Assembly: GCA_003987725.1 (NCBI GenBank)
Contig: RXJH01000005.1
Span: 178,464-242,463, forward strand
Source: Hyphomicrobium sp.
Lineage (GTDB): Bacteria; Pseudomonadota; Alphaproteobacteria; Rhizobiales; Hyphomicrobiaceae
Direction of reading: 5' to 3'
DNA: 64,000 nucleotides
Both the position numbers and the translations under genes were made by a program. Positions within the stretch are counted from its first letter, which is position 1; each line of letters starts with the position of its first letter. Positions 1-64,000 of the stretch are shown here, in pieces. Below the pieces are notes generated by a model, which worked only from the letters and a program-made list of their open reading frames with translations, was not told where the DNA came from and ran no database searches.

Positions 1-44
1 AGTGTCCTGAAAGCAATATCCTTCCATTGGAAACGGGCTGAGCC

Positions 45-698
45 GTGCGCGCTATCATCGAGACACAGTCGAGTATCGGGATTGCGGTCCTCCTGGTCCT
101 GGGCGCGGCCGCGGCTAATGCGTCCGAGCTGTGCGTCAAATGCACCGGCCCTGACGCAAGCTACGCCTGCGTCGTCAACGGCACGTCGAGCGCGACAATC
201 GACACGGTGGCCAAGCTCTATTGCATCACATCGCTCGCCAAGGCCGGTTCTCACGCGAGCTGTTCGGTAGACCGGACGATGGCAGCCCCGTGCCCGGGCG
301 AACGCAAAGAGTTGCCAGTTCCAACGACGCTCGAGAACGGAGGATCGGACGACGCGCCGCAGAATGGCGCTCCGGATCTGACCAAGGCCGGAGACGCGCC
401 GTCTCCGGCAGGGGCTCATCCCCAAGAAGCGCCTGCTGCCGCATCGCCGCCGGAACCGGCCGCAGCGCCTCACGACCAGACGCAGGACGCGACGGCCAAT
501 GAAGCACCGCCTAAGACCGTGCAGGAAATGGTCGAGAAAAGCGCGAAAACTGCAGGCGCAGGGCTGAGCGATACGCAAAAGTCTGCAGGCGAAGCCGCGA
601 AGTCGGCGAGCACCGCGCTCGAAAAGGCCGGAGCGGCAGTCGGCGGCGCCGCCAAGAGTTCCTGGAAGTGCCTCTCCTCGTTCTTCTCGAATTGCTGA
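45..698 (+). CDS. Hypothetical exported Cys-containing, Ala/Pro-rich protein
   Basis: The 217-residue frame opens with GTG and a hydrophobic stretch at about residues 11-27 that looks like a signal peptide, ending near ANAS-E. The first mature part carries six cysteines (about residues 30, 33, 42, 60, 73 and 83), enough for disulfides in the periplasm. Residues 90-160 are a low-complexity Pro/Ala/Glu linker, and the rest is Ala/Lys-rich and probably helical or coiled. Two further cysteines lie near the extreme C-terminus (KCLSSFFSNC). I do not recognise the family. The composition suggests an exported protein with a small disulfide domain and a flexible tail. No neighbour suggests a function. 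Confidence 0.6.
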   Translation: MRAIIETQSSIGIAVLLVLGAAAANASELCVKCTGPDASYACVVNGTSSATIDTVAKLYCITSLAKAGSHASCSVDRTMAAPCPGERKELPVPTTLENGGSDDAPQNGAPDLTKAGDAPSPAGAHPQEAPAAASPPEPAAAPHDQTQDATANEAPPKTVQEMVEKSAKTAGAGLSDTQKSAGEAAKSASTALEKAGAAVGGAAKSSWKCLSSFFSNC

Positions 699-743
699 CG
701 CCGCAAAGAACGACGCCGCGCGCTGTGCTTCGAACGAAGGGCC

Positions 744-1037
744 TCAGTGAACCGAAACGAGCCACTCTCGAGCGAGCTTCTGCGCTTTGATGATGTCGGC
801 CTTGCTCATGTCGCACGCGACTTCCGACCGGTAGCGTTTCGCTTCGTCGTTGCCGCGGCTCGCCGCGATGTTGAACCACTTATGAGCCTGGATAAGATCG
901 ATCGCTCCGTCGCGCCCAGTGCAGAAGCTCAGGCCGAGTTCGAAGAGGGCATCAGAATGATCGCCCTGGGCCGAGTAATCGATTTGACGCGACAACACGT
1001 CCATGCGTGCCATGTGAAAATACTCCAAAACCGCCAT
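744..1037 (-). CDS. Small Sel1-repeat-like protein
   Basis: The product is 97 residues from the internal ATG at 1037 (MAVLEYFHMARMDV); an in-frame start at 1103 would add 22 unconvincing residues. The segment ALFELGLSFCTGRDG followed by AHKWFNIAASRGNDEA matches the Sel1/TPR-like repeat pattern (A-x2-LG-x(3-6)-G followed by A-x2-W-x3-AA-x-G). Only one full repeat plus flanking helices is present, so this is a minimal Sel1 protein. Sel1 proteins are usually protein-interaction scaffolds; the partner is unknown. There is no signal peptide, so it is probably cytoplasmic. It stands alone, convergent with the upstream exported-protein gene. Confidence 0.6.
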   Translation of the reverse strand: MAVLEYFHMARMDVLSRQIDYSAQGDHSDALFELGLSFCTGRDGAIDLIQAHKWFNIAASRGNDEAKRYRSEVACDMSKADIIKAQKLAREWLVSVH

Positions 1038-1418
1038 ACGTACTTCATGTCGAAAGGCGGCAAAGCCAAAGCGCTCGCAATCAGATGAGCGCATCGAAAC
1101 CATCGCAGCGGATGAATGAAAACTCGTAAAAACCCGAACAAATTTGCTTTAACCGCCGGCTAAAATGGCCTTACACGCCGCTACCGGTCGTCCAAGATCG
1201 AAACATTCTGTTCGCCCTGCGACGACTGTTGATCTGACCTTAAGAAGGGTTGCTACCAATCGCTAACCATGCTTCAAAAAGGCTACCCGCGGCGGCTAGA
1301 TAGAACGACGGGGTTCGATGTTCAGCCGGGGTTCAGCCGCGGGCTGGTAACCTTAAATTCCGGGCCGGGAATCGGTCTTAAGGAGGGTTCGGGCTGCTTC
1401 TAGCCTGAGTGAGGGATT
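1038..1418. other. Gene-free divergent intergenic region with short tandem repeat
   Basis: This 381-base stretch lies between the divergent Sel1-like and lipoprotein genes and should contain both promoters. A tandem repeat of about 11 bases (GTTCAGCCGGG then GTTCAGCCGCG) sits at 1320-1341, roughly 80-100 bases before the lipoprotein start, and could be an operator. A sequence TTAA-N7-CTAA at 1149-1163 resembles the CtrA half-site pair (TTAA-N7-TTAA) with one mismatch. No sigma-70 hexamer pair or open reading frame is convincing. Confidence 0.35.
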
Positions 1419-1688
1419 ATGGTTCAGTCAGTAGTCTGCCGCTCGTTGGCGGCTACGGGGTTTCTGTTGCTCGCAGGTTGTGCGCAGCAAGGATCGCACC
1501 CCGCCTACATCGGATTGTCTGACCTGTCGGGTGACGACACCGTGGGGAGCCCGCTCACTGGCCGGACCAGCGAGCCGTCCCCAGCGCTTCGGCACGTACA
1601 GTCAAACAAAGTGCTGAGCGCCATGGCCTTTCAAACAGTCACCGGACGAACGGTTGATCCCGAAAGCCTGATCGGTCGCGGCGAATAG
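1419..1688 (+). CDS. Small putative lipoprotein
   Basis: The 89-residue protein has a short N-terminus, a hydrophobic core and a lipobox LLAGC with the cysteine at residue 21, so it should be processed by signal peptidase II. The mature part is short (about 68 residues), polar and without a recognised domain. The family is unknown. The gene is divergent from the Sel1-like gene and convergent with the glutathione transferase gene 13 bases downstream. Confidence 0.6.
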   Translation: MVQSVVCRSLAATGFLLLAGCAQQGSHPAYIGLSDLSGDDTVGSPLTGRTSEPSPALRHVQSNKVLSAMAFQTVTGRTVDPESLIGRGE

Positions 1689-1701
1689 TTGCCAACACAT
1701 T

Positions 1702-2346
1702 TCACACTTTCTTTACGGCGAGACCTTTGACGACAGCCGGGCGTTGACCGATGTCGTTGAGCCACCGCGCGACATTCGGAAACTTGGCGATGTCTTGCCC
1801 GAGCTTCTCTGAGATCCGCGCCCAGGTGAAACTCGCGATGTCCGCGATCGAATACTGGCCCGCGAGATACGGACGATCTGAGAGCCGCTTGTCCAACACG
1901 CCGAACAGCCGCTCGACCTCTTTCGTATAGCGATCGATTGCGTAGGGAATCTTCTCCGGCGCATAAGTGCGGAAGTGATTGCACTGCCCAGCCATCGAAC
2001 CAAACCCGGACGCACCCCAAAAAAGCCATTCGTCGACATCGGCCTTCGCTCGCTCGCTGGACGGATAGAAGGCCCCGAACTTCCGGCCGAGGTACTGCAG
2101 AATGGCGCCCGATTCAAAAAGCGCGAGCCGCTGACCGTCGGGACCATCGGGATCGACAATCGCTGGTATCTTGTTGTTGGGCGAAATAGCCAAAAATTCC
2201 GGCGCGAATTGCTCGCCCTTGGCGATGTCGACGAATTTCACTTCATACGGCACGCCAAGCTCTTCAAGCATGATGGAAATCTTCAAGCCATTGGGCGTCG
2301 GCCAAAAATAGAGTGCGATTGGCTCGTCGTCTCCGTCGTCCTGCAT
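1702..2346 (-). CDS. Glutathione S-transferase family protein (YfcG/YghU-like)
   Basis: The 214-residue protein has the two-domain GST layout. The N-terminal thioredoxin fold (about residues 8-92) has the WPTPNGLKISIMLEEL start, the cis-proline segment NNKIPAIVD and the glutathione-contacting FESGAI motif. The all-helical C-terminal domain contains YLAGQYSIADIASFTW, the usual N-capping region. The TPNG motif with an early Asn fits the Nu-class, disulfide-reductase-like GSTs rather than Tyr or Ser GSTs; this is inferred from the motif. It would act in the cytoplasm on glutathione conjugates or mixed disulfides. The gene ends 8 bases before the start of the next minus-strand gene's coding end (the quinone oxidoreductase), so the two are probably co-transcribed. 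Confidence 0.85.
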   Translation of the reverse strand: MQDDGDDEPIALYFWPTPNGLKISIMLEELGVPYEVKFVDIAKGEQFAPEFLAISPNNKIPAIVDPDGPDGQRLALFESGAILQYLGRKFGAFYPSSERAKADVDEWLFWGASGFGSMAGQCNHFRTYAPEKIPYAIDRYTKEVERLFGVLDKRLSDRPYLAGQYSIADIASFTWARISEKLGQDIAKFPNVARWLNDIGQRPAVVKGLAVKKV

Positions 2347-2354
2347 GTCAGTCC

Positions 2355-3323
2355 TTAGGGAATGAGAATGATCGAGCCCGTCGTTCGCCGGGCTTCCAGA
2401 TCTCGATGCGCATCTGCGGCATGGCTCAACGGATATTGGTGATTGACCGAGATCCGAATTTGTTTGCTGAGCAGCATCTCGAATAGTTCGGCCGCGTTAT
2501 CCTGGAGATCCTTGGATGTTGCCGTATAAGCTAAAAGCGACGGGCGCGTGGCAAAAAGAGACCCTTTCAGCGCCGTGAGTTCGAATGGCGGAACCGGCCC
2601 CGACGAATTGCCGAATGAGACCCAGAGCCCCCTCGGTTTCAGACAATCGAGCGATTGGGGAAACGTATCCTTGCCGATGGAATCGTAAACGACATCACAG
2701 CCATTCCCCTGCGTGTACTCGCGCACGCCGCTGACGAAATCATCGCGCTTCGTGTTGATTGCGTGCGTGCAGCCGTTGGCCATGGCAAGCTCAGCCTTTT
2801 CATCCGAACCGACCGTCCCGATGATTGTCGCGCCAAGCGCATGTGCCCACTGGCACGCGATAAGACCGACGCCGCCCGCCGCAGCGTGCAAGAGCATCGT
2901 CGTCTCGGGCCCAACCCGATAAACTTCGCGCAGCAAATAGCGAACCGTCATGCCCTGCAGCAGCCCCGCCGCGGCCGTCTCGTATGAAATACCCTCCGGC
3001 AACTTCACGAGACGTTCGGCCGGCACAATCCGCTCTTCGGCATAACCACCCAGCGGACCGGCATAAGCGACCCTATCGCCAACCTTGAACCGGTCGACGC
3101 CACGACCGATTGCGACGACGTCTCCCGCCCCTTCCGAACCGATGATCGCCGGCAGCTTGGGTAACTTGTAGAGGCCAGTCCGGTGGTAGACGTCGATATA
3201 GTTCACACCAATAGCGCGCTGACGCAGGCGAACCTCGCCGGGGCCCGGGTCGGAAACAGCCACTTCCTCGTAGACCAAGGCTTCCGGTCCCCCGGTCGCG
3301 TGTATCTGAACGGCAAATGGCAT
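2355..3323 (-). CDS. NADPH:quinone oxidoreductase (zinc-independent MDR family)
   Basis: I start at the ATG at 3323 (MPFAVQIHATGGPEAL), giving 322 residues, typical for QOR/zeta-crystallin proteins; an upstream in-frame start adds 27 atypical residues. Features are the GroES-like N-terminal domain (VNYIDVYHRTGLYK, IGSEGAGDVVAIG), the Rossmann motif AAAGGVGLIACQWA and the NSSGP segment late in the nucleotide domain. Structural zinc cysteines are absent, as expected for this subgroup. It likely reduces quinones or enones with NADPH in the cytoplasm. It sits upstream of, and probably in an operon with, the glutathione transferase, suggesting a small electrophile or quinone detoxification unit. 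Confidence 0.9.
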   Translation of the reverse strand: MPFAVQIHATGGPEALVYEEVAVSDPGPGEVRLRQRAIGVNYIDVYHRTGLYKLPKLPAIIGSEGAGDVVAIGRGVDRFKVGDRVAYAGPLGGYAEERIVPAERLVKLPEGISYETAAAGLLQGMTVRYLLREVYRVGPETTMLLHAAAGGVGLIACQWAHALGATIIGTVGSDEKAELAMANGCTHAINTKRDDFVSGVREYTQGNGCDVVYDSIGKDTFPQSLDCLKPRGLWVSFGNSSGPVPPFELTALKGSLFATRPSLLAYTATSKDLQDNAAELFEMLLSKQIRISVNHQYPLSHAADAHRDLEARRTTGSIILIP

Positions 3324-3480
3324 GGCGTAGGCTCCAATCGGGTGATCTGAGGCCGAAAGATGCAGTTCTGCGGCGAATCCGGCTAGTGGGTTGACACGGG
3401 CCACATCTTAGACCCCCGTTCGTCACGAGCCTGCCACGCTGGCTTTCTACCGCCAGAGGGAAACGAAAACGGAAATTACC

Positions 3481-3942
3481 TTGCATAAATTCGAATATGC
3501 GCTCCCGGCCCGAAAATCGAATACCGCCATGGCGTTTTTACTCGCCATGACCTTTGTGGCGGCTGGCTGCGCAGGGAACGAAGCAGCATTGGGAGACCCG
3601 GCGCTCGGCATGAAGTGCGTCGACGACAGCCATGTCTGCATCAGCCAACGCAAAATGGTTTTCGATTCCTACATGGCGGACTCCTCCCGCGCTTGGGTCA
3701 ACCATCCCGCTGGCCCTCATGAATACGCGTCGGGGGTGCGTCTCATGGCCTTCAGCAAAAAGCGCAAGGAATTGAATTGCAACGAGTTGGCGCGTGGCAA
3801 GGCGGAAGCCGATCGAGGTCCTTCCGCCCTCAGCGGAGGCGGTTATCTCGGATTGACGACGGCACAGATTGCGCGCGGCGCGATGCTTGCGCGCGAAGTC
3901 TCGCGTGAACTCGCCCAGGAAATGGCGCGCCGGTGCCGCTAG
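3481..3942 (+). CDS. Hypothetical lipoprotein-like exported protein
   Basis: The frame starts with TTG at 3481 (153 residues); an ATG at 3529 would give MAFLLAMTFVAAGCAG, a short signal peptide with a possible lipobox (AAGC). The mature part has three or four cysteines (CVDDSHVC, NC and a C-terminal RRC), suggesting disulfides. It is strongly charged, with a conserved-looking core around ADSSRAWVNHPAGPHEYASG and a Gly-rich segment (SGGGYLGLT). The family is not recognised. It is divergent from the quinone oxidoreductase, so the 157-base gap should hold both promoters. Confidence 0.6.
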   Translation: MHKFEYALPARKSNTAMAFLLAMTFVAAGCAGNEAALGDPALGMKCVDDSHVCISQRKMVFDSYMADSSRAWVNHPAGPHEYASGVRLMAFSKKRKELNCNELARGKAEADRGPSALSGGGYLGLTTAQIARGAMLAREVSRELAQEMARRCR

Positions 3943-4049
3943 ACTTGAACCTGCGATTTGGCTTCTTATTTCGCCGTCACAGGGCACACGACCGTCGGCC
4001 GATCCGGCCTGCACGCTGACAATAACCTCAAAAATGAAAGTCGCTACGA

Positions 4050-4580
4050 ATGAGCGTGCAAGACTTTGTCAATGCGATCGTAGAGTTTGTGAAAGCCAAC
4101 GACGACTGGGCCATGCCCATCGCATTCGTGGTCGCTTTTCTCGAAAGCTTCTGTTTTCTATCGATCATCTGGCCGGGCACCGCGATTTTGATCGGGATTT
4201 CCGCCTTGCTGGCTAAAAGCGGCGTAGGGCTCGACGTTCTCTGGCCAGCCATCGTCGCTGCGAGTATCGGCGGCACCCTCGGTTACGCAGTCTCCTACTG
4301 GATCGGCCTCTACTACAAGGACGACATCCACAAGCTTTGGCCCTTCAACCGCAAACCGGAGTTGGTGGAGCGCGGCGAGGCATTTTTTGCGAAATGGGGT
4401 GCGCTCGGCGTGTTTTTCGGACATTTCTTCGGCCCCGTCCGGGCGGTCATCCCGGTCGTTGCGGGGATGTACTCAATGCCGCAATGGCAATTCCAGCTGG
4501 TCAATGTTCTATCGGCCGCAATCTGGGCGGCAGGTATCATCGCACCCACCTACTTTGGCCTGAGCTATTTCCTGGAATAA
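4050..4580 (+). CDS. DedA family inner-membrane protein
   Basis: The 176-residue protein has the hydrophobic layout of the DedA/SNARE-associated family. There are membrane segments at about 20-40, 48-75, 115-140 and 150-172, re-entrant-type segments, and the FFGHFFGPVRAVIPVVAGM motif, which matches the conserved F-x-G-R-F-x-P-x-R-x3-P-x2-AG pattern. In this copy the first Arg of the motif is replaced by His (GHFFGP). DedA proteins are linked to phospholipid flipping and proton-motive-force homeostasis; the substrate here is unknown. The gene stands alone. Confidence 0.85.
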   Translation: MSVQDFVNAIVEFVKANDDWAMPIAFVVAFLESFCFLSIIWPGTAILIGISALLAKSGVGLDVLWPAIVAASIGGTLGYAVSYWIGLYYKDDIHKLWPFNRKPELVERGEAFFAKWGALGVFFGHFFGPVRAVIPVVAGMYSMPQWQFQLVNVLSAAIWAAGIIAPTYFGLSYFLE

Positions 4581-4715
4581 CCGCGAATCCAGGCGTTCCG
4601 CCGCAAAATGACCACCGTGCTTGCGCGAACAGGCGTGATCCCGTAGAGGATCGGCCCAATGCTGCGTCAGGGCGCAGCCCCTTTCATGACTTTCCCACCT
4701 CTCGAGGCCTGTTTC

Positions 4716-4877
4716 ATGTCTAAGACGTCGCTCAAGAATGTTCAAAAGCAGAAGAAGAAGGCGAAGCGCACCATTCCCCGCCCCGCCCAGAGCCGTATTC
4801 AGGGCAATACCGCGGGTGTCCGCACGCGCCTGAAGAAGCTCGCAGGCCAGGCTCGCGCCAAGAAGGCATCGGCCTAG
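4716..4877 (+). CDS. Very basic 53-residue protein
   Basis: From the ATG at 4716 the product is 53 residues, with about 17 Lys/Arg and almost no acidic residues (MSKTSLKNVQKQKKKAKRT, then TRLKKLAGQARAKKASA). It has no signal peptide or hydrophobic segment. Such a composition suggests nucleic-acid or ribosome binding, but no known ribosomal protein matches. An in-frame upstream ATG at 4659 would add 19 residues without a plausible role. It lies between dedA and the cytochrome P450 gene. Function unknown; the small size makes the coding call moderate. Confidence 0.5.
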   Translation: MSKTSLKNVQKQKKKAKRTIPRPAQSRIQGNTAGVRTRLKKLAGQARAKKASA

Positions 4878-4929
4878 CTAGCGGCGCAGTCTCTCACTAC
4901 GTTCTCCCTCACCGGCGCAATATGGTGAC

Positions 4930-6309
4930 GTGAGTAGCGACATGACGACGACTGCGTTCTACCCGCCGACGGTTACGCCGTCCGCGCGCCCACTGCCCTT
5001 ACTTCCATTCCTGGGCCGCTTCGTCCGCAACCCTCTGCGGGCGATTCCGCGCGCCGTTTATCACGAGCCGATCGTCACCTACGGCGGCAAGCGCCCTCTC
5101 GTGGCCTGGGTGACCGATCCCGCGCTCCTCGAAAATATCCTTCTCAAGAACGCCGAGCAGTTTCCGAAGACGCGCCTCGATCGCCGCGTGCTGACGCCGA
5201 TCATCGGCAATGGCCTGTTGACCGCCCAAGGCGAGAGCTGGCGCTGGCAACGCAAGATCGCAAGCCCGCCCTTCCGGCACGCCGAACTTCTCGGCTACGT
5301 CCCGGCCATGGTCGACGCCGCGGTCGATTGCGTGACGCGCTGGCGATCGCGCGGACCACATCCCTTCGTCACCAATGTCGAAGAGGACCTGACGGAAACG
5401 ACCTTCGCAATCATCGCGCGCACGATTCTCGCGGGTGTCAGCAAACGCGACGGCGAAGCCATTCAGCGCGCCGGGCGCGCCTATCTCGATCCGATCTCCT
5501 GGGAAGTCGCCGCATCGCTGCTCCAGCTTCCGAACTACGTCTGGCATCCGGGCAAAGGCCGCATGCGGCGCGCCGCCGTCGAACTCCGCTCGATTGTCGG
5601 AAGGCTCGTTGCCCAGCGCCGCGCGGAAGGCGGGCAAGGTTCAGACCTCGTCGCACGAATGTTGGCAGCGAAGGACCCTGATACCGGCGAGCCGATGTCC
5701 GATGAACTGATCGCCGACAACCTCGCGACGTTCTTGTTCGCCGGCCACGAAACAACGGCCAAGGCCTTGACGTGGACGCTCTACGTCCTGGCCCGCGCGC
5801 CGGAATGGCAACAGCGCGTACGGGAAGAACTCGACTTAGTTATCGGCACGGGCCGTGTCGATGCCGCGACGATCGGCAAATTGCCTGTTACGACACGCGT
5901 TTTGAAAGAGGTGCTGCGGCTCTATCCGCCGGCCCCGGTGATGACGCGCGTCACGGCAGAAAACGTAAACCTCGGAGGTACGTTTCTCCCGAGCCCCACA
6001 CTGGTCGTCATCCCGATCTTTATCGTTCATCGCCACAGGTCGCTCTGGGAAGATCCCGACCGCTTCGACCCTGACCGGTTTCTGCCCGAGAACGAGGCCC
6101 GTTATCCGCGCACGCAGTTCATGCCCTTCGGATATGGTCAGCGCGTTTGCATTGGCTCGTCCTTCGCCATCCTCGAAGCGACGGCAATTCTTGCCACTTT
6201 GTTGCGAAGCATGTCGTTCGAGTGGGACGGTCGTCACGCACCCGAGCCCGTGAGCCGCGTCACGCTGCGTCCGAAGGGCGGAATGCCACTGATCGTTAGG
6301 CCCTTGTAG
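4930..6309 (+). CDS. Cytochrome P450
   Basis: The 459-residue soluble P450 has all core motifs: the I-helix oxygen-activation motif AGHETTAK near residue 272, the K-helix ExxR as EVLRLYPP, the PERF-like DRFDPDRFLPE and the heme-thiolate loop FGYGQRVCIG with the axial cysteine. It has no membrane anchor and no fused reductase. GTG at 4930 or ATG at 4942 may be the start. The PPAPVMTR and FLPSP segments resemble the CYP fatty-acid/terpene hydroxylase-like branch, but the substrate cannot be assigned. No ferredoxin or ferredoxin reductase gene is adjacent, so redox partners must come from elsewhere. The neighbouring basic-protein gene ends 52 bases upstream. Confidence 0.92.
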   Translation: MSSDMTTTAFYPPTVTPSARPLPLLPFLGRFVRNPLRAIPRAVYHEPIVTYGGKRPLVAWVTDPALLENILLKNAEQFPKTRLDRRVLTPIIGNGLLTAQGESWRWQRKIASPPFRHAELLGYVPAMVDAAVDCVTRWRSRGPHPFVTNVEEDLTETTFAIIARTILAGVSKRDGEAIQRAGRAYLDPISWEVAASLLQLPNYVWHPGKGRMRRAAVELRSIVGRLVAQRRAEGGQGSDLVARMLAAKDPDTGEPMSDELIADNLATFLFAGHETTAKALTWTLYVLARAPEWQQRVREELDLVIGTGRVDAATIGKLPVTTRVLKEVLRLYPPAPVMTRVTAENVNLGGTFLPSPTLVVIPIFIVHRHRSLWEDPDRFDPDRFLPENEARYPRTQFMPFGYGQRVCIGSSFAILEATAILATLLRSMSFEWDGRHAPEPVSRVTLRPKGGMPLIVRPL

Positions 6310-6468
6310 CGACCGCCAGCAAAACGCTCGGCGTTAACCCCGCATTTACGACGAATTACCGGATTGCAAATATCGCCGCGTGATTTGTCATCAACGCGTG
6401 AGCGGGACTGCAAACAATTGTTGCTATGTTTTGTCGCATCAGAACAACGAGCCTCGAAGGAGAGGCCA

Positions 6469-6615
6469 ATGACAACGACAAAAATAGCTTACGTCTTCGC
6501 AGCCGTCGTCCCGTTCGGCTTCGTCATACTGGCGTGTATCGGCATCGGACACGTCGTGTTCGTCGGTCTTCGCGAACGAAAGGCAAGACGCCTCAGCCTA
6601 GCTAAGGCGTCCTGA
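6469..6615 (+). CDS. Small single-pass membrane protein
   Basis: A 48-residue frame starts at the ATG at 6469, preceded by a good ribosome-binding site (GAAGGAGAGG). It encodes one hydrophobic helix (about residues 6-30) followed by a basic tail (LRERKARRLSLAKAS). The arrangement suggests an N-out/C-in inner-membrane peptide by the positive-inside rule. An in-frame upstream start at 6364 is less likely because the ribosome-binding site fits the ATG. Function unknown. It is convergent with gatB, whose coding end is 11 bases downstream. Confidence 0.5.
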   Translation: MTTTKIAYVFAAVVPFGFVILACIGIGHVVFVGLRERKARRLSLAKAS

Positions 6616-6626
6616 TCTTCCGGTCG

Positions 6627-8108
6627 TCAGATTCCCAGTTTGGCTTTCAGGATGTCGTTGACGGCCGCGGGGTTTGCCTTGCCGCCCGTCGATTTCATCA
6701 CCTGACCGACGAACCAGCCGAGCATTGAGGGCTTCGCCTTCGCCTGCTCGACCTTCTCCGGGTTGGCGGCGATGATAGCATCGACGGCCTTCTCGATAGC
6801 CCCGGTGTCGGTAACCTGTTTCAGGCCGCGCTTTTCGACGATGTCCGCCGGATCGCCACCTTCCGTCCACACGATCTCGAAAAGATCCTTGGCGATCTTT
6901 CCCGAGATGGCGTTGGAGCCAATGAGATCGACGATGGCGCCGAGCTGCGCTGCCGAGACCGGCGAATCCTCGATCGCTTTGGTTTCCTTGTTCAGGCGGC
7001 CGAAAAGCTCGTTGATCACCCAGTTGGCGGCAACCTTGCCATCGCGGCCTTCAGCAACCTTCTCGAAATAATCCGCCGACGAACGCTCCGACACGAGCAC
7101 ATCGGCGTCGTACGCGGAAAGCCCGAAGCTCTTGATGAAGCGCGCACGCTTCTCGTCGGGTAGCTCCGGCAGCTTAGACTTCAGCTCTTCGACATACGCG
7201 TTCGAGAACTCGAGCGGCAGCAGGTCCGGATCAGGGAAGTAGCGATAGTCGTGCGCTTCCTCTTTCGACCGCATCGAGCGCGTCTCACCCTTCACCGCAT
7301 CGAACAGGCGCGTTTCCTGATCGATCGTGCCGCCGTCCTCGATGATGTCGATCTGGCGCCGCGCCTCGTATTCGATCGCCTGGCCGATGAACCGGATCGA
7401 GTTGACGTTCTTGATCTCGCAGCGCGTGCCGAGCTTGTCGCCCGGCTTTCTGACCGAAACGTTGACGTCAGCGCGCAGGTTGCCCTTGTCCATATCGCCG
7501 TCGGACGTCCCGAGGTAACGCAGGATGCTTCTGAGCTTCGTCACGTAGGCCTGCGCCTGCTTGGAAGACCTGAGATCGGGCTTCGAAACGATCTCCATCA
7601 GGGCGACGCCCGAACGGTTGAGGTCCACGTAGGAATAATCGGGATGCTGGTCGTGCAAGGACTTGCCCGCGTCCTGCTCGAGATGCAGCCGCTCGACGCC
7701 AACCGTCAGTGTCTCGCCATCGACGGAGATCTCAACCGCGCCTTCGCCGACGATCGGCTGCTTGTACTGCGAGATCTGATAGCCCTGCGGCAGATCCGGA
7801 TAGAAATAGTTCTTCCGGTCAAACACGCTTCTGTTGTTGATCTGAGCCTTGAGCCCAAGACCGGTGCGAATGGCCTGGGCCACGCACTCGCGATTGATCA
7901 CGGGCAGCATGCCGGGCATCGCGGCATCGACGAGCGAGACGTGGCTATTCGGCGGCGCGCCGAAGCCGGTCGAGGATCCCGAGAAGAGCTTTGAATTCGA
8001 CGCGACCTGCGCGTGCACCTCGAGGCCGATGATGACTTCCCAGTCACCGGTCGCACCCTCGATCAGATTTTTGGACTTGGGCTTTTCAGCGATTTTCTGA
8101 GAGTTCAT
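6627..8108 (-). CDS. gatB: Aspartyl/glutamyl-tRNA(Asn/Gln) amidotransferase subunit B
   Basis: GatB is the tRNA-binding kinase subunit of the GatCAB transamidosome that makes Gln-tRNA(Gln) and/or Asn-tRNA(Asn). The 493-residue product starts at the ATG at 8108, preceded by a GGAGG site inside the upstream gene, whose TGA overlaps this ATG. Diagnostic segments are [50 protein letters not shown] and RADVNVSVR. The C-terminal part is the helical YqeY-like tail that reads the tRNA. It is the last gene of gatC-gatA-chorismate mutase-membrane protein-gatB. Confidence 0.97.
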
Positions 8109-8419
8109 TTCTGGCCTCCAGACCATCCTTTGGTCGCGTAGCCAATGCCCGCGTAAACGCAGCCCGCAATGAGCGACGTTGTGAAAACGCCGGCAATCGC
8201 CCGGCCGAGCGTAGGCGCATCCCAAAGGCGAAGGAAAGTAACAATGTAGAGCAACGCCGCCCCAGCGGCCGCGCCACCGAAAGCCGCAATCATGATTTTG
8301 GATTTGTCGTCCGCGCGGCGCCCGAGCATGAAAGCGACGATGATCGTTGCGGGATTGAGGACACCGTAGAGGAAGACCTCAATCAGCGGCACGTCGGGTT
8401 GATAATCAGGCACCGTCAA
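8105..8419 (-). CDS. Small multi-pass membrane protein inside the gat operon
   Basis: The 104-residue protein has about three hydrophobic segments (residues 14-32, 42-62 and 72-95) and no recognised domain. Its stop overlaps the gatB ATG by four bases (ATGA), and its start overlaps the end of the chorismate mutase gene by 14 bases, so it is almost certainly translated in coupling with both. It contains GRRADDKSK between helices 1 and 2, a likely cytoplasmic loop. Function unknown. The tight overlap supports a real gene despite lacking homology information. Confidence 0.7.
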
Positions 8420-8753
8420 CTCCCGGCTTTTGGGTCTCGTTCTGGACTTGTCGGAGCTTTTCTTCCTCGAACTGGACGAACCAGCCGATCATGTTTCGCC
8501 ACTGCGCGCCGACCATCTCGATCATCTCGGGAGGCAAACCTTTTTCCGCAGCTTGCTTCTTCACACGGTCGATCACTTGCTGAATGCGCCACGGAACGAC
8601 GGCGCCTTCCCGCGATTCCATCTTCAGCTGCCAGGCCCGGTCAACGTAACCGAAGCGTTCTGCGATGAGCTCGACCATGGCGGCGTCGATGCGGTCGATT
8701 TCAATGCGCACCTGGGACATGTCTGCGCATTCCCACGGCCGTTTCGGATCCAT
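8406..8753 (-). CDS. AroQ-fold chorismate mutase family protein
   Basis: The 115-residue protein has the all-helical AroQ fold, with the opening VRIEIDRIDAAMVELIAERF and the second-helix Lys in YVDRAWQLK. Its N-terminus (PKRPWECADM) and layout resemble the PchB-like branch (isochorismate pyruvate lyase/chorismate mutase) more than the domain of PheA. The expected reaction is chorismate to prephenate, feeding Phe/Tyr synthesis; a lyase activity cannot be excluded. No salicylate, siderophore or other aromatic-pathway gene is nearby. It lies 4 bases after gatA and overlaps the next gene, so it belongs to the gat transcript. Confidence 0.8.
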   Translation of the reverse strand: MDPKRPWECADMSQVRIEIDRIDAAMVELIAERFGYVDRAWQLKMESREGAVVPWRIQQVIDRVKKQAAEKGLPPEMIEMVGAQWRNMIGWFVQFEEEKLRQVQNETQKPGVDGA

Positions 8754-8757
8754 GATG

Positions 8758-10257
8758 TCAGCCCTTCATCCACCAAGCTTCGGGCACCGGAAGGCGTCCG
8801 GCCGCATCCTCGATGACCTGAGCCGTTCGAAACAGCGTTTCCTCGTCGAACGGCTTGCCGATCAGCTGCAGCCCGAGCGGCGTGCCCTCCGAGGAAAGAC
8901 CGCCTGGAACCGACATACCCGGCAGTCCCGCCATGTTGACGGTGACCGTAAAGATGTCTTCGAGATACATGGCCAGCGGATCACCCGTCTTCTCGCCGAA
9001 CGCGAAGGCAGGCGAAGGCGTCGTCGGCGTCAACACGACATCGACTTTGTTCCAAGCTTCGTCAAAATCGCGCTTGATCAGCGTCCGCACCTTCTGCGCC
9101 TTGAGATAATAGGCGTCGTAATAGCCCGCCGAAAGAACATACGTGCCAATCAGGATACGGCGGCGCACTTCCTTGCCGAAGCCTTCCGCGCGGGTATTCT
9201 CGTAAGTGTCGATGAGATTGCCGCCGTTGACGCGGATCCCGTAGCGCATCCCGTCGTAGCGCGCGAGGTTCGACGAGCACTCGGCCGGTGCCACGATGTA
9301 ATAGGCCGGTAGCGCATACTTCGTGTGCGGCAGGGAAATATCGTGGATCGTCGCGCCGGCCGACTTGAGCCACGCAATGCCCTCGTCCCAGAGCTTTTGG
9401 ATCTCGGGCGACATGCCCTCGACGCGGTACTCCCGGGGAATTCCGACCCTGAGGCCTTTGACGCCCTTGCCAAGTACCGCTTCGTAATCCGGCACCGGCG
9501 CGTCGACGGACGTCGTGTCCTTCGGATCATGGCTCGCCATCGCTTTGAGCATGATCGCGCTGTCGCGCACCGTCTTGGCGATCGGTCCCGCCTGATCGAG
9601 CGACGACGCAAATGCGACGATGCCCCAGCGCGAACAGCGGCCATACGTCGGCTTTATGCCGACGGTGCCGGTGAGCGCGGCTGGCTGACGGATCGATCCG
9701 CCCGTGTCGGTCGCTGTGGCGGCAAGGCAGAGGCTCGCTGCAACCGCCGCGGACGAACCGCCCGACGAACCGCCCGGCACCAGCTTGTCGGTCGCGAGCT
9801 TGCCGTCCTTGCCCTTCCGCCGCCAGGGACTGACGACATTGCCGAAGGCGCTCGTCTCGTTCGACGATCCCATCGCGAATTCGTCGTTGTTGAGCTTGCC
9901 GAGCATCACCGCGCCGGCATCCCACAAATTCTGGCCGACGGTCGATTCGTAGGTCGGGCTGAATTCGCCGAGGATCTTCGAGCACGCCGTCGTGCGAATG
10001 CCACGGGTGCAGAAAAGATCCTTGTTGCCGATCGGCAGGCCCTCGAGCGGACGCGCCTTGCCGGACGCGATCCGCTTGTCGCTGTCTTTCGCCTGCACGC
10101 GGGCATGGTCCGGCGTCGGCAGAACGTAAGCATTGAGCGCAGGGTTGGCCTTTTCGATTGCGCCAAGAAATGCGTCGGTCAGCTCGAGTGCCGTGAACGT
10201 CTTCTTCGCCAAGCCGTCGCGGGCTTCGGCCATCGTCAATTTGGTAAGATCCGTCAC
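8758..10257 (-). CDS. gatA: Aspartyl/glutamyl-tRNA(Asn/Gln) amidotransferase subunit A
   Basis: GatA is the glutaminase subunit that releases ammonia for the GatB step. The 499-residue protein has the amidase signature. The catalytic triad is inferred as Lys79 ([10 protein letters not shown]), cis-Ser164 ([10 protein letters not shown]) and nucleophile Ser188 ([11 protein letters not shown]), with spacing matching known GatA proteins. It follows gatC by 3 bases and precedes the chorismate mutase gene by 4 bases. The length is normal for the family. Confidence 0.97.
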
Positions 10258-10260
10258 CAG

Positions 10261-10548
10261 CTACTCCACGACCTTCGGCACCACGAAGAAATTGTCCTCG
10301 GCAAGCGGTGCATTCGCCGTGACCTGATCTGCAATCTCGCCGTCCGTAACGACATCGTCCCGCATCTTGAGCTGGTGCGCGACGACACGCGTCATCGGCT
10401 CGACGTTCGCGGTATCGACCTCGTCGAGTTGCTTCACCCAATCGAGAATGCCCGAGAGTTCCGTCTCGAGGCCCTTTGCCTCGGCGTCGCTGATTTTGAT
10501 CCGGGCGAGGCGCGCGATACGGCGAACGGTCGCTTCGTCGACCTGCAT
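10261..10548 (-). CDS. gatC: Aspartyl/glutamyl-tRNA(Asn/Gln) amidotransferase subunit C
   Basis: GatC is the small belt subunit that stabilises GatA-GatB. The 95-residue product has the family pattern: [18 protein letters not shown] near the N-terminus, then [17 protein letters not shown] and a proline-containing middle (VEPMTRV). It ends with a segment that wraps the partners. It is the first gene of the operon. The 202-base gap to divergent ruvX should hold both promoters; I saw no clear hexamers. Confidence 0.95.
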
Positions 10549-10750
10549 GAAAATGTCCCTTCAAGGAAATCGGGGGATGTTGCGAAGATCTCTTAACCGC
10601 CCTCCCGGCATCATTGCAACCGGCGGTACTATCCCGGCTGCTATCAGAGGGTTAAACAGAGCTCTCACACGACGAACGATGCCAATTTGCCGCCAAGGCT
10701 GGTAGAGGCTGGTTCGCAATCCTCCCATTCACATACTCAGGCATCGCTCA

Positions 10751-11245
10751 ATGAACCAACCGGCCGCTCCAGCGCCACCGGGCCGCACCACGGAAGACCA
10801 GCAGGACTTCCGCGACATTACGGAGGGGCGCCTGATCGGCATCGATGCCGGCACCAAAACGCTGGGCCTCGCCCTGTCGGATGTGCGGCGCACGATAGCC
10901 TCCCCCCTCGAAACGATCCGCAGAACGAAGTTCACGGCAGACGCCACCCGTCTCCTGTCCCTTGTCGCGGAGCACAACGTCACCGGCCTGGTGCTCGGCC
11001 TGCCCCGCAATCTGGACGGGACGGAAGGCCCGCGGGCGCAGGCGACCCGGGCACTTGCGCGCAATCTGAATAAATTGTCGCCACTTCCCATCCTGCTGTG
11101 GGACGAGCGGCTGACGACCGCCGAAGCGCAAAGAATGTTGATCGACGCCGATCAGACGCGGAAGCGCCGCGCCGAGGTGATCGACAAGCTGGCCGCCACG
11201 ATCATCCTCCAGAGCGCCCTCGATCGGCTGAATAAACCCGCCTGA
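10751..11245 (+). CDS. ruvX: RuvX/YqgF-type nuclease
   Basis: The 164-residue protein has the RNase H-like YqgF fold: [15 protein letters not shown] with the first catalytic Asp, [13 protein letters not shown], the acidic [12 protein letters not shown] and a C-terminal [14 protein letters not shown] with the last acidic residue. YqgF proteins are described as putative Holliday-junction resolvases and as 16S rRNA 5'-end maturation nucleases. The first 28 residues (Pro/Ala-rich) extend the usual start; ATG at 10751 is the only good start seen. It is followed by pyrB and may share its transcript. Confidence 0.92.
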
Positions 11246-11397
11246 CCGGGGATCTGGGGAGCCCTTTGCGGGACGAAATTCGCGGGCTCGGGATCATCCG
11301 TAGCCGGATCGCACTTCACGCGCCGTTAAGTCCCTTTGGGATTGATGTCCCTCCCTCCTTGCGGCCCCGCAAGACTCCCCCTATAGAAGCGCCTTTA

Positions 11398-12372
11398 ATG
11401 ACATCGAAATCGAATACCAACGCGCTGAAAGTTTTTCCGCGCCGCCACCTGCTGACCTGCGAGGGTCTGTCGGCCAACGAAATCAATTTCCTGCTCGATC
11501 TCGCCGACAGGAATGCCGATCACATCCGCAACAACGGCCGCAAGCGCGACGTGCTTGAGGGCCGGACGATTATCAACCTCTTTTTCGAATCGTCGACGCG
11601 CACGCAAGCCTCCTTCGAAATGGCGGGCAAACGGCTGAGCGCCGACGTGATGAACATGAACGTCGCGACGTCCTCGGTCACCAAGGGTGAGACGCTCATC
11701 GACACGGCGGTGACGCTCAATGCGATGCGCCCCGACATCATCGTCGTCCGCCATCATGCGGCCGGCGCCGTCGAACTGCTCTCGCAGAAAGTCGATTGCT
11801 CCGTCATCAACGCCGGCGATGGCGCGCATCAGCATCCGACGCAGGCCCTTCTCGACGCGCTGACCATCCGCCGCGCGAAGGGCCGGATTGCCGGTCTGAC
11901 GGTCGCCATCTGCGGCGACATTCTCCATTCCCGCGTCGCGCGATCCAACATCAATGTTTTGAACGCGCTCGGCGCACACATCCGCCTCATTGCGCCAACG
12001 ACCTTGCTGCCGTCGTCGCCGGAACGCCTCGGTTGCGAGGTCTTCACCGATATGTGGAAGGGCATCGAAAACGCCGATATCGTCATGATGCTGCGCCTCC
12101 AGCGCGAACGCATGGATGCCTCTTATGTCCCATCGACCCGCGAGTTCTTCCATTTCTTCGGGCTCGATCACGAGAAGCTGGCGCGTGCCAAGCCCGATGC
12201 TCTCGTCATGCATCCAGGTCCGATGAACCGTGGCGTCGAAATCGCCTCGACCGTCGCCGATCATTCCAAAAGCGTCATCCGCGAACAGGTTGAAATGGGC
12301 GTTGCCGTCAGAATGGCAGTACTAGAAGCGTTATCGGCGCACCTCCCGGGCTTCGCGGAGGACGCCCGATGA
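11398..12372 (+). CDS. pyrB: Aspartate carbamoyltransferase catalytic subunit
   Basis: The protein carbamoylates aspartate in pyrimidine synthesis. From the ATG at 11398 the product is 324 residues; an upstream in-frame start adds 44 unlikely residues. Active-site segments are all present: [13 protein letters not shown] (carbamoyl phosphate), [27 protein letters not shown] and [11 protein letters not shown]. No pyrI regulatory gene is nearby. The gene overlaps the next gene, a degenerate dihydroorotase, by four bases, which fits the ATCase/pseudo-DHOase complexes known from Pseudomonas. Confidence 0.96.
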
Positions 12373-13700
12373 GAAAACCTATCGAAAAGCCGAAGAGCGT
12401 CGGCACCGCGACCGTTTTCATCAACGCGCGCCTCATCGACCCCGCATCGAACCGCGATGAACCAGGCGGCCTTCTCGTCAAGGACGGCATGATTGCCGAC
12501 CTCGGCGCGCATCTCCGTCGCAACGCTCCGGAAGGCGCAAACGTCATCGACTGCAAAGGCAATGTGCTGGCGCCGGGTTTGATCGACGCGCAGGTGTTCA
12601 CGGGCGAACCGGGCTACGAGCATCGCGAAACGCTAAAGACGGCAAGCCATGCCGCCGCCGCTGGTGGCGTCACGACGATAGTCGTCATGCCGGACACCAA
12701 TCCGGTCATCGATCAGGTCGCACTCGTCGACTTCATCCAGCGCCGCGCGCGCGACAACGCCCTGGTGCACGTCCAAACCATGGCCGCGATGACAAAGGGC
12801 CTGCAGGGCGAGGAAATGACCGAGATCGGTCTTCTGAAGCGCGCCGGAGCCATTGGCTTTTCGAACGGCAAATCGAGCGTCATCAACACGCGCGTCATGC
12901 GCAATGTCCTAAGCTACGCCAAGGACTTCAACGCCCTCGTCGTCCACCACACCGAGGACCCCTACCTCTCCAGCGGCTCGATGAATTCGGGCGAGGTCGC
13001 CTCCCGCCTCGGGCTGCCCGGCATCTCCAAGATTGCCGAGACGATCATGCTGGAACGGGACGTCCGCCTCGTCGAAATGACCGGCGGCCGGTACCACGCT
13101 GCGACCATCAGCTGTCAGGAAAGCCTCGACGTCGTCAAAAATGCCAAGGCGAAAAAGCTCCCCGTGAGCTGCGGCGTCTCAATCAATCACCTGACGCTCA
13201 ACGAGAACGATATCGGGCCATACCGCACCTTCTTCAAAATGCGACCGCCATTGCGGAAGGAAGAAGATCGCGTCGCGATGGTGCAGGCCGTCGCCAACGG
13301 CGACATCGATATCATCGTCTCGAGCCACGATCCGCAGGACGCCGACACCAAGCGCCGGCCGTTCGCTGAGGCGGCCGATGGTGCCGTCGGCCTCGAAACG
13401 CTGCTTTCGGCTGCGCTCCGCCTCGTCCACTCCGGCGACATCACGCTCACTGCGATGTTGAGAGCCCTGACCGTCAATCCGGCACGCTTGTTGGGCCTTC
13501 ACTCAGGCAGGTTGGTCAAAGGCGCCATCGCCGACCTCGTGTTGTTCGATCCGGGCGAGCCTTGGGTCGTCAACAAGGACCTCCTCCGTTCCCGCTCGAA
13601 GAATACGCCCTTCGACGAGGCGAAGATGCAAGGCCGCGTTCTGCGGACGATGGTTGCCGGACAGACGGTCTATGAATACGCTGGCGTCGAGCGCACCTAG
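12369..13700 (+). CDS. Degenerate dihydroorotase-like protein (probably non-catalytic PyrC')
   Basis: The 443-residue protein is clearly of the class I dihydroorotase family ([50 protein letters not shown]). The catalytic residues are changed. The metal motif D-x-H-x-H is D73-A-Q75-V-F77; the RYHxAH metal histidine is Thr (RYHAATIS); and the catalytic-Asp segment usually reading S/T-D-H-A-P-H is SSHDPQ. I infer no dihydroorotase activity and a structural role with PyrB, as for pseudo-DHOases. The ATG overlaps the pyrB stop by four bases, indicating translational coupling. An active pyrC must lie elsewhere. Confidence 0.9.
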
Positions 13701-13751
13701 GCCCATCCTTCCCACCGCGACGCCGCGGACCTTGCGAAAAAGAATTCGGAT

Positions 13752-14384
13752 ATGAGCCCCTTGTTACCTTTGGCAGTGCTGACGGATGGCGGCTGGGCGA
13801 CCGCAAGCGCGGCAGCGCTTGTGATCGGTTATCTCCTGGGTTCGATCCCATTCGGATTGCTGCTGACGCGTGCGGCCGGGCTCGGTGACATTCGCCAGAT
13901 CGGCTCGGGCAACATCGGCGCAACCAATGTGCTGCGCACCGGAAAGAAGGGCCTCGCCGCCGCCACGCTCCTTCTCGATGCCGCCAAAGGTGCCGTCGCA
14001 GTGCTCATCGCCAGATATTACCTCGGCGAGACACCCGCCATGCTCGCAGGTCTCGCCGCTTTCATCGGGCATATCTTTCCCGTTTGGCTCGGGTTCAAAG
14101 GCGGAAAGGGCGTCGCCACATACCTCGGTGTCTTGGCGGCACTCGCCTGGCAGTGCGCCCTCGTCTTCGCCGCACTTTGGCTGACCGTCGCCGCCGCGAC
14201 GCGCATATCGTCCCTGGCGGCGATCATCGCGACGATCGCCTCGCCCATCGCCGCATGGATCCTCGGAGACGCTGATCTCGCGGCCATCGTCGCTCTGATG
14301 AGCCTGATCATCCTCATCAAACATCGCGCCAACATCGAGCGTCTGATAGCGGGGGAGGAGCCGAGGATTGGTTCCAAGACCTGA
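13752..14384 (+). CDS. plsY: Acyl-phosphate:glycerol-3-phosphate acyltransferase
   Basis: PlsY acylates glycerol-3-phosphate from acyl-phosphate at the inner membrane, the first step of phospholipid synthesis. The 210-residue protein has five to seven hydrophobic segments and the signature loops: [25 protein letters not shown] and the glycine-rich [13 protein letters not shown]. Its stop lies inside the dprA gene (a 17-base overlap), so dprA is probably translated in coupling. Confidence 0.95.
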
Positions 14385-15555
14385 GCAGCAGCAGCTTTTT
14401 CGCCCCGCGCCCCTCCCGACGGCGGAACTTTCCGATGAAGAACGGCTGGCGTGCTTGCGATTGATCAGATCGGAAAACGTCGGCCCGGTAACGTTCCGCG
14501 ATCTCATCAATCACTACGGCGGCGCAACGAAAGCGCTCGAAGCGCTCCCGGCATTGTCTCGCCGTGGCGGTTCCGGCCGCCCGATCCGGATCTGCCCGAA
14601 AGCCGATGCCGAACGCGAACTCGAAGCCGCCCGGCGCGTGGGCGCCACGCCCCTCTTCACAATCGAGCCGAACTATCCCGCCCTTCTCGCGCGCATCGAT
14701 GCTCCGCCTCCGATGCTCTACATCAAAGGCAATCGCGAGCTTCTGAATGTCCCAGCCATCGCCATAGTCGGCTCACGCCAATGCTCCGCAGCCGGAACCC
14801 AACTCACCCGGCTGTTCGCAACGCAGCTAGCAGAGGCCGGCTTCGTCATCGTTTCGGGGCTCGCGCGCGGCATTGATCGGGCCGCCCACGAGGTGGCATT
14901 GAAAACCGGCACAGTCGCCGTTCTCGCCGGCGGCATCGATTGGGTCTATCCGCCCGAACACGCTGAGCTGCAGGCACGTATCGGGACCGAGGGATGTCTG
15001 GTCACCGATCGGCCGCCCGGGCTGCAGCCACGCGAAAAGGACTTTCCACGCCGAAATCGGATCATAGCTGGATTGGTTCATGGCGTCGTGATTGTTGAGG
15101 CGGCGGAGCGCTCCGGCACCCTTATCACTGCCAGATATGCCAATGATCTGGGACGCGAGGTCTTCGCCATACCCGGCCACCCTCTGGATCCCAGGGCCGA
15201 GGGAACGAACCGGCTCATCAAACAGGGGGCAACCCTCGTCACCGAAGCCGCGGATGTCATCGAGGTGCTACGTCCGATCCTCGGCCTCGATGAACGCCGC
15301 TACGACTATACGCTTGACCAGGAGCCCGCTTCTGCCGAACCCGACGATGCAAAGCCGCTCCCATCAGATCTTCCAGCAGAAGATATCTTGAAAGTGGTCC
15401 TATCGGCGCTAGGGCCTGCACCCGTCACCGTCGATGCCATCGCGCGGCAATGCGGGATAACCGTTCAGGCCGTCCAGATTGCGCTTCTGGAACTCGATCT
15501 TGGCGGCCGCATCGAGCGCCAGGGGTATAGTCTCGTAGCGCTGAAAAGTGTTTAG
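14368..15555 (+). CDS. dprA: DNA-processing protein DprA
   Basis: DprA loads RecA on incoming single-stranded DNA during transformation. The product of 395 residues starts with TTG at 14368, inside plsY. It has a helical N-terminal segment ([21 protein letters not shown]), a Rossmann-like core with [34 protein letters not shown] and GTLITARYA, and a C-terminal winged helix (about residues 335-393, [21 protein letters not shown]). The three-domain layout is complete. A TfoX N-domain gene lies at 47.2 kb, but no competence pilus genes are in the window. Confidence 0.95.
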
Positions 15556-15773
15556 TTCTCCGGGCGATGCGTTTCGCGCCGGGCCTCAGCATGCGATATT
15601 GCGAGCATGCGCGATAGCTTACGGCACCCTTCGCGTTCCGCCATCCGCTGTAATTCACCTAACAAATCGGCGAGATATTCCAGATGCTCTCGCCTCTCCC
15701 CGCCGTTCCGGTCAGAAAATTCACTGTTCTGCAATGGTTCTTCACCCTTGAGTCGATCCCGCCCATTCCACAT
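15552..15773 (-). CDS. Small conserved-looking hypothetical protein
   Basis: The minus-strand frame ends four bases inside the dprA stop. The C-terminal half (LEYLADLLGELQRMAEREGC, then RMLAISHAEARRE) resembles a short helical protein I associate with alphaproteobacteria, although I cannot name it. The start is uncertain: ATG at 15773 gives 73 residues, and an internal TTG after AGGGTG would give about 60. An extension to 15824 is possible. No hydrophobic or metal-binding motif is seen. The short length makes this a moderate call. Confidence 0.55.
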   Translation of the reverse strand: MWNGRDRLKGEEPLQNSEFSDRNGGERREHLEYLADLLGELQRMAEREGCRKLSRMLAISHAEARRETHRPEN

Positions 15774-15960
15774 ATGCTTAATGTAGGACATTCTCGCTTT
15801 GGTGGCAATTGCATAATTGCGCAATCAATAGTGGTAACAACCCAGGATTTGACAGCGCTGCGTCGATCAACCATGTTCCCGGCCCGCCGCGAGGCGGCGA
15901 ATGAAGGCCGCCGATCCGTCGACCTGACGGGGAATCGCGGCCCAGGAGCGAAATCGCCAG

Positions 15961-18735
15961 ATGAACGTCGTCATCGTCGAATCCGCCGCTAAGGCCAAGA
16001 CGATCAATAAATATTTAGGCTCAGGCTACAAGGTCATCGCGTCCTACGGGCACGTGCGCGATCTGCCTGCAAAGGACGGTTCCGTCCAGCCGGACCAGGA
16101 TTTCGAGATGCACTGGGAAGTGGATCCGAAGTCCCAGAAAATCATGCGTGAGATCGCCGACGCGGTCAAAAAGGCCGATAAGCTGATCCTCGCGACCGAC
16201 CCTGATCGCGAAGGCGAAGCCATTTCCTGGCACATCCTGCAGATCCTCAGCCAGAAGAAGGCCCTCAATAAGAACACCGAGATCGAGCGGGTCGCCTTCA
16301 ACGCCATTACGAAGCAATCGATCCTGGCCGCCCTGAAAGAGCCGCGCCAGATCGATGAGCCCCTGGTAGACGCCTACCTGGCGCGCCGGGCCCTCGACTA
16401 TCTCGTCGGCTTTACGCTCTCGCCCGTGCTCTGGCGCAAGCTCCCGGGCTCCCGGTCGGCCGGCCGCGTCCAGTCCGTTGCGCTGCGTCTCGTGTGCGAT
16501 CGCGAAGCCGAGATCGAAGCCTTCAAAACCGAAGAATACTGGACGATCGAGGCGCTTCTTTCGACCGCCAAGAATGAGGACGTCAAATCCCGTCTCGTCG
16601 CCATCGATGGAACGTCGCTCAAGAAACTCGACATCAAGGACGAAGCGACGGCAACCGCCATCCGGCAAGCTCTGATCGGCCGGGACTTCCGCGTCGCATC
16701 GATTGAGAAGAAGGCGACGAAACGCAATCCTTACGCACCGTTCACGACCTCTACGTTGCAGATGGACGCGTCGCGGAAGCTTGGCTTCTCGGCCAAGCAG
16801 ACGATGCAGATCGCCCAGCGCCTCTATGAAGGTGTCGACATCGGCGGCGAAACCGTCGGCCTTATTACCTACATGCGAACGGACGGCGTCCAGATCGTTC
16901 CGGAAGCGGTCAGCCAGATCCGCGACGTGATCTCCGCCGAATACGGCAAGAACTACACGCCCTTCGCACGCGAGTACAAGACGAAAGCCAAGAACGCCCA
17001 AGAGGCGCACGAAGCCATCCGCCCGACCGACCCGCGCCGCAAGCCCGATCAGGTCCGCAAGCACCTCGAGAAGGATCAGGCCGCTCTCTACGATCTCATC
17101 TGGAAACGCACGATCGCGAGCCAGATGGCCCCTGCCGACATCGAGCAGACGGCCGCCGAGATCGAGGTCAAGGGTGCCGACGGCAAGGCCTATGGCCTCC
17201 GGGCCAACGGCTCTGTCCTGATGTTCGACGGCTTCCTCAGGGTCTATGAGGAAGGCCGCGACGACCGCGTCCGCACGATTGAAAAGGGCAAGGACGATAC
17301 GGCCGACGACGATGACGAAAATCGCCGTCTTCCGCCGCTCGCCGTTGGCGACCGCCTGAAAGATAAAGAGATCAGCGCCGACCAGCACTTCACGCAACCC
17401 CCGCCCCGCTTCTCGGAAGCGACGCTGGTGAAGCGGATGGAAGAGCTCGGCATCGGCCGGCCCTCGACCTATGCATCGACGATGGCCGTGCTCGTCGACC
17501 GCGATTACGTGCGGATCGAGAAGAAGCGTCTGGTTCCGGAGGACAAGGGACGCCTGGTCATCGCGTTCCTCGAAAGCTTCTTCAAGCGGTACGTCGAATA
17601 CGACTTCACCGCCGATCTGGAAGAAAAGCTCGACCTCATCTCGAACAACGACCTGGAATATAAACAGGTGCTGCGCGACTTCTGGCGCGACTTCATGGCC
17701 GCCGTCGGCGAGATCAAGGACCTTCGCGTCGGCGACGTCCTCGAAGCGTTGAACGAAATGCTTGGACCCCACGTCTTCCCCGACAAGGGAGACGGCAGCG
17801 ATCCCCGTCTTTGCCCGAAGTGCGGGTCGGGACGCCTGAGCCTGAAGATCTCCGGCAAGTACGGTGCCTTCATCGGCTGCGGAAACTATCCGGAGTGCAA
17901 TTATACGCGTCAGCTGACCCAATCAGCCGACGGCGACGCCAACGCGCTCGACGGCAAGATCCTAGGGTACAATGACGATGGCCTCGCGGTGACGCTGCGC
18001 ACGGGCCGGTTTGGTCCCTACATTCAGCTCGGCGAGGCCCAGGGCGACGAAAAGCCGAAGCGGTCGAGCATCCCGAAGGGCATTGACGCCGCGACGCTCG
18101 ATTTCGACAAGGCGATGCAGCTTCTCTCGCTCCCGCGCGAAGTCGGTGTGCATCCAGAAGGCGGCGTGATCACCGCCGGTCTTGGCCGGTTCGGTCCGTT
18201 CATTGTCCATGAGAACGGCGAAACCAAAACCTACGTCAATGTCGAGAGCGTCGAAGACGTCCTCACCATCGGCCTCAATCGCGCAGTCACGCTCATTGCC
18301 GAGAAGCGCGCAGGCGGCGGCAAGAGCCGCTTCCAGCGGAACGCGCCGAAGGTGCTGAAGGATCTTGGGCCACATCCGAGCGAAGGCGGAGTTGTGCAGG
18401 TGCTGGAAGGCCGCTACGGGCCCTACGTCACCCACAACAAAGTCAATGCTACGGTCCCGCGTGCGAAGGACCCGGCCTCGCTCACGATGGATGAGGCCGT
18501 GGCTCTCATCGCAGAACGGATCGCCAACGGCGGCGGCAAGAAGTCGAAGGCCTCGCGCGCCGCGAAGCCGAAAGCCGCGAAACCGGCAAAGCCCGCGAAG
18601 GCTGCAGCAGCAGAAAAACCTGCTAAAAGCGCAACCGCGGCGCCGGCCGAACGCAAGGCGTCGAAGCCTGCGGCTGCCAAAAAGTCAGCGAAGGCCGCCG
18701 CTCCCGCAAAGAAGCTCGCCCGGGCGAAGGCCTGA
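15961..18735 (+). CDS. topA: DNA topoisomerase I
   Basis: Type IA topoisomerase that relaxes negative supercoils. The 924-residue protein begins with the Toprim domain (MNVVIVESAAKAKTINKYLG, ATDPDREGEAISWH). The catalytic tyrosine is Tyr304 (GLITYMRTDGVQI). The LPGSRSAGRVQSVALRLVCDREAEI-type core is intact. A four-cysteine zinc ribbon (CPKCGSGRLSL with GCGNYPEC) lies near residue 620, followed by repeat-like segments (FGPYIQLGEA, FGPFIVHENG and YGPYVTHNK) and a 70-residue Ala/Lys/Pro tail that probably binds DNA. It is followed by rnr after 20 bases. Confidence 0.97.
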   Translation: MNVVIVESAAKAKTINKYLGSGYKVIASYGHVRDLPAKDGSVQPDQDFEMHWEVDPKSQKIMREIADAVKKADKLILATDPDREGEAISWHILQILSQKKALNKNTEIERVAFNAITKQSILAALKEPRQIDEPLVDAYLARRALDYLVGFTLSPVLWRKLPGSRSAGRVQSVALRLVCDREAEIEAFKTEEYWTIEALLSTAKNEDVKSRLVAIDGTSLKKLDIKDEATATAIRQALIGRDFRVASIEKKATKRNPYAPFTTSTLQMDASRKLGFSAKQTMQIAQRLYEGVDIGGETVGLITYMRTDGVQIVPEAVSQIRDVISAEYGKNYTPFAREYKTKAKNAQEAHEAIRPTDPRRKPDQVRKHLEKDQAALYDLIWKRTIASQMAPADIEQTAAEIEVKGADGKAYGLRANGSVLMFDGFLRVYEEGRDDRVRTIEKGKDDTADDDDENRRLPPLAVGDRLKDKEISADQHFTQPPPRFSEATLVKRMEELGIGRPSTYASTMAVLVDRDYVRIEKKRLVPEDKGRLVIAFLESFFKRYVEYDFTADLEEKLDLISNNDLEYKQVLRDFWRDFMAAVGEIKDLRVGDVLEALNEMLGPHVFPDKGDGSDPRLCPKCGSGRLSLKISGKYGAFIGCGNYPECNYTRQLTQSADGDANALDGKILGYNDDGLAVTLRTGRFGPYIQLGEAQGDEKPKRSSIPKGIDAATLDFDKAMQLLSLPREVGVHPEGGVITAGLGRFGPFIVHENGETKTYVNVESVEDVLTIGLNRAVTLIAEKRAGGGKSRFQRNAPKVLKDLGPHPSEGGVVQVLEGRYGPYVTHNKVNATVPRAKDPASLTMDEAVALIAERIANGGGKKSKASRAAKPKAAKPAKPAKAAAAEKPAKSATAAPAERKASKPAAAKKSAKAAAPAKKLARAKA

Positions 18736-18755
18736 CGGCAAAAACGAGGCGCCAG

Positions 18756-21026
18756 GTGGCCCGCAAATCGAACGTCACGCGCGCTCCTGCAAACGGCGGA
18801 CTTCCGAGCAAAGAGCAGATCCTCGAGTTTCTGAATTCAGCTCAGGGCAAAGCGGGGAAACGCGAGATTGCGCGCGCCTTCGGCGTAACAGGTGGTGCAC
18901 GGATCGCGTTGAAACGCCTGCTCGCCGAAATGTCCGAAGAAGGCTCGCTCGCTGGCGATAAGAAGCATCTCCGCGAGAAGGGCAAGCTTCCGCCCACGAC
19001 GACGCTCGAAGTCACCGGCCGCGACGATGACGGCGATCTCATCGCCAAGCCGCTGCACTGGGAAGCGGACGACGGCAAACGTCCAGTCGTTCGCATCGTC
19101 GCAGGAAGCGGTCGCGACGTCGAGATCGGCATCGGCGATCACGTACTCGCTCGCCTCGAAAAACTGCCGCGCGGCAGCGGCAGCGCGCAATACGAAGCGA
19201 CCCCGATCAAGAAACTGCCGCGCGAAAAGCGCAGGCTTCTCGGCATCTATCGCGCCTCCAAGCGCGGCGGCGGCACTATCGAGCCGATCGACCGCAAGGA
19301 ATTGAAGAGCTGGCCGATCCTGCCCGACGACACGGGCGATGCCAGCGACGGCGATCTCGTCCGCTTTCAATTGAACCGCCGCGGACGCTTCGCAACGCCG
19401 CGCGCCGAGATCGTTGAAAGTCTCGGCAATCCCGACGACCAGCGCAAGATCTCGCTGATCGCCATACATGCGCACGGCATCCCTGAAGACTTTCCGGAAT
19501 CTGTCATTCAGGAATGTGAGACTCTGCCGCCCCCGGCGATGAAAGGCCGGACCGATCTTCGCGACATCCCGCTTCTGACGATCGATCCGATCGACGCCCG
19601 CGATCACGACGATGCCGTGCATGCGGTTCCAGACACAGATGGCAAGAACTCGGGCGGCTTCATCGTTACGGTCGCCATCGCCGACGTCGCGCACTACATC
19701 CGCCCCGGCTCGAAGCTCGACCGGGAAGCGCAGCTCCGCGGCAACTCCGTTTATTTTCCAGATCGCGTCGTACCGATGCTTCCGGAAAAAATATCAAACG
19801 ATCTTTGCTCGCTCCGCGAACTGGAAGAGCGGCCTTGCCTCGCCGTCCGCATGGTGTTCGACAAGCACGGCGAAAAACGCAGCCACACGTTCATCCGCGC
19901 GATGATGAAATCAGCCGCCAAGCTTTCGTATCAGGAAGCACAGGCCGCCATCGACGGCAACGTCTCGGAGAAGTGTCAGCCGCTGATGGAAAGTGCGCTG
20001 AAACCGTTGTGGGACGCTTATAAAGCCGTCGCGAGAGCGCGCGATAAGCGCGGTCCGCTCGATCTCGACCTGCCGGAGCGCAAGATCCTTCTCGATGCCG
20101 AAGGCAAAGTCGATCGCGTGGTCACGCCTCAACGGCTGGAAGCGCATCGCCTGATCGAAGAGTTCATGATTCAGGCGAACGTCGCCGCAGCCGAAACGCT
20201 CGAGGAAAAGCGCCTTCCCCTCGTCTATCGCGTCCACGACGCCCCGAGCCCGGAGAAGTTGAAGGGACTGAGAGACTTTCTCGAAACGCTCGACATGAAA
20301 GTCCCACACGCCGGCGCGCTGAAGCCTGAAGCGTTCAATCGCGTACTCGAACAGGCAAAGGATTTGCCGGTTCCCGACCTCATCAACGAGGTGATCCTGC
20401 GCTCCCAGTCGCAGGCCGAATATAATCCGAAGAACATCGGGCATTTCGGATTGAACCTCGTCCGCTACGCACACTTCACCTCGCCAATCCGCCGCTACGC
20501 CGATCTGATCGTGCACCGCGCCTTGATCCGCGCGCTTGATCTTGGCCCGGACGGATTGAGCGACGACGAAATCCCGCGTCTCGCAACCATCGCAAAAGCG
20601 ATCTCCGACACCGAACGCCGCGCCATGTCCGCAGAGCGTGAGACAACCGATCGTCTGATCGCAGCTCACCTTGCCGATAAGGTCGGGGCGACATTCCATG
20701 GCCGCATCGCCGGCGTCACGCGATCAGGGCTCTTCGTAAAGCTCAAGGATACCGGAGCCGACGGCTTCATTCCGATCGGAAGCCTCGGCAACGACTATTA
20801 CCATCACGTCGAAGCGGCCCACGCTTTGGTAGGCGCGCGCACCGGAACCGGCTATCGGCTCGGCGATACGGTGGAGGTGCGCTTGCTCGAAGCAATTCCG
20901 TCTGCGGGTGCCTTGCGATTTGAAATGCTTACCGAGCCATCGAAAGGCAATTTCGGCTCGAAGGCGCTCGGGACCCGCAATCGCCAGCGAAAGCCAGGTA
21001 ATAAATTCCGAGGCCGGAGTCGATAA
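18756..21026 (+). CDS. rnr: Ribonuclease R
   Basis: A 3'-5' processive exoribonuclease of 756 residues starting with GTG at 18756. An N-terminal helix-turn-helix-like region is followed by cold-shock-type OB segments and the RNB catalytic domain with the Asp cluster DARDHDDAVH (four metal/catalytic acids). The RNB segment SPIRRYADLIVHRAL and a C-terminal S1 domain (GATFHGRIAGVTRSGLFVKL) follow. The tail is Arg/Lys-rich (RNRQRKPGNKFRGRSR), as in helicase-active RNase R. The short spacing from topA suggests one operon. Confidence 0.96.
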   Translation: MARKSNVTRAPANGGLPSKEQILEFLNSAQGKAGKREIARAFGVTGGARIALKRLLAEMSEEGSLAGDKKHLREKGKLPPTTTLEVTGRDDDGDLIAKPLHWEADDGKRPVVRIVAGSGRDVEIGIGDHVLARLEKLPRGSGSAQYEATPIKKLPREKRRLLGIYRASKRGGGTIEPIDRKELKSWPILPDDTGDASDGDLVRFQLNRRGRFATPRAEIVESLGNPDDQRKISLIAIHAHGIPEDFPESVIQECETLPPPAMKGRTDLRDIPLLTIDPIDARDHDDAVHAVPDTDGKNSGGFIVTVAIADVAHYIRPGSKLDREAQLRGNSVYFPDRVVPMLPEKISNDLCSLRELEERPCLAVRMVFDKHGEKRSHTFIRAMMKSAAKLSYQEAQAAIDGNVSEKCQPLMESALKPLWDAYKAVARARDKRGPLDLDLPERKILLDAEGKVDRVVTPQRLEAHRLIEEFMIQANVAAAETLEEKRLPLVYRVHDAPSPEKLKGLRDFLETLDMKVPHAGALKPEAFNRVLEQAKDLPVPDLINEVILRSQSQAEYNPKNIGHFGLNLVRYAHFTSPIRRYADLIVHRALIRALDLGPDGLSDDEIPRLATIAKAISDTERRAMSAERETTDRLIAAHLADKVGATFHGRIAGVTRSGLFVKLKDTGADGFIPIGSLGNDYYHHVEAAHALVGARTGTGYRLGDTVEVRLLEAIPSAGALRFEMLTEPSKGNFGSKALGTRNRQRKPGNKFRGRSR

Positions 21027-21092
21027 GACCGGAGTCGATAACGCCGCAGAAGTCTCGTGCGACTTGACCCTGACGCCCCGACGGCCCATCAC

Positions 21093-21554
21093 ATGTCTAT
21101 GCTCGACACGGCCCAAAATATTCCCGTCTCGGACGATGGCGCAGATCGAAATGTCTGGCAGGCAATGAGCCGTGGCTGGCACGAGAAATGTCCGCAGTGC
21201 GGTGACGGAAGGCTCTACGGCAAATATCTGAAGGTGAATGACCTCTGCCCGGTTTGCGCGGCGGAGCTTTTCCATCAGCGCGCCGATGACGCCCCGCCCT
21301 ATTTCGTCATGACGATAACGGCGCACGTCGTCGTCGGCGGCATTCTCGTCCTCGAAAGATTGTACTCGCCACCGACCTGGGTTCAGCTCGCAATCTGGTT
21401 GCCCGTTTTGGTCCTGCTCAGCCTCTGGCTCCTGCCGCGCGTCAAAGGATCGTTGATTGGCTATCAATGGGCGCTTCGGATGCACGGCTTCGGCAATCCG
21501 AAAGAAGATCTGCCGGAAGAATTTCCTCCGCCATCCTCCGGCGCGTCATCCTGA
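21093..21554 (+). CDS. DUF983 family membrane protein
   Basis: The protein carries two CxxC-type pairs near the N-terminus (CPQCGDGRLYGKY and LCPVCAAEL), a likely zinc ribbon. Two hydrophobic segments follow (about residues 85-105 and 110-130 from the GTG frame), then a short basic cytoplasmic tail. This is the DUF983 layout. DUF983 genes are often near cytochrome oxidase genes, but none is here. The start may be GTG at 21057 or ATG at 21093; neither has a strong ribosome-binding site. Function is not established. Confidence 0.85.
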   Translation: MSMLDTAQNIPVSDDGADRNVWQAMSRGWHEKCPQCGDGRLYGKYLKVNDLCPVCAAELFHQRADDAPPYFVMTITAHVVVGGILVLERLYSPPTWVQLAIWLPVLVLLSLWLLPRVKGSLIGYQWALRMHGFGNPKEDLPEEFPPPSSGASS

Positions 21555-21566
21555 CGGTTGACCCCG

Positions 21567-22268
21567 ATGTCCGAAGCCATAAACGGGCAACCGACGGAAA
21601 CGCCGATACGCGACGCCGCGTGCCTCGTCGTCATCGACACATCGGGATCAGAGCCGACGGTGCTCATGGGCCGCCGCCATGCGAGCCAAGTTTTTCTACC
21701 GGACAAATGGGTCTTTCCCGGCGGTCGTGTCGAAGAGGATGATCGCGTCCTCGCAAAGCGTTTCGGCGGCGGCTTCATGCCGGCGGACCTCGCTCACGAG
21801 ATCAAGCCGTTCGCGCTCGCAGCTGTTCGCGAACTTTGTGAGGAGACAGGACTCGTTGTCGGCAGGAACGCCCCGTTCCTGGAACATGGTGCAGCCTGGG
21901 GACCCTTCGCCGCGTCAGGCCACAGCCCGGCCCCGGAATCGCTGTTCCCCCTTGCGCGCGCAATTACGCCGCCAGGACGCGTCCGCCGCTACGACACGTG
22001 GTTCTTCGTGACGGAAGCAAAAGCGGTATCCGGGAAATCGACGCTGCCCGATGGCGAGTTGCTCGATCTCGCATGGTTTACGTTTGCTGAAGCCGCCGGG
22101 CTCGATCTGCCGCGCATAACCAAGCTTATTCTCGACGATGTCGTAGCGCTTATTCTGAACGACCCTGAAATTACCGGCCTGAGCGAACTTCTGCCCTTTT
22201 ATTATTCAGCCGGATCGGCCTATCGCCGCGATTTGATATCCTGTAAGGTCGCACCTCCGGCGCCTTGA
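21567..22268 (+). CDS. Nudix hydrolase
   Basis: The product has the Nudix box in expanded form: [15 protein letters not shown], an insertion, then [13 protein letters not shown]. The second half matches the R-E-x2-E-E-x-G-L consensus, which holds the Mg2+-binding glutamates. [12 protein letters not shown] supplies the upstream glycine. The length is 233 residues from the ATG at 21567 (a TTG at 21558 is possible). The long insertion between the glycine and the REUXEE half is typical of NUDT19-like (RP2p) or CoA-type Nudix enzymes, which is suggestive only. It is translated just after the DUF983 gene. Confidence 0.88.
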
Positions 22269-22292
22269 CACGGCAAAGTTCGCGCGTATGTT
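22265..22292 (+). promoter_or_regulatory. Sigma-70-type promoter for rpmG
   Basis: A perfect -35 hexamer TTGACA (22265-22270) is followed after 16 bases by TATGTT (22287-22292), matching four of six -10 positions. Transcription would begin near 22299, about 45 bases before the rpmG ATG. The -35 overlaps the Nudix stop codon, so rpmG has its own promoter rather than relying on read-through. Confidence 0.55.
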
Positions 22293-22344
22293 GCGCGCTT
22301 CCTCGCCAAGGTTACATTGGCGCTTTCACCTAAGGCCAGGATCC

Positions 22345-22512
22345 ATGGCGAAGCCCGTTACGCAAAAAATCAAATTGCTCTCATCGGCCGGCACCGGCTT
22401 CTTCTACGTGACGAAGAAGAACCCGCGTACGTCGACGGAAAAGCTTGTGTTCAAGAAGTACGACCCGGTCGCGCGCAAGCACGTCGAATTCAAAGAAACC
22501 AAGATCAAGTAA
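22345..22512 (+). CDS. rpmG: 50S ribosomal protein L33
   Basis: The 55-residue product ([20 protein letters not shown], then a [17 protein letters not shown] end) is the short L33 lacking the zinc cysteines seen in some paralogues, i.e. the C-minus form. It is a structural component of the large subunit near the E site. The ATG at 22345 follows a weak purine-rich leader. A consensus-like promoter precedes it and a hairpin terminator follows within 14 bases, so it is a monocistronic unit. Confidence 0.95.
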
Positions 22513-22525
22513 GCGGCGAACTCGC

Positions 22526-22549
22526 CCGGCTTACGCTGGTTCTTTTTTT
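22526..22549 (+). terminator. Rho-independent terminator of rpmG
   Basis: A CCGGC-TTAC-GCTGG hairpin (22526-22539, one G-U pair) is followed by a U-rich run TTCTTTTTTT. It lies 13 bases after the rpmG stop. Confidence 0.7.
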
Positions 22550-23091
22550 GTAGAATCGAATGTGTTGAAGACCTTGGCTGAAAGCGGCCAGGGTCTAAAG
22601 CAAACTCGGCAGCGGGGTAAATCGTTCCGAGACAGCTTCACGACCCTGGCCACGACCGGGCGAGGTTCAAAGAGGGCGTTGTTCCTCTCCCAGCTTCGCG
22701 ATCGACCCTCTGCAACCGTTCGAGGAGGCCACTCTTGTGGTCGCTCGGTTCGATCATACCCACTCTATCAGGCTATGCGGCGGGCCCAATAGCGCGGGAT
22801 TCCCAAGGTCGCAGCCCATAGCAAACTTGCAGGCGGCGCGACCTCTAAACCCGACGTAATTTCCTTAGTATCCCCAATTCAGTGCTCAAATTGGTGCCAG
22901 AATACGCTGCGGAAAGCAACAACTGCTTTACTGTGTCGTCGAGGCAACGATTCGAACGAAGCCGCAGCGCCTCGGTCTCAAACTAAACACCCGAATAAAT
23001 TACGAAAATTTGTCTCCGATATGCAACGGCGGCTACGTTGCATGCGCACGATTGCTCGGCGGCAACGATCTCACCGCCCCGAAAGACGCAG
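22550..23091. other. Gene-free region with candidate structured RNA
   Basis: No convincing reading frame covers this 542-base interval between rpmG and the coding end of pleD. A perfect 10-base inverted repeat (GGCCAGGGTC at 22586-22595 and GACCCTGGCC at 22642-22651) encloses 46 bases, and a shorter AGAGG/CCTCT pair sits at about 22671-22688. I could not match it to tmRNA, RNase P RNA, 4.5S RNA or 6S RNA by their conserved cores. It may encode a small RNA or carry the pleD 3' end. No tRNA cloverleaf was found. Confidence 0.35.
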
Positions 23092-24462
23092 CTACGCCGC
23101 GTCCGCGACGACCCGGTTTCTCCCCCGCCGCTTGGCGACGTAGAGCGCACAATCCGCACGTTTGAAGATCGTCTCCGGCGTATCGTCAGGACTTTCAAGC
23201 GTACCGAGCCCAACGCTCGCAGTGACGCGAATATGCCGGCCGTCGCCAATCGCGAATTCGTCGGACGCCACGCACGCGCGCAATCGCTCGCCGACTTGAT
23301 ACGCGTGCGTCAGGTCGGTATCCGGCATGATGATGACGAACTCTTCGCCGCCAAGCCGGCACGCCAAGTCAATGCCGCGCGTATTCCGGCGAAGCCGAAC
23401 CGAGAACTCCCTGAGCACCGCATCGCCGACGTCGTGGCCGTAGGTATCGTTCACGTTCTTGAAATGATCGATGTCCGCAACGAGCATCGATAAACTTCGC
23501 CCTGTGCGGATCGCTTCGGAAACGAGCGTCTTGAGATGCCCTTCCATGTAGCGGCGATTGTGCAGGCCGGTGAGTGAATCGGTAATCGCCTGCTCCACGC
23601 TTTCCGCCAGGCGATGACGAAGAAAGTCGGAATGCCGCTTGCGCTTGATCTGCGTCTTCACGCGCGCCAGCAATTCGTGACGGTCGATCGGGCGCATGAG
23701 GTAATCGTTGACGCCCATATCGAGGCCGCGGAGCAACCGCGCCTCGTCTCCAGGCTCGACGAGCATGATGACAGGCAAGTGCCGCGTGCGCTCGAGCGAA
23801 CGCACCTGCGAGCAAAGCCTCAAGCCATCGGAGCCCTGCAACGACAGGCTGACAATAAGAAGGTCGAAATTGCCGTCTGCGAGCCGCACCAGCGCCGTTT
23901 GCGCATCCCGTTCCGCGTAGGTGTCGTTGACCTTCGATAACACTTCGACAAGCCGCGCCGCCGATCTCGGATGGTCGTCGACAAGCATCACTCGGCCCGA
24001 CCTCGCGGAGAACGCCCGCGCAAGCGAACCATCGTCCGGAATGCCCATATCCTTGCCGGTCGACGCGCGCATGATCATCTCGTCGTTCAGCATCTTGAGA
24101 CGAGCGAGATTTTTCACGCGCGTGACGAGCGCGATATCGTCGACGGGTTTCGTGAGGAAATCGTCGGCGCCGCTTTCGAGACCGAGAACCTTGTCCGACG
24201 GCTGATCGAGCGCTGTCACCATCACGACCGGGATGTGGTGGGTAGCGTGGCTGCCCTTGATCCGGCGGCAGACTTCAAACCCGTCCATGCCCGGCATCAT
24301 TACGTCGAGCAGCACGACATCGATGCTTTCGCGTTCCAGAATGTCGAGCGCCTGCTGCCCGCCATTGGCAGTCAGAACTTCGAAATACTCCGCCTGCAGC
24401 CTCGCTTCGAGAAGCTTCACATTGGCGAGAATATCGTCGACGACGAGAACGCGGGCTGTCAT
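23092..24462 (-). CDS. pleD: PleD-type diguanylate cyclase response regulator
   Basis: The 456-residue protein has two receiver domains followed by GGDEF. The first REC has the phospho-acceptor Asp53 (VVLLDVMMPGMDG). The second REC is degenerate, with Ser where the acceptor would be (LLIVSLSLQGSDG), as in the adaptor domain of Caulobacter PleD. The cyclase signature is GGEEF, and an RxxD inhibitory I-site (RGID) lies five residues before it. It should make cyclic di-GMP at one pole and control motile-to-sessile development. It follows divK by 23 bases, probably in one operon. Confidence 0.95.
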   Translation of the reverse strand: MTARVLVVDDILANVKLLEARLQAEYFEVLTANGGQQALDILERESIDVVLLDVMMPGMDGFEVCRRIKGSHATHHIPVVMVTALDQPSDKVLGLESGADDFLTKPVDDIALVTRVKNLARLKMLNDEMIMRASTGKDMGIPDDGSLARAFSARSGRVMLVDDHPRSAARLVEVLSKVNDTYAERDAQTALVRLADGNFDLLIVSLSLQGSDGLRLCSQVRSLERTRHLPVIMLVEPGDEARLLRGLDMGVNDYLMRPIDRHELLARVKTQIKRKRHSDFLRHRLAESVEQAITDSLTGLHNRRYMEGHLKTLVSEAIRTGRSLSMLVADIDHFKNVNDTYGHDVGDAVLREFSVRLRRNTRGIDLACRLGGEEFVIIMPDTDLTHAYQVGERLRACVASDEFAIGDGRHIRVTASVGLGTLESPDDTPETIFKRADCALYVAKRRGRNRVVADAA

Positions 24463-24485
24463 GGATCACAAATCTGCGAGACGAG

Positions 24486-24917
24486 CTACTTAGGCGGGCC
24501 GATGAACTTTCGAACGGTTTCGAGAAACGCCATCACCGAAATCGGTTTCGAAATGTACGCCTCGCAGCCACCTGACCGTATCCTCTCCTCGTCTCCCTTC
24601 ATCGCGAAGGCCGTTACGGCGACGATCGGAATTTCACGGAGACTGTCATCGTCCTTGAGCCATCTCGTCACCTCGAGACCGGAAACCTCGGGCAACTGGA
24701 TGTCCATCAGGATGAGATCGGGACGGTGCTTGCGCGCCAGCTCAAGCGCGTCGAAGCCGTTCCTCGTCTGTATCGTCTTGTAGCCGTGCGCCACGAGGAG
24801 ATCGTTGAAGAGCTTCATGTTGAGCTCATTGTCTTCGACGATCAGAACAGATCGCGTCGTGGGTCGCATTTCAGGCACGCGACGCTCGACGTTCGTTCCG
24901 GTTTCCTGATACGTCAT
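24486..24917 (-). CDS. divK: Cell-cycle response regulator DivK
   Basis: A single receiver domain protein with DivK's characteristic segments [18 protein letters not shown] and [28 protein letters not shown]. The phospho-acceptor is in [13 protein letters not shown] (Asp72 from this start; Asp56 from the internal Met). I choose the ATG at 24917 because GGAGAG precedes it; an internal ATG at 24869 also works and a GTG at 24929 is possible. DivK relays PleC/DivJ signals to the CtrA pathway. It lies upstream of pleD and divergent from a DUF3572 gene. Confidence 0.95.
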
Positions 24918-24929
24918 AGAACCGCCCAC

Positions 24930-25035
24930 TCTCCATCGCGGTCGTTGTGCACCGATTCTCGGCTAAACCTTGGGTCATCTTTGCCTCGAAAGCAGTAACC
25001 AACAGTTAACATCAGCTAACCCATAGGACCCGCTA
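24930..25035. promoter_or_regulatory. Divergent divK / DUF3572 promoter region with CtrA-like half-sites
   Basis: This 106-base divergent region contains GTTAAC at 25005-25010 and CTAAC at 25016-25020. Read on the minus strand this is TTAG-N6-TTAAC, close to but not equal to the CtrA consensus TTAA-N7-TTAA. In Caulobacter, divK is part of the CtrA circuit, so a weak CtrA site would be biologically sensible here. No sigma-70 hexamer pair is clear. Confidence 0.3.
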
Positions 25036-25326
25036 ATGCTTCGGTCTCGACCAAAGCCCCTGACCAAGGATGATGCCGAAGCGCTAGCGTTGCAGGTGCT
25101 GGCTTTTCTCCTTGCCGATTCAACGCAGAGTTCGCGTTTTCTCGCGTTAACGGGAATTATGCCAGACGACCTTCGAAACGTCGCCAGCTCTCGCGAGCTT
25201 CAGTCTGCGACGTTCGAATATATTCTTTCCGACGAAGGACTTTTGCTGTCGTTCTGCCAGGAAGCCGGCGTCGATCCCGCGCTAATGGGTCCAGCCCATC
25301 ATTTGCTGGCGGGAACTGAATTCTGA
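25036..25326 (+). CDS. DUF3572 family protein
   Basis: The 96-residue protein has the DUF3572 pattern: a helical core with DAEALALQVLAFLLAD, the SRFLALTGIMPDDLR segment and a C-terminal FCQEAGVDP. This domain is confined mostly to alphaproteobacteria and is often next to divK, as here. Its function is not established. No membrane segment or signal is present. It is convergent with eipB. Confidence 0.85.
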   Translation: MLRSRPKPLTKDDAEALALQVLAFLLADSTQSSRFLALTGIMPDDLRNVASSRELQSATFEYILSDEGLLLSFCQEAGVDPALMGPAHHLLAGTEF

Positions 25327-25362
25327 TAACCGCCGCGTACCGCTGAGGCGCGATGGGCGTGG

Positions 25363-26232
25363 CTAGTGATCGGCCTTCGTATCCGGGCATTTGCCGGGAG
25401 CCAGCAACGTCAGCTCCTTCAATTGGCCCCGGATCGAAAACTCACCATAATCGATATTCAAATCGCTCGTGACGCCATTCTCGAAATAGCGGAAGGACAA
25501 TTCGTAAGCAGGCGTCTGATCCTGCTTGTCCTTGCCGGCATCGAAATAACTGATCATCATCGGCCAGGAATCGACAGTGGCCAGCGCGTCGGCGCCCTTG
25601 AACGAAGCTGGCACGGCCTTGGTGCTCGGCTCAAACTTTTTGCCGATGATCGTGTTAGTCAGGTAGTATTTCTCGCCCTGCTCCGACCCATCGTAGAGGT
25701 TGGCCGCAAACGTCTTCACGCCACTCTTGGCAGCCTGCACCAGCGTTAATGCGTGTTGCATCGGAAAGTAGATATCCTGAGGCAACGATACGCGCTTCTT
25801 CGCGGGCTTTACGAGATCGACGCCGACGACAGGCGTTGCGCCCTTCGAGCGCGCCGCATCCCCTTGGCTCGTGTCGGCAAGTTTGTCGTTTTGGTATTGC
25901 GTTGAAGAAAATCTGAGTTTCTTCGCGTCCGCTTCCTCCCAGCTCGAGTTTCTGAGATCGCTGAGCGTCTCAGTCCCTTCCTGGTTGGTCATCACCGTCA
26001 CGAAACGCATGTTCTGCGTATAGCCGTCACAGGGCGAACCGCTCAGCTCATAAACCATTCTGCCGGTTACGCCCGTAACGCCGGAGCCCGCCGTCGACGT
26101 CCCCATGGAAAGCTCGTACACGGCACGATGGGGTGCAAACGCGATGGTGTCAGCCGCAGCGGCCGGTCGAACCGGCGTCAGACCTGCGAGGACGAGAAGC
26201 GCGAACGTGGCAGAGCCCTTCCGCATGGTCAT
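25363..26232 (-). CDS. eipB: EipB family (DUF1849) periplasmic envelope protein
   Basis: The ATG at 26232 (MTMRKGSATFALLVLAGL) gives 289 residues with a signal peptide of about 27 residues; a GTG at 26259 adds nine. The mature start FAPHRAVYELSM and the two widely spaced cysteines (GSPCDG and GKCPDTK) match EipB, whose barrel is closed by one disulfide. EipB proteins support envelope integrity in Brucella and relatives. The gene is convergent with DUF3572 and divergent from the RidA-like gene. Confidence 0.88.
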   Translation of the reverse strand: MTMRKGSATFALLVLAGLTPVRPAAAADTIAFAPHRAVYELSMGTSTAGSGVTGVTGRMVYELSGSPCDGYTQNMRFVTVMTNQEGTETLSDLRNSSWEEADAKKLRFSSTQYQNDKLADTSQGDAARSKGATPVVGVDLVKPAKKRVSLPQDIYFPMQHALTLVQAAKSGVKTFAANLYDGSEQGEKYYLTNTIIGKKFEPSTKAVPASFKGADALATVDSWPMMISYFDAGKDKQDQTPAYELSFRYFENGVTSDLNIDYGEFSIRGQLKELTLLAPGKCPDTKADH

Positions 26233-26353
26233 TGGCTTACTCGCTTTCCGGCTGGACACACTTACGACGACGACAGTCTAGTTCGCAGATAAAGCATTGC
26301 AAAGAGGCGTCAGCACGGCACATGCTGTACCGGAATTCCAGCTACAGGTAATC

Positions 26354-26821
26354 ATGACGATGACAACAGTCGAGCAAAGGCTTTCCCAATTGGGGCTAAA
26401 ACTACCGGACGCCCCCCAACCCGTCGCCAATTACGTGCCTTTTCTCATCTCGGGGGACCAGCTTTTCATATCCGGGCAGATCGCCAAGGACGCCAACGGC
26501 CGGGTGCTGACGGGCCTCCTCGGCGCAGGCGTCTCCATTGAGGACGGACAAGCCGCGGCGAAGGCATCGGCGCTGAGCTTACTGGCACAGGCGAAGGCGG
26601 CTCTTGGCGACCTCGAACGCGTCGTCCAGGTCTTGAGGCTGACGGGCTTCGTCGCCTCGACGCCGGAATTTGCCGATCATCCGAAAATCATCAACGGCGC
26701 ATCCGATCTCCTCGTCGCGGCTTTGGGCGACGCTGGCCGCCACACGAGATCTGCCGTCGGCGTTTCGAGCCTCCCGCTCGGCACCTGCGTTGAGATCGAT
26801 GCGATCCTGAGAATTCGTTGA
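26354..26821 (+). CDS. RidA family (YjgF/Rid) protein
   Basis: The 155-residue product starts at the ATG at 26354 (MTMTTVEQRLSQLGLKLPDA). It has the Rid fold with LFISGQIAKDANG and the C-terminal TRSAVGVSSLPLGTCVEIDA. In catalytic RidA the active-site Arg sits in R-x-A-V-x-V-x2-L-P; the Arg is present (TRSAVGVSSLP). The extra N-terminal region and size fit a Rid1-3 subgroup rather than archetypal RidA, so imine deamination is plausible, not certain. It is 4 bases from the next gene. Confidence 0.85.
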   Translation: MTMTTVEQRLSQLGLKLPDAPQPVANYVPFLISGDQLFISGQIAKDANGRVLTGLLGAGVSIEDGQAAAKASALSLLAQAKAALGDLERVVQVLRLTGFVASTPEFADHPKIINGASDLLVAALGDAGRHTRSAVGVSSLPLGTCVEIDAILRIR

Positions 26822-26825
26822 CGCC

Positions 26826-27575
26826 ATGCTCGATCGTGCAGCCTTCCTCCGTCCGATCGCACACCGCGGACTGCACGACGCGAAACGCGGCATCATCGAG
26901 AATACGGGTCACGCGTTCGAGGCGGCGATCGACGCCGGCTACGGCATCGAATGCGACGTACGGCCGATCAAAGGCGGCATCCCGGTCGTCTTTCACGATG
27001 AAACGTTGAACCGGCTCGTCGACGGCCGCGGCCCTCTCACTGCCGTCAAGGAACGCGATCTCCGGACACTTCGCCATCGCATTGGCGGAGCCGCGATTCT
27101 GACGCTCGCAGGCCTCCTCGATCTTGTTTCCGGCCGCGTGCCGCTTCTTATCGAAATCAAAAGCGAATGGGATCCGCCGGATCGCGATTTTCTCGCCAAC
27201 GTCGCGACGCTCGTCTCGGAATATCGCGGTCCCGCAGCACTGATGTCATTCGATCCGGACGTGATGACCGCAGTGCGAGGCCTAGCGCCGGATATTCCGC
27301 GCGGCATCGTTTCAGGAAGCTTCACGGGCGCCGGTTGGTGGTCGCGCAAGATAAACAGGAAGCGAGCTTCAGCCCTCCGCAATCTGCTCGAGGCGGGCCC
27401 TGTTTCGCCCGATTTCTATGCGTATCAAGTCGATGCCTTGCCCACCCCAGTCGCCGAATACGTGCGCCGCGTTTCGGGCCTTCCGGTGTTCACGTGGACG
27501 GTAAGAACGCCGAAGCAGCGCCGCATCGCTGCCACCTCAGCCGACGCCATGATCTTCGAAGGCTTTCGTCCTTAA
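26826..27575 (+). CDS. Glycerophosphodiester phosphodiesterase
   Basis: The 249-residue protein has the GDPD TIM-barrel motifs: HRGLHDAKRGIIENT (HR and the metal Asn), GIECDVRPIKGGIPVVFHD (Glu, Asp and the catalytic His) and LIEIKSEW. It hydrolyses glycerophosphodiesters to glycerol-3-phosphate and an alcohol. There is no signal peptide, so a cytoplasmic UgpQ-like role fits. The gap to the RidA-like gene is only 4 bases, so co-transcription is likely. Confidence 0.9.
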   Translation: MLDRAAFLRPIAHRGLHDAKRGIIENTGHAFEAAIDAGYGIECDVRPIKGGIPVVFHDETLNRLVDGRGPLTAVKERDLRTLRHRIGGAAILTLAGLLDLVSGRVPLLIEIKSEWDPPDRDFLANVATLVSEYRGPAALMSFDPDVMTAVRGLAPDIPRGIVSGSFTGAGWWSRKINRKRASALRNLLEAGPVSPDFYAYQVDALPTPVAEYVRRVSGLPVFTWTVRTPKQRRIAATSADAMIFEGFRP

Positions 27576-27680
27576 CGATAACTTTGGATCACCGCACGCA
27601 ACGCGGATCTGCCTTGTTTAAGGTGATTTGGTCCTCGCGAAGGAGTTGCGTAAACTAAAGCTCTCGCAGCAACGGGAACG

Positions 27681-28853
27681 ATGCCGATATCTTCCGAGAC
27701 AGCGGTGAAGCTTGCGCCGTCGATCGCATTGGTCGATGGGGCGCAGTGGGATGCTTGCGCCAATCCTGACCCAGCAGAATTCAATCCGTTTGTCTCGCAC
27801 GCTTTTCTGAAGGCGTTGGAAGAGTCGCACGCGGTCGGCAGCAAGAGTGGCTGGCTGCCGCGTCATCTCATTCTCGAGGATGAGAACGGCGCGATCGCCG
27901 CAGCGGCGCCCGCTTATCTGAAATCACATAGTCAGGGCGAATACGTCTTCGACCACGGATGGGCCGACGCCTACGCTCAGGCGGGTGGACGCTACTATCC
28001 GAAGCTGCAGATCGCGGTGCCGTTTACCCCCGTCCCCGGCCCGCGCCTTCTCGTGAAGCCGGGCGCGACCTCCTACGCCGACGAGCAATTGCTGGCGGCG
28101 GCCGCGATCGAGGCCGCCCGCCTCGGCGGGCTTTCCTCGGTGCACATGACATTTCTGAAGGAAGAAGTCGCCGAACGCTTGCGCGCACTGGGTTTCCACA
28201 CGCGGATCGGCCAGCAGTTCCATTGGCAGAACCAGGGATACGCGTCTTTCGACGATTTTTTGACGAGCTTGGCGTCGCGCAAGCGGAAGGCAATCAGAAA
28301 GGAGCGGCAAGCCGCCCTGTCGCCGGGCATCGAGATCGAGCACGTCGCTGGACGAGGCATCGGCGAGGCCCATTGGGATGCGATGTTCGGGTTCTACATG
28401 GACACCGGAAACCGCAAATGGGGCAGGCCCTACCTTAATCGAACGTTCTTCTCGCTCCTCGGCCAAGCGATGGCGGAGCGCTGTCTGTTAGTCTTCGCGA
28501 AGCGGCACGGACGCTACATCGCCGGCGCCCTGAACCTCATCGGCGGTGACTGCCTTTACGGCCGCTACTGGGGTGCCACAGAGCACCATCCGGCGTTGCA
28601 CTTCGAGGTCTGCTACTATCAGGCGATCGAGTACGCGATCGCGCACGGGCTTCCGCGCGTCGAAGCAGGCGCACAGGGCGAGCACAAGCTCGCACGCGGC
28701 TACCTTCCGGTCGCAACATACTCTGCTCATTGGCTCGCCGACCCGGCTCTGGAACGAGCCGTCGAGCGGTTCCTCAGGCAAGAGCGCGAAGCCATGGCCC
28801 GGTTCAATGCTGACTTGACCGAGATGGGCCCCTATCGCAAAGACGAGACCTGA
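27681..28853 (+). CDS. FemAB/GNAT-like acyltransferase (DUF482 family)
   Basis: The 390-residue protein has a long all-GNAT layout with FVSHAFLKALEESHAVG near the start, the FLKEEVAERLRALGF and QFHWQNQGYASFDDFLTSL segments, a basic KRKAIRKERQ helix and the closing RVEAGAQGEHKLARGYLP. These match the DUF482/peptidoglycan-type N-acyltransferase family common in proteobacteria. The substrate is unknown, although FemAB relatives attach amino acids to cell wall or lipid carriers. It lies between the GDPD gene and the HIT gene on the same strand. Confidence 0.82.
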   Translation: MPISSETAVKLAPSIALVDGAQWDACANPDPAEFNPFVSHAFLKALEESHAVGSKSGWLPRHLILEDENGAIAAAAPAYLKSHSQGEYVFDHGWADAYAQAGGRYYPKLQIAVPFTPVPGPRLLVKPGATSYADEQLLAAAAIEAARLGGLSSVHMTFLKEEVAERLRALGFHTRIGQQFHWQNQGYASFDDFLTSLASRKRKAIRKERQAALSPGIEIEHVAGRGIGEAHWDAMFGFYMDTGNRKWGRPYLNRTFFSLLGQAMAERCLLVFAKRHGRYIAGALNLIGGDCLYGRYWGATEHHPALHFEVCYYQAIEYAIAHGLPRVEAGAQGEHKLARGYLPVATYSAHWLADPALERAVERFLRQEREAMARFNADLTEMGPYRKDET

Positions 28854-28901
28854 AGCGGCGCCGAGCGAGCGGTCGCCGCAGGTTCAGCTGGGTGGAACAT
28901 C

Positions 28902-29321
28902 ATGGCGTACGACGCAAACAACATCTTCGCGAAGATCCTGCGCGGCGAAATTCCGTGCCACAAAGTCTACGAGGATGCCGACGCGATCGTCTTCATGGAT
29001 GTGATGCCCCAGTCGCCCGGCCATGTGCTGGTCGTTCCCAAGGTTCCATCGCGCAATCTTCTGGACGCCGACCCGGCCGTGCTCGCCAAGGTCATCCCGC
29101 TCGTGCAAAAGGTGGCGACCGCCGCAAAGTCCGCTTTCGCTGCCGACGGCATCAGCATCGCACAATTCAATGAGCCCGCAGGTGGTCAGACCGTCTTCCA
29201 CCTGCATTTCCACATCATACCCCGCTACGAAGGTAAGGCGCTGCACATCCACGCTCGCAATATGGAAGAAGGCTCCGTGCTCGCTGCTAACGCTGAAAAG
29301 CTCAAAGCAGCGCTCGCCTAA
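28902..29321 (+). CDS. HIT family nucleotide-binding protein
   Basis: The 139-residue protein has the Hint-type HIT fold: FAKILRGEIPCHKVYED, PGHVLVVPK and the histidine triad FHLHFHIIP. Such proteins hydrolyse adenosine phosphoramidates or related nucleotides; the central His is the nucleophile. The length is typical, with a short C-terminal helix. It is the last plus-strand gene before a GNAT gene on the other strand. Confidence 0.95.
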   Translation: MAYDANNIFAKILRGEIPCHKVYEDADAIVFMDVMPQSPGHVLVVPKVPSRNLLDADPAVLAKVIPLVQKVATAAKSAFAADGISIAQFNEPAGGQTVFHLHFHIIPRYEGKALHIHARNMEEGSVLAANAEKLKAALA

Positions 29322-29370
29322 AAATCCTGAGCCGAGATCGCCGATTTTTCGTGACATGGATGTCCCGCCT

Positions 29371-30051
29371 TTATTCAAGCGCGGCGGCAGCCATCAGTTG
29401 CGCCCTCTGCTGTCCAGCCCCATCAAAGTTTTCTGGCGCCAGCCAAGTCTCATAGGCCGCCTTGAGCGCCGGCCACTCCTTGTCCAGCATCGAGAACCAG
29501 GCAGTGTCGCGGTTGGCGCCTTTGGCCACCATGTGCTGACGGAACAGGCCCTCATAGGTGAAACCGAAGCGGCGCGCGGCCCGCTTGGATGGCTCGTTAT
29601 CGTTGTGGCATTTCCATTCGAAACGGCGATAGCCAAGATCCTCGAATACATGTGCCGCGAAGAGGTAGAGTGCTTCAGTTGCGACACGCGTGCGAGCAAT
29701 CGCCGGACCCCAAAGGATCGATCCGATCTCGATAACGCCGTGGGCCGGTTCGATGCGCATCAAAGCTTGCCGTCCAGCAGCGCGGCCGCTCGCCTTATCG
29801 ATCACCGCCCAGAACATTGGGTCTTGGCTTTGCGACATCGTATCGAGCCATGGCTGCAAATCGGCGCGTGTCGCGGGCGGCTGCTCAAAGAGATAGCGAA
29901 AGCGCTCTTCGGCCCCATGCGCGGCCGACTGTTCGAATAGCGCATCGCCGTGCCGTGCTGGATCCAGCGGCTCGAGCCGCGTGTAGCGACCGTCCATGAC
30001 GACACGCGCGGGACGCGGACGGGGTGTCCACTGGGAAAGATCTTGGCCCAT
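29371..30051 (-). CDS. GNAT family N-acetyltransferase (RimJ/RimL-like)
   Basis: The 226-residue protein shows the RimJ/RimL GNAT core, with GSILWGPAIARTRVATEALYL containing the acetyl-CoA R/Q-x-x-G/A segment and RFEWKCHNDNEPSKRAARRFGFTYEG. This latter segment (N-x2-S-x2-A-x3-GF) is the classical protein/amine acetyltransferase C-terminal motif. The substrate is unknown. It stands alone; a 144-base gap separates it from the small membrane protein gene. Confidence 0.9.
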   Translation of the reverse strand: MGQDLSQWTPRPRPARVVMDGRYTRLEPLDPARHGDALFEQSAAHGAEERFRYLFEQPPATRADLQPWLDTMSQSQDPMFWAVIDKASGRAAGRQALMRIEPAHGVIEIGSILWGPAIARTRVATEALYLFAAHVFEDLGYRRFEWKCHNDNEPSKRAARRFGFTYEGLFRQHMVAKGANRDTAWFSMLDKEWPALKAAYETWLAPENFDGAGQQRAQLMAAAALE

Positions 30052-30195
30052 TCGCCCGTGCTTTCTATCGATTTTTCGGAGATGGATGGATCATTGGCTT
30101 TCGGCAAATACACGAAACGGCAGCCACCCGGAAGGCTAGCCCGTCGAACGTCTCAGCACCGAATATCCAATTGAAACCTTCGCCGAGCGACCGGG

Positions 30196-30429
30196 CTATC
30201 CGGCAGTCGTGAGGTAACGCCTCAGGGCACGACTGGCACCCCATACGAAGAAGCTTGAGGCAATAACGATCGCAAGCCTCGAGAACGTAGCTGACGTGAA
30301 TTCATTGGCAGCGATGCCATCGACCGCGATGACCAGCCCGACTAGAACGCCGATCATGGCGGGCGCATACCAACCCGCTCCGTACCAACCGAAAATCCCC
30401 GAGAGCAGCAAAACGGCAAGCCAAATCAT
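30196..30429 (-). CDS. Small membrane protein, unknown
   Basis: A 77-residue frame with three hydrophobic segments, beginning MIWLAVLLLSGIFGWYGAG, then GVLVGLVIAVDGIA and LAIVIASSFFVWG. It ends in a short basic tail (RALRRYLTTAG). The start is ATG at 30429. The pattern is coherent with an inner-membrane protein, but I recognise no family and there is no operon partner. It is only moderately supported because the region is short. Confidence 0.5.
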   Translation of the reverse strand: MIWLAVLLLSGIFGWYGAGWYAPAMIGVLVGLVIAVDGIAANEFTSATFSRLAIVIASSFFVWGASRALRRYLTTAG

Positions 30430-30474
30430 GCAACCACGCTGGCCGCGAGGCCATCATTACGTTTTTCGTTGGCG

Positions 30475-30510
30475 CATAAAGAAACGGCACGACCCGAAGG
30501 CCGTGCCGTT
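30475..30510 (-). terminator. Rho-independent terminator of clpA
   Basis: On the minus strand a 12-base stem (AACGGCACGGCC, loop TTCG, returning arm GGTCGTGCCGTT with one G-U pair) is followed by TTTCTTT. A UUCG tetraloop caps it. It begins five bases after the clpA stop. Confidence 0.85.
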
Positions 30511-30515
30511 GAATG

Positions 30516-32969
30516 TTACTCTTCTTTCTTCTTCCGCGGCACGCTTGGCACCGCGCCGGAGCCGTTGGACTTCTCGCCCTTCTCCTTCGGACCGGGCAAC
30601 GCCTTCTTCGGCGTCGCATCGGCCAGAACCGGCTGAGGAAGATCGTCGTCATCCGTCTCTTCGTCTTCCGGCGTTTTGACCTTCTTGGAAGGATCAAGCG
30701 GCAGGAAATCGAAAGCCAAAGCCCGGTCAGGGCCCTTGCCGGAAACGAGAACCTTCACCGTTCCGCCGTTCTCGAGCTTGCCGAACAGCAGTTCCTCGGC
30801 GAGCGGCTTCTTGATGTATTCCTGGATCACGCGAGCTAACGGCCGGGCGCCGAACTTCTCGTCATAACCCTTCTCAGCGAGCCACCGCGTCGCCTCATCC
30901 GACAGCTCGATCGTAACGCCGCGATCGGCGAGTTGCGCCTCGAGCTGGAAGATGAACTTCTCGACGACCTGCGCGATGATCTCGGGCGAGAGGCCCGCGA
31001 ACGGCACGATGGCGTCAAGACGGTTGCGGAATTCCGGCGTGAACAGCTTGGTCACGGCCTCCGAATCCTCGCCCTCCCGCTTGGTGCGGTTGAAGCCCAT
31101 CGGCGGCCTGGCCATGTCGGACGCGCCCGCATTCGTCGTCATGATGAGGACGACGTTACGGAAATCGACCGACTTACCGTTGTGGTCCGTGAGTTTGCCG
31201 TGGTCCATCACCTGCAAGAGGATGTTGAACAGATCCGGATGCGCCTTCTCGATTTCGTCGAGCAGCAGCACGCAATGCGGATGCTGATCGATGCCATCGG
31301 TCAGAAGGCCACCCTGATCGAACCCGACATAGCCCGGGGGCGCACCGATCAGGCGCGAGACCGTGTGCTTCTCCATGTATTCCGACATGTCGAAGCGCAA
31401 CAGCTCAACGCCCATCAGGTTGGCGAGCTGCTTGGCGACCTCGGTTTTGCCGACACCCGTCGGACCAGAGAACAGATAGCAACCGATCGGCTTCTCGGGC
31501 TCGCGCAAACCGGCACGCGCCAGCTTGATCGCGCTCGAAAGAGCTTCGATGGCCTTGTCCTGACCGAAAACCAGCCGCTTCAGATCGCGACCGATATGCG
31601 CGATGACTTCAGCATCGCTCTTCGTGACGGTCTTTGGCGGTATCCGCGCCATGACGGCAACGGTCGCCTCGATTTCCTTCGTGGTGATCTTCTTCTTCCG
31701 TTTGCTTTCGGGCACAAGCATCTGCGAAGCGCCGGTCTCGTCGATCACGTCGATCGCCTTGTCCGGAAGCTTCCGGTCGTGGATGTACCGCGCCGACAGC
31801 TCGACCGCCGCCTTGATGGCTTCGTTCGTGTACTTGATCTTGTGATAGTCCTCGAAGACCGACTTCAGGCCCTTGAGGATCTCGATCGCGTCCTCGACGG
31901 TCGGCTCCTTCACATCGATTTTCTGGAACCGGCGCACGAGCGCGCGGTCCTTCTCGAAGTGCTGCCGATACTCCTTGTACGTGGTCGAACCGATGCAGCG
32001 GAGCGTTCCGGACTGCAGCGCAGGCTTCAACAGGTTCGAAGCATCCATGGCTCCGCCTGAAGTCGCACCCGCGCCGATCACGGTATGGATCTCGTCGATA
32101 AAGAGAACCGCTCCCGGGAAAGCCTCGACTTCCTTCATCACGGCCTTCAGCCGCTCTTCGAAATCGCCGCGATAGCGCGTTCCGGCGAGCAGCGCACCCA
32201 TGTCGAGCGCGAAGATCGTTGCGCCCTTGAGTACGTCAGGTACCTGGCCGGCGACGATCTTGCGCGCCAGACCCTCTGCAATAGCAGTTTTACCGACGCC
32301 CGGATCGCCGACGAACAGCGGATTGTTTTTCTGCCGGCGGCAAAGCACCTGCACGGTGCGCATCACCTCTTGCTCGCGGCCGATCAACGGATCGATCTTG
32401 CCGTCGCGCGCTTTCTTGTTGAGGTTCACGCAATACGTGTTCAGCGCATCGCCCGGCTTCTTCTCTTCACCCTCGGTTGCGTTCACGTCCTCATCGACTC
32501 CACGAACCGTACGCGGCTCGAACATGCCGGGCCGCTTTGCAATCCCATGAGCAATGTACTGAACGGCGTCGAAGCGTGTCATTTCCTGCTCTTGCAGGAA
32601 ATACGCCGCGTGACTTTCGCGCTCCGAGAAGATGCCGACGAGCACGTTCGCGCCCGTAACCTCCTCCCGGCCCGACGTCTGGACATGAACGATCGCCCTC
32701 TGCACGACCCGCTGGAACGAGTTCGTGGGGTGGGCATCGCGCGCTGATTTGGACACGATCGGCTTGAGCTCGGTGTCGAGGTACTCGATCAACCGGGCAC
32801 GCAATTGCTCGATGTCGACGGAACAGGCCCGCATAACGGCAGCGGCATCACGATCATCGACGAGCGCGAGCAACAAGTGCTCAAGCGTCGCAAACTCGTG
32901 GTGTCGAACGTTTGCATACTGCACAGCGCGGTGCAGGGAGGCTTCGAGATTTTTGGAGAGCGATGTCAA
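30516..32969 (-). CDS. clpA: ATP-dependent Clp protease ATP-binding subunit ClpA
   Basis: ClpA unfolds substrates for ClpP. I start at TTG 32969 (MTSLSKNLEASLHRA), eight bases after the clpS stop; an in-frame start at 33014 would overlap clpS. The 817-residue product has the N-domain, two AAA+ modules with Walker A GDPGVGKTA and GPTGVGKTE, and the DEIHTVIGAG and LLDEIEKAHPD motifs. The ClpP-binding IGL-type loop is PMGF. A C-terminal tail of about 55 residues is acidic then Lys-rich (EEETDDDDLPQ, PRKKKEE) and is not part of the ClpA core. It follows clpS, the adaptor for this chaperone. Confidence 0.95.
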   Translation of the reverse strand: MTSLSKNLEASLHRAVQYANVRHHEFATLEHLLLALVDDRDAAAVMRACSVDIEQLRARLIEYLDTELKPIVSKSARDAHPTNSFQRVVQRAIVHVQTSGREEVTGANVLVGIFSERESHAAYFLQEQEMTRFDAVQYIAHGIAKRPGMFEPRTVRGVDEDVNATEGEEKKPGDALNTYCVNLNKKARDGKIDPLIGREQEVMRTVQVLCRRQKNNPLFVGDPGVGKTAIAEGLARKIVAGQVPDVLKGATIFALDMGALLAGTRYRGDFEERLKAVMKEVEAFPGAVLFIDEIHTVIGAGATSGGAMDASNLLKPALQSGTLRCIGSTTYKEYRQHFEKDRALVRRFQKIDVKEPTVEDAIEILKGLKSVFEDYHKIKYTNEAIKAAVELSARYIHDRKLPDKAIDVIDETGASQMLVPESKRKKKITTKEIEATVAVMARIPPKTVTKSDAEVIAHIGRDLKRLVFGQDKAIEALSSAIKLARAGLREPEKPIGCYLFSGPTGVGKTEVAKQLANLMGVELLRFDMSEYMEKHTVSRLIGAPPGYVGFDQGGLLTDGIDQHPHCVLLLDEIEKAHPDLFNILLQVMDHGKLTDHNGKSVDFRNVVLIMTTNAGASDMARPPMGFNRTKREGEDSEAVTKLFTPEFRNRLDAIVPFAGLSPEIIAQVVEKFIFQLEAQLADRGVTIELSDEATRWLAEKGYDEKFGARPLARVIQEYIKKPLAEELLFGKLENGGTVKVLVSGKGPDRALAFDFLPLDPSKKVKTPEDEETDDDDLPQPVLADATPKKALPGPKEKGEKSNGSGAVPSVPRKKKEE

Positions 32970-32976
32970 TCGAGTC

Positions 32977-33333
32977 CTACTCTTTCTCCATGGTGCATTG
33001 TAGAGGATGGCCATGCTGCCGCGAAAAGTCCATGACCTGGGTCACCTTTGTTTCAGCGACCTCGTACGTATAGACGCCGCAAATACCGACTCCTTTGTGG
33101 TGGACGTGAAGCATGATGCGGGTCGCATCCTCTTGTCCCTTGTTGAAGAAGCGTTGCAGCACCAGAACAACGAACTCCATCGGCGTGAAGTCGTCATTCA
33201 GCAGAAGAACCTTATATAGGTTCGGCTTCTTCGTTTTTGGACGGGTCTTTGTAACAATACCTGTTTTTGACTCGCCATCGCCGTCGCCATTGTCGCGACG
33301 CGGCCCGTCGGGCGGGTCGTTGCTTGCGGCCAT
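32977..33333 (-). CDS. clpS: ATP-dependent Clp protease adaptor protein ClpS
   Basis: ClpS delivers N-end-rule substrates to ClpA. The 118-residue product from ATG 33333 has an acidic, low-complexity N-terminal arm (about 36 residues) and the ClpS core: [18 protein letters not shown], with the Asp-Asp pair that binds the substrate N-terminus, then [17 protein letters not shown]. An in-frame ATG near 33375 would add 14 residues; a frame to 33537 exists but is unlikely. Position directly upstream of clpA is the normal arrangement. Confidence 0.95.
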
Positions 33334-34011
33334 AAGGTCACCCGCCAACGAGCGAATACTCTGCGCCGTCATCATCGCGTGCCTCGGGGAAAACCCGAAT
33401 CCATCGGATGTCTCAAAGCTATCCCGCAACAGGGGAATGTTGGAGGCAGAAAGGTAACGCCCGCTTCCCCAAATGCGTGCCCGGTGGGGCACCTGTCTTT
33501 CGCGCCAAATGTTCAAGCTAACACCCGTGTCCATCAAGTCCGTAATATAGGCAGGCTGGTGAGCAAAAAATAGAACGAGCGGTGTGTCGCATTTGGCATT
33601 CCCAACAATGAATGACGAAAGCCCTTCGAGGTTCCTGCAAACGCGATCCTTTCAACAGAAGATAGATATCCAAGCTCCGTCCACCCCGCCCCCTTCTCGG
33701 CGTCGCCCAGACGGCCCGCGAAAAGCGTCCGCACCAAGATTGCCCTGCTGCCATCGCCTTAGCGAGCGAAATTGAGACACGGCGAGAGCCTATTTTTACC
33801 GTGTTGTTTAACCCTACTGCAGCCCTCCGGCCATAGACTCTCCGGGACATCTGCCGGCGCCGGAAATCAGCGCCCAAAAGGTGCCCAAAAACAATGCTCT
33901 GCTTTCGAAGATTGATTGCGGGGCCGCTCACGGGAGCCCTATCAGGCCAACTCGCGAGAATGCGTTGGTAAAGCAACCGCTCAATATGGGCGGCCAGAGG
34001 GAAATAGCGTC
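33334..34011. other. Gene-free divergent region between clpS and dac
   Basis: This 678-base region (less if the clpS start is further upstream) lies between the divergent clpS and carboxypeptidase genes and should hold both promoters. I saw no convincing reading frame; a minus-strand frame at 33518-34081 is Arg-rich and covers the start of the carboxypeptidase gene, so it is probably a shadow. No convincing -35/-10 pair or repeat was found. Confidence 0.4.
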
Positions 34012-35754
34012 TTGTTTCGACGAGTATTGGCCTATGCGCCGGCTTTTGCAGTTGTGTTCGGTGTTTTTCTCGGAAGCGCAAGCGCCGGGAAAGATCGCCA
34101 TGCAGCCCTAATCCTGGATGCCAATACGGGCTCGGTCCTCCACCAGTCCGACGGCGACGCGCTCCGTCATCCCGCGTCCCTCACCAAGATGATGACACTC
34201 TATTTGACCTTCGAGACGCTCCAGTCGGGGCGCTTGAAGATGACCGACAAGCTGACGATTTCCGAAGCCGCAGCCGGTGCCGCACCCTCGAAACTCGATC
34301 TCGACCCGGGTGAGCAAATCTCAGTATCTGACGCCATCATGGCGGTCATTACGAAGTCGGCCAACGACATCGCGGTTGCGCTCGCCGAGAGGGTCGGCGG
34401 TTCCGAAGCCAATTTCGTACGCCTGATGAATACCCGCGCCCGCGAGATCGGAATGTCGAAAACGCATTTCGAGAACGCCTCGGGCCTCCCGAACGATGCC
34501 CAGGTCACAACCGCCCGCGATATGGCGACGCTGGCACTGCATCTCCAGGACGATTTTCCGGGCTACTATCCGCTCTTCGCCACCCGCACGTTCGCATACG
34601 GCGGAAAAAACTTCCGCAACCACAACACGATGTTGAATAATTTCGCCGGCATCGATGGCATCAAGACGGGCTACACCCGCGCCTCCGGCTTCAATCTCGT
34701 AACGTCGTGGCGCCGCGGCGATCATCACCTCATCGGCGTCGTCTTCGGCGGTGACACTGCGGCCGAGCGGAACGCCGAAATGCGCGTTCTTCTGACGCGG
34801 ATGGCCTCCCGCGCGTCTTCCGTCAAAACCCGTAAGCCCACACTTTTGGCGCGATTGAAGGCCGAGCCCAAAGTGGCCGAACGGCCGGCAGCGCGGAAAC
34901 CGAAGCCGCTCCAGGTTGCTGAGGCCGCACGCCCCGCGCCTCAGCCCAGCGCCCCAAAGCCGATGGAACGCCCCGCTGCGGACCCAGAAACGCCGGTCCA
35001 AATCTTCAAAGTTCGCGCCGTTCCCATCGTCCCGAAGGCGCGCCCGAGCGCGGTTTCGCCGGAAGAAACAACAGACATGGAAGCGTCGGACCGCGCCCCC
35101 AACCGCACGCCGCCGCCATCCCTCGGCACGCCGTCGAAGTCGGACTTGGCGCGTGTGGCTGACGCGCGCAGTCAAAATGCCCTGGCTGAGGACATCACGC
35201 TTCGCTCCTTCGCCCCTGCGAATTTGGGAGCGTCTGACGGCACGGCTAGCGCAGCCTCATCAGGCCAGGCTCACGCTGGCCAGCAGGTGGCCATGCTCGG
35301 CACCTCAGATGCCGCGCCGCTGGCAGCACCGGCAGCGGCCACCCCACCGGAACCTGCGCCTCGAACGAAGCCGCAGAAAGCCAAGAGCGCCTCGTCGCAT
35401 TCGGCGCCAGTGATCCGCGGAATGCCGCCATCGACGCTCGGCGCCCAGGCAAACGCAATTCACATGGCTTCCGCCCAGAGCACCCGAAACGCGACCAACA
35501 CGTCCCGTGGCCACTACGCAGTCCAGATCGGCGCCTATGGCTCGGTCAACGATGCCCAGCGTGCCTTGACGGACGTCCAGGGACGCGCCGGGAAGCTTTT
35601 GGCGGGCATCCCCTCGGTCACGAACCCCACGATGAAGGGCGGACAGCAGGTCTATCGCGCCCGCTTTACGGGCTTTGATGCAAACCACGCGACATCGACC
35701 TGCAACGCCCTGCGCCGCCAGGCTGTCGATTGCTTCGTGATGGCCGGCGACTGA
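34012..35754 (+). CDS. D-alanyl-D-alanine carboxypeptidase with C-terminal SPOR domain
   Basis: The 580-residue product from TTG 34012 (AGAGGGA upstream) begins with a short signal-like segment (AYAPAFAVVFGVFLGSASA). The penicillin-binding domain has SxxK as Ser56-LT-Lys59, SxN as Ser116-A-Asn118 and KTG as 217-219 (IKTGYTRASGF). A long Pro/Ala-rich linker (about 280-500) leads to a SPOR domain (HYAVQIGAYGSVNDAQRALT, CNALRRQAVDCFV) at the C-terminus, which binds denuded septal glycan. It trims peptide stems in the periplasm and is probably recruited to division sites. An earlier in-frame TTG at 33916 gives 612 residues. Confidence 0.92.
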   Translation: MFRRVLAYAPAFAVVFGVFLGSASAGKDRHAALILDANTGSVLHQSDGDALRHPASLTKMMTLYLTFETLQSGRLKMTDKLTISEAAAGAAPSKLDLDPGEQISVSDAIMAVITKSANDIAVALAERVGGSEANFVRLMNTRAREIGMSKTHFENASGLPNDAQVTTARDMATLALHLQDDFPGYYPLFATRTFAYGGKNFRNHNTMLNNFAGIDGIKTGYTRASGFNLVTSWRRGDHHLIGVVFGGDTAAERNAEMRVLLTRMASRASSVKTRKPTLLARLKAEPKVAERPAARKPKPLQVAEAARPAPQPSAPKPMERPAADPETPVQIFKVRAVPIVPKARPSAVSPEETTDMEASDRAPNRTPPPSLGTPSKSDLARVADARSQNALAEDITLRSFAPANLGASDGTASAASSGQAHAGQQVAMLGTSDAAPLAAPAAATPPEPAPRTKPQKAKSASSHSAPVIRGMPPSTLGAQANAIHMASAQSTRNATNTSRGHYAVQIGAYGSVNDAQRALTDVQGRAGKLLAGIPSVTNPTMKGGQQVYRARFTGFDANHATSTCNALRRQAVDCFVMAGD

Positions 35755-35771
35755 CGGACTTGCCGGCTAAA

Positions 35772-36185
35772 GTGGCCAAGTCGTACCATCGCGTGCAACC
35801 CTTCGAACAAGGCTTCCACGTGACCGCCAATCCCGAATTTCCGAGGCTCGTCCTCTTCCAGGGCGTCCTGCCCGCCGCCGACGTCTATCGGCCTGCGGGA
35901 GACCGCATCGTCTCCGGCGATCCCGTTCAGTCCGCCCAGAACCTGTTCCAGAGCCCCGACGGCCGCTTCAACAGCGGGATTTGGAGCGGCGAGCCGGGGA
36001 CCTGGCGCGTCGCTTTCACCGAGAGCGAATTCTGCCATTTGCTCGAAGGCGTCATCATTGTCCGCGGCGACGACGGATCGGAAGCGACCTTCCGCGCCGG
36101 CGACGCGTTCGTAACGCCTGCAGGCTTCACCGGCACCTGGGAAATCGTTGAAGCCGCCAAGAAATTTTACGCGTTTTACGAGTAA
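35772..36185 (+). CDS. Cupin domain protein (DUF861-type)
   Basis: A small cupin of 137 residues from the GTG at 35772 (an in-frame TTG at 35730 overlaps the carboxypeptidase end). The core includes GIWSGEPGTWRVAF, SEFCHLLEGVIIVRGDDG and FRAGDAFVTPAGFTGTWEIVE, the pattern of the (S)-ureidoglycine aminohydrolase-like/DUF861 cupins. The metal ligands of classical cupins are not all recognisable, so function is open. It follows the carboxypeptidase directly on the same strand. Confidence 0.8.
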   Translation: MAKSYHRVQPFEQGFHVTANPEFPRLVLFQGVLPAADVYRPAGDRIVSGDPVQSAQNLFQSPDGRFNSGIWSGEPGTWRVAFTESEFCHLLEGVIIVRGDDGSEATFRAGDAFVTPAGFTGTWEIVEAAKKFYAFYE

Positions 36186-36236
36186 ATTTGCGCGTCCTGC
36201 CAGCCCCTCAAAGCATGACAGCAGGCGCCAAAAGGC

Positions 36237-39200
36237 TCACCCCTTGCCGCTGAGCAGCGTGTAGTTGCCCCCGGTCGCGGTGATGTCGGTTGCCCGCACC
36301 CGCTCGGTCGCGAACCGCGCCAGATAGTTCGGGCCGCCCGCCTTGGGACCGGTGCCCGACAGGCCTTCGCCACCGAACGGCTGCACGCCGACAACCGCGC
36401 CGATCTGGTTGCGGTTGACGTAGAGATTGCCGACGCGCGCATTCTCCGCGACGTAATCGGCGACGCTTTCGATGCGGCTGTGCAGCCCGAGCGTCAGGCC
36501 GTACCCGGTGGCATTAAGGGCGGCGACGACCTTCTCCAGGTTGCCCCGCTCGTATCGGATCATATGCAGGATCGGCCCGAATACCTCATGGTCGAGCTTG
36601 CTCAGCCGGTCGATCTCATAGAGCGACGGCGTGACGTACGTGCCGGCGCGGCACGCCTCGGGCATGGCAAGGTCGATGATCTCCCGCCCTTCGCGCTGCA
36701 TCCGGACCTTATGGCTTTCGAGCGCATCCTGCGCCGCTTCGTCGATGACCGGGCCGATGTCGGTCGCATAATCGAAAGGATCGCCGACATCGAGCGCCTC
36801 GATGGCGCCCGCCAGCATCGAACGAATGCGCGGCGCATTATCGTCCTGCACGAAGAGAACCCGCGCCGCCGAGCATCTCTGACCTGCGCTGTCGAATGCC
36901 GACCGGACCGCGTCGCGCACGACCTGTTCGGGAAGAGCGGATGAATCCGCGATCATGGCGTTGATGCCGCCCGTCTCGGCGATGAACGGCACGATCGGGC
37001 CACGGCGATCGGCCAGCGCCCGCTGAATGGCCCACGCCGTTTCGTTGGAGCCCGTGAAGGCCACGCCCTGAATGCGCGCGTCCTTGACGATGGCTTCGCC
37101 GAGCTTGCCGCCGCCCGTCACGAGATGCAGCGCGTCGCGGGGCACACCCGCCTCGTGCAGAAGCTTGACTGCCAGGAAGCCCGCAATCGGTGTCTGCTCC
37201 GCAGGCTTGGCGACCACAGTGTTTCCGGCGGCGAGCGCCGCGGCAACCTGCCCGACGAAAATCGCGATCGGAAAATTCCAGGGCGAAATGCACCCGAAGA
37301 CGCCGCGGCCTCTGAGCGAGATTGTATTTTCTTCGCCTGTCGGGCCCTTCAGAAAAACCGGATCGGAAAAGAGACGGCGCGTTTCGATGGCGTAGTAGCG
37401 AAGATAGTCGACCGCCTCGCGAACCTCCGAATGCGCGGCATCGAGCGTCTTCCCCGCTTCACGAACGAGCGCGGCCATCAGAACCGCGCGATCCCTTTCG
37501 AACAAATCGGCGGCGGCTTCGAGAATGCGCGCGCGTTCCGGCGCATCCGTCTTCTCCCAGCGCGGCGCAGCATTCACCGCCGATGAAATCGCGTCCTCAA
37601 GGTGCTGCGGCGTCGCCAGCCGCACCGTGCCGATCCGGTCGCGATGATCATGCGGCGACAGCGAGATCGCAGCCGAATCTCCGCCCGCGGTGATCGTGCC
37701 ATTGACGATCGGCCCGGCCAAAAACGGAGACTTCAAGATTTTTGCGATATCCGCCTGAAGTCCTTCGCGCACGCTCGTCTGCACCAGCGCCAGCCCGGCA
37801 CTGTTCTTGCGCTCGGGCAGGAAAATATCGCGCGGCCGCGCGATCAGCTTCACGCGCTCGCCCGAAGTGAACTCCCGATCCGCGATCTCGACGGGATCGG
37901 CGATGATCTCGGAGATCGACATTTCCTCATCGCCCAGCCGGTTGACGAACGACGTGTTGGCGCCGTTCTCGAGCAAGCGGCGCACGAGATATCCGAGCAG
38001 ATCCTCATGACCTCCGACCGGCGCATAAATCCGGCATGCCCGCCCGAACTTGCCCTCGCCGACGACCTGCGCGAAGAGCGCTTCGCCCATGCCGTGCAGC
38101 CGCTGATATTCGAATTCCACCTGCCCACCCGCAACGGAGGCCGCCGCGATCGTATGCGCATTATGCGTTGCAAACTGCGGATAGAAGGCGACGGGGTCCG
38201 AAATCAGCAAGCGCATCGCAGCGAGGTAGGAAACGTCGGTATGCAGCTTCCGCGAAAACACCGGATAATCTTCGAAACCGCGCTCCTGCGCCCACTTGAT
38301 CTCGCTGTCCCAGTAGGCGCCTTTGACGAGGCGCACCGGGATCCGCTTGCCGGTCTTCTCGCTAAGACGCCGAAGCCACCTGAGCATTGGAATAGCGCGC
38401 TTCCCGTAGGCCTGCACGGCGATGCCGAGACCGTTCCACCCTTCGAGATACGGGTTGAGGAGTGTTTCGCCAAAAAGATCCGCGGTAACGTCGAGCCTGT
38501 CCTGCTCTTCGGCGTCGATGGTGAGACCGAGCCCTTTCGCCCGGGCCGCACGCGCCAGCGTCAAGATCAGCGGCGCAAGCTCGGACCTGAGGCGATGTTC
38601 CTTGCCGGGTTCGAAGCGCGGATGCAGCGCCGAAAGCTTGACCGAGATCGACGGCCTGTCGAAAATAGCATCCGCATGCGGCGTCACGAGTGGCCCGGCC
38701 TCTGCGCCAATCGCATCGATTGCGACCATGTAGCGTTGGAAATACCGTTCCGCGTCCTGCTCGGATCGAGCCGCTTCTCCCAGCATGTCGTAGGAAAACC
38801 GATAGCCCTTCTCAGCGTATGCCCGCGACCGAGAGAGTGCGCCCTCGATCGTCGAACCGAGCACGAACTGCTCGCCCAGAAGCCTGACGGCCTGGCGAAT
38901 GGCGAGCCGGATGGTCCCCTCGCCCGAGCGCGCGACGAGCCGCTTCATCGCTTGGAATGGGTTTGCGCCCTTGGCTTCCCTGAGCCGCATGATGCGGCCC
39001 GTGAGCATCAGGCCCCATGTCGAAGCATTGACGAAAAGGCTGTCGGAATGGCCGCGATGCTTCTCCCACGCACCGCCTGAGATCTTGTCGGCGATAAAGG
39101 CGTTAGCGGTCTCCGCATCTGGAATACGCAGCAGCGCCTCGGCGAGGCACATCAGGATCACGCCTTCGTCGGTCGCCAATCCGTATTCGTGCATGAACGC

Positions 39201-39419
39201 ATCGACGCCGGCATGGCTCGACTTGTCGGCGCGCGCCGCGAGCACGAGGCGCCGTGCGACGTCCGCGGTTCGCCGTCGCTCATCTTCGGTGAAAAGCGCG
39301 CGTTCGATCAGCGCGCCGACGAGCCGCGGCTCGTCCATGAGATATTGCGCGGCGAACTCGTCCCGCGATGGGAGACCCCGCTGTGTCACGCTATCCTCGC
39401 GCCGCAATGTCGCGACCAT
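36237..39419 (-). CDS. putA: Bifunctional proline dehydrogenase/L-glutamate-gamma-semialdehyde dehydrogenase
   Basis: PutA oxidises proline to glutamate in two steps at the membrane/cytoplasm interface. From ATG 39419 the protein has 1060 residues. The proline dehydrogenase barrel includes RLVKGAYWDSEIKWAQ and EFEYQRLHGMGEALFAQ. The dehydrogenase half has FIAETGGINAMI (Glu) and the nucleophile near Cys849 (SAGQRCSAARVLFV). There is no N-terminal ribbon-helix-helix, so it is an enzyme-only PutA and not the regulatory kind. It stands alone on the minus strand, divergent from panC. Confidence 0.96.
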   Translation of the reverse strand: MVATLRREDSVTQRGLPSRDEFAAQYLMDEPRLVGALIERALFTEDERRRTADVARRLVLAARADKSSHAGVDAFMHEYGLATDEGVILMCLAEALLRIPDAETANAFIADKISGGAWEKHRGHSDSLFVNASTWGLMLTGRIMRLREAKGANPFQAMKRLVARSGEGTIRLAIRQAVRLLGEQFVLGSTIEGALSRSRAYAEKGYRFSYDMLGEAARSEQDAERYFQRYMVAIDAIGAEAGPLVTPHADAIFDRPSISVKLSALHPRFEPGKEHRLRSELAPLILTLARAARAKGLGLTIDAEEQDRLDVTADLFGETLLNPYLEGWNGLGIAVQAYGKRAIPMLRWLRRLSEKTGKRIPVRLVKGAYWDSEIKWAQERGFEDYPVFSRKLHTDVSYLAAMRLLISDPVAFYPQFATHNAHTIAAASVAGGQVEFEYQRLHGMGEALFAQVVGEGKFGRACRIYAPVGGHEDLLGYLVRRLLENGANTSFVNRLGDEEMSISEIIADPVEIADREFTSGERVKLIARPRDIFLPERKNSAGLALVQTSVREGLQADIAKILKSPFLAGPIVNGTITAGGDSAAISLSPHDHRDRIGTVRLATPQHLEDAISSAVNAAPRWEKTDAPERARILEAAADLFERDRAVLMAALVREAGKTLDAAHSEVREAVDYLRYYAIETRRLFSDPVFLKGPTGEENTISLRGRGVFGCISPWNFPIAIFVGQVAAALAAGNTVVAKPAEQTPIAGFLAVKLLHEAGVPRDALHLVTGGGKLGEAIVKDARIQGVAFTGSNETAWAIQRALADRRGPIVPFIAETGGINAMIADSSALPEQVVRDAVRSAFDSAGQRCSAARVLFVQDDNAPRIRSMLAGAIEALDVGDPFDYATDIGPVIDEAAQDALESHKVRMQREGREIIDLAMPEACRAGTYVTPSLYEIDRLSKLDHEVFGPILHMIRYERGNLEKVVAALNATGYGLTLGLHSRIESVADYVAENARVGNLYVNRNQIGAVVGVQPFGGEGLSGTGPKAGGPNYLARFATERVRATDITATGGNYTLLSGKG

Positions 39420-39589
39420 GATTTTCCCGCTGATCAACAAAGGGCGCTCAACGCGATTCGCCCGGGGTCGATATTACCAGATTGCCTGTCGCGCGCCTGC
39501 GGCCGAAAAAGCGGGCCGCCTCCTTGTCCACTTGACGGCTCGCCCGTAATCCCGTCACCACTTCCTAAATTGTAATCAGGGCCAGAACT

Positions 39590-40441
39590 TTGTCTGAGAT
39601 CATCAAAGTCGTTCGCAGTGTCCGCGACCTCCGAAAGGCCACCTCAAAATGGCGGCAGCGCGGCCAGAGCATTGCCCTCGTCCCGACCATGGGAGCGCTT
39701 CACGCAGGCCACCTTGCCCTCGTCAAGCTTGCGAGAAAGAAGGCCGATAAAACGGTCGTTTCGATCTTCGTGAACCCGACCCAATTCGGCCCGAATGAAG
39801 ATCTCTCCCGTTATCCGCGCGACGAGGCGGGCGACCTGGAAAAGCTCGCCGCCGCCGATGCCGATCTCGTTTGGGCGCCGGGCGTCGAGGAAATGTACCC
39901 GGAAGGTTTTTCGGCCGGCGTCCGTGCCGGAAGTGCGGCAAAGGAACTCGAAGGCGAATTCCGCCCGTTTCATTTCGACGGCGTTGCGACGGTGTGCACA
40001 AAGCTCTTCAATCAGGTGACGCCGGACGTCGCGATTTTTGGCGAAAAGGACTATCAGCAGCTTGCCGTTCTGCGACAAGTCGTTCGCGATCTCAATATGC
40101 CGCTGAAGATAATAGGTGCCCCGACCAAGCGCGATAGCGACGGCCTGGCGCTTTCCTCTCGCAATGCCTATCTGAGCGAAGCCGAACGCGAGATCGCCCC
40201 AGCGCTAAACGCCGTTATCGCAGCACTTGCCGAAGACGTCGCCAACGGGGCTGACGTGGTGTCGGGTATTGCCAACGCCAAGCGCAAGCTGGCAGCCGCA
40301 GGGTTCACGAAAATTGACTACGTTGAAGTCCGCGACGCGGAAACGCTGGCTGTGCCTCCGGACCACGATGGCCGGGACCTGCGCGTTCTCGCCGCCGCTT
40401 GGCTCGGTAAGACGCGCTTGATCGATAACGTCGCAGTTTAA
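39590..40441 (+). CDS. panC: Pantothenate synthetase
   Basis: PanC condenses pantoate and beta-alanine with ATP in the cytoplasm. The product of 283 residues begins with TTG at 39590. Motifs are PTMGALHAGHLALV (HxGH), FVNPTQFGPNEDLSRYPR, FGEKDYQQL and the KMSKS-equivalent DSDGLALSSRN. The panB partner is not in this window. It is divergent from putA; the shared gap of about 170 bases shows no clear promoter. Confidence 0.96.
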   Translation: MSEIIKVVRSVRDLRKATSKWRQRGQSIALVPTMGALHAGHLALVKLARKKADKTVVSIFVNPTQFGPNEDLSRYPRDEAGDLEKLAAADADLVWAPGVEEMYPEGFSAGVRAGSAAKELEGEFRPFHFDGVATVCTKLFNQVTPDVAIFGEKDYQQLAVLRQVVRDLNMPLKIIGAPTKRDSDGLALSSRNAYLSEAEREIAPALNAVIAALAEDVANGADVVSGIANAKRKLAAAGFTKIDYVEVRDAETLAVPPDHDGRDLRVLAAAWLGKTRLIDNVAV

Positions 40442-40612
40442 GCCGTTTGCCGCGTTGCCGTGCCGCCACAAGTCGCAAACGCGATGGTGGCGTGCCCCAG
40501 GCTCAGGCTATAAGGAACGCTCAAGATTCGCTTCAGCGGCCCTGGCTGTCGTGCGTGTCCGCCGCTTCGTTCCGAAGGCAAGGTCACGCCAAAGCACGGA
40601 CAAAGGCTGCAC

Positions 40613-42619
40613 ATGAGCCGATCACAAACCGACCTCTTTCCGGATTTTGAAAGCGAAATGACTGAAAAATCGTCGCGTGCACGCAAGCCTGTCGAGAGTG
40701 GCTACAGCGAGCATCACATCGAGGTGCTTGAAGGCCTGGAGCCCGTCCGGCGCCGACCGGGCATGTACATCGGCGGCACCGACGAAAAGGCCATGCATCA
40801 CCTCTTCGCCGAGGTGATTGATAACTCGATGGACGAGGCCGTTGCCGGCCACGCGACGTGGATCGAGGTCGAACTCGCGGCCGACGGCTTTCTTACTGTC
40901 ACCGATAACGGCCGCGGCATCCCGATCGGCCCGCATCCGAAATACAAGAACAAAAGCGCGCTCGAAGTCGTGATGACGGTGCTGCACGCCGGTGGCAAGT
41001 TCGATTCGAAGGCCTACAACACGTCGGGCGGTTTGCATGGCGTCGGCGTCTCCGTCGTCAACGCGCTGTCCGAAACGCTCGAAGTCCAGGTCGCGCGTGA
41101 CCAGCAGCTCTATCGCATGGTCTTCTCGCGGGGCGAGCCGCAGACCAAGCTCGAAAAGCTCGGCTCGATCATGAACCGGCGCGGCACAAAAACGCGCTTC
41201 AAACCTGACGAAAAAATCTTCGGCAAGGGCTGTGCGTTCAAGCCCGCCCGCCTGATGAAAATGGCGCGTTCGAAAGCTTATCTCTTCGGCGGCGTCGAAA
41301 TCCGCTGGAAATGCGATCCCGAACTCATCAAGGACGACACGCCTGCCGAAGCGACCTTCCACTTCCCCGGTGGTTTGAGCGACTATCTGACCGCGTCGAT
41401 CGAAGGGCAAATTCAGGTCACGAAGGACATCTTCTCGGGCCGGGTCGAGAAGGAAGAGGGTCACGGCTCGGTCGAATGGGCTGTCGCCTGGATCGCCAAC
41501 GAAGACGGCTTCTCGTCCTCCTACTGTAATACCATTCCGACGCCCGAAGGCGGCACGCACGAGAACGGCTTGCGCCAGGCGTTGTACAAAGGCCTCCGGG
41601 CCTACGGCGAACTCGTCGGTGCGAAAAAGGCCATCCAGATCACCTCGGAAGACGTGATGGGCACGGCGGCGTCCATGCTGTCCGTCTTCATCCGCGAGCC
41701 CGAATTCCAAGGCCAGACGAAGGACAAGCTCGCAACCTCCGAAGCAACGAAGATCGTCGAAACGGCCGTTCGAGACGCCTTCGACCATTGGCTCGCCGAT
41801 AGCCCTCAACAGGCGACCAAACTCCTCGAATGGACGATCGATCAGTCCGAAGAGCGCCTGAAGCGCCGCCGCGAGAAGGAAGTCGGCCGTCAGTCCGCCA
41901 CGCGGAGGTTGCGCCTCCCCGGCAAGCTTGCCGACTGCTCGATTCAGCAGGCAGCGGGCACGGAAATCTTCATCGTCGAAGGCGATTCCGCCGGTGGCAG
42001 CGCAAAGAGCGCGCGCGATCGCGAAACCCAGGCAATTCTGCCGCTGCGCGGTAAAATTCTGAACGTCGCGAACGCCTCATCGGCGAAGCTTTCGCAGAAC
42101 CAGCTGCTCTCCGACCTCATTCAGGCACTCGGCGTCGGCACCGGCACGAAATACCGTGATGAGGACCTGCGCTACGAGCGCGTGATCATCATGACGGATG
42201 CCGACGTGGACGGCGCGCACATCGCCTCGCTGCTGATCACGTTTTTCTATCAGGAAACGCCAGAACTCGTCGAAAACGGCCATCTCTTTCTGGCCGTCCC
42301 TCCGCTTTATAAGATCGCGGACAAGAGCGACGTCGCCTACGCGCGCAATGAAGCCCATCGCGACGAACTAATTGCCACCCACTTCAAAGGCAAGAAGCCG
42401 AAGGTCACGCGCTTCAAAGGCCTTGGCGAGATGGACTTCAAGGATCTCAAAGAGACGACGATGGACAAGCGGCGGCGCATGCTGCTGCAGGTCGGGATTG
42501 GCGAAAGTGAACGTGGCGGCTTGGCCGACGTGGTCAACGCACTCATGGGCTCGAAGCCCGAAGCGCGCTTCCGCTTCATCCAGGAACACGCGGCGTTCGC
42601 GAAGGACCTGGACATCTAA
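40613..42619 (+). CDS. parE: DNA topoisomerase IV subunit B
   Basis: ParE is the ATPase subunit of topoisomerase IV, which decatenates daughter chromosomes. The 668-residue protein has the GHKL ATPase motifs (EVIDNSMDEAVAG, VTDNGRGIP, GGLHGVGVSVVNALS) and the Toprim domain (FIVEGDSAGGSAKS, IIMTDADVDGAHI). Its length and sequence near the C-terminus fit ParE rather than GyrB. The leader MSRSQTDLFPDFESEM is typical. The parC partner is not in this window. A strong terminator follows. Confidence 0.95.
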   Translation: MSRSQTDLFPDFESEMTEKSSRARKPVESGYSEHHIEVLEGLEPVRRRPGMYIGGTDEKAMHHLFAEVIDNSMDEAVAGHATWIEVELAADGFLTVTDNGRGIPIGPHPKYKNKSALEVVMTVLHAGGKFDSKAYNTSGGLHGVGVSVVNALSETLEVQVARDQQLYRMVFSRGEPQTKLEKLGSIMNRRGTKTRFKPDEKIFGKGCAFKPARLMKMARSKAYLFGGVEIRWKCDPELIKDDTPAEATFHFPGGLSDYLTASIEGQIQVTKDIFSGRVEKEEGHGSVEWAVAWIANEDGFSSSYCNTIPTPEGGTHENGLRQALYKGLRAYGELVGAKKAIQITSEDVMGTAASMLSVFIREPEFQGQTKDKLATSEATKIVETAVRDAFDHWLADSPQQATKLLEWTIDQSEERLKRRREKEVGRQSATRRLRLPGKLADCSIQQAAGTEIFIVEGDSAGGSAKSARDRETQAILPLRGKILNVANASSAKLSQNQLLSDLIQALGVGTGTKYRDEDLRYERVIIMTDADVDGAHIASLLITFFYQETPELVENGHLFLAVPPLYKIADKSDVAYARNEAHRDELIATHFKGKKPKVTRFKGLGEMDFKDLKETTMDKRRRMLLQVGIGESERGGLADVVNALMGSKPEARFRFIQEHAAFAKDLDI

Positions 42620-42647
42620 CCCGGCAAAATAGGCTGAAAGCTTGAAC

Positions 42648-42678
42648 GAGAGGAGTTGAAACGCTCCTCTCTTTTTTT
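42648..42678 (+). terminator. Rho-independent terminator of parE
   Basis: An 8-base perfect stem GAGAGGAG (42648-42655) and CTCCTCTC (42664-42671) with an 8-base loop is followed by a run of seven T. It lies about 28 bases after parE and abuts the coding end of the convergent desaturase gene. Confidence 0.9.
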
Positions 42679-44086
42679 ATTTGCCGTCGCGCACCGACGC
42701 CTCGTTCTCGCGCGCGATCGCGTCAGGATCGCGAACCTGAGCATACTCGAGCGTATTGGTGTCGACGTAGACCTCGCCGTCCGGCTTCGGCGCGTACTTT
42801 TCGCCCAGCACTTCGATGACGGTCGGATTGCGATCCTCGACCGCGCCATGCGGCGAGTTGAAGTAGCCCTCAACGACGATCCCCTTCTCTCGGTATTCGG
42901 GATCCTGCAGCAGCAGCTCGTGCAAGCCTTTGAGCTTGTAGTGGGGCACCGAGGCGAAGACGTGGTGCGGAAGGTGATAATCCATGCCGAAGGGAAAGAC
43001 CGCGTAACGAATGAACGGGTTGACGAGAAAAACCCGGGTGTTCGTGTAACGTCCGCGATCGGCATTTCCGTGCTGCACCCACTGGCGCATGATCATGAAT
43101 AGCGGGAACGCCGTAAACAGAGGCAGGATCCAAAGCAGACCGAAATATGCCCATGCATGGCCCCAGCCCGCAACTTCGATCCCCGTAAGCGCGAAGTACA
43201 GGATCGCCATATAGACGACGCGGCTGATGTTCGTCGTACGATGGGAGATCACCGTCTCGACGTGCGCATGCGGCAGCTTCTCCTCATCGAGAAAATAGAA
43301 ATACGCAACAGCCGCGGCCGTCGTCACGCCCAGCGCCGCGAAGGCCCACGCGTCATGTCCCAACTTGATAAGCGTGATCGCAGCGGCAGGCGCCGTCACG
43401 GCATAAATGACACCCATCAGCGTCGGTAGCCGTTCGCCCTTGCGCTCGCGGTCCATATACGGGTTGTTGTCGGTGCCGAGCGCGCTGTAGCGGGCACGCA
43501 CGATCATGTAGCGGAAGAGGTTCGGCAGCCAAAGCTGCTTCCCGAGCTCCTTCAGCATCTCGAAATGAGTGATCGGGAAATCGAGATCGTGACCGCTTTC
43601 ATTGAGCTGGGCCCAATCGGGATCGCGGAGCGGGTCATTGATGAATTGGTGATGCGCGAGATGATGCAGCCGGTATTGGAACGTCGACGTATAGATCGGA
43701 AACCCACCGAGCCAATCGGACGCCAGCTCATTCAGGATCTTGTTTTCAAAAAGGATGAAGTGCGTCCCCTCATGAATGACGCCACCGAACTGGTGCTGCG
43801 ACGCGCCGACCGCAGCGATGCACAATAGCGTCATGGGGATGTTCCACCACCACCCGAGACCTGCCTCGGCGACCGCGCCGTAGCTCCAGATCGTCAAACC
43901 GATCGATGCAGCAATAACGAGATACACAAACGCGATATGGCGGAAATTCGTGTAGTTATCGCGCTTCTTGAGCTCACGAATGGCGTCACCGCGGCGAACG
44001 CCCCTCGGACGCGCTTCGCCGCTCGTCGCGCTCTCGCGAATTGTCAGACCGGCATCGGCCATCGAAGAACGAAAATTTCCAGCCAT
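42677..44086 (-). CDS. Membrane fatty acid desaturase family protein
   Basis: The 469-residue protein has the three histidine clusters of the membrane-bound di-iron desaturases: HEGTH (near residue 125), HHLAHH (about residue 165) and a distal DYHLPHH (about 365). Hydrophobic segments cluster around residues 52-100, 230-265 and 290-330. Unlike short desaturases, it carries an N-terminal charged extension of about 45 residues and a 75-residue C-terminal tail. The substrate (acyl chain or other lipid) is not evident. It is convergent with parE. Confidence 0.9.
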   Translation of the reverse strand: MAGNFRSSMADAGLTIRESATSGEARPRGVRRGDAIRELKKRDNYTNFRHIAFVYLVIAASIGLTIWSYGAVAEAGLGWWWNIPMTLLCIAAVGASQHQFGGVIHEGTHFILFENKILNELASDWLGGFPIYTSTFQYRLHHLAHHQFINDPLRDPDWAQLNESGHDLDFPITHFEMLKELGKQLWLPNLFRYMIVRARYSALGTDNNPYMDRERKGERLPTLMGVIYAVTAPAAAITLIKLGHDAWAFAALGVTTAAAVAYFYFLDEEKLPHAHVETVISHRTTNISRVVYMAILYFALTGIEVAGWGHAWAYFGLLWILPLFTAFPLFMIMRQWVQHGNADRGRYTNTRVFLVNPFIRYAVFPFGMDYHLPHHVFASVPHYKLKGLHELLLQDPEYREKGIVVEGYFNSPHGAVEDRNPTVIEVLGEKYAPKPDGEVYVDTNTLEYAQVRDPDAIARENEASVRDGK

Positions 44087-44477
44087 CGATCGAGATCCTC
44101 GCGAATTTCAGCGGCGCTCGCGTATCTCTAACCTGAGAATCGCGCCGCATTAGGCAACGCCATCGACTTTTAGCGAACCTGCGTGTCCGACCGGTATCTG
44201 CACCCCGGGCAGATATCTACGGCATTGATTATTGATCCAAAAGTCAATTTCGCTGATACGACAAATAAGCCCTTCACGACCCCGGACAATTTGTGACCGC
44301 ATCGGGGCGGACCGGTCGCCCACGCCTCGCTACTGTTAAGTACGCGCCGCAGTGATTCGTCCGCGGCGACTCTTCGCACGCGCCCGGTATCGACACGTAC
44401 AGTATCGCTGCGAAGTCGCGTTCCCGACCGTACCCACCGCGCGTGATAAAAATTGAGAAAATAAGGAGCTCTATCTA
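44087..44477. other. Divergent desaturase / aquaporin intergenic region
   Basis: The 391-base region separates the divergent desaturase and aqpZ genes and should hold both promoters. The base just before aqpZ is AT-rich with a good ribosome-binding site (ATAAGGAG). No second open frame is convincing. I saw no clear -35/-10 pair. Confidence 0.4.
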
Positions 44478-45155
44478 ATGAATAGCCGCGCACTCGCCGC
44501 TGAAGCATTCGGCACATTCATGCTGATGTCGTCCATCCTGGGCTCAGCATTTTACTCCTTCGGAGCACCATCGGGAGCTGCAGGAATTCTAGGTGTCGCC
44601 TTCTGCATCGGCATAACGGTCATGGTGACAGCCTTCGCCATCGGCCATGTATCCGGCGGCCATTACAATCCAGCCGTAACGATAGGTCTTGTAGCTGGTG
44701 GTCGATTCGAGGCCGGAAAAGCCGTGTTCTACATTCTGGCGCAACTCATCGGAGCCTGCGCTGCCTGCGGAATCTTCTCCCTCGTCGGCCACACCAGCCC
44801 GACATTCGCCGCCAACGGCTACGGCGAACTCTCGATGCTCAAGGCGAGCCTGTCCGAAGTCTTTATCCTCGAGACCGTGCTGACGGCATTTTTCCTCGTT
44901 GTCATCATGGGCGTAACCAGGGTGAACGGGCCATCCCTTCTCGCTCCGGCGGCCATCGGCTTGGCCCTGACCGCGATCCACATCATGTCGATTCCGATCT
45001 CGAATACGTCGGTTAACCCCGCCCGAAGCTTCGGACCGGCCGTCTATGCTGGCGGGCTGCCCCTGTCCCAGCTCTGGCTGTTCTTCGTCGCCCCAATCTT
45101 GGGCGGCGTCGTCGGAGGCCTATTCGGGAAGTGGCTTCTCAAGGCCGACGCGTAG
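44478..45155 (+). CDS. aqpZ: Aquaporin Z
   Basis: The 225-residue inner-membrane protein has six hydrophobic helices and the two half-helix NPA motifs of aquaporins: GGHYNPAVTIG and NTSVNPARSFGPAV. The selectivity-filter Arg follows the second NPA (NPARS), and a His and Thr fit the water-specific AqpZ group rather than the glycerol facilitators. A good ribosome-binding site (AAGGAG) precedes the ATG. A stable hairpin follows the stop. Confidence 0.93.
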   Translation: MNSRALAAEAFGTFMLMSSILGSAFYSFGAPSGAAGILGVAFCIGITVMVTAFAIGHVSGGHYNPAVTIGLVAGGRFEAGKAVFYILAQLIGACAACGIFSLVGHTSPTFAANGYGELSMLKASLSEVFILETVLTAFFLVVIMGVTRVNGPSLLAPAAIGLALTAIHIMSIPISNTSVNPARSFGPAVYAGGLPLSQLWLFFVAPILGGVVGGLFGKWLLKADA

Positions 45156-45167
45156 TAACGATAACCC

Positions 45168-45193
45168 GGGCGAGCGGCCGATTTCGCTCGCCC
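45168..45193 (+). terminator. Possible intrinsic terminator hairpin after aqpZ
   Basis: A perfect 9-base stem GGGCGAGCG and CGCTCGCCC with an 8-base loop lies 12 bases after the aqpZ stop. No T run follows (AATCCCCACC), so it may be a weak terminator or an mRNA end stabiliser. Confidence 0.45.
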
Positions 45194-45450
45194 AATCCCC
45201 ACCTGTGACACAACCCCGCGGGCTCATTGGCCTAAACCGGCGAGTTTCCCTTGCGCTTCCCCGGGATGTATGCGAGCACCCGAGCGTGCCGGAGCGCAGG
45301 GGATCGATTTGCGCATTTTTTAATGCTTTTTGATCCGCACTCCTATTCGGCTTAGGTCCTTTCGGCACCCGCCCCCTGCGCTCTCGAAAGACTGTCTGAC
45401 GCCTGAAGTGCGCCGGACCATCCGAGCTGTGCAGATGGAGATACCTGCTT

Positions 45451-47166
45451 TTGGAAACCAAGACGTTCGCTGACCTCGGGCTTTCGCCCAAGGTTCAAGC
45501 AGCCATTACGGCTGCGGGTTACGTCAGCCCCACACCGATTCAAGCCGCCGCCATTCCGGTTGCCGTCACCGGCAGAGACGTGCTCGGCATCGCCCAGACG
45601 GGCACCGGCAAAACGGCATCGTTCGTCCTTCCGATGATTACGCGCCTCGAAACGGGCCGCGCACGGGCGCGAATGCCACGTTCACTGATCCTCGCCCCGA
45701 CGCGAGAGCTTGCCGCCCAGGTCGCGCAGAGCTTCGAAAAATACGGCGTCAATCACAAGCTACAGGTTGCGCTCCTCATCGGCGGCGTCTCGATGGACGA
45801 TCAGGTGAAGAAACTCGACCGCGGCGTCGACGTTCTAATCGCGACCCCGGGCCGCCTGCTCGATCATTTCGGGCGCGGACGCGTCATGCTTATGGGCGTC
45901 GAAATCCTCGTCATCGACGAAGCCGACCGCATGCTCGACATGGGCTTCATTCCGGACATCGAAAAGATCTGCAAGCTGCTGCCGCCGCGGCGTCAGACGC
46001 TGTTCTTCTCGGCGACGATGCCGCCGGAGATCACGCGCCTCGTCAATCAGTTTCTAAACAATCCCGAGCGCATCGAAGTCGCCAAACCCGCGACGACCGC
46101 GAAGACCATCACGCAGAATTTCGTTTATTGCCCGAACGGCGAAGACTGGGCGAAGCGCGAAGTCCTTCGTGACCTGATCCGGGGCAACAACGTCAAGAAC
46201 GCCATCATTTTCTGCAACCGGAAGCGCGATGTCGCCGTCCTTCATAAATCGCTGACGAAGCACGGCTTCAACGCCGGCGCACTTCATGGAGACATGGACC
46301 AGGCGAGCCGCATGGAAACGCTCGACAAGTTCCGTGCGGGCGAAATCATGCTCCTCGCGGCGTCCGACGTCGCAGCGCGCGGCCTCGATATTCCGGAAGT
46401 CTCCCACGTCTTCAATTTCGACTTGCCGTGGGCCGCCGACGACTACGTCCACCGCATCGGCCGCACGGGCCGCGCCGGGCACGAGGGACACGCCATCTCG
46501 CTCGTCAGCCCCGACGACCTGAAGCTCTGCAAGGACATCGAAAAGGTAACGGCCGAAGCGCCCGTTTGGCTTGGCGATGCTCCGAGCGAAGAGGATTTCG
46601 CAAGTGCCGGAAAACGTCGCCGCGGACGCGGTGGACGCGGCCAAAGCTCAGGCTCCGACAAATCGCGTCGGCAATCGCAGGGCTCGCAGCGCGGCGGTCG
46701 CACCGGGGAACATCACGCCCGTTCCTCCCAACATGCAGCGCGGCCAGCCGAACAGGGCCCACAGCAGCCGGAACAACGGCAGCATCGTCAGCCGCAACAT
46801 AAAACGGCTCAGCCCGATCAGCATCACGCCGAGGCCGCCGAGCATCCCCATCAGGAGCGCAGACGCACACCCCGCCCCGAAAGAGCGCCGCAACCCGAGT
46901 ACGCCGAGCAGCCGAAGCGGTCTTCCGAGAACGCCCGGCGCCCACAGCGTCCGCGACCGGCTCCGGCAGTCGATGCATGGACTGATGAGCCGGCACCCGC
47001 GCAACGGACGGCTCGCCATGACCGGCCCGAAAGGCGGGAAGCTCCAAAGGAAGCCCCGCGTAAGCAGCAGCCGCACAAGGCTGACGAGCGATTGGGCTTT
47101 GCCGAGAACGTCCCCGCGTTCATGCGCAAGCCGTCCCGGCCCCTGAAAGTCCCCGGACGCGGCTAA
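45451..47166 (+). CDS. DEAD-box RNA helicase (RhlE-like) with low-complexity tail
   Basis: The 571-residue product from TTG 45451 has the conserved DEAD-box core: Q motif PTPIQAAAIP, Walker A AQTGTGKT, PTRELAAQV, motif II DEADRMLDMGF, SATMPPEI, and the RG-D-IGRTGRAG end (DYVHRIGRTGRAG). The core ends near residue 375. The last 190 residues are Arg/Gly/Gln/His/Pro-rich (for example GRRGRGGRGQSSG-like, HQPEQRQHRQPQHK), an RNA-binding disordered tail. RhlE-type helicases act in ribosome assembly and cold adaptation. It stands alone after aqpZ; no other gene shares the strand for 5 kb. Confidence 0.93.
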   Translation: METKTFADLGLSPKVQAAITAAGYVSPTPIQAAAIPVAVTGRDVLGIAQTGTGKTASFVLPMITRLETGRARARMPRSLILAPTRELAAQVAQSFEKYGVNHKLQVALLIGGVSMDDQVKKLDRGVDVLIATPGRLLDHFGRGRVMLMGVEILVIDEADRMLDMGFIPDIEKICKLLPPRRQTLFFSATMPPEITRLVNQFLNNPERIEVAKPATTAKTITQNFVYCPNGEDWAKREVLRDLIRGNNVKNAIIFCNRKRDVAVLHKSLTKHGFNAGALHGDMDQASRMETLDKFRAGEIMLLAASDVAARGLDIPEVSHVFNFDLPWAADDYVHRIGRTGRAGHEGHAISLVSPDDLKLCKDIEKVTAEAPVWLGDAPSEEDFASAGKRRRGRGGRGQSSGSDKSRRQSQGSQRGGRTGEHHARSSQHAARPAEQGPQQPEQRQHRQPQHKTAQPDQHHAEAAEHPHQERRRTPRPERAPQPEYAEQPKRSSENARRPQRPRPAPAVDAWTDEPAPAQRTARHDRPERREAPKEAPRKQQPHKADERLGFAENVPAFMRKPSRPLKVPGRG

Positions 47167-47187
47167 AGCCAACCCTAAAGCCGGGGC

Positions 47188-47613
47188 TCAGCGTCTCTTG
47201 GGTTTGGCGGCAGGCTTCGCCGTTTTGGCCATGGCCGATCGGCCCTTCGTGCGTGCCGACTTGGCCTTGCGGTCTGATTGCGAAGCAGCTTGCCTAGCTG
47301 CCGCGACCGAAGCGGAGGCCCAGTCGCGCAGCTCCTCCGCCTCGTCAAGAAGACGCTCGGGAAGCAGCCAATAGGAATGCAGCTCCGCGCGGCCGTTCTT
47401 CGTCATGTACGAAAACGCGCGCGAGCGCTCCGCCTCGAACTGCGGCCGTGTCGTTTCCGACGTTTTGAGGTAGATCGCCCCGTCATCGATGATGGCGAAG
47501 AAGGTGCCCTCGAAATAGACGCCGACACCGCCGAACATGCGCCGCCCGGAAACCGGACCGGCATGCTCCAGCGCATCCTTCAGAATTTGCAGAATTTCGT
47601 CATTGGCGGACAT
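47188..47613 (-). CDS. TfoX N-terminal domain protein
   Basis: The 141-residue protein has the Sxy/TfoX N-domain: GPVSGRRMFGGVGVYFEG, FFAIIDDGAIYLKT and the SYWLLPERLLDEAEEL end at about residue 95. A basic Lys/Ala-rich tail of some 45 residues follows. TfoX N-domain proteins regulate competence in gammaproteobacteria; a TfoX C-domain is missing here, so the role is unknown. It is the first minus-strand gene after the suf cluster's last gene, 23 bases from sufA. Confidence 0.88.
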   Translation of the reverse strand: MSANDEILQILKDALEHAGPVSGRRMFGGVGVYFEGTFFAIIDDGAIYLKTSETTRPQFEAERSRAFSYMTKNGRAELHSYWLLPERLLDEAEELRDWASASVAAARQAASQSDRKAKSARTKGRSAMAKTAKPAAKPKRR

Positions 47614-47636
47614 GACCGATCATGCCCGCATTCGCA

Positions 47637-48023
47637 TCAAGCCTCTGCGGGAGCAAATCCCGGCGGCGTTGCCGGTTCGAGATTGACGCTCTCGCCACAC
47701 CCGCATGCGCTCTTCTGGTTCGGATTGTTGAAAACGAACTGCGAAGAAAGCTTGTCGGTCTTATAGTCCATCTCGGTGCCGAGCAGATACATCATCGCCG
47801 CCGGATCGATCAGCACGACCGCGCCCTTTTCCTCGATGATCTCGTCGAACTTCCCGATCTCTTCAGCCCACGTCATGGTGTATTCCATGCCCGCGCAGCC
47901 GCCCTTCTTAATGCCGATCTTGAGGGCTTTGACGCCAGGCTTCTGGGCGATCAGCGCAGCGACGCGCGCCGCAGCGGCATCGGTCAACGTCATGACTTTT
48001 GGCATCATTCTAAGCGAGGGCAC
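47637..48023 (-). CDS. sufA: Fe-S cluster assembly scaffold/carrier SufA (A-type)
   Basis: I choose GTG at 48023 because GGAGG lies five bases upstream; a further frame to 48053 (TTG) and ATGs at 48008 and 48005 exist. The 128-residue product has the A-type carrier fold with the three conserved cysteines (KKGGCAGMEY and SACGCGES). It receives clusters and passes them to targets. It is the last gene of the suf series, 75 bases after sufT. Confidence 0.9.
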   Translation of the reverse strand: MPSLRMMPKVMTLTDAAAARVAALIAQKPGVKALKIGIKKGGCAGMEYTMTWAEEIGKFDEIIEEKGAVVLIDPAAMMYLLGTEMDYKTDKLSSQFVFNNPNQKSACGCGESVNLEPATPPGFAPAEA

Positions 48024-48098
48024 GCGAGCCTCCGTATTTTCGAGTCGTGGCAACAGCCACAGTATATGGGAATTCGTCCGCCAAAAGCGAGGGTGTCC

Positions 48099-48590
48099 TC
48101 AAAACATGCCGACGGCAAGGCGCGCCTCATCCGACATACGGCTTTGATCCCAAGGCGGATCGAACACGATAGAGACCTTCGTCTGCGCGACCCCGGGGAC
48201 CGCATTAACGGCATTCTCGACCCAAATCGGCATTTCGCCGGCAACAGGGCAGCCGGGCGCCGTCAGGGTCATGTTGATCGCGACGTTGCGATCGTCGTCG
48301 ACCTCGACCTTGTAGATCAATCCGAGCTCGTAGATGTCAGCCGGAATTTCGGGATCATAAACGGTCTTCAGCGCTGCGATGATATCGTTCGTCAGCCTGT
48401 CGATCTCTTCCGGCGGCAACGCCGTCGCCGTTGCCGATCCGCGTTTCTCCTCCGACGTCGCAATTTCCGGCCCGGAATCCAGCGTGGGATCGGACGCGAG
48501 GCCACCGTCAGGTGGCGTTGGCGACGGCGCGTCGAGCGCTTCAACCGCCTGCTTCACCGCTGCCCGGTCGTCGATCTGCTTCCCGTCCAT
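48099..48590 (-). CDS. sufT: SufT/DUF59 Fe-S assembly protein
   Basis: The 163-residue protein has a DUF59/MIP18 core (about residues 58-163): DIIAALKTVYDPEIPADIYELGLIY with the DPEI motif and MTLTAPGCPVAG with the reactive cysteine. This domain helps mature Fe-S proteins. The first 55 residues (PSPTPPDGG, acidic) are an extension without known fold. It follows sufS by 11 bases and is part of the suf operon. SufE or SufU, the usual SufS activators, are not in this window. Confidence 0.9.
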   Translation of the reverse strand: MDGKQIDDRAAVKQAVEALDAPSPTPPDGGLASDPTLDSGPEIATSEEKRGSATATALPPEEIDRLTNDIIAALKTVYDPEIPADIYELGLIYKVEVDDDRNVAINMTLTAPGCPVAGEMPIWVENAVNAVPGVAQTKVSIVFDPPWDQSRMSDEARLAVGMF

Positions 48591-48601
48591 GCGGAAGCTC
48601 C

Positions 48602-49885
48602 TTAAGCGAAAAGGTCATGCGCCTTGGTGAGCGCGGTAACGAGCGCATCAGCCTCGGCTTTTGTGTTGTACAACGCGAAAGAAGCGCGGCAGGTTGCAGA
48701 AACCCCGAGGCGCTCCATCAGCGGCTGCGCGCAGTGATGACCGGCCCGGATCGCAACACCCGACCGGTCGATGATCGTCGAAACGTCATGCGGGTGCAGG
48801 CCATCCATCGTGAACGAGAAGATCGCGCCTTTTCCGGGAGCCGTCCCGTAAAGCTTCAGCCACGGCAACGCGCCGAGGCGCTCAGCCGCGTAAGCGCCAA
48901 GCTCCGCTTCGTAGCGCGAGATCTTTTCGCGGCCGATCTGCATCATATAGTTGAGCGCCGCGCTCAAACCGACGGCCTCGACAATGGCTGGAGTGCCGGC
49001 TTCGAACCGGTGCGGCGGCTGATTATAGGTTACGTTGTCGACCGTCACGTGCTCGATCATATCGCCACCACCCTCGTAGGGCGGCATGGCGGCTAGATGT
49101 TGCCGTTTCGCATAGAGCACGCCGATACCCGACGGCCCATAGGTCTTGTGGCCGGTGAACACGTAGAAATCCGCATCGAGATCACGAACGTCGACGCCCA
49201 TATGAACGGCCGCCTGACTACCGTCGATAAGCACCGGAACGCCTTTCGCATGCGCGATCCGAATGATCTCCTTCACCGGATTGATCGTGCCAAGCACGTT
49301 CGACATGTGCGTAACGGCAACGATCTTCGTGCGCTTCGTGATCAGGCTTTCGAGCTTGTCGATCATCAGCTCGCCGCTGTCGGTCATCGGCGCCCACTTC
49401 AGAACGGCGCCCTTCCGCTCGCGCAGAAAGTGCCAGGGCACGATGTTCGCGTGGTGCTCCATGATCGTGACGAGGATCTCGTCACCTTTGTCGATCCGCG
49501 GCTCCCCGAACGAACGCGCGACGAGATTGATGGCGCTCGTCGCATTGCGCGTGAAGATGATCTCGTCCGCGTGCTCGGCATTCAGAAAACGGCGAACCGT
49601 CTCGCGTGCCGCTTCATAGTGCTCCGTCGCGGTGTTCGACAGGTAATGCAGCCCGCGATGCACGTTCGCGTATTCGAAACGATAGGCGTGATCCATCGCC
49701 TCGATGACGGAGAGCGGCTTCTGCGCCGACGCCCCGTTGTCGAGATAGACGAGCGGACGATCGTTCACCTCGCGAAAGAGGATCGGAAAATCCGCGCGAA
49801 TGCGCTCGACATCGTAGGGCGCACCGGTCAGGCCGGCCTGCGATGCCGTGCTTCTCGCTACATCGATCGACGTTTCGCGTCCCAT
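48602..49885 (-). CDS. sufS: Cysteine desulfurase SufS (group II)
   Basis: SufS removes sulfur from cysteine for the SufBCD scaffold. The 427-residue product has the PLP lysine in FYVFTGHKTYGPSGIG and the group II catalytic cysteine in the short loop IRAGHHCAQPLM. The VYLDNGASAQKP start and YRFEYANVHRGLHYLSN are as in SufS. It follows sufD by 4 bases. It is a second desulfurase in the locus, in addition to the group I enzyme fused to the regulator at 55-57 kb. Confidence 0.95.
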   Translation of the reverse strand: MGRETSIDVARSTASQAGLTGAPYDVERIRADFPILFREVNDRPLVYLDNGASAQKPLSVIEAMDHAYRFEYANVHRGLHYLSNTATEHYEAARETVRRFLNAEHADEIIFTRNATSAINLVARSFGEPRIDKGDEILVTIMEHHANIVPWHFLRERKGAVLKWAPMTDSGELMIDKLESLITKRTKIVAVTHMSNVLGTINPVKEIIRIAHAKGVPVLIDGSQAAVHMGVDVRDLDADFYVFTGHKTYGPSGIGVLYAKRQHLAAMPPYEGGGDMIEHVTVDNVTYNQPPHRFEAGTPAIVEAVGLSAALNYMMQIGREKISRYEAELGAYAAERLGALPWLKLYGTAPGKGAIFSFTMDGLHPHDVSTIIDRSGVAIRAGHHCAQPLMERLGVSATCRASFALYNTKAEADALVTALTKAHDLFA

Positions 49886-49889
49886 GTAC

Positions 49890-51233
49890 CTATCCGTGCC
49901 GTGAACGGCCGAGCCACTGCATCGCGTACGATGCGAGCGCCTCTCTCAGCCCCTCATGTTCCACCTTGTCAAGCGCCTCACCAATGAACGATTCGATCAT
50001 CAACGCGCGAGCTTCCTTTTCGGGAATTCCGCGCGAGCGGCAGTAGAAGAGCAGATCGGGATCGAGTTCCGCGCTCGTCGTACCGTGACCGCATACGACA
50101 TCGTCCGCGTAGATCTCGAGTTCCGGCTTGGAATCAAACTCGGCATCCTCCGACAGCATCAAGGCTTGCGACATCTGCTTGCCGTCGGTCTTCTGCGCGT
50201 CGGGCCGAACGATGATCTTGCCTTGGAACACGCCGCGGCCATGGCCGTCGAGCACGCCCTTGAACAGCTCCCGGCTCTCACAATGCGGCACCGCATGGTC
50301 TACGACGAGCGTCGTATCGACGTGTTCCGAATGACGCGCGAGATACGCGCCCGAAAGGTCGAGCTTGCTGCCCTCGCCATTGAACAAAACGTTGATGCCG
50401 TTACGGGCAAAACCGAGACCCGACGAGAACTGGAAGCCGCGATAGCTTGCATCAGCCGCGAGCCGCACCTCCCAATTCGAAAGATGCAGCGACTTGCCTT
50501 CATCGACCGCCACCTTGACGTGATCGAGGGTCGCGCCCTTTCCGACGGACACCTCGGTCAGGGTGTTGAGATGCGCGTCGCGCACGGCGCCCGGCAGCAC
50601 GATGTCGGCTTCGATGAGCGTCGCGCTCGCGCCTTCGCCGGTGTTGATCAGATTGCGGACCGTAACCGCATTCGCCTCCGACCCGGCACGAACGAAGATC
50701 ATGAGAAGCGGCTTGTCGACCGCCACGCCCTTGGCAACCTCGACGATAGCCCCGTCCGTCATGAAAGCCGTGTTGAGTGCTTCGACCGCGTCTCCGCCCT
50801 CCGGCGTAGAAGCCAACCCGGCAAGAACCTCTTCAGAAGCTGACTGCAACGCCTTGCCGATCGTCGAGATCGTCAACCCTGCCGCATCGGCAGTATCGCT
50901 CAAGCCTGCGCGATAGTGGCCATTTACGAACACGATCCGATGCGCATCGACGTGAGCCAGCGGTCCGAGGGCAACGATAAGCTCGGCAATCGTCAGCGGC
51001 GTCTTATCTTCGACGGCCGCCGGCAGCACCTCTTTCAGGTTGGCGCGAAGATCAGTGTATTTCCATTCTTCGATACGCCGGTGCGGAAGCCCGAGCCCAC
51101 TGAAGGCTCCGATGGCCTGCGCACGGCGCGCCTGCACCGCGGCGCTACCCGGAAGCTTCGCCGCCGCCACCTCGAAACTCTCCGAGATGGCCTGCTCCGC
51201 CTTGGTCTTCATAACTGCTACGTTCATGTTCAC
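49890..51233 (-). CDS. sufD: Fe-S cluster assembly protein SufD
   Basis: SufD forms the SufBC2D scaffold. The 447-residue product has the all-beta SufBD core with [47 protein letters not shown] and [19 protein letters not shown]. The N-terminal helical segment (about residues 1-170) is normal for the family. Its ATG overlaps the sufC TGA by four bases (ATGA), so the two are coupled. Confidence 0.94.
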
Positions 51234-51985
51234 GCTGCCTTGTTGGTATATTCAGCGTAGCCGGATTTCTCGAGTTCGAGCGCCAGCTCCTTGCCGCCCG
51301 TTTTCTGAATACGGCCGTCCGCGAGCACGTGGACCTTGTCCGGCACGATGTAATTCAAGAGCCGCTGATAATGCGTGATCACGAGAAACGCGCGATCCGG
51401 AGAGCGGAGCGCGTTGACGCCTTCCGAGACGATCCTCAACGCGTCGATGTCGAGGCCGGAATCGGTCTCGTCGAGCACGCACAGCGTCGGCTCGAGAAGC
51501 CCCATCTGCAGGATTTCCGATCGCTTCTTTTCGCCGCCCGAGAACCCGACGTTGACGGGCCGCTTCAACATCTCGATATCGATATTGAGCTTCGCGCCCT
51601 TCTCCTTCGCGAGCTTCAGGAAGGCGGGCGTCGTCAGCTCCGCCTCGCCGCGTTTCTTGCGAATGGAATTGAGCGCCGTGCGGAGGAACGTGAGGCCCGC
51701 GACGCCCGGAATTTCCATCGGATATTGGAATGCGAGGAACACGCCCTTCGCGGCACGCTCGTCAGGCTCCATGTCGAGGATCGACTCGCCATTCCACAGA
51801 ATGTCGCCGTCCGTGACTTCATAGCCGTCGCGTCCCGCGAGCACATAAGCAAGCGTCGACTTGCCTGAGCCGTTCGGCCCCATGATCGCGTGAACTTCAC
51901 CCTTCGGCACCGTGAGCGAAAGCCCCTTGAGGATCTCCCGATCCTCGTCCTCGAGCTTCACATGCAGATTTTTGATTTCGAGCAT
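51230..51985 (-). CDS. sufC: Fe-S cluster assembly ATPase SufC
   Basis: ABC-type ATPase that binds SufB-SufD and drives cluster assembly. The 251-residue protein has Walker [10 protein letters not shown], the ABC signature [12 protein letters not shown] and Walker [13 protein letters not shown]. It has no transmembrane segment, as expected for SufC. It precedes sufD with a four-base overlap and follows a small membrane-protein gene by two bases. Confidence 0.96.
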
Positions 51986-51987
51986 TT

Positions 51988-52368
51988 TTAGTTAGCCTTC
52001 GTTACTATTGCAGAATGGCCGACAACCTCTGCCGACATGACCAAACCATAAAGAAGCGCAGCAATTGTTGGAGTGACGGTTCCGAACGCCAGTCCGAGCC
52101 ACGTCGCACCGCGATAAAGCCAGCGCCAGGACGCATAGACCGACGCGACCGGAATCGCGCAAGCGAGGAAAATCAGCGTCCCCAAGAACAAACGCGGCGG
52201 CGGTATCCCAGGCTCAATACCGTTGAACGCTGCGACGAGGACCTGGATCACCGGCAGCAAAACAATCGCGAATGCGATGCCACTCGCAACCGTCAAGGCG
52301 GCGTTGGCCCAACGCGCCCAGCGCGGCGGGGCCTCGTGCTGCGAGACTGGAAAATTCGTTGCGCTCAT
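51988..52368 (-). CDS. Hypothetical membrane protein in the suf cluster
   Basis: From ATG 52368 the product is 126 residues with three hydrophobic segments (about 21-45, 60-80 and 95-118). No family is recognised. It lies two bases before sufC on the same strand and four bases after another small membrane-protein gene, so it is part of the transcript. Membrane proteins are not a known suf component, so its presence is a local feature. Confidence 0.65.
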
Positions 52369-52372
52369 CGCC

Positions 52373-52645
52373 TCAACTCCGATCCCCGCCCCAGCGCCAA
52401 CCCCACTCCCCGTTCGTCTTCGCTTTCGCAAACAACGAAAAGACGACAACGACGGCGAGTGCGAGCGCCAAACCTAGACCGACTTCCCAAAGCGGATGCG
52501 CAGCCCCGCCGTGGATCGGCAAAACAAAGAGCCGGAGCACCGCAAGCAACACCACGACCAATGCCAGCGTCGAAACCCATCCCTTCCAGTTGATGGGGGT
52601 CGCTCCGTAGCCGTAGCTCTTCGGCTTGAACCAATAGTCGGTCAT
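52373..52645 (-). CDS. Small membrane protein in the suf cluster
   Basis: The 90-residue protein (MTDYWFKPKSYGYGATPINW) has a soluble aromatic start and two hydrophobic segments (about 24-44 and 55-73) and ends in a short basic tail. The MTDYWFKPK opening with GYGATP resembles small alphaproteobacterial membrane proteins I have seen in such contexts, but I cannot name it. A good ribosome-binding site (GAGGTGAGG) precedes it. It is the first minus-strand gene of the downstream suf part, after the interruption at 52.8-53.7 kb. Confidence 0.7.
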   Translation of the reverse strand: MTDYWFKPKSYGYGATPINWKGWVSTLALVVVLLAVLRLFVLPIHGGAAHPLWEVGLGLALALAVVVVFSLFAKAKTNGEWGWRWGGDRS

Positions 52646-52794
52646 GGCCTCACCTCAACGTTCTGACCGGAACGCCGTACGGTCCGCTGTTTCCCGCCGA
52701 CCACAGCCCCGTAAACAAACGATCTCGGGACGTTGACGGAAAAAACGGGACCATGCAGCACTGCCCCCGGGGTCGGGAGGAATGAATTCAGACC

Positions 52795-53244
52795 ATGCTG
52801 CGAGTATCGGGGTGCATCTTTGCGCTCGCAATTTTGAGCGGTTGCTCCTCGGCGATGGGGCCTGACGCGAGCCTGCGCGTACCGGCGCAGGCGAGTGCAC
52901 CGGGCCCTGCCTTGAACATGTATTGGCCGTGCCTCATCGAAATCCCGACGCCCGACGTCCTGAAAGAGCGCTACTCGGTCATCGTCGATGGCAACACCGT
53001 CGGCGACATCGGACGCTGCGAGTATCGGCGCTTCGAGGTCGCGTCCGGACGTCATGAAATCAAAGTCAAATCGCCCATGCTGCTTGTCGACCTCGCGGGC
53101 GCCTTCGGATTGAAGGGGCCGTATTACACGGTTCCGCCCGGCGCCCCGATCTACATCCGGTTGTCGTTCTTCAAATATGTCGAATACCGCGAGGTCCCCG
53201 CCGAGGAGGGCATTCGCGAAATCACCGACATGGCCAAAAATTGA
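52795..53244 (+). CDS. Paralogous lipoprotein inside the suf cluster, opposite strand
   Basis: A 149-residue protein with a lipobox ILSGC (Cys17). The core shows an Asp-Gly-x2-VG segment followed by RCEYRRFEVASGRHEIKVKSP, which looks like a PEGA/DUF2846-type beta fold found in surface-exposed proteins. It shares this pattern with the next gene (VDGKRLGELRVC then SVPPGKHNVRVKLAG), so the two are paralogues. It lies on the strand opposite to the suf genes, between sufB and the small membrane proteins. Function unknown. Confidence 0.75.
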   Translation: MLRVSGCIFALAILSGCSSAMGPDASLRVPAQASAPGPALNMYWPCLIEIPTPDVLKERYSVIVDGNTVGDIGRCEYRRFEVASGRHEIKVKSPMLLVDLAGAFGLKGPYYTVPPGAPIYIRLSFFKYVEYREVPAEEGIREITDMAKN

Positions 53245-53271
53245 GGCCGAAGCAAAGGGAGCGAGCCCAAA

Positions 53272-53685
53272 ATGAAAACCACCTTCGCCATCGCCGGACT
53301 TGCGACGATGCTCGCCCACGGCGCCCAAGCCGGCGAGCTTTATATCGTCTCGCGGTGCGCACCTATCTCTCTGCTGACCGGATTTATCGCCGAAGATCCG
53401 TTCGCCCCTTCGAGCCCCATTTTCGTCGATGGAAAGCGCTTGGGCGAATTGCGTGTCTGCGACGCCCTTCGCACCTCCGTACCGCCGGGCAAGCACAATG
53501 TGCGCGTGAAGCTCGCAGGGAAGAGCGACTACGGTATCTCCAGTGATGCCGGCATGGACGTTATTGCTGGAACTGCACCGATCTACATCGTGATGTACAG
53601 CAACAGCTTCACCGGCGCCGACGCCGTGGACCCCCAAAGTGGCCGGCAATTTCTCTCCGACGTCCGAACCGCGCGCGGAAAATAG
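53272..53685 (+). CDS. Paralogous exported protein inside the suf cluster, opposite strand
   Basis: The 137-residue protein has a signal peptide (MKTTFAIAGLATMLAHGAQAG) with a likely cleavage after AQA, but no lipobox. The mature part has the same VDGxxxGxxxxC...PGxHxVxVK pattern as the preceding gene, indicating tandem duplication and divergence. Two cysteines could form a disulfide. It is separated from the paralogue by 27 bases and both oppose the suf genes. Function unknown. Confidence 0.75.
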   Translation: MKTTFAIAGLATMLAHGAQAGELYIVSRCAPISLLTGFIAEDPFAPSSPIFVDGKRLGELRVCDALRTSVPPGKHNVRVKLAGKSDYGISSDAGMDVIAGTAPIYIVMYSNSFTGADAVDPQSGRQFLSDVRTARGK

Positions 53686-53816
53686 CTTGCCGCTGGTCAT
53701 GCCATCGCCCTCTCGGTCGCGGGAGCTGACGACGCCAATCCACCACACGTCGCGCGGCGAGCCTGAAAGCTCCCGCACCACGTCGGCCGATACTGGTGTC
53801 CGCTTACTCACGATGC

Positions 53817-55286
53817 CTACCCGACCGAGCCTTCCAAGCTTATGCCGATCAGCTTCTGGGATTCTGCCATGAATTCCATCGGCAGCTGCTGCAGCACGTC
53901 GCGAACGAAACCGTTGACCACGAGCGCCACAGCCTCTTCCGCCGAAAGCCCGCGCTGACGGCAGTAGAACAGCATGTCGTCCGAGATCTTCGACGTCGTC
54001 GCCTCGTGCTCGAAATGCGCACTCGAATTCTTGGCTTCGATGTAGGGCACCGTGTGCGCGCCGCACTTGTCGCCAATCAGTAGCGAGTCGCAGTTCGTGA
54101 AGTTGCGGACGTTCGTCGCCTTGCGATGCGCCGACACGAGCCCGCGATAGGTATTCTCCGAATAGCCCGCCGCGATACCCTTCGAGATGATCCGGCTCGT
54201 TGAGTTCTTGCCGAGATGGATCATCTTGGTGCCGCTATCGACCTGCTGATAGCCGTTGGAGACCGCGATCGAGTAAAATTCACCACGAGAGTAATCGCCG
54301 CGCAGAATGCAGCTCGGGTACTTCCACGTGATGGCAGAACCCGTCTCGACTTGCGTCCACGAAATTTTCGAATGATGGCCGCGGCAATCGCCACGCTTCG
54401 TCACGAAGTTATAGATGCCGCCCTTGCCTTGCGCGTCGCCCGGATACCAATTCTGAACCGTCGAATATTTGATCTCGGCGTCATCGAGCGCCACGAGTTC
54501 CACGACAGCCGCATGCAGCTGGTTCTCGTCGCGCATCGGCGCGGTGCAACCCTCGAGATAGGAAACGTAGGCGCCGCGATCCGCGATGATCAGCGTACGC
54601 TCGAACTGCCCCGTCTGCTTCGCATTGATGCGGAAATACGTCGAAAGCTCCATCGGGCAGCGGACGCCCTCCGGCACATAAACGAACGAACCGTCGGAGA
54701 ACACGGCCGAATTCAGCGACGCATAGAAGTTGTCCGACTGCGGAACGACCGAGCCGAGATACTTCTTCACGAGTTCCGGATGTTCGCGGACCGCTTCCGA
54801 GATCGAGCAGAAAATCACGCCCGCCTTCTTCAGCTCGTCCTTGAACGTCGTCACCACCGAAACGCTGTCGAACACGGCGTCGACCGCAACGCGCGAACCC
54901 GTCACGCCCGCGAGAACTTCCTGCTCCTTGAGCGGAATGCCGAGCTTCTTATAGGTCTCGAGCAGCTCCGGATCGACTTCGGCAAGGCTCTTCGGACCCT
55001 CCGTCGATTTCGGCGCCGAGTAATAATAGAGATCCTGAAAATCGATCTTCGGATAGCGGACCTTCGCCCAGGTCGGCTCCGTCATGGCCTTCCAGCGGGT
55101 GAACGCTTCGAGCCTCCAGGTCAGAAGCCACTCCGGCTCGCCCTTCTTGGCCGAGATGTAGCGCACGGTCGACTCATCGAGGCCCTTCGGCGCCTGGATG
55201 CTATCGATCAGCGTCTCGAAACCGTACTTGTACTGGTCGACATCGATCTTCCGAACTTGATCGATCGTCTCCTGAACAGCAGCCAT
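53817..55286 (-). CDS. sufB: Fe-S cluster assembly protein SufB
   Basis: SufB is the scaffold subunit that accepts sulfur and iron. The 489-residue protein has the family segments [40 protein letters not shown] and [18 protein letters not shown], plus the C-terminal [20 protein letters not shown]. It follows the regulator-desulfurase fusion by 63 bases. Its partner genes sufC and sufD are separated from it by 1.2 kb with two opposite-strand genes, unlike the usual contiguous sufBCD. Confidence 0.96.
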
Positions 55287-55349
55287 TTCCTCGTCTTCCT
55301 TGTCTCTTGTTCGATGCCGCCCAACGAGCGGCCTTCAACCAATTCACCG

Positions 55350-56918
55350 TTACGCAGCGAGCGCGGACGCTCCTACGATCGTTGTCCACGCAGCGAGAAA
55401 CGCCGCGATATCTTCCTTTGTCGTCGACGGTCCGAGACTGATGCGGATCGTGCCCGCAACAATCTCGTGACCTAGTCCCATCGCTTCGAGAACGTGGCTC
55501 GCACCGACCTTGCCGGATGAGCAGGCCGATCCGGCGCTGACAGCAATTCCCGCGAGATCGAGCCGGATGACCAGGGTTTCGGCGAGCTTGCCCGGAAGCG
55601 CCAAAGCCGTCGTATTTCCGAGACGCGCCGAGCCTTCGCCGATGATCACGGCTTCCGGACTGATGCGCTTGACGCCAGCCTCGACCTCATCCCGCAAGGC
55701 CTGAATGGACGCCGCTGCTTTGAGATCGCGAAGCGCCGCTTCGGCCGCGGCACCAAATCCGGCGATGGCTGCGACATTTTCCGTCCCAGCGCGCCGCCGC
55801 CGTTCCTGGCCACCGCCGCGGAGCATGGGCACAAGATCTATATGGTCACGAATGACCAGAGCTCCAACGCCTTTTGGGCCGCCCAATTTATGCGCGGAGA
55901 GCGCCAGCGTATCGACGCCGAGCGCTGCGAAATCGATGGCTATCCTGCCGGCCGCCTGTACCGCATCGGTATGCACTGAAATGCCACGTGAGCGCGCAAG
56001 CGCAGCAATTTCGGCGATCGGCTGAACGACGCCGGTTTCGTTGTTCGCCAACTGCAGCGCCAGAAGCGACGGTCCCGCGAATTCTCGCGGCAGAATGCGT
56101 TCGGCGAATTCCTCGAGGTCGACGATGCCATGCGCATCGAGCGGCAGCATAACGACGTCGCCGCGCACCGCACGCACCGGCGCGAGAATTGAATCATGCT
56201 CCGTGCCGCTCGTCAAAATCGTCGCCCATGACTGCGTGACGATCCAGTTGTTGGCTTCGGTCGCACCGCTCGTGAAGACGATCTCGGAGGGCTTGGCGCC
56301 GATCAGACGCGCGACGCTTTCACGCGCGCTCTCGATGACCGAGCGGGCGCGCCGTCCTTCGGCGTGCACCGATGACGCATTACCGGTGACGTCAAGCGCT
56401 CTCATCACTGCGGCTTTGGCCTCCGGCCGGAGCGGTGCCGTCGCGTTGTAATCGAGATATGTGCGTTTGCCGGTCGTCCGCGCGGCGGCCGCAAACAGCG
56501 GCGCCGACGAATACCGCCCGCCAGCGATAACGTCCGCGAGATTGACCGACGACAGGAACTCTCCCATCGACTCGCCGAGCGCGGTCCACAGCCAATGCGT
56601 GACGCAGGGCGTTGCGGCCGAGCACCGCGGATCGTTATGCGAGCAGCGCGTGAAGCGCGTGTCTTCCTCGACCGCCTCCATCACCGCGGCTATCGAAATG
56701 TCTGCGGCGGGCTTGGCGAGCCTGTATCCGCCGGTGCGGCCGCGCGCACTCTCGACGAGGCCGGCGCGGCGAAGGGGCACGAAAAGCTGTTCCAGATAGG
56801 CGAGTGGCAGGCTCTGCCGCTCAGCGACGACCGACAGTGCGATGGCACCTTCATCGGCATGCCCGGCGAGATCAGCCATGGCCATGACCGCGTACCGGCC
56901 TTTGGTCGTCAATTCCAC
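55350..56918 (-). CDS. Rrf2/IscR-type regulator fused to group I cysteine desulfurase (IscS-like)
   Basis: One frame of 522 residues from GTG 56918. Residues 1-135 are an Rrf2-type regulator starting MELTTKGRYAVMAMADLAG with winged-helix segments and the [2Fe-2S] ligands Cys92, Cys99, Cys105 and His108 (C-x6-C-x5-C-x2-H), almost at the E. coli IscR positions. After a linker of about 15 residues a full IscS/NifS-type desulfurase follows (152-515): YLDYNATAPLRP, HDSI with His241, PLP Lys344 (SAHKLGGPKG) and catalytic Cys466 (SAGSACSSGK). The stop codon expected between these normally separate genes is missing. It heads the suf cluster and probably senses Fe-S status while supplying sulfur. Confidence 0.95.
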   Translation of the reverse strand: MELTTKGRYAVMAMADLAGHADEGAIALSVVAERQSLPLAYLEQLFVPLRRAGLVESARGRTGGYRLAKPAADISIAAVMEAVEEDTRFTRCSHNDPRCSAATPCVTHWLWTALGESMGEFLSSVNLADVIAGGRYSSAPLFAAAARTTGKRTYLDYNATAPLRPEAKAAVMRALDVTGNASSVHAEGRRARSVIESARESVARLIGAKPSEIVFTSGATEANNWIVTQSWATILTSGTEHDSILAPVRAVRGDVVMLPLDAHGIVDLEEFAERILPREFAGPSLLALQLANNETGVVQPIAEIAALARSRGISVHTDAVQAAGRIAIDFAALGVDTLALSAHKLGGPKGVGALVIRDHIDLVPMLRGGGQERRRRAGTENVAAIAGFGAAAEAALRDLKAAASIQALRDEVEAGVKRISPEAVIIGEGSARLGNTTALALPGKLAETLVIRLDLAGIAVSAGSACSSGKVGASHVLEAMGLGHEIVAGTIRISLGPSTTKEDIAAFLAAWTTIVGASALAA

Positions 56919-57065
56919 GTCTTTTAATCTCCGGACTATCGCCGCCCCAAGTGGCGACGGAATCCAAACCTTGCGCCCGGCACCCCGGACTGTGCTAAGA
57001 GAGCCGCCCTGATCCAATGCCTGTTGTAATCGAGCCAGGACCCGCACATTTCGAACGGTTCTAAA

Positions 57066-57094
57066 GTTATGGAAATCCTGAGCGCCGGAGTCAA
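57066..57094 (-). promoter_or_regulatory. Candidate sigma-70 promoter of the fusion-suf cluster
   Basis: On the minus strand TTGACT (57094-57089) is followed by a 17-base spacer and CATAAC (57071-57066), which keeps four of six -10 positions. Transcription would start near 57060, about 140 bases before the GTG of the fusion gene. The region could also be where the Rrf2 domain binds, but no palindromic IscR box is clear to me. The gene is divergent from the alpha/beta hydrolase gene. Confidence 0.45.
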
Positions 57095-57193
57095 GGATTG
57101 AGATTGAACCCACAAGGATTTGAACGCTCGGATGCCATCCATAGGCTGTCTGAGCTGCCCTGAAGCCAATCACGAAAGATCGAGTAATCTCTG

Positions 57194-57976
57194 ATGCCTG
57201 AACTCATTATCAACGGCCCCGGCGGTCGCCTGGAAGCCCGTTATCACCACGAAAGCAACGGCGACAGCCCGATCGCGCTGATCCTGCATCCGCACCCCCA
57301 GTTCGGGGGCACGATGAACAACCAGGTCGTTTATTCCCTTTACCATACGTTCGCGGCACGGGGATTTTCGGTCCTGCGCTTCAACTTTCGCGGCGTCGGA
57401 CGCAGCCAGGGCGTCTGGGACGGTGGCCCGGGCGAACTCGCAGACGCCGCATCCGCCCTCGATTGGCTGCAGCAGGTCAAGCCCGACGCCAAGACGTGCT
57501 GGATCGCCGGCGTGTCGTTCGGCACCTGGATAGCCATGCAGCTTCTGATGCGGCGCCCCGAAGTCGATGGCTTCATCTGCGTCGCACCGCCATCAAACCT
57601 CTATGACTTCTCGTTCCTCGCGCCTTGCCCCTCGTCGGGCCTGATCATCAACGGCGACATGGACCGCGTCGTGCCGACCGCATCGGTCGCCGAAATGGCG
57701 GTCAAAGTGAAAGTCCAGAAGGGCATCAAGATCACGCACGAGGTTGTGCCCGGCGCCAACCACTTCTTCGAGAACAAGACGGAAGAACTCGGCAACATCG
57801 TCGGATCGTATCTCGACGAACGGATGATCCAGTTCGAGTTGGATCGCGAACGCAACAAGGAGCGCGAGCGGGAACGCGAGCGCGAACGCCAGCGCCAGCG
57901 CGAACTCGAGCGCATGGAATCCCAAAGCGCCCCCGCCGCAGCCGCGTCCGGCGACGACGATGGCGACGACGAATAA
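57194..57976 (+). CDS. Alpha/beta hydrolase with charged C-terminal repeat
   Basis: The 260-residue protein has an alpha/beta hydrolase core: LILHPHPQFGGTMNNQVV, the nucleophile elbow AGVSFGTWIAMQ (GxSxG), an acid near INGDMDRVVP and the closing His in GANHFF. The core ends near residue 215. A highly charged repeat (ERERERERERQRQRELER) follows, then an Ala/Asp-rich end (SGDDDGDDE). The core resembles the YpfH/CinaA-like small hydrolase family; the substrate is unknown. It is divergent from the fusion gene. Confidence 0.88.
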   Translation: MPELIINGPGGRLEARYHHESNGDSPIALILHPHPQFGGTMNNQVVYSLYHTFAARGFSVLRFNFRGVGRSQGVWDGGPGELADAASALDWLQQVKPDAKTCWIAGVSFGTWIAMQLLMRRPEVDGFICVAPPSNLYDFSFLAPCPSSGLIINGDMDRVVPTASVAEMAVKVKVQKGIKITHEVVPGANHFFENKTEELGNIVGSYLDERMIQFELDRERNKERERERERERQRQRELERMESQSAPAAAASGDDDGDDE

Positions 57977-57994
57977 CGGCCGCGCCAGTCTCTT

Positions 57995-59116
57995 CTAATG
58001 CACCACGTGAGCGGTGGGGTCTGCGCGCAGTCCACCGCTCATCGGCACCGCGACTCCCGTCGTTCCTGGAAAAGTAATCGGCAGGCCGCGTATCGAGCGG
58101 ACCGCCAGATAAGCCCACGCTTCCGCTTCGAGAGCGTCGCCGTCGAACTCCACGGTTTCCGCCGGCACGACCGCATTGTGAACCTGCTCCGCCAGCATCC
58201 GCATGATGGCGCGGTTCTTCCGGCCGCCACCTGAAACAATCCAAAGCTCGGGCTCGACGGGCATGTGCTCACGAGCTTTGGCTATGGCGCGAGCCGTAAA
58301 CGCGGCAAGCGTCGCCGCACCGTCTTCGACCGAGAGACGATCGATCCGATCCATCAGGAATGTGTTCCGGTCGAGTGACTTCGGCGGCGCACCGGCGAAG
58401 TATCCATGGCTGAGAAACAGCCGGATGGACTCCTCGTCGACCTTGCCCTGAGCGGCAGTAGCTCCGCCGGCATCGAGATGCGCGCCGGTTTTGCGGGCCA
58501 TCCAATCATCGAGCAACGCATTTCCCGGCCCCGTGTCGAATGCGACGAGACCGCCGTCACGGCCGATCCATGTCACGTTCGCCACCCCGCCGATATTGAC
58601 GACCGCGACAGGTCGCTGCGGCAGCTTCGCCGTCAGCGCCCGGTGATAGACGGGAACGAGCGGCGCACCCTGCCCTCCCGCGTCGACATCAGCCGCTCGC
58701 AAATCGTAAACGACGGGGCAGCGCGTGAAGTTTGCCAGGAGTTCTCCGAGCCCCAATTGCACGGTCAACCCCGCCTCGGGTTTATGCAGCACGGTCTGGC
58801 CATGAAACCCGATGACATCGACGGACGCCCTGTCGATCTTGGTGTCCTGAAGATATTGGCTGACGGCGACAGCATGTCGCTCGGTCAGGGCCCGCTCGGC
58901 CTCTGCCAGCGACAGCGACCGCTCGTCCCGCGACTCGAGACGAGCAGCGTCCGCGATCGCGTTGATAAGGAGGCGCCGCATGCCGTCGTCGTAGGGGTAG
59001 GTCCGCGCCTGGCCACGAAGGACGACATCCTCCCCGTCCGTCTCCAGAAGGGCCACGTCCACCCCATCGAGCGATGTGCCGCTCATCAGCCCGATCGCCC
59101 GCAGCAACTTGCTCAT
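57995..59116 (-). CDS. anmK: Anhydro-N-acetylmuramic acid kinase
   Basis: AnmK phosphorylates anhydro-MurNAc for cell-wall recycling. From ATG 59116 (GGAAGGTG upstream) the product is 373 residues; a further frame to 59362 is unlikely. Motifs are IGLMSGTSLDGVDVALL, FHGQTVLHKPE, FDTGPGNALLDDWM and the ATPase core VSGGGRKNRAIM. It is convergent with the hydrolase gene, 18 bases apart, and divergent from tyrS. Confidence 0.94.
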   Translation of the reverse strand: MSKLLRAIGLMSGTSLDGVDVALLETDGEDVVLRGQARTYPYDDGMRRLLINAIADAARLESRDERSLSLAEAERALTERHAVAVSQYLQDTKIDRASVDVIGFHGQTVLHKPEAGLTVQLGLGELLANFTRCPVVYDLRAADVDAGGQGAPLVPVYHRALTAKLPQRPVAVVNIGGVANVTWIGRDGGLVAFDTGPGNALLDDWMARKTGAHLDAGGATAAQGKVDEESIRLFLSHGYFAGAPPKSLDRNTFLMDRIDRLSVEDGAATLAAFTARAIAKAREHMPVEPELWIVSGGGRKNRAIMRMLAEQVHNAVVPAETVEFDGDALEAEAWAYLAVRSIRGLPITFPGTTGVAVPMSGGLRADPTAHVVH

Positions 59117-59203
59117 AGGCACCTTCCCGTGCAAGGTGCCGCCCGCCCGCGATAGGCTCATACGTGTAGCCCGCGGCCACACAAACGAAAGCCAAGAACT
59201 GCG

Positions 59204-60463
59204 ATGACGACACCGAAATCCGAATTTCTCAAGATTATGACCGAGCGCGGCTTTGTCCACCAGGGCTCGGATCTCGAAGGCCTCGATAAATTGGCGAGCG
59301 AAGGCCGTATCGTCGCTTATGTCGGCTACGATTGCACCGCGCCGTCGCTGCATATCGGCCATCTGCTGTCGATTATGATGCTGCGCTGGCTGCAGACGTC
59401 TGGCGCCGGCAAGCCAATCTCCCTGATGGGCGGCGGCACCACGCGCATCGGCGATCCCTCCGGCAAGGACGAGACGCGGGTGATGCGCACGGTCGAGGAG
59501 ATCGAAGCCAACAAGGACAGCATCAAGCAGGTCTTTGCCAAATTCCTGCAGTTCGGCGATCGCCGGACCGATGCGCTAATGGTCGACAACGCCGAATGGC
59601 TGGCGCCGTTGAACTATATCGACTTCCTCCGCGACGTCGGCCGTCACTTCTCCGTCAATCGCATGCTGACGATGGACAGCGCGAAACTGCGGCTCGATCG
59701 CGACCAGGAGCTGTCGTTTATCGAATTCAACTACATGCTCCTGCAGGCCTACGACTTCGTCGAGCTCAACCACCGCTACAGCTGCAATTTGCAGATGGGC
59801 GGCTCAGACCAGTGGGGCAACATCGTCACCGGCATCGATCTTGGCCGCCGGATGGGCGTCAAGGAACAGCTCTACGGGTTGACGTGCCCGCTGCTGACGA
59901 CGGCGTCGGGCGCCAAGATGGGCAAGACCGCTTCAGGCGCCGTTTGGCTGAACGAGCTCCAGCTTTCGGCATACGACTACTGGCAGTTCTGGCGGAACAC
60001 CGAAGACGCCGACGTCTCGCGCTTCCTCAAGCTCTTCACCTTCCTGCCGCTCGAGGAAATCGCGAAGCTCGAGCGTCTGTCGGGCTCCGAGATCAACGAC
60101 GCCAAGAAGGTTCTGGCAACGGAAGCGACAGCGCTTGTGCACGGCCGCGACAAGGCTGAAGCTGCTGCCGAGACCGCGCGCAAAACCTTCGAGCAGGGTA
60201 CGCTCGCCGACGATCTGCCGACGATCGAAATACCGAGCGCCGAGCTTGCGGACGGCATCGGTGTTTTGGCGGCCTTCGTCAAGGCGGGGCTCGTCGCATC
60301 GAACAGTGAAGCGCGGCGGCAAGTCCAGGGCGGCGGACTGAAGGTCAACGATCAAGCGGTGACCAGCGACAAGGCGACCCTCGGCAAGGCCGACGCCGAC
60401 GCAAGCGGCGTCATCAAGCTCTCGCTCGGCAAGAAGAAGCACGTTCTTCTGAAGCCGGTCTGA
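59204..60463 (+). CDS. tyrS: Tyrosyl-tRNA synthetase
   Basis: Charges tRNA(Tyr). The 419-residue protein has the class I HIGH motif ([12 protein letters not shown]), the GGSDQWGNI segment, a KMSKS-equivalent KMGKTASG, and a C-terminal S4-like domain (about residues 350-410, [14 protein letters not shown]) that binds the anticodon arm. This is the bacterial TyrS of the longer type. It is divergent from anmK with 87 bases between the starts. Confidence 0.97.
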
Positions 60464-60475
60464 TCGCTTAATCGC

Positions 60476-63400
60476 TCAGTGGTTGGTCGTCGTCGACGAC
60501 CAACCGTCGACCGCCGGCGCGTCCGCCTTCGGCGCCGTCTTCTTGGCTTTGGCCTGGGCCGCCGGTTTTGGCTTCGCTTTCGATTTGTCGCTCGGATCAG
60601 CAGGGCTCGGCGGCGCGGCGCGAACTCTCTCTTCGATCGGCGCTTGCGGTGCCCGGTCCTCACGCACCTGAATGGTCGGATCCATCGACGTCATCTGGAA
60701 GATGTCGCGGAAAATTCCCGGCGCCACCAGCGAGAACGGATTGACGATGACCTGCGGATCCGAGGTCGGCCCCTGCACGGCGAACGTCATGCCGACGATG
60801 CCCTCGCCCTGTGAGCCCGACAGGATCTGCCCAAGCAATGGAATGTCGCCGAGTGCGCCATTGAGGCCCTGCAGCGGAATATAGGTGCCGCCGATATTGA
60901 CGCGCTTCGTCCTGAAATCGACCTTGCCGCGCAGCGTGGCCCCGAGCAGCGGCCCCTTCAAATAGGATTCCTGCAGCACGAACTGCCCGTATCCGACCGA
61001 GAATGGCGCGCGCATCCGTGTAAAATCGAAAACCTCGCGCGTGACTTTGCGGTTGCCGCCGATAGCCGGGCGGCCCTCGTCGGCGCTGCTGACGACTTCG
61101 GTGACGATCGGATCGCCGAGAACCCGGAAATTGTCGACCACCAGAACGCCCGTCTTATCCGCCGGGCCGGACCCATCGAGGCCGACCTCGAGCTGCATCC
61201 GCCCGCCCTGCATATTCGGATAGAAGTTGACGAGCTTCATCACCTGGCCCGCGTCACCCGACGTCACGACGAGCCGCCGCCCGCCCTGTCCTTGATCGAG
61301 CTTGGCGACGAGCTGTGCACCGCCGTCGAGCGTACCCTTTGCATCGAGGCTCGCGAGATCTCCGTTACGCGTCTCGATCGCCATCTTGAGATTGCGGAGC
61401 GAGACATCGGAGCTCCCGATGACGTTCGCGAGATCGACCGTTACGTGCGCACCGGCCGACGCGGGCTTGTCCTTCTTGCCCGGACCATCGCCGACGTTGA
61501 ATAGCGAGCGAAAGAAATTCCGTCCGTCGAAATTCGACCCGGCAATTTTCATCGTCCAGAAATCGTCCTTGCTCCGCGACCCGCTGACGTCGAGGCGCGA
61601 GATGACGTTCAGATTGAGTCCGGGGAAATTGAATTCTTTGACCTTGTTGTCGGTGCCGATGACGATACGCCCGTCGGCGGCGATATCGTCGCTCACCACT
61701 TTGAAGTTCTGCAATTCCGTATCGCGGCCCGGCGCGGTTACAATATCGGCGTCGAGGCTCGCGGCACGCCCCGGAGGTTTCCGCCATTGCAGGTGGTCGA
61801 ACGTCAGATCGGCATCCGTCAGATCGGCGTGCAGCTTGATCACGGGCTCGGGCTGGTCGCCCTTCTGCAACGAAAGTTCAACCGGGACGACGCCGTGAAC
61901 GATGTTGTTGACGTCGAGGCCGAGCTGCGTCCGGTCCGCCTCGTCGAGCTTCGCGACGATCTTGAGCGGCGGCTGCTGACCGGCAGCCGGACCGAGAAGC
62001 CGCTGACCGACGACCTTCGCCGGAACGCCATTGATAAGCAGATCGCCCTTCGCATCGAGCGAGGTGTCGGTGAGATTGAGATCGAGCGTAAAGCCCTGAA
62101 TGTCAAAACGTCCCGCGACCTTGCCGAAGCGCCCGTCTGACACGCGAGCCTTGCCGGTAATTGTCATGTCGTCGCCGGTAACGCCGGGAATGAATGGCAG
62201 CTTGATCAAAAGCTGCGCGTCGATCTTGCCTTCACCCGCTTTCGGCAACGGCGAAGCGTCGCGGACTGCCCGCACCGGCAGTTGCTCCATCGCTTCGAGG
62301 AACGGCGCGAGTTCCCCAACGGCCGAAAAGGCGATCTCGCCGTTCGTTCGAGGCGCCATGATATCGTCAGTCGTCAGGTGGCCATTCTTGAGCGGCAGCT
62401 GGCCACCGCTCGCCAACGCCACAGCGCCTTCGGGCACCGCAATGTCGAGAACGTTGTCATTGATGCGGATCGACATGTTGGGGGCCGTAATCGCGGGCAT
62501 GCCGGGCAACGGGGTAAACACGGCGTCGCTCGCCTCGAAACTCGCGCCGACACGCTCCATCTCAGTTGAAACGGAGCCGGGTTCGATGCCGCCAACGTTG
62601 CTGTTCGTGTACCGAAGGGTTCCGCCCTTGAAATTGACGGCCGATACGTTCTTGCCAACCCAATCGCGCGTCCCCGACGCAACCGCGCGCGGCCATAGCG
62701 CCTTCAACGTCGCAAGCGGCATCGGCGAAACATTAAACTCGGCCGTCACGCTCTGACCCTGCGGACCCGCTTGGGTCGTCGCCTTGATCGTCGCCTCTCC
62801 CCCACCTCCAGAGAGTCGGAATTCGGTCAGATCGATGAAGCCCCGGCGCGGTATAATTGAGCCGCGCGCCGACCAGTTGTCGATTGTAACCGGAGGCACA
62901 TTGAATTCCGCCGCCTCCAGGACGCCGTTCTTCCCGTCAAGCGCAAACTGCCATTGCGGCGGGTCCGATCCCTGCGAGACGTCCGACATGTTCCCGGTGA
63001 ACATCATCGTGCCGTCACCCCATTTCACCGGGCTTGGCTGCAGCTCCCAGCGCCGGGCCTTGCCGTCGAAGGTCAGCTTGAAGAGACCGGCGGTAACCTC
63101 CATCGGATGAACCAGATACGGAAGGCGCACGCGCCCCTGTCCGACTTCAATGGCAAGCTCGCTCCTTTCGATATCGCCAACAGTCGAAAGCTCGATCGTG
63201 GCATCGCCCGAAACGGGGAATTCGAAATTGCCGAGCAATGCGAGCGGCGGCGCCGCGGCCGCGAGCGTCGAGGGAACGAGATCGCGGATCGTCGCCTTCA
63301 CGTCGAGCTTGCCGGTCTGGACGCTTTCATCCGTCAGGAACGATACCGACCATGCGCCCCGTGGCGATGCGACCGTCGCACGGCCGGAGATGACGCTCCG

Positions 63401-64000
63401 CCGCTCGGCATGGTTGAAATCGACGCTCGCCTCGTCAATGCGCCAGGAACTGCGCTGGCCTTCGTAGTCGACGACGACGGTCGCATTCGAAAGGCCGAAT
63501 TCCGTCAGATACGACGTGGCGTCGAGACGATTGCGGGCACGGCGCGACGACTCGCTCAGCATCTTCGCGAGATTGACTTTCGTTCCGGCTTCGACGGAGC
63601 GCGGTGTTATGACAGTCGTCCCCGGCGCCGGGACGGCAGGCTGAGGCGCAATCCCAGAAGGAGCCGCTGCACCGGCGCCATCCGGACGCACGGGAACAGG
63701 CTTCGGCACGGCGCGCTCGAACACGAACCCCGATTTCTCGGAATAGGCGAGAGCGATGATCGGATCGATCAATTCGATACGCGCCGGAACAATGCGGCCA
63801 CGCGCCAGCGCCGCCATCGAGATGTTCACGGCGGCGAGTGGTGACGACAGCACAACATCGCCGCCCTGTTCCAGCACGCCGACATCCCGCAGCCTGAATT
63901 CCAGTTCTCCGTTCGGTCCGAGCCGAAGCTCCGCGCCGTCGATCCGCACCGAACTCGTCACGAGTTCCGCGTTGATGCCGCGCTCGATTGGAGACACGAC
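60476..64000 (-). CDS. AsmA-like DUF3971 protein (truncated by window edge)
   Basis: The gene enters from the right edge; at least 1,173 residues of its C-terminal part are visible. Repeated beta-rich segments (FPVSGDATIELSTVGDIERSELAIE, DGRFGKVAGRFDIQGFTL-type) and the closing AsmA/DUF3971 end (GATLRGKVDFRTKRVNIGGTYIP, DIPLLGQILSGSQGEGIVGMTF) match large AsmA family proteins such as YhdP. These are long beta-groove bridges that move phospholipid between membranes. The N-terminal membrane anchor is beyond the window. The last 60 residues form a disordered Ala/Pro/Lys tail. It is convergent with tyrS. Confidence 0.9.
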   Translation of the reverse strand, partial: VVSPIERGINAELVTSSVRIDGAELRLGPNGELEFRLRDVGVLEQGGDVVLSSPLAAVNISMAALARGRIVPARIELIDPIIALAYSEKSGFVFERAVPKPVPVRPDGAGAAAPSGIAPQPAVPAPGTTVITPRSVEAGTKVNLAKMLSESSRRARNRLDATSYLTEFGLSNATVVVDYEGQRSSWRIDEASVDFNHAERRSVISGRATVASPRGAWSVSFLTDESVQTGKLDVKATIRDLVPSTLAAAAPPLALLGNFEFPVSGDATIELSTVGDIERSELAIEVGQGRVRLPYLVHPMEVTAGLFKLTFDGKARRWELQPSPVKWGDGTMMFTGNMSDVSQGSDPPQWQFALDGKNGVLEAAEFNVPPVTIDNWSARGSIIPRRGFIDLTEFRLSGGGGEATIKATTQAGPQGQSVTAEFNVSPMPLATLKALWPRAVASGTRDWVGKNVSAVNFKGGTLRYTNSNVGGIEPGSVSTEMERVGASFEASDAVFTPLPGMPAITAPNMSIRINDNVLDIAVPEGAVALASGGQLPLKNGHLTTDDIMAPRTNGEIAFSAVGELAPFLEAMEQLPVRAVRDASPLPKAGEGKIDAQLLIKLPFIPGVTGDDMTITGKARVSDGRFGKVAGRFDIQGFTLDLNLTDTSLDAKGDLLINGVPAKVVGQRLLGPAAGQQPPLKIVAKLDEADRTQLGLDVNNIVHGVVPVELSLQKGDQPEPVIKLHADLTDADLTFDHLQWRKPPGRAASLDADIVTAPGRDTELQNFKVVSDDIAADGRIVIGTDNKVKEFNFPGLNLNVISRLDVSGSRSKDDFWTMKIAGSNFDGRNFFRSLFNVGDGPGKKDKPASAGAHVTVDLANVIGSSDVSLRNLKMAIETRNGDLASLDAKGTLDGGAQLVAKLDQGQGGRRLVVTSGDAGQVMKLVNFYPNMQGGRMQLEVGLDGSGPADKTGVLVVDNFRVLGDPIVTEVVSSADEGRPAIGGNRKVTREVFDFTRMRAPFSVGYGQFVLQESYLKGPLLGATLRGKVDFRTKRVNIGGTYIPLQGLNGALGDIPLLGQILSGSQGEGIVGMTFAVQGPTSDPQVIVNPFSLVAPGIFRDIFQMTSMDPTIQVREDRAPQAPIEERVRAAPPSPADPSDKSKAKPKPAAQAKAKKTAPKADAPAVDGWSSTTTNH
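60481..60505. repeat. Perfect 11-base inverted repeat at the tyrS / AsmA junction
   Basis: Two 11-base arms (GGTTGGTCGTC and its complement) flank a three-base spacer. It lies 18 bases after tyrS and inside the last codons of the AsmA-like gene (product end SSTTTNH). It has no T run, so it is not a clear terminator, but it could be a bidirectional transcript stop. Confidence 0.55.

Follow-up and report, generated by a model that had tools for sequence, protein, structure and literature searches.

The 64,000-nucleotide stretch of Hyphomicrobium DNA analysed here, referred to below as the window, contains a gene in which an IscR-type Rrf2 regulator and a NifS/IscS-type cysteine desulfurase are encoded by a single open reading frame at the head of a suf operon. 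We favour, with moderate confidence, the view that its product is a bifunctional and self-repressing IscR-IscS protein, which would have been carried on one chain since the ancestor of the genus Hyphomicrobium. Comparison of the genus sequences indicates that the sensor and the desulfurase are probably produced as one protein with two parts. Within the samples covered, the fusion occurs in this genus alone. No account of a fusion between IscR and a cysteine desulfurase was found in the literature searched, subscription papers and domain databases lying outside that search; the available portions of PMC9973013, PMC6956336 and PMC4618611 do not describe an IscR-IscS fusion, and PMC6067878, in its available part, concerns an iscR mutant of E. 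coli.

Domain architecture of the fusion gene

The features of the locus are summarized in Table 1. The gene lies on the minus strand; its limits and the identity of the seven ligand and catalytic residues agree with a sequence-only reading that preceded this study. That reading had also proposed that IscR and IscS, normally the products of separate genes, are joined here in one chain, a proposal that the present analysis supports, the ligand and catalytic residues being complete and the gene heading the suf operon.

Table 1. Features of the iscR-iscS fusion locus and the suf operon, in window coordinates
Feature	Position	Strand	Remarks
IscR-box-like element CCTTGACTCCGGCGCTCAGGATTT	57073..57096	-	overlaps -35-like TTGACT
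Irr/ICE-like palindrome TTTAGAACCGTTCGAAA	57049..57065	-	just downstream of the IscR-like element
iscR-iscS fusion gene	55350..56918	-	GTG start at 56918, stop codon at 55350-55352, no internal stop, 522 aa
IscR-type Rrf2 domain, residues 1-131	56526..56918	-	winged helix and C92/C99/C105/H108 ligands
Variable linker, residues 132-152	56463..56525	-	without in-frame ATG/GTG/TTG
NifS/IscS-type cysteine desulfurase domain, residues 153-522	55353..56462	-	H241, K344, C466
sufB, next gene of the operon	53817..55286	-	NF008773 SufB, 894.1 bits (cut-off 717)
sufC-like ABC ATPase	51230..51985	-	open frame; labelled by reading the sequence
sufD-like gene	49890..51233	-	open frame; labelled by reading the sequence
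sufS, separate SufS-family cysteine desulfurase	48602..49885	-	TIGR01979, 589.8 bits (cut-off 475.1)
SUF-associated assembly protein (SufT/DUF59 type)	48099..48590	-	TIGR02945, 156.6 bits (cut-off 143.4)
sufA-like A-type carrier	47637..48053	-	TIGR01997, 135.6 bits (just under 136.2); TIGR00049, 112.5 bits (cut-off 58.8)

Both domains are recognized by Pfam, with Rrf2 matching residues 3-132 at 127.5 bits (cut-off 30) and Aminotran_5 matching residues 153-507 at 217.7 bits (cut-off 21.5). The NCBIfam model rrf2_super scores 124.1 bits on the fusion, above its cut-off of 73.3. The top Rrf2-type model in NCBIfam is TIGR02010 for IscR, with 151.8 bits against a cut-off of 207.55, and the Rrf2 half is therefore named IscR-type and not a curated IscR. 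The four standalone IscR and four standalone IscS proteins of relatives that were tested all score below the NCBIfam equivalog cut-offs as well; the IscR cut-off thus fails to separate alphaproteobacterial IscR. For the enzyme half the top NCBIfam match is TIGR03402 (NifS) with 346.4 bits, below the cut-off of 530.75, while the IscS equivalog reaches 236.1 bits, below 643.2. Both scores lying under their thresholds, the half is named, on its sequence, NifS/IscS-type. In the PDB, the sequence of the enzyme half matches NifS/IscS structures best, and that of the regulator half Rrf2 regulators, among them IscR entries.

The cluster ligands C92, C99, C105 and H108 are invariant in all 22 fused proteins of the genus. 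The same holds for K344, H241 and C466, which we take to be the PLP lysine, the catalytic-site histidine and the catalytic cysteine of the loop, respectively. Comparison of 12 functional positions among the fused proteins shows 11 of them to be invariant; the exception is position 40, occupied by alanine in 15 proteins, that of the window included, and by serine in seven. The DNA contacts of E. coli IscR are given as S40, Y41, E43, Q44 and R59 in the available text of PMC11475020, and the last four of these are kept in 22/22 fused proteins.

Selection was estimated on 12 chosen pairs out of 231 possible ones, one of which has a dS of 2.77 and is near saturation. dN/dS ranges from 0.029 to 0.136 for the Rrf2 half and from 0.070 to 0.158 for the IscS half; both halves are under purifying selection, and with values this low in each, neither is decaying. 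The dN/dS of the linker is above that of both halves in nine of the 12 pairs. Across the 22 genomes the linker, counted from the conserved AD(V/L) up to the residue preceding YLD, spans 20-35 residues and varies in sequence as well as in length, always by whole codons.

A structural model of the fusion was predicted from an alignment of 48 rows, comprising 20 of the 22 fused proteins (all but those of loci L049 and L050) together with 28 separate ones. The mean pLDDT is 87.7, and the prediction is confident across most of both halves. Values below 50 are found at residues 140-148 in the linker, and lower values also occur around the cluster ligands (65 for the block 91-100), at 361-380 (71 and 67) and at the catalytic loop 461-470 (62). 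When the whole chain was submitted to Foldseek, the 50 rows listed were all desulfurases or selenocysteine lyases, and the fold matches include IscS structures, for instance 4isy_B, to which the predicted model has a TM-score of 0.90 normalised by target.

In two related genomes, those with L049 and L050, the Rrf2 domain contains an insertion near its beginning, which brings the protein to a total of 543 aa. We also note a pair of alanines at the end of every one of the 22 fused proteins (55353-55364 in the window), the terminus being ALAA in 18, AIAA in two, AAAA in one and ELAA in one. An LAA terminus is present in 14 of 48 complete separate IscS proteins from different-frame loci. This ending resembles an ssrA/ClpXP degron; a tail of that kind, if functional, would give sensor and enzyme a common turnover.

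Distribution and origin of the fusion

The family sample comprises 103 genomes, 102 of them with a match at 1e-30, and the fusion is present in all 22 genomes of the genus; it was not seen in the 81 other family genomes, some of which are broken by contig ends. Seven of the 397 genomes in the order sample are fused (387 with a match at 1e-30), all of them within the genus, and the class and phylum samples each contain one fusion, the window's own (1/385, with 290 matched at 1e-60, and 1/398, with 214 matched at 1e-70). These samples overlap, and the counts are among the best matches listed, where any fusion should come near the top, with 14 candidates scored per genome in the family sample and at most three in the others. 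The contig scan for relatives, the part of the search that reached beyond the phylum, covers the best 80 of at least 542 relatives. A named relative with the fusion is H. facile DSM 1565, whose protein is 85% identical, and the fused proteins of the genus range down to 60% identity. Hyphomicrobiales, the range suggested in the sequence-only reading for comparing the fusion, proved too wide, since in the samples searched one genus holds all the cases.

Two look-alikes from outside the genus were rejected as probable assembly errors. The one in Hyphomonadaceae (CP096134, L105) keeps the old IscR tail and its stop in another frame (7341-7521), and the one in Brevundimonas (CP059260, L122) carries an N at the junction codon, its locus contains 29 N, and its frame continues through sufB. 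Both are assembled metagenome chromosomes and stand as a warning for automatic fusion surveys.

In a tree of the joined domains, built from 68 rows (22 fused and 46 separate), all fused rows lie on one side of one branch with support of 100/99. The separate loci of the family type have a frame offset of 2 mod 3 in 31/35 cases and of 1 in 4/35, against an offset of 0 in 22/22 fused genes, and in 29 of these 35 loci there is a 4-nt overlap between an iscS start and the iscR stop. The 35, some of them near-identical, were taken as family-type sisters from 49 different-frame separate loci for the tree and offset comparison; the other 14, left out as duplicates or as lying outside the family, were counted among 94 others. 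Among the loci retrieved from outside the family the two genes often share a frame, separated by a stop and a short gap (80 of the 94 separate loci other than the 35). This share is biased, since a same-frame pair matches the query over its whole length and many of these loci were retrieved for that reason.

Because two separate genes persist in the sister genera, for the most part in different frames and with a 4-nt overlap, one frameshift at the ancestral iscR/iscS overlap is the likely origin of the fusion and the simplest account of it. Such an event in the ancestor of Hyphomicrobium would have abolished the stop of iscR together with the start of iscS, and the fusion illustrates a plausible route by which overlapping genes become a fused regulator-enzyme.

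An origin of this kind would also suit a neutral fusion, in which a chance frameshift joined two neighbouring genes without altering the work of either half, the joining having no regulatory meaning beyond a stoichiometry that the 4-nt translational overlap had already nearly fixed. The joining step would have been small, as the genes of the likely ancestor already overlapped (29/35 sister loci), and the variable linker with its low-confidence prediction is in keeping with neutrality. On the other hand, the fusion is kept in 22/22 species, down to the 60% identity mentioned above, and no reversal was seen, although persistence alone is no proof of benefit. We regard neutrality as unlikely on balance, while giving it real weight.

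Promoter elements

Upstream of the fusion gene lie two conserved elements. The first, CCTTGACTNNNNNNCTCRGGATTT, is located 170-241 nt before the start in 22/22 genes, with 0 mismatches in 17 and one in five; its centre is G+C-rich in the genus. The second is a palindrome at 57049-57065, which resembles an Irr/ICE box. It is close to TTTAGAACNGTTCNAAA, from which it differs by 0 mismatches in 18/22 genes, by one in one, by two in two and by three in one, and it also precedes iscR in many sister loci. The palindrome suggests a double iron control of the operon; four Fur-family genes are present in the genome of the window.

Scanning the genomes with the genus pattern yielded one site with 0-1 mismatches per genome in 22/22, all other matches having two or three mismatches. 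The pattern was derived from these same promoters, and the scan shows uniqueness, not independent discovery. A control pattern read backward gave 0-3 matches per strand and genome; because the sites with two or three mismatches are near this background, no regulon is drawn from them.

With the E. coli type-1 IscR consensus, as quoted in the available text of PMC6599224, the upstream regions of the genus score 16-17 of 25 in 21/22 cases and 14 in one, no higher than shuffled sequence (14-17), and in 3/22 the best match is found elsewhere than at the conserved element. The same consensus before iscR is matched at up to 23 of 25 in other Alphaproteobacteria and at up to 19 in the family-type sisters. 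The identity of the element as an IscR box rests on its position, its conservation and this graded series in relatives, and the TTGACT within it may owe its conservation to a role as a -35 box alone.

For Rhodobacter, both an IscR and an Irr box are predicted ahead of iscR (PMC6956336), where IscR binding is verified and Irr binding unconfirmed according to the available parts of PMC6956336 and PMC3413700. Given this precedent, the conserved element and the better consensus matches of the relatives, binding of IscR is likely at the fusion promoter. The sequence-only reading had tied the fusion to transcription of the suf genes, and the conservation of the IscR-box-like element in 22/22 argues that the fusion probably still controls its own operon, though this element matches the E. 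coli consensus weakly.

Operon and genome setting

The region between sufB and sufC (51988-53685) contains several open frames on both strands, which by eye include small minus-strand frames resembling membrane proteins and two plus-strand frames resembling lipoproteins or secreted proteins.

A search of the window's genome for Rrf2 proteins (E <= 0.001) gave three further matches, scoring best as RirA or NsrR and below cut-off, and found no second IscR; the fusion is thus the only IscR found in this genome. The other two desulfurase matches there are SufS and a protein of the encapsulin-cargo type. The latter, of 742 aa, is encoded on contig C8 (L002:337-2562), matches the family 2A encapsulin cargo model with 850.6 bits against 800 and has a long N-terminus rich in Pro, Ala and Ser. 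No other desulfurase match above 76 bits, the level of SufS, was found in 21/22 genomes, and the remaining genome has an additional NifS-like match of 229.8 bits (41%). The genome of the window further contains an MnmA-type gene, whose product belongs to the users of desulfurase sulfur, and an IscU candidate that scores 21.3 bits, just under the Pfam cut-off of 22.

Proposed function and mechanism

By homology with IscR, the Rrf2 half would bind a [2Fe-2S] cluster, and the loaded form would repress the iscRS-suf promoter via the IscR-box-like element. When clusters are scarce, the Rrf2 half would lose its cluster and the operon would be relieved. The IscS half is expected to be a working PLP desulfurase that supplies sulfur for tRNA thiolation as well as for the SUF machinery. 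The ratio of sensor to desulfurase would be fixed at 1:1, with one common turnover, and since both share one chain, the regulator could no longer be made without the enzyme. Most likely, IscR represses its own operon and IscS supplies sulfur in the ordinary way, with both now on one chain.

A tighter coupling can be imagined, in which the desulfurase half feeds the cluster of its own switch, as the sequence-only reading had put forward, and the repressor brings the sulfur source to the operator. Such feedback in cis is a real but unlikely possibility; if true, the level of repression would reflect the flux through the desulfurase in addition to the free cluster pool. In its most direct form, the desulfurase half would itself promote cluster loading of its own sensor half or of that of the dimer partner, and repression would be a measure of the flux through the desulfurase instead of the general cluster pool. 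The two intact halves on a short tether (20-35 residues) would allow such a transfer, no other IscR was found in the window's genome, and in 21/22 genomes no other match reaches the NifS/IscS level. The sequence of the linker, however, is unconserved, its prediction is of low confidence, and IscS normally hands its persulfide to scaffold proteins, not to finished cluster proteins, and we consider direct loading very unlikely. The combination of ordinary self-repression and ordinary sulfur supply remains the preferred reading.

Integrity of the frame and its product

The fusion occupies one frame in 22/22 genomes of the genus, four of which are single-contig assemblies. The unbroken frame over the match covers residues 1-522 in 20 of them. 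In the two genomes that carry the early Rrf2 insertion, G405 and G407 (L049 and L050), the match is reported only from residues 23 and 22, respectively, because of that insertion; their frames still contain the VELTTKGRY start, followed by the insertion.

The start at 56918 is conserved as GTG in 21/22 genes and as TTG in one, with TCCGGAG just before it in 16/22 and variants in six. A start further upstream, at 57173 (607 aa), was rejected because the conserved promoter elements would fall inside the extension and because the start at 56918 is conserved.

The sequence-only reading had also raised the prospect of two separate products. For the gene of the window, production of a second protein from an internal start is unlikely and was rejected, as there is no start codon near the old iscS start: no in-frame ATG, GTG or TTG occurs from 35 codons before to 11 after the YLDYN motif (residue 154), and the closest one on the N-terminal side of the enzyme domain is M118, which lies within the Rrf2 domain. 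Ten of the 22 genes have no ATG, GTG or TTG from 12 codons before to 11 after YLDYN. Such codons are scattered near the IscS motif in the other 12, with an ATG at a shared place (-3) in only 3/22, and a minor second product may be formed from these 12 genes.

Two working proteins could also arise if the chain were made whole and then cut in the linker to give separate IscR and IscS. The variability of the linker and its low-confidence prediction speak for such a cut, whereas no common motif is visible by eye in the 22 linkers, and we hold this outcome to be highly improbable. A sequencing or assembly artefact, in the form of the missing stop or frameshift considered in the sequence-only reading, has its parallel in the two isolated look-alikes L122 and L105, but can practically be dismissed, as 22/22 species genomes agree on the fusion and in five of them, the window included, neither of the other junction frames holds any stop, so that no old iscR end is hidden at the junction.

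Comparison with known systems

The isc-suf operons of Caulobacter and Rhodobacter encode the same two proteins in the same gene order before sufB. In those genera, IscR and IscS are two polypeptides, in contrast to the one of Hyphomicrobium. The regulator half resembles E. coli IscR, the autorepressor of isc that alternates between the [2Fe-2S] holo and apo forms, in its Rrf2 fold, in its three Cys and one His ligands and in the DNA-contact residues Y41, E43, Q44 and R59. RyhB of E. coli removes the iscSUA part of the mRNA and leaves iscR, as described in the available text of PMC8300815. E. coli thus uncouples IscR from IscS via RyhB, whereas a fused protein in Hyphomicrobium forbids this uncoupling. 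The clearest consequence of the fusion is that independent control is lost and the option, open to E. coli, of a regulator without the enzyme is removed. How IscR reads its cluster, and whether it needs assembly enzymes nearby, is difficult to study with two unlinked proteins; a natural fusion present across a whole genus provides a built-in 1:1 system in culturable environmental bacteria.

In the MocR/GabR proteins, a winged helix of the GntR type is joined to a PLP enzyme domain of fold type I. Like them, the Hyphomicrobium fusion carries a winged-helix DNA binder and a PLP-enzyme fold in a single chain; unlike them, it draws on another HTH family and another PLP subclass. The PLP half of MocR proteins is usually an effector sensor, in contrast to that of the fusion, in which the desulfurase residues are kept intact. 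The trigger enzymes PutA, BirA and NadR regulate their own genes, and they share with the fusion, as proposed here, the combination of an enzyme with a regulator of its own gene, while being unrelated to Fe-S cluster assembly.
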